Shown one piece after another: positions 1 through 20,545 of a DNA stretch of 20,545 nt. Every line of letters begins with the position of its first letter. The stretch's first letter is position 1. Source of the stretch: a virus; IMG/VR virus record IMGVR_UViG_3300030108_002052, positions 1,718-22,262 of that record, one strand, 5' to 3'. The translations under genes and the position numbers were made by a program. A model generated the notes under the pieces. It was not told where the DNA came from. It made no database searches and saw only the letters and a program-made list of their open reading frames with translations.

Positions 1-1
1 C

Positions 2-457
2 AACGGATTCAACTTTGAATCACTCGGCTTAGTCTCCGCTAACTCATCAACAAACATTACCATAAGCAGTCCTTTTTCGGGAACTTTAGCCAACGGAAGT
101 GAGTTATTTATTCGTAGTTATGCTGAACCCGAATACATAAACGATGAGTTTCATGTCGCTTGTGTATTTAATGATACTACAAATACCATTACTTTCTATA
201 TTAATGGAAATAAGATTTTTTCTAATAAACACACCCAAACATCTACTTTTACTTTTGCTCCTGCTGATTGCACTATTGGACAGGCATTCTCTAATATTGG
301 TTATAATACTGCTAGTGTAAATAAACAATATATGGGAGAGATACATGAAATGAGCATGATTGATATTCCAAGAAAGAACTTTGTTGGAACATTTAATCTA
401 TTACCGAATTATGAAAATGTTCTCTTCTATTACAGATTTGAAGAGGTGGATTTGTAA
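2..457 (+). CDS. LamG/concanavalin A-like structural protein, C-terminal 151 aa (5' partial)
   Basis: The frame is open from the window edge to a TAA at 455-457; its start lies outside. The visible part looks like a concanavalin A-like (LamG-type) beta-sandwich. It has the typical run FHVACVFNDTTNTITFYING (about residues 53-72), followed by a second strand pair around YMGEIHEMSMIDIPR. LamG-like domains in viral tail or decoration proteins usually bind glycans or other surface ligands, so a role in host attachment or virion decoration is an inference from family and context. Its stop overlaps the ATG of the giant hub-like gene (TAATG, 455-459), suggesting translational coupling within the structural operon. 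GAGGTGG just upstream of the stop probably serves as ribosome binding site for the next gene. The domain call is from pattern only. Confidence 0.75.
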   Translation, partial: NGFNFESLGLVSANSSTNITISSPFSGTLANGSELFIRSYAEPEYINDEFHVACVFNDTTNTITFYINGNKIFSNKHTQTSTFTFAPADCTIGQAFSNIGYNTASVNKQYMGEIHEMSMIDIPRKNFVGTFNLLPNYENVLFYYRFEEVDL

Positions 458-3400
458 TGGCAGTAAGAGTTTTGAATTTAGGAGAGCAAACTGTTTCTTC
501 CTCTTCTAATCAAAATACTCCTAATAACCCCATGTTAAATTGTGATAGTTTAGTCTCATCTACAAATCCTTTAGCAGTTGTTGTTTATCCTGATGATACT
601 ACTTCTGAATCAATAGAAGAAATTGTTTCAAGTGCAGATATGCTAACAGACCTCTCTAATTTAGAAAAGACAGAAGGCAATACACTAAAAGTATATGATT
701 CTTTTTCGGGGGAAGGAGTTGATTTAAGTTCTTTAACGGATATTAGCACTCATCATTATTTTGTTATGGTTCATTCAGACAATCATTTATTACATCATTT
801 TGCTAAAATTACTGAGATTCATACAACTGATGCTTTCGGAGACAGTATTAAATTTGAACCAAGTTTAGGAAATGAAATTACACATGGAGTAAAATTTAAA
901 CTTTTTAAAGGGCCAGCAGTCAGTAGTGATTTTATTACAATAGGACTAGGAATTAAAAATGATTTACAGAATGCTTTACATATTTCTCGTCCTTATTTTT
1001 GGTTTAATAGAGAAGTTAATGAATTAGAAAGTAATACCAAACATTTTGTTAGAGTTAAAGAAATAACAGTTGGTTCATCTTTAAATCTATCAACAGGTAG
1101 TTCTGATACAACTTTCTTAGTTTCGCAAAATTACGCTAGTGAAATTAAAGACTATGGTAAATTTACTTTAAAAACAAGATTAGTAGATAATTTAAGAAAC
1201 TTAGATATTGAAGGTTTTACTCCAATTACCTTTACTGGCGATATGCATTCGGTAAACCATCCCGATGAAATAAGAAATATTACTGGTATTAGTTCGGGAA
1301 CAATTAATGATTTATTGTATAGAGGAATAGTTAGAAACAATGTTCCTGACGGAACATATGTTACAGAAATACTAAGTTCTAATTCAATTCGTATCTCTCA
1401 AAATGTTACTGCGGCAGTTTCTACAACTCCTTTTACTGTAAGTCATTCTAATGAAAGTCATGTATTATCGTCAAATGATTTGACAGATTATGAAACTTCT
1501 TTCTTTAATGCAAGAAGAGACGCTGATGATTTAATTTTACCTTCTTCTTCTAATTATACTTCAAGAGGCCCAACAAGATATTTACACTATGATTTTTCAA
1601 ATGAGAAGGCAAACTATTCTTATAATGTAATGGATATGAGCATTGAAGAATCTATTCAAGGAAAGACATCTTTTTCTGAAGTTGAAGTTGCAGACATGAT
1701 GAAAATTTATCCCAGTAAACTAGAAGTAAATACTCCTATGAGAGTAAGACATAGATTAAGTAGAAATAGACTAAACAGGTTTGTTGATACTGGTTTAACA
1801 GTTGGAGCAAACGGAATGCTTACTGGTAATGATGGTTCAGGTAATCAAATTGTTTCTGTTCATATTGTAAATGTAAATGATTATTTTTCTGAAGGAGAAG
1901 AAATAAAAATAGAAGATAGGCTATATGTAATTCTATCTGTTAATTCTGGAACAAATACAATTAAGTTATTACAGGCAGATACTACCATTGATGGTTCACC
2001 TAACACTTATTCTCGTCTTGAAACAGAATCATCTTATACAGATATTGGAACTCCTAGTATTAATGTAGGGGATTCTGTTTTTAGAAGAGCATATAGTCCT
2101 TTTAAAAAGAATTTGATTAACGACTTCGATTTAATTTCTAGTCGTCATAGTGATTTATATATTATTATTAATACAAAAAATGCAGTATATAATTATTTTA
2201 AATGTAGTGCTGCTAACTCTTCTAGTAATTTACTTACATTTACAATAGATTTAGATAAATATATAGAAGAAGGAATGCATTTTAACGGTGAATATTATCT
2301 TTACTATGAAAAATTAAATGGAACAATAGAAGTTTTAGATTATTATAGACAAGATGGACAAAGTATAATGAAAGTAGAAGGTAGAGACATTGTTACTCAA
2401 ATTCTTTCTCCTATTGTAAATAGAGATACAATGTTCAGCGAAGACATTGTTTATTCTTCTTTTGCTCCAATTAATGATTTAATTGATATTGGATATGTTG
2501 AGGCTAATTTTAACAGTCAAACAATTACTATTAAAGATGCTTCAAATGTTAATGCTTCATTATCTTTAGTTTCAGGAGATAGGCTTTATGTAAGAACTAA
2601 TACAACAAACTTCTACAAGTTTTTAGGAACTGTTTCTGTCACAGCAACAGGTTCTACTCACAGTTTATCAAATCTAAGTTTTGTTAAATGTGGTGGAGAT
2701 ACATTCTCAAATAAAGGTGTATTTAAATTATACAAGGCTAGAAAAAATGGAACTAACCCAGTTAAAAATTATGTCTTTAATAAGGCTTTATCGAGCAATA
2801 TATTAGTTGATTCAGTAACATCATTGTCTGGTTCTTCTAATAAAGGATTATTTTTTACTGGAGGAATGTCTCTAAACGATTTAGGAGTTGAACAAGAAAC
2901 ATTAGTAAATACTTCTTCATCTTCAGACTCAAAGGCTATTGGTTATCATATAAGTAAAGTTGATGGAGATATTAACGGAGCAGATTATCAAGCCGTATTG
3001 GGAGATGGAGCAGCAACAGAATCACATGAAAACATTTTAATGATGAATACTTTAATGGATTATTCCGTGTTATCTGTATCTGAATCAGAAGGAAATAAGA
3101 TAATAGAAATAGCACCATATGTTCCTGCAACTCTTGGAAGATTAGAGTCTAATTTAGCAAATAACTATGATGCGACTACTTTAACTTCTCTTGGTTTTAC
3201 ACACGGGCATATTTCAATTACTGAGCCTGAGAGATATATTTTTAAATCTGTAACTAATGGTTCTTATACTGCTCCTTCAGCACATAGTATCAGAAGAAAT
3301 GATGCAATTTTTATTGATGACATTTTTGTTGGATTTGCTTTAGCAGAACATAATACTACTTTACATTCTTTTATTGTTATGGATAGACCTGTGTTTTATT

Positions 3401-6400
3401 CTGCTGGTCAGGTTTTAACTTGTATTCATAATAGATTTGGTCTTAGTAAAGGAACATTGGGTAGTGGCCCAAGTGCTGATAATAAAAATACACATGAATT
3501 AGAATTGTTAAATGTTGAGCATTTACATGGAGGAAAAACTATTGCTCACATGCAACATTTTAATCTTCGTCCAACTCCGCTTGATGTTTCTTTAACCTAT
3601 AATGATAGTAGCGAAATAACTTCATTTGAAAAGTTTGGAAATCCTGTCTATACTATTTATAATCTTGAAAAAGGAAATCAAATAAACTATGTTGCGACTT
3701 ACAAAGTAAATGCAACAAAAGAGGAAACATATAAAAAAGTAAAAAGTAGGCAAGTAGCCGAATCAACTGCACATAAACATTTACCTATTGAAGCAAGAGG
3801 TTATTTTACACCTACATACTCTAATTATGATGATAAACAGATTGGAGTTTCTAGCGAACATCAAACATACGCTTTCCCTTCATCTTTTGACCTTATTTCT
3901 AGTGACAGACAAAGCGATGTAGCCCAGTTTAATACTAATACTTCTAAAGAAGCGTTCTTGAAAAGACAAAAGACAGTTGATAGAATGTTTATTTTCGTTA
4001 ATTCAGATGAACAACCTTATCACCAATCAAGAGTTGATAGTTTAGCAAACGATACAAAAACAAGGACAATAGATAAATATAATATTGTAGGTCTATTGCC
4101 GACTGCTTCGGCTAATTCTACTGATGGAAACTCTCAAGAATTAACTACTGTTAGACATACTAATATTGATGAAGACTATGTTACAACAAATATTGTTTCT
4201 TCTGATAAAAATATAAACTCTTTGATGAATGTAGGAATAATGAGACTAACCGAAGTGGTCGTGGATTGGGCATTTAATCAAATAGACCCCGAAGACCTGC
4301 AAGAGCCAGTTATTACAGAACCTACAATAAAAGAGGTTTTTACTCCACAACATTTATTCAGCACTTCAACTGCTTATTATGCCCAATCAGGAAGTTATAA
4401 TGTAGGAGGCGACCCTTTGACATTTCAAGTATATACTGCGGCAAGCGGGGGTAGTGTTCAAACAATTAGCAGTTCTGATATTAAACGAGGAGATGCTATA
4501 ATTGCAGTTGATACTGGGTTTTTGATAGGTATTTGTAGAAATGATGACAGCCTTACCCTTGTTTCAGATGCTTTGTTTGCCGATAGCGATAAAAATGCAT
4601 ATTATACAGGAGAAGTAAAAAGAATACCATTCACTCAAATTTCAGGAAATACTGTAAATGGAAGGAGTGAAGAAGATTCTTTCATGGCTTATGATACAAG
4701 CGTAAATATGCTAAGAACTGCATATTTTAATAGTCCTGCTCATACTTCTACACAAAAACAATTAGTTCTTGATAATAACTCAGTTTTGCCTATTCATGCT
4801 CATAGTTCAGGTAGCACACCTTCTGAATCATTAAGTTGGTTTGCTTTACAATTTAATGATAGTAGTGGAAGTAAAGTGGGTTTCTTTTTCTGGTTTAATG
4901 TAGAAAATTCTGACGGTAATCAAATAGATACTATTCCTGCTGATTATGCTACCAGTTATTCCCCTCATTCTGATGGTATAACATATACTGCTGTTGAAAT
5001 ACAATTATCAAACGGATATAGTTCAACCGACTTTCATACGGCTTTAGCAACTGCTTTTGATTCTGTTAATTTAAGAACAGACCATGTTTTTGGCGGAAAT
5101 GAAGCAAATGATTCTGATGCCGCTACTTATGGTGGAGCATCAGTTACTCAATTAAGAACAAAAAGAGCCGCACCAAGTAATTTTTATGAAACTACTTCCA
5201 CACTTAATCATCACCCCGTTTCTACTGTTACTACGGTAAATGTAGATATTACCGCAGATAGCACAGGATGGGGCGGTAATCCAAGCGCATATTATAGTAA
5301 ATGGAGTGAAATCTTAGGAGGACAAATAAATAATTATGTTTCAACGCCAAGAAAAGGAGGAACATACTTACCAGTATCAATAGCAACTCAATTTACCAGC
5401 ACAGTTGAAGCGTATTCAGATATATTAACAACTTTAGCAAATGCTCCTAAATCTACTTCTCATGCAGATATATCTACTACTGATATTCACGAACTAAAAT
5501 ATACAGACTTTGTTCCAGTTGCATTAGGTAGTTTTATTATTGAAGATTCTAAGCAAAAGAAAAAGATTAGCGTTGGAGAAAGTTTCCCTAAAATAGAAGC
5601 ACTCTTTAGAAAAGAAGTATCGAGTTCAAGAACAATTTTTGGCTTGGCTTCGAGTTATTCAACTTTCTATAATAAATATGAATATTATCTTGATTTCGGA
5701 ACAAATAAACAAGAGAATACTAATTTACCAGAAGAAGGTAATGGAATGAAAATAGGCTTCAAGCCGAGATTAGACGGTAATTTAGGAACATTGTTAGGTT
5801 CGGTTGGAGATTACAAAGAAAGTGGTGGAGCAACAGTTTATCCTTACACTTTTGACACTAACAATACTAAACTTTCTTGGTTAAGAGACTTGGATTTAAC
5901 TGGTTGTTATTTAGTAAGACAAAGCGACACAAATAGAGATAATAATTACTTTGTTGATGGCTTCGGTTTTAATTATATTATTTCTCACGAAATAGATAAA
6001 AGCAATTCAAATAAAGTTATTTTAACTTTAGAAAGCAGTCTTGCGCCAAATGTATTAAGAATATTACAACCTAACCATACTTGCTTTTATGAGTTTAGTC
6101 CAACTGATATTAACATAGGCTATCTTTCGAGTCAATATACTAAGAAGCCTAACACTAATGAATGCTATGGAGATTTAAATAGCCACGCTGCTGATAACAA
6201 AACTATGAGAAGAAATGATAGCATTAACGATATGGAAGCAATAGGCTCAATATATGTATTAGTGGATTTATCTGGAAAAGTTGATGCTAACAGTAAAATG
6301 GTAAATATTAGTATGCAAAATTCATTTACAGATAGTCTTCCGTCTAGTGCTTGTTTAAGTGATGGAACAACTACCTTTAAATCTGCATTATCAACCGATG

Positions 6401-6738
6401 GATATAATTTAAAATTTGATACCCTTAAAACAACAAAAGGCATTGTTAGCATAAGTGAACCGATTACACTTAAAGTAGGTAAAAATTTCAATAAAGATGC
6501 TAAAAGATGTCTTATTGGAAATACAGTTACTATTGTTCAAGAGTCAGAAGAATTAGCGCAGTCTCTTTTAGAAAAAGAAAATATTAGTTTTACTTCTTTA
6601 AATGAACCCACTTATCCATTGTTTGTTGCTCCTAATTTTCAAGGAAATGATTTACTTGCAGCAACTAGATTTTTACTCAATAAAAAAGATAGAGAAATTG
6701 AAGTTATTGATGGTAAGTTTGTAATTTTTACTGTCTGA
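457..6738 (+). CDS. Giant tail hub/baseplate-like virion protein (2093 aa), probably the N-terminal part of a frame-broken hub
   Basis: This is the largest gene in the window. It is a beta-rich protein full of Ser, Thr and Asn, as is common for tail and baseplate proteins. Around residues 600-680 there is a hub-like segment with VEGRDIVTQILSPIVN (V640-D644 and following), which recalls the beta-barrel domains of phage hub proteins (gpD/gp27-type). A short beta motif of the form G/N-D-x-[IL]-x(6-10)-G recurs at about residues 709 (SGDRLYV), 948 (RNDAIFI) and 1343 (RGDAIIA), suggesting repeated small domains. The C-terminus (DLLAATRFLLNKKDREIEV) resembles the start of the conserved C-terminal hub domain. 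The rest of that domain lies in the +1 frame at 6725-7408, so the 2093-aa product looks truncated. The ATG is preceded by GAGGTGG and overlaps the preceding stop. The hub assignment is by resemblance and position. Confidence 0.7.
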   Translation: MAVRVLNLGEQTVSSSSNQNTPNNPMLNCDSLVSSTNPLAVVVYPDDTTSESIEEIVSSADMLTDLSNLEKTEGNTLKVYDSFSGEGVDLSSLTDISTHHYFVMVHSDNHLLHHFAKITEIHTTDAFGDSIKFEPSLGNEITHGVKFKLFKGPAVSSDFITIGLGIKNDLQNALHISRPYFWFNREVNELESNTKHFVRVKEITVGSSLNLSTGSSDTTFLVSQNYASEIKDYGKFTLKTRLVDNLRNLDIEGFTPITFTGDMHSVNHPDEIRNITGISSGTINDLLYRGIVRNNVPDGTYVTEILSSNSIRISQNVTAAVSTTPFTVSHSNESHVLSSNDLTDYETSFFNARRDADDLILPSSSNYTSRGPTRYLHYDFSNEKANYSYNVMDMSIEESIQGKTSFSEVEVADMMKIYPSKLEVNTPMRVRHRLSRNRLNRFVDTGLTVGANGMLTGNDGSGNQIVSVHIVNVNDYFSEGEEIKIEDRLYVILSVNSGTNTIKLLQADTTIDGSPNTYSRLETESSYTDIGTPSINVGDSVFRRAYSPFKKNLINDFDLISSRHSDLYIIINTKNAVYNYFKCSAANSSSNLLTFTIDLDKYIEEGMHFNGEYYLYYEKLNGTIEVLDYYRQDGQSIMKVEGRDIVTQILSPIVNRDTMFSEDIVYSSFAPINDLIDIGYVEANFNSQTITIKDASNVNASLSLVSGDRLYVRTNTTNFYKFLGTVSVTATGSTHSLSNLSFVKCGGDTFSNKGVFKLYKARKNGTNPVKNYVFNKALSSNILVDSVTSLSGSSNKGLFFTGGMSLNDLGVEQETLVNTSSSSDSKAIGYHISKVDGDINGADYQAVLGDGAATESHENILMMNTLMDYSVLSVSESEGNKIIEIAPYVPATLGRLESNLANNYDATTLTSLGFTHGHISITEPERYIFKSVTNGSYTAPSAHSIRRNDAIFIDDIFVGFALAEHNTTLHSFIVMDRPVFYSAGQVLTCIHNRFGLSKGTLGSGPSADNKNTHELELLNVEHLHGGKTIAHMQHFNLRPTPLDVSLTYNDSSEITSFEKFGNPVYTIYNLEKGNQINYVATYKVNATKEETYKKVKSRQVAESTAHKHLPIEARGYFTPTYSNYDDKQIGVSSEHQTYAFPSSFDLISSDRQSDVAQFNTNTSKEAFLKRQKTVDRMFIFVNSDEQPYHQSRVDSLANDTKTRTIDKYNIVGLLPTASANSTDGNSQELTTVRHTNIDEDYVTTNIVSSDKNINSLMNVGIMRLTEVVVDWAFNQIDPEDLQEPVITEPTIKEVFTPQHLFSTSTAYYAQSGSYNVGGDPLTFQVYTAASGGSVQTISSSDIKRGDAIIAVDTGFLIGICRNDDSLTLVSDALFADSDKNAYYTGEVKRIPFTQISGNTVNGRSEEDSFMAYDTSVNMLRTAYFNSPAHTSTQKQLVLDNNSVLPIHAHSSGSTPSESLSWFALQFNDSSGSKVGFFFWFNVENSDGNQIDTIPADYATSYSPHSDGITYTAVEIQLSNGYSSTDFHTALATAFDSVNLRTDHVFGGNEANDSDAATYGGASVTQLRTKRAAPSNFYETTSTLNHHPVSTVTTVNVDITADSTGWGGNPSAYYSKWSEILGGQINNYVSTPRKGGTYLPVSIATQFTSTVEAYSDILTTLANAPKSTSHADISTTDIHELKYTDFVPVALGSFIIEDSKQKKKISVGESFPKIEALFRKEVSSSRTIFGLASSYSTFYNKYEYYLDFGTNKQENTNLPEEGNGMKIGFKPRLDGNLGTLLGSVGDYKESGGATVYPYTFDTNNTKLSWLRDLDLTGCYLVRQSDTNRDNNYFVDGFGFNYIISHEIDKSNSNKVILTLESSLAPNVLRILQPNHTCFYEFSPTDINIGYLSSQYTKKPNTNECYGDLNSHAADNKTMRRNDSINDMEAIGSIYVLVDLSGKVDANSKMVNISMQNSFTDSLPSSACLSDGTTTFKSALSTDGYNLKFDTLKTTKGIVSISEPITLKVGKNFNKDAKRCLIGNTVTIVQESEELAQSLLEKENISFTSLNEPTYPLFVAPNFQGNDLLAATRFLLNKKDREIEVIDGKFVIFTV
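6721..6738 (+). other. Frame break in the hub coding region at a five-T run
   Basis: The giant gene reads GTA ATT TTT ACT GTC TGA here. The next frame opens after a TAA at 6722-6724 and continues for more than 680 bases with hub-like sequence but no ATG, GTG or TTG until 6917. A run of five T lies at 6725-6729. Removing one T would join the frames as ...GKFVILLSEQSKYKVYEF, which reads as one continuous protein. The sequence alone cannot separate an assembly or sequencing indel, a real frameshift mutation, or +1 programmed frameshifting before the UGA. Confidence 0.7.
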
Positions 6739-7408
6739 ACAAAGCAAATATAAAGTATATGAATTTGAAAGACAAAAAACTACATTTGCTTTCTATAATG
6801 AAATTATATTATATGGTAGTTCACATAAATCTACTAAAAAAGATTTAAGAAGCATTAAAAAAGTAGGAAGAAAAACATTAGAAGTCTTTGATAATAAATT
6901 AACTACGCAAGAAGAAGTGGATGAAGAAGCAAGAAACCTGTTAAAACTTCATTCGCAGTTAAATGAGTCATATAAAGTTGTTGCTTCAACTTCTGGTTTA
7001 GAGCAAATTAAAAGCGGAGATATTATTCAGTTTGAATTAAAGAGAGAAAATGTTGAAAGAGATGAATATATAATTTTATCTATTGCTCACAAATTAACAG
7101 GGTTTATGGAACTTGAATTAGGTAAATATGCTAAAGCATTAGATGATAGATTAGTTGAATTGATTCAAGACAATAAAGATACAAAATCCCATTTAAGAAG
7201 TAAAGCGTTTACTACAAGAGAAGAATCGTTAGAAACTCTTGATGAAATCAAAATAAAAGAAATTAGAACATTAGTTAGAAAAAGAGCAACTAGCGGGAAT
7301 CCTCTCACGCTTGGCTTTGGAACAACTCTAAATACAAGCACCGTTCAATTAGGATTTGAGGGTGGACAAACTATCACAATCACCAACTTAAGGGAGGAAA
7401 ACATATGA
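6725..7408 (+). CDS. C-terminal hub domain, continuation of the giant tail protein in the +1 frame
   Basis: The frame is open from 6725, just after a stop at 6722-6724, to a TGA at 7406-7408. The first conventional start is GTG at 6917, giving 163 aa, but the 64 codons before it look fully coding. They include VYEFERQKTTFAFYNEIILY and SSHKSTKKDLRSIKKVGRKT. The order 'IKKVGRK..EVFDNKLTTQEEVDEEARNLL' followed by 'IKSGDIIQFEL' and 'EYIILSIAHKL' matches the C-terminal pattern of phage hub (gpD-like) proteins: SIKKYG, then a TQEEA helix, then a 'PGD' strand and a '.V..V.H' strand. It therefore probably belongs to the same polypeptide as the upstream gene and is separated by a frameshift or a sequence error. 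If translated alone from GTG 6917 it would lack part of the fold. It overlaps the next ATG by ATGA. Confidence 0.7.
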   Translation, partial: FLLSEQSKYKVYEFERQKTTFAFYNEIILYGSSHKSTKKDLRSIKKVGRKTLEVFDNKLTTQEEVDEEARNLLKLHSQLNESYKVVASTSGLEQIKSGDIIQFELKRENVERDEYIILSIAHKLTGFMELELGKYAKALDDRLVELIQDNKDTKSHLRSKAFTTREESLETLDEIKIKEIRTLVRKRATSGNPLTLGFGTTLNTSTVQLGFEGGQTITITNLREENI

Positions 7409-7743
7409 TAACTAACGAATTAAAAAGTTATTTAGCAGGACAGTTGAAAGCAAGAATAGATACAGCACAAGTGGGTTTTGGTGGAAATAGCACAAGTCCT
7501 TCGCAAACCGCATTAGATGTTCCTAGCGGTTTTTCTACAACATTAGTTAAGTCAGATTCAGATTCAAATGTTATTGAAGCAAAAGTTTCTGTTGCTGGTT
7601 CTTTGCTTACTGGTTCAGTTATTAGAGAAATGGGTCTTTTTGATTCTTCAAATAATTTACTCAGTAGAATTAATTTTGAAGGAGTCGGCCCTTTTGCAAG
7701 TAATGAAACATTAGAGATATTTTTATTGATTGAGGTAGATTAA
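7405..7743 (+). CDS. Small tail collar/fibre-like protein (112 aa)
   Basis: The ATG at 7405 overlaps the preceding stop (ATGA) and follows a strong Shine-Dalgarno sequence, AGGGAGG, at 7391-7397. The start is therefore secure. The N-terminus (MITNELKSYLAGQL) is helical. The C-terminal half has the pattern TGSVIREMGLFDSSNNLLSR, then FEGVGPFASNETLEIFLLIE. It resembles the N-terminal domain of phage tail-collar/tail-fibre proteins, in which an 'I.E.GLFD..gnLlar' strand pair is followed by 'l.I...I.v.'. Such proteins sit at the junction between baseplate and fibres. Its place between the hub and the long fibre-like gene fits an adaptor role. The function is inferred from pattern and position. Confidence 0.6.
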   Translation: MITNELKSYLAGQLKARIDTAQVGFGGNSTSPSQTALDVPSGFSTTLVKSDSDSNVIEAKVSVAGSLLTGSVIREMGLFDSSNNLLSRINFEGVGPFASNETLEIFLLIEVD

Positions 7744-7744
7744 A

Positions 7745-9859
7745 ATGGTAACAAACCCTAAATTTTTTGGACAAAGCACGACAGGAACTCCTAACCAAGT
7801 AGAAGACGGGGTAGATTTCCCGCATACTGGTTTATTAAAGGCATTAAGCACCGCTTCTTCAGGAAGATATGCTATTTCAGGATTTGATATTACGCCCGCA
7901 GGAACAACTGGAATTACTGTTGCGGCTGGAGAAATTATCTATAATGGTAAAGTCACCACAGTTAATGGTGCTTCTCTTACTTTAAGTTCTTCTCATACAA
8001 ATGGTTATCATTTGCTAGTTGCACCAAGACCTACTAATGAAGATTCTAATGCCGCTACTCCTTTAACATCAACAGTTGTTTTAAGAAATCCTGCGGCTGC
8101 AAATAAAGTTCCTGATTATACATTAGGAGATACTATTATTGCAGTTATTACTCATACTGGTTCAGACCCGCATGTTCAATATTTAACTTACGATAAAACC
8201 TCTCAAGCGTTTAGTATTGCTCATGATAATTCAACTGATGGAACAGGGACGACATATACTGAAATGGGGACTATCGAGGCTACTTCTGCTGGAATTGTAA
8301 TTCAGCAAGATTCTGCAACTAATTTAGGAAACATAGAAATTAAAAATAATGACCAAGATAGAGATATTATTTTTACTATGGATGATGGAGGAGTTGAAAA
8401 ATCAATTACATTAAATGCTGATATTGCTACTGCTCAATTTGCTGATTTTAGTATTACTACAAATGGTTCAGTTACGGCTGGCGGAGTTACTTTAAGCGGT
8501 GGTGGAACAGTAAGTAATCATGGAAATAATAGAGTTATTACTTCAGGTGCGGCAAATACAGACTTAAATGGAGAAGCAAATTTAACTTTTGATGGAGCAA
8601 CCTTAGCCGTTACAGGAGATATTACTGGAACAACTGTTACTACTACTGGTTTAATTACAACAAGCGCAAATAATATTTCTGCCCCTCTTGGTTCTGTTAC
8701 TGGCGTTTCTATTGGTGCTGGAACAAACGGACTATCTAATTTAGGCAATTATACTCAATCACAAGAATTAGCGGCTGATGCAACTGGTCATGGGACAACT
8801 GTTAGACACGGCCATGTTGATATAGACCAAGCATTAACTCCTGCAAACTTAATTAATTGCACTAAAGAGCATTATTATGTTGGATTAGATACACAAGGCC
8901 AAGCAACACATAGCGGAGATGCTGTCCCTATTTCCCCAACAGGAATTACTGCTACAACAGAATATGGAAAATTAACAAAAGCAAATGAAGCAAATAGAAT
9001 TGCAGGTGATTTAGTTTCTCACACTTACGCAGTAGATGAAGTATTTGGCGGCCATACTTTCTTTGTTGGTCTTGAAAGACCTGAAACTCATAATGCAAAA
9101 ACAATTAGTATTACTAATATTACCAATTTTTATCTTTATGTTGTTGTAGGCGATGAAACGGCAGGAGACCCCTCATTATATGAACAAAGAAGAAGAATGA
9201 ATGGAGGACAATTTAATTCTGTTCATTCTGTTACTGGTCTTACTCACATAGGTAATACCCGTTGTGTTAGTATGAGTAATATTCTTCTTGGTGGAGTAGG
9301 AGGTAATTCTACTTTCTTTAATTTTTCTACAACTAGAGGCGGTGATTGGGACGCTATTCTGGTAAAACCGAGAGAAACAATTACTCTTTCTGCTTTATTG
9401 ATAGAAGGAGAATCGCCTGGAAATTTTCAACATGATGTATTTGCTGAACAAGGTTTAGCAAATGCAGTATCTTCAAATAATGGAACATGGTTCTTAAAGG
9501 GAGTTAGCGGTGGTTCTGGGTTTGCTCATGTAACTAGAATAGATAGCGGTAATTTGCATATTCCTGTTTCTATGAGTGGAACGACTTTTATTTGCACAGG
9601 AACGACTAATATAATGTTGCCTAATTCTCCACCAATAGGAACACAATATTCGTTTTTAGTAAAATCTGGAACAACTACTTTAGATACACCAACAATACCT
9701 GCTGAACAACATATGTGTCCTTCAGCGTTTCAAGGTGGAGGACAAGACGCTTTTTATGAATTATCGGCAAGTTCTTCTAGTTCTCCATTAAGTATTTCGG
9801 CTGGTAACGGAAAAACTTGCATTTACACGGTAGAAAGAAATTGGGAAGTTATTGGGTGA
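7745..9859 (+). CDS. Tail fibre-like protein (704 aa)
   Basis: The gene starts one base after the previous stop (TAAAATG), with GAGGT about ten bases upstream. The product is rich in Thr, Gly, Ser and Asn. About residues 255-300 carry the segment ANTDLNGEANLTFDGATLAV followed by a TGDITGTTVTTTG run, a motif type common in marine phage fibre and structural proteins with repeated beta strands. The N-terminal 150 residues (TPAGTTGITVAAGEIIYNGK) resemble baseplate-to-fibre connector domains. The C-terminal half has no family I recognise and may form the receptor-binding tip: around residues 340-360 it has a histidine-containing stretch (GHGTTVRHGHVDIDQ). Position after the collar-like gene supports a fibre role. 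Substrate or receptor cannot be read from the sequence. Confidence 0.6.
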   Translation: MVTNPKFFGQSTTGTPNQVEDGVDFPHTGLLKALSTASSGRYAISGFDITPAGTTGITVAAGEIIYNGKVTTVNGASLTLSSSHTNGYHLLVAPRPTNEDSNAATPLTSTVVLRNPAAANKVPDYTLGDTIIAVITHTGSDPHVQYLTYDKTSQAFSIAHDNSTDGTGTTYTEMGTIEATSAGIVIQQDSATNLGNIEIKNNDQDRDIIFTMDDGGVEKSITLNADIATAQFADFSITTNGSVTAGGVTLSGGGTVSNHGNNRVITSGAANTDLNGEANLTFDGATLAVTGDITGTTVTTTGLITTSANNISAPLGSVTGVSIGAGTNGLSNLGNYTQSQELAADATGHGTTVRHGHVDIDQALTPANLINCTKEHYYVGLDTQGQATHSGDAVPISPTGITATTEYGKLTKANEANRIAGDLVSHTYAVDEVFGGHTFFVGLERPETHNAKTISITNITNFYLYVVVGDETAGDPSLYEQRRRMNGGQFNSVHSVTGLTHIGNTRCVSMSNILLGGVGGNSTFFNFSTTRGGDWDAILVKPRETITLSALLIEGESPGNFQHDVFAEQGLANAVSSNNGTWFLKGVSGGSGFAHVTRIDSGNLHIPVSMSGTTFICTGTTNIMLPNSPPIGTQYSFLVKSGTTTLDTPTIPAEQHMCPSAFQGGGQDAFYELSASSSSSPLSISAGNGKTCIYTVERNWEVIG

Positions 9860-9863
9860 TTAA

Positions 9864-10493
9864 ATGGATAATCCTTTGTTTCTTATTACTAAAGGACTAA
9901 AGGCTAAAAAGAAGCGTTTAGGTGGAGGTGGAGGTGGAGGTGCTACTCCAACTAAAACAACTATTTCGGCTGCAAATTTTAACCCCGCAAGAACACAATC
10001 AAGTTCAGATGTAACAATAATAGACATGGCTACGGGTAATCCTATTTCTGGATTTAATAGAGCCGCAGTTGATGATTTAGTTGCAACAAATTCAAGTTTT
10101 CAAAATGGAGCAAATGATGTTGGAACTATTGATGGAGAGGCAACATTAACAATTAGTGGCTCTCAATATATGATTAATTTTGACCAAAGTATGGCTCAGG
10201 CTGCAAATTTTAGTGGGACTGAAACTGCTACATTAACCGTTATTCACGACCCTAATAATTTAGTTTCTTCTAATGTAGTAACAGTTAGAACGGGTTCTGT
10301 AACTGCAAAATCAGGATTTATTTTCTTTACTACTCTTGATTTGGCTATTGATGGAACAATAGGAGGTTCAGCAGGAAATAGTTTTATTGTTCAAGTAGAA
10401 TACACAGGAGGAACTTCTTCAAGTGCTACCGAAATATCAAACGGAACTGCGACATCAAAAGATGCATTTTATTTTAGAGTCACATTTTCGTGA
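9864..10493 (+). CDS. Glycine-linker protein of unknown function, last gene of the structural block (209 aa)
   Basis: ATG at 9864 follows the previous stop by four bases and is preceded by GGGTGAT. The product begins with a short hydrophobic and basic segment (MDNPLFLITKGLKAKKKRLG). Seven glycines follow at residues 20-26, then a Thr/Ser/Ala-rich beta domain (about residues 27-209) that looks immunoglobulin-like in composition. No catalytic motif is visible. A basic anchor plus Gly linker plus beta domain is a layout seen in phage tail-tip and adhesin-like proteins, so it may be a virion-attached fibre tip or decoration protein. That role is inferred from context. The gene ends at TGA 10491-10493, shortly before the terminator hairpin. 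Confidence 0.55.
   Translation: MDNPLFLITKGLKAKKKRLGGGGGGGATPTKTTISAANFNPARTQSSSDVTIIDMATGNPISGFNRAAVDDLVATNSSFQNGANDVGTIDGEATLTISGSQYMINFDQSMAQAANFSGTETATLTVIHDPNNLVSSNVVTVRTGSVTAKSGFIFFTTLDLAIDGTIGGSAGNSFIVQVEYTGGTSSSATEISNGTATSKDAFYFRVTFS
9921..9941 (+). repeat. GGTGGA hexanucleotide tandem repeat encoding polyglycine
   Basis: Three and a half copies of GGTGGA encode seven consecutive glycines near the N-terminus of the 209-aa protein. Repeats of this kind can change length by slippage in steps of two glycines without changing frame. Confidence 0.85.
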
Positions 10494-10527
10494 TTTAACC
10501 GAACAAAATTTCCACTTGAGGTCAAAA

Positions 10528-10573
10528 AACCAAAAAAAAAGTTGAGGGGCTATTGCCCCCCAACGGTTTTTTC
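10528..10573. terminator. Bidirectional terminator between converging gene blocks
   Basis: GTTGAGGGGC (10541-10550) and GCCCCCCAAC (10555-10564) pair around a TATT loop with a single A-C mismatch. The hairpin is preceded by an A-rich tract (10525-10540) and followed by GGTTTTTTC (10565-10573). The AAAAACC and GGTTTTTT flanks could extend the stem. It therefore presents a U tract after a GC-rich hairpin on both strands. It lies 47 bases after the last plus-strand gene. The stop of the last minus-strand gene (10550-10552) falls inside the hairpin. Confidence 0.75.
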
Positions 10574-10702
10574 TGACCATATTCCTTTACAAGCCCTACA
10601 TTCCCACAATTTCACTTGTTCGGTAGAACCTACATAAAAGCCTAAAAGTCTTTTTGCTACTGTAAATTCATTACAGTAAACACATTTTTGTTTTAATCCC
10701 AT
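10550..10702 (-). CDS. Small zinc-ribbon protein (50 aa)
   Basis: Minus-strand ATG at 10702, stop TAG at 10552-10550. The product starts MGLKQKCVYCNEFTVAKR and has two CxxC knuckles, C7/C10 and C35/C38, spaced 24 residues apart, the layout of a one-site zinc ribbon. W33 and W42 flank the second knuckle. Such tiny viral zinc ribbons may bind nucleic acid or protein; the sequence does not show which. The start lies four bases after the TGA of the preceding membrane peptide gene, consistent with cotranslation. The stop codon lies inside the terminator hairpin, making this the last gene of the minus-strand operon. The paired cysteines, the tight spacing and the exact fit between neighbours support a real gene. 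Confidence 0.7.
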   Translation of the reverse strand: MGLKQKCVYCNEFTVAKRLLGFYVGSTEQVKLWECRACKGIWSEKTVGGQ

Positions 10703-10706
10703 GCCA

Positions 10707-10856
10707 TCACTTAATGTTCTTATCTTCGCCCATTAAACGCTTCATGTATTCTTCAACGCTTTCATCAGTAACCGAAGTTCCACCGAAAGCAGCGAAAAAT
10801 AGAAGCATTAAGACGACGATGAAAACAAACAAGCCGAACCATTCCCAACCAGTCAT
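10707..10856 (-). CDS. Small single-pass membrane protein (49 aa)
   Basis: ATG at 10856 overlaps the TAA of the exonuclease gene (TAATG on the minus strand). GGAGGTGG lies just upstream. An in-frame ATG at 10862 would add two residues (MV). The product has a short N-terminus (MTGWEW), one hydrophobic segment at about residues 7-25 (FGLFVFIVVLMLLFFAAFGG) and an acidic/basic tail (DESVEEYMKRLMGEDKNIK). It looks like a single transmembrane helix with a charged C-terminal tail. The role is unknown; small membrane proteins at the end of a viral operon can act in lysis, exit or membrane anchoring, but nothing here shows that. Confidence 0.65.
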   Translation of the reverse strand: MTGWEWFGLFVFIVVLMLLFFAAFGGTSVTDESVEEYMKRLMGEDKNIK

Positions 10857-11449
10857 TACCATTCCACCTCCAAATCTAAATGTTCTCCTTTTTCTAACGA
10901 AAATGCTTTTACTATTCCGTTATCTTGACCGTATTTCCACAAATCATAAACCAATTGTGTATCTTTCATACAATACTCAACAACTTCATCATATTGACCC
11001 ATCTTCCATAATGCAGGTGCATCGGCACTATCCATTAATTTAAAGTCATTCATAGTGCATTTAACTAAATTTTTTAGTTGAAAACGCTCTCCGTGTTCTT
11101 TAAGAAGAATCTTAGATGTATCTATGTATTGTTTTTCATTAACATACTTATTAATGCAAAAAATATCCATAGAGTCTCTTAGAATAGGTAAATCAAAAGC
11201 AGCAATATTATGCCCTAAAAGCAAACCACCTTTTTGAAAATGGTCATCTAAATCATATTTGAGTTCTCTAAGAGATTTCACTATATGGCCTGATTTAGCA
11301 AAAGAATCAACAGGTTCATCAACATAAACTGTCCCAGTCGTTCCATCCCAAGTAGCAACTGTTGATACTTGAAACATATGCGTATTACCAAAACCGCCTA
11401 TGTCATAAGACATATTTTTGGTTTCAAGGTCAATTGCTAAAATTGACAT
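10856..11449 (-). CDS. DEDDy-family 3'-5' exonuclease (197 aa)
   Basis: The RNase H-fold exonuclease motifs are all present. Motif I is AIDLET (D7, E9). Motif II is LLGHNIAAFDLPIL (N81, D86). Motif III is YCMKD (Y159, D163), which places it in the DEDDy type also found in the proofreading domain of family B polymerases. It consists of little more than the exonuclease domain and lacks any polymerase part. It would remove nucleotides 3' to 5' from DNA (or RNA) using two metal ions. The PolB in the same operon has its own exonuclease motifs, so this is a second, free-standing enzyme, perhaps for recombination, end processing or host DNA degradation. The start is supported by AGGTGA before the ATG and a two-base gap from the preceding stop. 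Confidence 0.85.
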   Translation of the reverse strand: MSILAIDLETKNMSYDIGGFGNTHMFQVSTVATWDGTTGTVYVDEPVDSFAKSGHIVKSLRELKYDLDDHFQKGGLLLGHNIAAFDLPILRDSMDIFCINKYVNEKQYIDTSKILLKEHGERFQLKNLVKCTMNDFKLMDSADAPALWKMGQYDEVVEYCMKDTQLVYDLWKYGQDNGIVKAFSLEKGEHLDLEVEW

Positions 11450-11451
11450 AT

Positions 11452-11679
11452 TTATTCACCTGAGTTAGACCAAAGTTTACTAATCTTTTCTTCCTCTTTA
11501 TCCACTTTCGGTTCATCTGTATCTGTTCTTCGCTTTAAGAAGCAAACAATCTGTTTATTTGCTACAATGAGTTGAGAACAACATTCCCACCCATCGTCAC
11601 CATAAGTGTTTAATGTATCAATAATTACTTTTGGCCCTTTTGCTACTTCAAATACTAGATATGTGTTTTCCCACTTCAT
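11452..11679 (-). CDS. DUF4177-like small protein (75 aa)
   Basis: The ATG overlaps the stop of the helicase-like gene (ATGA, 11679-11676). The product contains DTLNTYGDDGWECCSQLIVA followed by IVCFLKRR. This resembles the small DUF4177 fold, in which 'LN..G.eGWEl' is followed by a strand ending in 'KR'. The C-terminal 25 residues are charged and probably disordered (DEPKVDKEEEKISKLW). DUF4177 proteins have no established function. Its place between the helicase and the exonuclease suggests an accessory role in replication, but only by association. Confidence 0.6.
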   Translation of the reverse strand: MKWENTYLVFEVAKGPKVIIDTLNTYGDDGWECCSQLIVANKQIVCFLKRRTDTDEPKVDKEEEKISKLWSNSGE

Positions 11680-13211
11680 TCTTCATCACCTTTTGCCAGC
11701 CTAATATATTTAGAACGACTGATATACATTTCTTCAAATCTATGTTTAACATTTTCAAAATGCCTGTAAATTTGCGCTTGAGATTTTTTAGCCTTGTCTT
11801 TGATTGCTTTAAAATACAATGTTTTATTGACATAACCTTCTTCATCTTTCTCCATGTTCTTGTAAACATTAATAAAGACTGATTCAAGCGAATTTTCAGC
11901 AATACTGTGTCGCTTAACCCGTAGGCTTCGCTCCAACCAATCAACCAATGTCATATAACATTGTCGGACGATTGTAGCCGCTTGACGGACATTATGCCCC
12001 GAAACATTGAATCTTTGGCTTTTATCTTTGATTGATGGAGCAGAAGCAACACTACAAAGAACAGACATTTTAATCAGGATTTTAAGCAAACGGGTAGTAA
12101 AGTTTGATGCAATTTCAGCAACTTCGCCTCTTGTATTCCAAAGATAGTTGTTCATGTTTTGATACTCTAACTTCAATACATCATTAAAATCAGGAGAATA
12201 AGTCATAACATTGAGAGGATTACCGCCAACTTCATTAAATCGTTCTTCAACCAATTCATAAATCTTGAAAAGAGCATTTGCGAATCTATCAACTGGTTGA
12301 TTGACTTCTTCCAATGTTCCTGCCTTATCAATTTGTTCTAGTCTCATTTTATGCTGAATAAACTTTGGAACTTCCCAAACATACAAAAGCATTCTTTGAA
12401 GCACACCTTTTTCGGCCATCACTTCATTTAGATTATTAGGCGGATAAGTCATAGCAATAACTGAACGCTCACAAAAACATTCCATAATCTTATTATCATA
12501 GGAACTTAAAGCCTTAGAAATAATCCAAGATTCTCCTGCTAATGTATTCATTAATGTATTTAAATAAACAATTGCTTTATCTTGATGTTGGCTTTGTTTA
12601 AAGATACCAGAATATTCAAACTCATCCCAATGCGCTAATCCACTTCCTTCAAGTAATCCAGCGTTTCTTTTGGGTTTCATTTCTCCAGTCCACTTTTCTT
12701 CAAAAGTATCTGGATTAGTTTCCATTACCTTTTCTTCTCCCCAATTACCAATCAAAACAGAATCAGTATAGTCTGTTACACCGAATGTATCAAAATTTCT
12801 TTTCATAATGTCATCAACATACTCATTATCTGAATTAGTATGCAACGATGGGTGCTGTCCTTTACCATTAATCAATTCAAAGGTTTTGTTAGCAACTGGG
12901 CCAACAAAATTCCATAGTGTTGATTTTCCTGTTCCACTCGTTTGAACCCAACAAAAATGCACTCTTGAATCTTCAATGCTTCTTCCGTTTGGTATTCTAA
13001 TAAAGTCTTTTGTAATCTGTCCTAAGATGTTAAAGAAAGAAATAGCGGCAGGAATATCGTTATAGTGCGATACTTCAACTGCTGACGCTTGAAACTCCCT
13101 AACAATTGCAGGTAGGGCTTCACTAAACGCAATTGCGTTTTCTTCTAAAGCATCCATATATTCTTCTTCTACTTCATCTCCATAGAGTTCTTCGTTAAAT
13201 TCATCATTCAT
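11676..13211 (-). CDS. P-loop ATPase, probable replicative helicase with C-terminal winged helix (511 aa)
   Basis: After an acidic N-terminal region (about residues 1-30) comes a P-loop domain. Walker A is VQTSGTGKSTL (residues 89-99; K96, S97), with Gln at the usual first Gly position. Walker B is LAHWDEFEY (D196, E197). A sensor-1-like strand is ERSVIAMTYPP (248-258), and a candidate arginine finger is R273 in GVLQRMLLYVW. This order resembles DUF3987/primase-associated helicase ATPases rather than MCM. The C-terminal 65 residues (YVNKTLYFKAI...SQAQIYRHFE) look like a winged helix. It probably unwinds DNA at the fork together with the primase two genes upstream. Its ATG overlaps the nuclease stop (ATGA) and follows GGTGA. 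ATPase activity is well supported; helicase activity is inferred. Confidence 0.75.
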   Translation of the reverse strand: MNDEFNEELYGDEVEEEYMDALEENAIAFSEALPAIVREFQASAVEVSHYNDIPAAISFFNILGQITKDFIRIPNGRSIEDSRVHFCWVQTSGTGKSTLWNFVGPVANKTFELINGKGQHPSLHTNSDNEYVDDIMKRNFDTFGVTDYTDSVLIGNWGEEKVMETNPDTFEEKWTGEMKPKRNAGLLEGSGLAHWDEFEYSGIFKQSQHQDKAIVYLNTLMNTLAGESWIISKALSSYDNKIMECFCERSVIAMTYPPNNLNEVMAEKGVLQRMLLYVWEVPKFIQHKMRLEQIDKAGTLEEVNQPVDRFANALFKIYELVEERFNEVGGNPLNVMTYSPDFNDVLKLEYQNMNNYLWNTRGEVAEIASNFTTRLLKILIKMSVLCSVASAPSIKDKSQRFNVSGHNVRQAATIVRQCYMTLVDWLERSLRVKRHSIAENSLESVFINVYKNMEKDEEGYVNKTLYFKAIKDKAKKSQAQIYRHFENVKHRFEEMYISRSKYIRLAKGDEE

Positions 13212-13897
13212 ATTTTCACCTTCTCTTCTGAGTTTAATGTGGAGATTATTCTTTTGGCTAAGGTTTCTCCAATTCCTTCAATGGCTTGTAATTCAAATGC
13301 TGAACACTCGCCTATTTCCATAATAGAGCCGTATTGTTTTATTAATTGTTTTGCTTTTTTAATTGATACTCCTTTAATGCTACTGAGTAAATCTATTCTC
13401 ATATCATCTGTTGTAATTCTTTTAAATATCTGCGGTGCTATTGTTTCTCTTGTTATTGGTTTCATTTTACTTACTGCTGTTATAATCAATGATGCCTCTT
13501 CTTCTGATTGAACCCAAAATGGTTTTACATCAGTATCTAAGACAATTCTCCCTAATGCTCCTAAAAACTTATTGTTAAGCATAATGCTTCTTGTTCCTAT
13601 TGGCATCTTACTGGGAGAGTGTTCAATTACATTCATAATTGCTTCTTGCATGTCGCCATAAATAATAACGACATTAGTTTGAAAGTGCCTATCCATATTA
13701 TCTAATTGTGTCCATAGTCTTTTTGACATTACTGAACCCAAAAAGTCTGTTGCTGATTTTGCTTCAAAACAAACATCATCGAACACATAGTCTCCTATTT
13801 CAAGCCATTTTACTTCATGCTCTATTTTTAGAGCCTTTGCTTTCTGAACAACGAGTTTAGAAAGTTTTGAGTTTTCTCTTGAATCAATCACTAGCAT
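13208..13897 (-). CDS. XPF/Mus81-type ERCC4 nuclease with tandem helix-hairpin-helix (229 aa)
   Basis: The N-terminal domain carries the ERCC4 nuclease signature: VIDSRE (D5, R7, E8), GDY (35-37), then FEAKSATDF (E45, K47, D51). This matches GD-x(n)-ERK-x3-D except that the central Arg is Ala. Residues about 170-220 form two helix-hairpin-helix units (IKGVSIKKAKQLI and IEGIGETLAKRI). It is the short archaeal form with no helicase domain. Family members cut branched or flap DNA as dimers, with the HhH domain binding DNA. In a virus this would suit resolution of replication or recombination intermediates. The ATG follows GGAGGT at a seven-base spacing, which fixes the start, and overlaps the primase end by 14 bases. 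Confidence 0.88.
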   Translation of the reverse strand: MLVIDSRENSKLSKLVVQKAKALKIEHEVKWLEIGDYVFDDVCFEAKSATDFLGSVMSKRLWTQLDNMDRHFQTNVVIIYGDMQEAIMNVIEHSPSKMPIGTRSIMLNNKFLGALGRIVLDTDVKPFWVQSEEEASLIITAVSKMKPITRETIAPQIFKRITTDDMRIDLLSSIKGVSIKKAKQLIKQYGSIMEIGECSAFELQAIEGIGETLAKRIISTLNSEEKVKI

Positions 13898-14924
13898 TTG
13901 AATACCTCCAACATTTACCTACACAAAATCCTTCACTAATGAGTCTATCACAATGAGGTGTATTGTAGTTATTATATACAGTAAAACGAGAATGCTTATG
14001 TGTTTCGTTTTTATCCCAATCAAGCCATACTGAATCAGAATCAGCAAACACTCTTTCTAATTCTTCAACAATTAATTGATGAACCTTTTGTTTATCTTCT
14101 TGGTTAGTCAAATCTGTATAACCAGACAATAAATCACGATACCATGAAACAAGGTATGCTCTTGCTAAATGCGTTGGATTCTCTACCATTACTGCATTAT
14201 GTAAACAAGGCAACATAGGCAATTTGCCTACGCTTGAAGGCACAGAAACAGACCCCTGCATAGCCTCAATAGGGGGTGCTTTGGGAAACACGACCTCTTT
14301 TTTACCGCCTTTTTGGAAGGGTAAATGGCGAGGCTTAAGTGCCATTGTTAATATTTCTTCAATATCTAAAGATAAGTCATCAATAGTCAAAGGTATGCAA
14401 TATCTAGCATTTCCTTCACCATCAGAAGAAGACATATTTACTGTATTTGGCACTCTTCTTAATCTTGTAGTTTGACCTACCCTTTCATCAAGTGTATTAT
14501 CTTTACCTACTTTCATAATTAAATATTCTTTTATCTCTTTGAAAAAGGTCTGAACATCTCTCATATTTTTAGTTCTTTTTCCGAACAAGAACAAATGAAA
14601 TCCACGACCTGAGAAAAACAAGGTATGCTGATAATTATTAGTAATAACCAATTCCATCACCTGTTTTACATCACGCCATGCTTTGTCTAATTCATCTTCG
14701 TGAGCATCAAAATCTAAAAATATTCTATCAATAATCACACTCGCTTCAACTGGCATTTTTTCTGTAAAGTATTCAAAATCATAAACAGTTGTATATACAT
14801 TTGTTCTATTGTTGTGTGCTTTAACAAATTCAATGTAATCATTCTTTGTTGTCATCTTTTTTCTTCGCATCTGTGGAGCGTTTCTTATTTGACTTCCCGC
14901 CCACACCATTCTCGGATATTTCAT
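13884..14924 (-). CDS. Archaeo-eukaryotic primase with fused PriL-like Fe-S domain (346 aa)
   Basis: Primase motifs are clear. The catalytic pair is IFLDFDAHED (D71, D73), the nucleotide-binding motif is FFSGRGFHLFL (SGRGFH, 105-110), and LDERVGQTTRLRRVPNTVN (145-163) fits the third motif region. The C-terminal part has C240 in MLPCLHNA and then C325, C334 and C338 in HCDRLISEGFCVGKCW. This resembles the cysteine pattern of the PriL C-terminal Fe-S domain ('PPC', then 'P.C..m...G.C...C'). The protein thus seems to join PriS-like and PriL-like functions. I choose ATG 14924 because GGAGGG lies seven bases upstream. TTG 14939 and ATG 14930, 14870 and 14855 are alternatives. With this start it overlaps the 123-aa gene by 86 bases in another frame. 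It would synthesise primers for the split PolB. Confidence 0.85.
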   Translation of the reverse strand: MKYPRMVWAGSQIRNAPQMRRKKMTTKNDYIEFVKAHNNRTNVYTTVYDFEYFTEKMPVEASVIIDRIFLDFDAHEDELDKAWRDVKQVMELVITNNYQHTLFFSGRGFHLFLFGKRTKNMRDVQTFFKEIKEYLIMKVGKDNTLDERVGQTTRLRRVPNTVNMSSSDGEGNARYCIPLTIDDLSLDIEEILTMALKPRHLPFQKGGKKEVVFPKAPPIEAMQGSVSVPSSVGKLPMLPCLHNAVMVENPTHLARAYLVSWYRDLLSGYTDLTNQEDKQKVHQLIVEELERVFADSDSVWLDWDKNETHKHSRFTVYNNYNTPHCDRLISEGFCVGKCWRYSNASD

Positions 14925-15210
14925 TGACATTCCCTCCAAAATTAACTGTTGCTGTATTTAGCATATTTCTAATAATTCCTGCTACATCACCTTGTAATGT
15001 AGTCATAATTGCTTCTCTCATGGCATCTTCAAAAACAAAACCAACCCAACCTTCATTTATTCTAATATCTCTAATTAACTCATATCTTTCTGCTAAAGAT
15101 AACTCAAGATAAATTTCTTGTGAAAGAGAACCTATTGTTTCTTTTAAGTTAGATATTTCATTAAATGTCCAGTTTCTTGACAATACTTTTTTTGTAATCA
15201 AATCATTCAT
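14839..15210 (-). CDS. Unknown protein with disordered basic tail (123 aa)
   Basis: I do not recognise this protein. The frame could extend upstream to 15315, but that would lie inside the Cas4-like gene. The ATG at 15210, four bases after that gene's stop (TGATAAAATG), is the natural start. About residues 1-90 are predicted helical by eye (LITKKVLSRNWTFNEISNLK; ELSLAERYELIRDI; GFVFEDAMREAIMTTLQGDV). From about residue 91 on, the tail is rich in Asn, Gly and Lys and looks disordered (KSNKKRSTDAKKKDDNKE). The tail is encoded where the primase gene overlaps in another frame, which may explain its composition. Its place between a nuclease and the primase suggests a replication accessory role, inferred from position only. 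Confidence 0.6.
   Translation of the reverse strand: MNDLITKKVLSRNWTFNEISNLKETIGSLSQEIYLELSLAERYELIRDIRINEGWVGFVFEDAMREAIMTTLQGDVAGIIRNMLNTATVNFGGNVNEISENGVGGKSNKKRSTDAKKKDDNKE
14932..14937 (-). promoter_or_regulatory. Shine-Dalgarno site of the primase gene
   Basis: GGAGGG on the minus strand, seven bases before ATG 14924. It lies inside the coding region of the upstream 123-aa gene and is the main reason for choosing this start. Confidence 0.6.
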
Positions 15211-15214
15211 TTTA

Positions 15215-16120
15215 TCACAACCATGTATCTGTATTTGCCGCATCACAAATACCAAAGTAAGAACAATGAGAACAAGTCTTGTAATAAAACTTAGTTTCAA
15301 AGTGTTTTTGCTCATAAGCGTGAATTAATTTGGCTATGTTGTTCATAACAGATGTTCTCGTTCTTTTCTTAACTGGTTCAACGGTAATGTGATTAGCGGC
15401 TGGATAATACCAACCCCAATGACTTACTTCCATATCACTATTTAATCCATATTTAGCCAATATTTCATCATCACAGTTCTCAATCATCAATTGATAGAAA
15501 GCCATTTCTTGACGCATAGATGTTTGTTTCCAGTCTTTCCAACCACCTGTTTTATATTCAAAAGGAATAAGTTTTCCATTCTCAATAAACACACGGTCAA
15601 TAATACCCTGCAATCTTACAACATAATCTCTTTGAAGTGGAAACTTCTTGTTTGTATTTTTAGGAATAGTGATTTCACAATCAAACAACTCTTCATTGAT
15701 GATAGGTAAAAATTCATCAGTTTTTCCTTCAGACTTAGCCTCAATAAATCGTTGTGCTTCAAATGCTGCTACTGTTAAAGAAATGTCATAGTATTCATCA
15801 ACTGGCATTAAACTTGTAACATACTCAGTAATTTCTGAATTATTCATACCTTCTGCCTTCTTTACATCAAATTCATCAAAGAAGTTCTCTCGATGATTAT
15901 GCAAAATTGTTCCCTTACGCATGGCTTCTGTTTGGTCTTGAGGCAATTTCTCAATATAACTAAACTCATACTTTTTAGGACACCAATTGAATGCACCCAA
16001 AGATGATTTACTAATCTTTAGAATAGGCTTTGATGGGTCATCAAAACTTTCAGCGTCCCATTGATATGTAAATTCTCTCATTGATTTAATTCTTGCTTCA
16101 TATACTTCATCTTTATCCAT
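15215..16120 (-). CDS. Cas4/RecB-like PD-(D/E)XK nuclease with Fe-S cysteines (301 aa)
   Basis: The motif order fits the Cas4/AddB-like nuclease group. It runs ISKSSLGAFNWCPKKYEF with C47, then KGTILHNHRE with H74, GIIDRVF with D175, PFEYKTG with E188 and K190, and RQEMAFYQ (Q204 region). A C-terminal cluster, KTCSHCSYFGIC, supplies C283, C286 and C292. Together with C47 these give the four cysteines that hold an Fe-S cluster in Cas4. Such enzymes resect DNA ends. No cas1, cas2 or repeat array is visible in the window, so a role in replication or recombination is more likely than CRISPR adaptation. The gene starts six bases after the polymerase C-terminal part, with GGTGGTGA before the ATG. 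Confidence 0.85.
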   Translation of the reverse strand: MDKDEVYEARIKSMREFTYQWDAESFDDPSKPILKISKSSLGAFNWCPKKYEFSYIEKLPQDQTEAMRKGTILHNHRENFFDEFDVKKAEGMNNSEITEYVTSLMPVDEYYDISLTVAAFEAQRFIEAKSEGKTDEFLPIINEELFDCEITIPKNTNKKFPLQRDYVVRLQGIIDRVFIENGKLIPFEYKTGGWKDWKQTSMRQEMAFYQLMIENCDDEILAKYGLNSDMEVSHWGWYYPAANHITVEPVKKRTRTSVMNNIAKLIHAYEQKHFETKFYYKTCSHCSYFGICDAANTDTWL

Positions 16121-16126
16121 TGATTT

Positions 16127-17020
16127 TCACCACCATTCTTCAAGGCTTTTTTGCGTATATCCTGTGCGAATAGACGATATATCCCAACCCATAGCCTTGT
16201 AAATAGGTTCGGCTTTCTTTACTACTTGTTCAGCATAGTGCCTCCAATCGGGAGTATAACCTTTAAAATCTTGATAGGTTATGCCCGATATGTATTCAAC
16301 ATCTTTCTTTTCTTGAGTCAAAGGATGAATAAATGAATTACAAAAGCCCATTACTTTAATAAATAAATAAGAGTCATCGAAATTAGTGTCATTTTCCTGC
16401 CAAGCATATAAAACTCCAGCAATTCCTGAACCAATTGACGGTTTCTTTCCATCTAATGTAGTAAATTTACTCGTTGAAGTTGCACACCTTTTACATACAG
16501 AATGTTTTAAGTCTAAACATTCTTTCAAATGATATTTAGCATTACATTCAGGGCATTTTACAGTAAATCTAGCAGGGCGTAAACGACTTCTTTTAATAAT
16601 TGATTTTAAATCAATTTGTCCAGTTAAGACCTTTTGATATGTGTCAAAAAGATACTTGTTTATTTCTGCGTTTGTTTTATTTTCTACCCACATTTTAAGA
16701 GTATTAGTTTGCACATCTTTTGCTAACTGTGTTTCACTTACTCTTTTGGCAGTAAAACCCGTCATAGTGAATTTTGGTTCATTCAACCATTCACCATCTT
16801 CCCAAGATACTAAGCCAGCATTTCTGTTTTTAGTTGTTCCAACACCTAATGCTGAAAAATACTTTTCAAATTCTAATACTACTGGATGTTCATTTAAACC
16901 CATGACATTAGGAAAGTGTTCCCTTACACTTGTTTCTATTTCTTTAATGGCGTTTTGTGCTTCTTCAACAGAATCCACCTGAACATAAATAGAATCAGTA
17001 TGTCCGTAAACTACTTTCAT
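16127..17020 (-). CDS. polB: Family B DNA polymerase, C-terminal part: motif C, thumb, zinc-ribbon insert, PIP-like tail (297 aa)
   Basis: The protein opens with motif C, MKVVYGHTDSIYV; H7 replaces the first Asp of the usual YGDTDS, while D9 is kept. A KKRY-like segment follows (GTTKNRNAGLVSWEDG, 61-76), then a thumb segment (FTAKRVSETQLAKDVQ, 89-104). Residues 156-179 carry CPEC and CKRC, a zinc-ribbon-like insert not found in the standard thumb. The last eight residues, QKSLEEWW, match the PCNA-interacting peptide pattern Q-x-x-h-x-x-aromatic-aromatic. The N-terminal two thirds of the enzyme are encoded at 17934-19577. The two products should assemble into one polymerase, as is known for the split PolB of Methanothermobacter. 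The start is four bases after the coiled-coil gene's stop. Confidence 0.88.
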   Translation of the reverse strand: MKVVYGHTDSIYVQVDSVEEAQNAIKEIETSVREHFPNVMGLNEHPVVLEFEKYFSALGVGTTKNRNAGLVSWEDGEWLNEPKFTMTGFTAKRVSETQLAKDVQTNTLKMWVENKTNAEINKYLFDTYQKVLTGQIDLKSIIKRSRLRPARFTVKCPECNAKYHLKECLDLKHSVCKRCATSTSKFTTLDGKKPSIGSGIAGVLYAWQENDTNFDDSYLFIKVMGFCNSFIHPLTQEKKDVEYISGITYQDFKGYTPDWRHYAEQVVKKAEPIYKAMGWDISSIRTGYTQKSLEEWW

Positions 17021-17024
17021 AATA

Positions 17025-17225
17025 TCACTTCATCCAAGTAAATAACATTCCAACAGGTTCATTCTTCATTTTTGCAACTTCTTCTTGCAATTCTCGAATA
17101 CATGATTTTATTTTACTGTTCTGTTCATTTTGCTCTATTTGATAATCCAAGTCTCTTTCCAATCCTAAGATTCTTTGCTTAAGAGTCTTTATTTCTGCTT
17201 TTAATTCTTTAATTTCTTCTTTCAT
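17025..17225 (-). CDS. Small coiled-coil protein (66 aa)
   Basis: Almost the whole protein is a heptad-like helix rich in Glu, Lys and Leu (MKEEIKELKAEIKTLKQRIL, then LERDLDYQIEQNEQ), so a coiled coil is likely over about residues 2-53. The tail (NEPVGMLFTWMK) is more hydrophobic. The ATG overlaps the stop of the membrane peptide (ATGA) and is preceded by GGTGA. The polymerase C-terminal gene begins four bases after its stop. It is one of five tiny genes between the polymerase parts. A coiled coil could bring proteins together, possibly the polymerase halves, but that is speculation. Confidence 0.65.
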   Translation of the reverse strand: MKEEIKELKAEIKTLKQRILGLERDLDYQIEQNEQNSKIKSCIRELQEEVAKMKNEPVGMLFTWMK

Positions 17226-17353
17226 ATTATCACCGTCACTATTGTTATAATGGTTGCTATGTTTACGATATTTACCATCATTAATATCCTATTTGACCTT
17301 GCTATCATAGCCAGCAATTCTTCTAATAACTCATTAGTTCTGTCCATCATCAT
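17222..17353 (-). CDS. Small hydrophobic membrane peptide (43 aa)
   Basis: The ATG at 17353 overlaps the stop of the 78-aa gene (ATGA), and the TGA overlaps the next ATG (ATGA, 17225-17222), so it fits exactly between its neighbours. The product has an amphipathic N-terminal half (MDRTNELLEELLAMIARSN) and a hydrophobic C-terminus from about residue 22 (RILMMVNIVNIATIITIVTV) that reaches the end of the protein. This looks like a tail-anchored single transmembrane helix. The function is unknown. Two further in-frame ATGs follow the first (MMM). Confidence 0.6.
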   Translation of the reverse strand: MMMDRTNELLEELLAMIARSNRILMMVNIVNIATIITIVTVII

Positions 17354-17586
17354 TGTGAATCCACCGAATCATTCAAGACTTTTACATTATTACCAGAAAT
17401 CTGAGTATTGTTGTTTCCTACTGCAACTTGTGAAGTGGAACTAACTCTTTGCTCAACTCCTAAAATAATAGCATTACGCTTTAAGTTATTCATCATTTGA
17501 AATAATTCTTTTATTTCTTGCATGGTAATATCCCATGTTTCTTCTGTATCATATGATACCTTAACTGTTACTATTTTTGTCTTCAT
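17350..17586 (-). CDS. Unknown small protein (78 aa)
   Basis: I do not recognise this protein. It starts two bases after the TAA of the wHTH-like gene, with GAGGATTT upstream. The N-terminal half alternates strand and helix (MKTKIVTVKVSYDTEETWDI, then TMQEIKELFQMMNNLKRNAI). The C-terminal half is polar and rich in Asn, Ser and Val (SSTSQVAVGNNNTQISGNNV) and looks flexible. No cysteine, metal-binding or catalytic motif is visible. Its ATGA overlap with the membrane peptide suggests coupled translation within the small-gene cluster between the polymerase halves. Confidence 0.55.
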   Translation of the reverse strand: MKTKIVTVKVSYDTEETWDITMQEIKELFQMMNNLKRNAIILGVEQRVSSTSQVAVGNNNTQISGNNVKVLNDSVDSQ

Positions 17587-17587
17587 T

Positions 17588-17803
17588 TTAAATCCTCACA
17601 TATACTCTTCTTCCCCTACTAAGGTTCTTAGTCAATACATTATCTTTACGATTTAAATACCAACCTATTGCACTATTATCAGCAACAAAAGTTGTTCCTC
17701 TTCTGCTAACTAATTCTTCTTTTACTTGTTGAGCGATAAATTCATGCCCTACTGGAAAAGAAGAAACAATAGAATCAATCCATCTTTTAACATGACTATT
17801 CAT
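17588..17803 (-). CDS. Small winged-helix-like protein (71 aa)
   Basis: The ATG at 17803 overlaps the zinc-ribbon stop (ATGA), with AAGGAGAG just upstream (minus strand), a good ribosome binding site. The order helix (HVKRWIDSIVSSF), helix (FIAQQVKEELVSRR), helix (NSAIGWYLNRK), then a strand pair ending RRVYVR fits a compact winged helix-turn-helix. It is probably a DNA-binding protein, for instance a regulator or accessory replication protein. The assignment is by secondary-structure pattern only. Confidence 0.6.
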   Translation of the reverse strand: MNSHVKRWIDSIVSSFPVGHEFIAQQVKEELVSRRGTTFVADNSAIGWYLNRKDNVLTKNLSRGRRVYVRI

Positions 17804-17931
17804 CCAAATCTCTCCTTATGTCCACAACTAGGGCATTCATATACTGCTTTTTCTTTTGCGCTAGTATAACCATATCCTTTCTTTCTATAATATTTACATA
17901 TCAATTCTGTTCCACATACTAAACATTTCAT
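17800..17931 (-). CDS. Small zinc-ribbon protein (43 aa)
   Basis: The ATG at 17931 lies two bases after the stop of the polymerase N-terminal gene, preceded by GGAGATG. The product reads MKCLVCGTELICKYYRKKGY and ends YECPSCGHKERFG. C3/C6 and C33/C36 form two CxxC knuckles of a zinc ribbon (with C12 as a spare cysteine), and the stretch between is basic. The TGA overlaps the next ATG. Its layout resembles the other tiny zinc ribbon at 10550-10702, but the sequences do not look closely related. Nucleic acid binding is plausible. It is the first of the five genes between the polymerase halves. Confidence 0.7.
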   Translation of the reverse strand: MKCLVCGTELICKYYRKKGYGYTSAKEKAVYECPSCGHKERFG

Positions 17932-17933
17932 AT

Positions 17934-19577
17934 TTACATCTCCTTTGCTTTAAAAGCCGCTAATCTAATTGCTTCTCTTGCACTTGCAGTAATTGATGCG
18001 GCTAAATTAACATTAGCCCAACCAAATCCTTGAAATGCAACGATACCGTAAAAAGAAGCCATTAAACGCTTAACTGCCATTTGATTGTTATACCACTTTG
18101 CATAATCTCCCGTTCCTCTTGCTTCTCTCATAAGACGCTTATATTCGTTTCGCAACTCCTTAAGTTCCAATACTGCTCTTGGTAATAATCCAAGTTCATC
18201 AGTTTTGAAATAAATCATTTGTTCTCTCTTAACTGGACTGAAATCTCTCGGTGTTAGAATATTTACTGCAAATTCTGTTGGTTCTTGACTAATTGTTTCC
18301 CAACTGATATTTCTTGCAATCATCATTGAAGGATATAGACCAGCAAAATCAAAGGCGGCTACATTAAGATGTAATCCGTTTGTTCCTTCGCTTAACGGGT
18401 CATAAATCATCGCACCCTCATATTCTTCTCTTTTATCCACTTTACTTCCAGTTGGTGCTTTCCACCAAGCATTTCTCATAAAATAAATAGAACCCATATG
18501 GCTCGCATAAAAACAAGCATCAAATGGTGCTTTTAGTAATCTTTGTAATGAAAGAATTGCTTCACTACAAAAGTTTGTTTCATCAATTTCAACAATCAAT
18601 TCAACATCTATTAGAGCATACTTAAGATAAGTTTCTGTATCTTCTAACCAAGCCCTACGATAGAATTCATTTGTATCTGGAAACTTTTCTGATACTAACT
18701 TCTTTTTACCAAGAACCATTTCACCTATGTAATCTAAAGACATTGATGGTAATGTTCCTCTTTGAGAATCATTCCATTGTCTTTCAAATGCTAAGTCTAA
18801 TGAAAGCGTAATTCGCCCACCAATAGGTTGTTCAATAGGACTAAATCCTTTTTCAGCATAAGCAAAGGTATATTCATCTTTCTTCTTTTTAATACCTTTA
18901 ATATAACCAGTAGGCGACATAACGCAGGGATTCAAACCTACTGCACACGCTCTTTCTAAAAGTTTAGGAATATCAGCAAAATTACCAAACCAAGCAATTA
19001 ACATATCTGGGTCTTTTACAATCATTGTAGTCATAAAAGATTCAATCATATCTTTTTCACTATTAAATACCGCTATCTTATCTGATTGTTTCCAATGTAA
19101 ATGAGAAGGGGCATCGGGAAACCATACCCATTGATGGTATTGTTCATCATAATTATCATAAACAACAATTGTAGTCAATTGGTCATGATATTCTCCACCT
19201 TGTTGCCACTCCATATCCCAATACCACTTACGCAGTTTATATTCGGGCATTTCATCTAATTCATCAACACAATAGCGAAAATGAAAAGGAACATCTGCTT
19301 CATAGGTTCTTCCAAAAATCTTCTTTGCTTCCCTAATATCATTGGCTGAATCAACAAGGACTTTCTTCAACGGCTTTTTTTCAAGATTAACCCAATTACC
19401 TCGAACATAAGTAAAGTCTCTAGTAATATATTTACTAGCATTATACATCGGAGGTTCGGGAGCATCTTCATCAACATAGAAATATGGCTGAAATTGAACT
19501 AAATCAAATTTCTTCTCGCCATCTTCTCTCCATGATTTGTAAATAGTTTTGCCATCGCTCATCTTGCTAATTATCAT
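17934..19577 (-). CDS. polB: Family B DNA polymerase, N-terminal part: exonuclease, motif A and motif B (547 aa)
   Basis: The proofreading motifs are present: Exo I WYWDMEWQ (D121, E123), Exo II AWFGNFADIPKLL (N199, D202) and Exo III YALID (Y320, D324). Palm motif A is FDFAGLYPSMM (D410, Y415, S417). Motif B is KRLMASFYG (K503, Y510, G511), with Ala507 where most family B enzymes have Asn. The protein stops after the helix that follows (ASAREAIRLAAFKAKEM), just before the strand that should carry motif C. That motif starts the separate product at 16127-17020. The two parts add up to about 844 aa, a normal size for an archaeal PolB, with almost nothing missing at the join. No intein motifs are visible at the ends. 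The start is six bases after the PCNA gene, with GGGTGA upstream. Confidence 0.92.
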   Translation of the reverse strand: MIISKMSDGKTIYKSWREDGEKKFDLVQFQPYFYVDEDAPEPPMYNASKYITRDFTYVRGNWVNLEKKPLKKVLVDSANDIREAKKIFGRTYEADVPFHFRYCVDELDEMPEYKLRKWYWDMEWQQGGEYHDQLTTIVVYDNYDEQYHQWVWFPDAPSHLHWKQSDKIAVFNSEKDMIESFMTTMIVKDPDMLIAWFGNFADIPKLLERACAVGLNPCVMSPTGYIKGIKKKKDEYTFAYAEKGFSPIEQPIGGRITLSLDLAFERQWNDSQRGTLPSMSLDYIGEMVLGKKKLVSEKFPDTNEFYRRAWLEDTETYLKYALIDVELIVEIDETNFCSEAILSLQRLLKAPFDACFYASHMGSIYFMRNAWWKAPTGSKVDKREEYEGAMIYDPLSEGTNGLHLNVAAFDFAGLYPSMMIARNISWETISQEPTEFAVNILTPRDFSPVKREQMIYFKTDELGLLPRAVLELKELRNEYKRLMREARGTGDYAKWYNNQMAVKRLMASFYGIVAFQGFGWANVNLAASITASAREAIRLAAFKAKEM

Positions 19578-19583
19578 TATTAT

Positions 19584-20363
19584 TCACCCATTAACAGTTG
19601 GGGCTTTCAATAGCATTCTGTCATTAGATACTAATAAAAGCGGAAATTCATCTTTCATATATACATTAATCATTTGGTCTTTCTCAAAGAAAGCATAAAC
19701 TGGACTGCTAAATTCAACAGTCGCAGGTTCTCCCATAGGAAATACAGGAGTAATCGCTTCTTCGTATTTGTTTGTGACATTTTCTCTTGAAGATACTGTC
19801 AAGAGATTTTCATTGTAATCAAACTTATAAACACCATTTTTAACCAACTCACAATTTTTTATTGCTGATTGCAGTTGAGGTTGAGTTAAAGTAAATGCTC
19901 CTTCAAATTGAGATTTACCAAAGTTAAATAGCGTCTGTGGTTGTATTTCATATACAACATGATTTAGCATATTTTTAATTCTAACCAAAGCATCGTTATT
20001 TGGATGATTGACTACTATCGGAATAGAGGCTTTCTTATTAGCACCATTAAGTGCAATAAAATCACCTACATTAAAAGTGACAATTTCTCCAAAAGTTTTC
20101 AAGTAAGGTAGTAAAGTGGTAGTATCAACTACACAACTTCCTTCAACTATTCTTGTATTAACCTGTTCATCTAATTGAATATCAAGTTTAACAAAGAAAG
20201 TATTGTTTCCATTCCAAATACTTAGTGTATTGTCTTTAACAATAAGCATTACATAAGAACCAAGAGAAGTATTACCGAAACCACTATTTGTGCTTCCCTT
20301 CCCCTTAACTTGAATATTTGTTAATGCTTTGCTTAGTTTATCACATTCAATTGTAAATATCAA
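19584..20363 (-). CDS. pcn: PCNA-like sliding clamp (259 aa)
   Basis: Length and pattern fit PCNA. The N-terminal strand is MIFTIECDKLSKALTNI, there are two similar halves with a connecting region around residues 115-140, and the C-terminus has DEFPLLLVSNDRMLLKAPTV, like the family's last strands. Clamps encircle DNA as a ring, usually a trimer in archaea, and hold polymerase and nucleases on it through PIP boxes; the PolB C-terminal part ends in such a peptide. The loop at about residues 19-36 (VKGKGSTNSGFGNTSLGSYV) is unusually rich in Gly and Ser. The start is TTG: TTGA overlaps the preceding stop (20363-20360), with GAGGGA upstream on the minus strand. Confidence 0.85.
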   Translation of the reverse strand: MIFTIECDKLSKALTNIQVKGKGSTNSGFGNTSLGSYVMLIVKDNTLSIWNGNNTFFVKLDIQLDEQVNTRIVEGSCVVDTTTLLPYLKTFGEIVTFNVGDFIALNGANKKASIPIVVNHPNNDALVRIKNMLNHVVYEIQPQTLFNFGKSQFEGAFTLTQPQLQSAIKNCELVKNGVYKFDYNENLLTVSSRENVTNKYEEAITPVFPMGEPATVEFSSPVYAFFEKDQMINVYMKDEFPLLLVSNDRMLLKAPTVNG

Positions 20364-20545
20364 ATCAATCCCTCACGCAATTCAGGAATACCAGTCCAAG
20401 AAACATTACCTGCACCAACAGTTAATGATTCCCATGTTTTCCCAACAAGTTCGGTGTTAGTTTTACTGCTGAGTAATTCAGCCTTGTAAACAACATCGTT
20501 CTTTTTGCGTGTTCTTCGGGTAGTAATAATTTGATGCAGATAATC
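20360..20545 (-). CDS. Unknown protein, C-terminal 61 aa (5' partial)
   Basis: The frame is open from the window edge to a TGA at 20362-20360. The visible part contains DYLHQIITTRRTRKKNDVVY, then KTWESLTVGAGNVSWTGIPE. It has a basic stretch (RRTRKK) and ends ELREGLI. I do not recognise a family from this fragment. Its stop overlaps the TTG start of the PCNA gene, so it belongs to the same operon and may also act in replication. Confidence 0.65.
   Translation of the reverse strand, partial: DYLHQIITTRRTRKKNDVVYKAELLSSKTNTELVGKTWESLTVGAGNVSWTGIPELREGLI

Follow-up and report, generated by a model that had tools for sequence, protein, structure and literature searches.

A family-B DNA polymerase encoded by two genes with a fixed junction in magrovirus-like viruses, and the small genes between its parts

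The window studied here, i.e. the whole stretch of 20,545 nucleotides that was analysed (positions 1,718 to 22,262 of virus record IMGVR_UViG_3300030108_002052), encodes a family-B DNA polymerase (PolB) as two genes, an N part and a C part. The distance from the stop codon of the N part to the ATG of the C part is 913 nt (about 910 bases in the original prediction, which a model had made from the sequence alone) and is filled by five ORFs designated zn, wh, un, mem and cc. Three of the six junctions between N part and C part are 4-nt overlaps, and the other three are spacings of 2, 1 and 4 nt. From upstream to downstream, the genes are:

19584..20363, minus strand: conserved upstream neighbour of the N part (homologue in 141 of 152 loci)
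17934..19577, minus strand: PolB N part, 547 aa (Pfam PF03104 and PF00136; phrog_262, 1.1e-65)
17800..17931, minus strand: zn, a zinc-ribbon-like small protein of 43 aa with four Cys (from the sequence; matches only below curated cut-offs)
17588..17803, minus strand: wh, a 71-aa protein, wHTH-like by eye (ORF without family match)
17350..17586, minus strand: un, a 78-aa protein (in 88 of 183 loci, never without mem)
17222..17353, minus strand: mem, a 43-aa peptide (conservation and hydropathy)
17025..17225, minus strand: cc, a coiled-coil-like protein of 66 aa ending 4 nt before the start of the C part (coiled-coil-type matches below cut-off only)
16127..17020, minus strand: PolB C part, 297 aa (PF00136; AlphaFold model; Foldseek)
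15215..16120, minus strand: PD-(D/E)XK (Cas4/RecB-like) nuclease, a conserved gene next to the C part on its downstream side (PF12705, 8.2e-17; homologue in 130 of 152 loci)

The source virus is magrovirus-like and marine, and its group is thought to infect archaea. With the split PolB, an ERCC4 nuclease and the PD-(D/E)XK nuclease, the window holds replication and repair genes of its own, as in Magrovirales, and its gene order was also found in close relatives from several other metagenomes. A family search gave no confirmation of a primase or a clamp in the window. The product of 19584..20363, which had no Pfam or PHROG match and no meaningful PDB sequence match, is presumably sliding-clamp-like, judging by its position. 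No named magrovirus reference genome was among the matches listed in the phage-collection searches. The split itself has been published, as a label in a figure: the ICTV genome-figure legend for Aoguangviridae (PMC10768690) labels a two-gene PolB (PolB-NTD/CTD) and names PCNA. Aoguangviridae and other magroviruses resemble the window in their two-gene PolB and a similar content of replication genes. In the passages of the literature searched, no description of the fixed junction, the range of gap sizes or the small-gene cassette was found; the founding magrovirus paper (Philosof 2017) lay outside that scope and may describe the split.

The N part comprises the exonuclease (Exo I-III) and the palm with motif A (D410) and motif B (K503); in Pfam it matched positions 37-193 of PF00136 in addition to the exonuclease domain. 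Seven plasmid records matched it at 22-27% identity. The C part matched positions 222-362 of PF00136 and holds motif C as YGHTDS, the end of the palm, a thumb with four conserved Cys and a C-terminal PIP-like box (Q-x-x-L-x-x-W-W). This partition, with Exo I-III and motifs A and B in one gene and motif C plus thumb in another, is the one originally predicted, and both Pfam and the motif residues agree with it. The C part was modelled by AlphaFold (pLDDT 83.9), and its palm-thumb fold was supported by Foldseek against the PDB (154 matches at E<=0.001; the 50 listed were all PolBs, the best at 6e-7). When the C part was folded alone, residues 1-10 with the motif C region were poorly ordered (pLDDT 54), as is expected if the sheet is completed with the N part. 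The C part had no tblastn match in the phage collection with the BLAST low-complexity filter on.

Relatives were collected in six viral scans, and all locus counts cover the loci examined, namely the best 80 of 527, 89, 461, 512, 249 and 111 relatives. In each of the 183 distinct loci with both parts, the window included, these were separate genes with the same junction, and none was fused; a continuous polymerase, named in the original prediction as counter-evidence, was thus sought among the loci examined and not found. Removal of pairs with incomplete ends or internal stops left 171, and dereplication at 97% identity on the N part left 137. Ten Exo and motif residues (Exo I D and E; Exo II D; Exo III Y and D; motif A D and Y; motif B K and Y; second D of motif C) were each invariant in 137/137 dereplicated pairs; catalytic residues are thus conserved on both parts, which would have to act together. 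YGHTDS was present in all 137 C parts, the first Asp of motif C being His in every case. The PIP-like box occurred in 134 of them and in none of the 137 N-part tails, and the thumb cysteines were retained in 137 (Cys156 and Cys159), 127 (Cys176) and 135 (Cys179) C parts. Further, viral contigs were scanned for YGHTDSIY (Ser as TCN) without A at the first base of the usual ATG. The 16 matching stretches had Val or Leu at that codon and an open frame of at most 16 residues upstream, and therefore contained no fused PolB. A scan of genome contigs added a single relative, which lies on a MAG contig labelled Maricaulis.

An intact relative, among the closest in the phage collection, is the halovirus B5-type PolB (Hafunaviridae, e.g. 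HRTV-8); the rows listed cover 89-98% of the N part at about 25% identity. The PolB of Halorubrum tailed phage 8 (HRTV-8) is encoded by one gene (863 aa) with motif C YGDTDS, unlike the two-gene enzyme of the window with YGHTDS, and its C terminus, QTGLAAFC, resembles the magrovirus-like PIP-like box. Both profiles aligned to this protein: the last residue under the N profile is 582, and the C profile, counted from its second position, takes up at 587, which agrees with the prediction of a join short by about three residues; by NCBIfam profiles about one residue is lost (arithmetic on match ends). The N parts in 93 loci stopped within 4 residues of the aligned end, the C parts having their own start codon, and in 181 of 183 loci the C part began with ATG, GTG or TTG. 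SD-like 5-mers preceded the C start in 64 of 137 pairs vs 5% in shuffles, and the N start in 51 of 137. Fewer than half of the C starts thus follow an SD-like site, a point against the overall reading given below. Divergence of N and C parts was correlated (r 0.91), for which common descent alone is sufficient.

A few single contigs, e.g. L200, have extra frame breaks within the N part, and 12 of the 183 N-C pairs are incomplete or interrupted, as might be seen in a decaying polymerase or with an assembly or annotation artefact. An identical junction across many assemblies, invariant catalytic residues and low pN around motif B leave this interpretation with next to no probability, and it is refuted by the relatives. 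The claim of a clean split rather than decay hence held. It is also very improbable that the halves are joined later by a spliced intron or a split intein in the manner of Nanoarchaeum. Inteins and introns often reside in PolB genes, and in the outgroup PolBs L498, L501 and L516 motif C is interrupted after YGD by intein-like domains. However, the N parts stop at their aligned ends and the C parts have their own starts, often after an SD-like site; in the window, where the junction ends are precise, neither the two PolB genes nor the gap genes matched a Hint or intein domain, and there was no such match in the 20 gap proteins scanned from relatives (19 of the 61 family representatives plus one more). 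Rfam gave no match at gathering score in the window, and the N-C interval ranges from -4 to 2,819 nt across loci and is filled by ORFs.

Split PolBs are known from other systems, as the prediction had noted. The Methanothermobacter PolB is also split between motifs B and C, and the two-polypeptide enzyme was reportedly isolated and characterised by Kelman in 1999; this PolB3 of Methanobacteriales resembles the window in being an archaeal PolB in two polypeptides, but is a cellular enzyme of another PolB group. In Nanoarchaeum equitans the split site lies near motif C, and the parts could be joined by a split intein, whereas no intein was found in the window. According to a passage of PMC4104785, this PolB is encoded by two genes. 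Among viruses, the T4-related Aeromonas phages 25 and 44RR likewise have PolB in two cistrons with sequence between them, an untranslated stretch in 44RR and a seg endonuclease in phage 25, and gp43A and gp43B of phage 25 co-purify and polymerise (passages of PMC2988022). These phages have a bacterial host, whereas all the magrovirus-like loci of the set have the split, and their gaps hold many unrelated small genes.

Among three junctions compared in each of 126 loci, the N-C gap was the widest in 109. The five small genes of the window agreed in coordinates and content with the prediction; elsewhere the gaps hold 0 to 9 ORFs per locus (gene-chain script), and the five-gene set is peculiar to the window's record and its near relatives. 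In L162 and L211 nothing lies between the parts (gaps of -4 and -1 nt), the two genes of L162 being joined by an ATGA overlap. Among the 68 dereplicated loci of the window's clade, un and mem were present in 68 each, cc in 65, wh in 49 and zn in 21, while none of the five was found in the gap of the other clade's 67 dereplicated loci, which have the same split. Given the range of gap sizes, the split needs none of the small genes, and the empty gaps and the other clade indicate that the two-part enzyme needs none either. Of the alternatives originally offered, cargo or helpers, cargo is therefore favoured. The labels zinc ribbon and wHTH had no Pfam match at curated cut-off, and the membrane label of mem rests on hydropathy. 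Two weak, coiled-coil-type matches in the defence library were both to cc. Zinc-finger-like genes were commoner in the gap (124/573) than among nearby small genes (50/719). The idea that the gap is specially enriched in membrane peptides was rejected (110/573 vs 106/719); such a peptide occurred in 41 of 67 gaps of at least 79 nt in dereplicated loci without un-mem.

By tblastn, un and mem occurred in 88 of the 183 loci and never apart; the gene-chain script misses overlapping mem genes (54/88). In L077 wh and un are fused in one ORF, which had entered an iterated un HMM and contaminated it; the two extra matches of this HMM, L051 and L219, were left uncounted. Values of pS and pN were 0.61 and 0.13 for un and 0.69 and 0.08 for mem, which points to strong purifying selection on both; a DNA or RNA element behind their conservation was rejected, as synonymous differences are high (pS 0.61-0.69). 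In un the first 45 or so residues are conserved, and the model shows an extended stretch and one helix (pLDDT 73.9), with no PDB fold match and no meaningful PDB sequence match. The mem peptide has a polar N-terminal half followed by one hydrophobic stretch (hydropathy 2.41). In 12 diverse copies 27 of its 43 columns were invariant, a constraint nearly equal to that of the region around PolB motif B. It had no family in the libraries searched.

These features would suit dedicated accessory subunits, above all un, mem and cc, acting for instance as assembly factor or membrane tether and kept for joint expression. Besides the fixation and selection of un and mem, of 80 mem loci examined, 69 are flanked by both PolB parts and another 9 have one part only in view, mem lying less than 950 nt from the sequence end on the other side, and in 51 loci cc is at most 5 nt from the C start or overlaps it. 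Against such a role stand the other clade, whose polymerase is split alike although its gaps yielded none of the five genes, and L051, which lies inside the window's clade and lacks un and mem by tblastn. In the phage-like, 5,488-base record L529, moreover, un-mem-cc follows a DnaB-like helicase, and no PolB-N match was found on the whole record; neither mem nor the un of L529 had a tblastn match in the phage collection (BLAST low-complexity filter on). The trio is thus probably independent of the polymerase, and a role as subunits is unlikely; being fixed, under purifying selection and present in L529, un and mem seem to be viral genes in their own right, with their own function. The three genes persist more than random cargo would, a further point against the overall reading. 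Speculatively, and with rather little confidence, un-mem-cc could be a portable module common to archaeal and bacterial viruses that inserts beside replication genes and became fixed inside the split polymerase in magroviruses; its products would form a small membrane-anchored complex whose target is the replication machinery of the virus or else superinfecting viruses. If so, enzyme halves and membrane module would be made from one message stretch.

As to the origin of the split, endonuclease-type genes lie in the N-C gap of at least 9 of 183 loci (four HNH, five T5orf172/MUG113), a lower bound since the scan covered family representatives; of each of these two families, two members were scanned. 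All four HNH and two of the T5orf172/MUG113 genes touch the N stop codon. The window has no endonuclease ORF between the parts, so an endonuclease origin rests on analogy. In the halovirus-like L495 and L497, the PolB split lies elsewhere and encloses an HNH ORF, and the likewise halovirus-like L498 has that split with an ATGA overlap and no HNH gene. Of the 41 outgroup loci listed, 29 had motifs A and C in one ORF, 10 had A without C and 2 had nothing (motif regex). No intact magrovirus PolB was found among the loci examined, so the direction from intact to split is taken from the haloviruses. By analogy, the gap genes and the halovirus-like splits favour, without proving, insertion and loss of an endonuclease gene. 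The intein-like domains within motif C of related PolBs make an intein origin possible as well, and imprecise loss of an intein, with the small genes arriving later, is an alternative that we entertain as tenable but tentative. The C part begins four residues before the Y of YGHTDS, a start which we take to be off the usual intein site, no intein remnant was found at either end, and the halovirus-like analogues are split around HNH genes; on the other side, Makarova et al. propose the same route for Methanobacteriales in a passage of PMC4104785.

Taken as a whole, the locus likely encodes a working two-subunit replicative PolB that arose by splitting of an interrupted polB and whose interval is a landing site for small genes. 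The N protein would contribute the exonuclease, the first half of the palm (motif A) and the fingers (motif B), and the C protein the second half of the palm (motif C), the thumb and a PIP-like box for clamp binding. Each would be translated from its own start, and we infer that the two proteins associate, without covalent joining, and polymerise; with the first Asp of motif C replaced by His in 137/137 pairs, activity is not certain. The interval would be a tolerated site which in the window's clade took up the fixed un-mem pair, the nearly fixed cc and the variable zn and wh, all of them working apart from the enzyme; our guess for the small genes is a membrane-linked early function. In the ancestor, polB may have been interrupted before motif C by an endonuclease gene or an imprecisely lost intein, and the split would have been retained after loss of the invader.

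For split reporters or controlled polymerases, the fixed junction shows where a PolB can naturally be divided. The halovirus-like polymerases form an apparent series (intact, intein at motif C, split around HNH, split with overlap), and its comparison can test how PolB genes split. In the magrovirus-like viruses, a widespread marine group, a replicative polymerase cut between two active-site motifs is kept across all sampled members, which indicates that a two-part PolB can be evolutionarily stable and no stage of decay.

The two genes for the family-B DNA polymerase (PolB) of the window were both assigned to this family by Pfam and PHROG:

17934-19577, minus strand, N part, family-B DNA polymerase
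16127-17020, minus strand, C part, family-B DNA polymerase

The window spans positions 1718-22262 of an IMG/VR virus record of 22,262 bases. Five small ORFs (zn, wh, un, mem and cc) are present between the parts as originally predicted, but not all of them overlap: neighbouring ORFs either share 4 nt or are spaced by 1-4 nt. ERCC4 and PD-(D/E)XK nucleases are also encoded in the window, in agreement with magrovirus gene content as given in a published account (PMC10160649). The label magrovirus-like refers here to likeness in gene content plus a two-gene PolB, not to a comparison with named magrovirus genomes. The protein in the clamp position (19584-20363) had no match in Pfam or PHROG and no meaningful sequence match in PDB; it may be a clamp that has diverged strongly, or a different kind of protein. 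A 2,093-aa ORF (457-6738), for which Pfam gave no match at E 0.1, probably encodes, at a guess, a structural protein.

Four scans of viral contigs yielded, among their best matches, 268 sequences with both PolB parts, including the window and its own record. Repeats were then removed, and the record containing the window, which had been read in the opposite orientation, was set aside; this left 183 loci including the window. Comparison with these related contigs did not reveal any unsplit form: all 183 loci were two-part and none was fused. The split is universal and exact within the sampled set. The C part starts with M-K/R/E/Q-(V/L)-V-Y-G-H-T-D-S-I-Y in 177 of the 183 loci; the remaining ones start with TTG or GTG (four) or ATC (one), or aligned only from residue 5 (one). 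A separate fusion scan looked for the C-start motif in which the start codon does not begin with A, with Ser read as TCN only. As the start position was Val or Leu in all 16 stretches matched, and the open frame upstream comprised at most 16 residues, none of them is fused. The gap between the parts ranged from -4 to 2,819 nt (median 749) among the 183 loci, with an ATGA overlap joining both genes in locus L162. One magrovirus-like C part (L311) was found on a contig assigned to a Maricaulis MAG; this contig is probably a misbinned virus.

A set of 137 loci remained once 12 pairs with incomplete or interrupted parts, and subsequently near-identical pairs, had been dropped. In the window's clade, un and mem were present in 68 of 68 dereplicated loci, cc in 65, wh in 49 and zn in 21, while none of the five was found in the 67 dereplicated loci of the other clade (L051 and L219 were counted apart from both). 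The split is independent of these small genes. Other-clade gaps contain different small genes, many of them coding for zinc-finger-like or single-span membrane peptides. L225:4798-5001 and a cluster of 30 genes in other-clade loci encode, between the PolB parts, a conserved membrane protein with a single span and a length of about 68 aa; many of its copies terminate in (L/I)LQDVN(V/L)I. A PemK/MazF-like toxin gene (PF02452, 4e-16) is located in the polB gap at L156:4380-4718, and L155 carries another member of the cluster to which this toxin gene belongs.

The genes un and mem occurred together in 88 of the 183 loci and never apart. Among the matches listed, 69 of 80 mem loci were preceded by the N part and followed by the C part, nine showed one PolB part and two neither (L345, 279 bases; L376); both parts accompanied un in 69 of 81 loci listed. 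The position of un and mem between the PolB parts is fixed. Values of pS/pN (un, 0.61/0.13; mem, 0.69/0.08; PolB around motif B, 0.53/0.07) indicate that both are real proteins under purifying selection. In 109 of 126 loci the N-C gap was wider than those that separate the two parts from their outer neighbours, which makes the N-C junction the favoured site of gene accumulation among these three junctions.

The whole record behind L376 (L529; 5,488 bases) carries the trio un-mem-cc in a different setting:

L529:4971-5488, un-mem-cc trio after a DnaB-like helicase gene; the cc-like ORF runs off the contig end

No PolB-N match was obtained on the entire 5,488 bases, an empty answer that by itself shows little. 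The larger ORFs matched NAD-dependent ligase, PC4-like and DnaB-like helicase families and, weakly, BRCT. Among the 12 matches listed per search, ligase and helicase were nearest to those of Salmonella, Escherichia and Yersinia phages (31-44% identity), nearly all of 107-123 kb and presumably T5-like. For the ORF preceding un, a relative occurs in Pelagibacter phages; Klebsiella phage matches were weak and partial. This one phage-like record is a counter-example that speaks against a polymerase role of un-mem-cc. L529 is possibly a chimeric contig, but the identities to magrovirus copies (best five matches each; un 45-55%, mem 81-86%, cc 37%) argue against any known magrovirus as one of its sources.

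With respect to the origin of the split, insertion of an endonuclease gene is possible. HNH-family genes were present in at least 4 of the 183 gaps (of two members scanned, that of L072 passed the cut-off of PF01844 and that of L054 fell just short of the cut-offs of HNH models) and T5orf172/MUG113 genes, which we take to belong to the GIY-YIG superfamily, in at least 5; these are lower bounds because only family representatives were scanned. All four HNH and two T5orf172/MUG113 genes touch the N stop codon, and the other three are 368 nt away. Phages 25 and 44RR, related to T4, have a split gene 43, in phage 25 with a seg endonuclease, and its two products co-purify with activity in phage 25 (PMC2988022). 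An intein is likewise a possible source; Makarova and colleagues explained the splits in Methanobacteriales by erratic intein excision (PMC4104785). Among the 41 outgroup loci listed as matches in a halovirus-PolB scan, 29 had a single ORF with both motif A and motif C, and 10 had motif A without a motif C match. In three of the loci (L498, L501 and L516) an intein-like domain was located at motif C; in L500 one lies between motifs A and B, and in L499 one follows motif C. L499 is the only one in which the Pfam intein model exceeded its cut-off. In the following outgroup loci PolB is split:

L495:2974-6404 and L497:2971-6322, PolB cut about 90-100 residues downstream of motif C, the two parts flanking an HNH ORF
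L498:2983-6671, PolB with the same cut as in L495 and L497, no HNH gene; the parts overlap as ATGA, and an intein-like domain is present at motif C

This halovirus-like split is an independent parallel. Judged by profile coverage, PHROG 2062 and 1918 look like the halves of a further split, located between motifs A and B.

The observation is real and partly in print: PolB-NTD/CTD is labelled in the genome figure legend of the Aoguangviridae profile (PMC10768690), so the split itself is not new. The parts of the literature within reach of our search, which did not include the founding magrovirus paper, did not describe the junction, the range of gap sizes or the cassette. Nor did they mention that the junction is universal and exact or that the split does not depend on the small genes, and they contained neither the fixed pair of un and mem with its companion cc, nor the parallel in halovirus-like loci, nor the single sighting of the trio outside PolB.

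That the split is clean and not a sign of decay was borne out by the residues of the Exo motifs and motifs A, B and C. Exo I D and E, Exo II D, Exo III Y and D, motif A D and Y, motif B K and Y, and the second D of motif C were each invariant in 137 of 137 pairs; judged by sequence, both halves are under full constraint. Motif C reads YGHTDS (window 16991-17008, minus strand), with His replacing the first catalytic Asp in all 137 loci. YGDTDS was found in 25 of the 41 halovirus-like and more distant loci listed, and YGHTDS was absent from their PolB ORFs. Active PolBs without this Asp are possible according to PMC7544198. In the C part, Cys156 and Cys159 are invariant and Cys176 and Cys179 nearly so (137 loci). 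Its terminus is Q-x-x-L-x-x-W-W/F in 134 of 137, which we take to be a PIP box. Modelled with AlphaFold (pLDDT 83.9), the C part matches PolB structures, with the motif C strand (the first ten residues) poorly ordered. As motifs A and C reside on different proteins, established PolB chemistry predicts that activity requires both. The split is ancient within the sampled set, and the two-part PolB is very probably functional.
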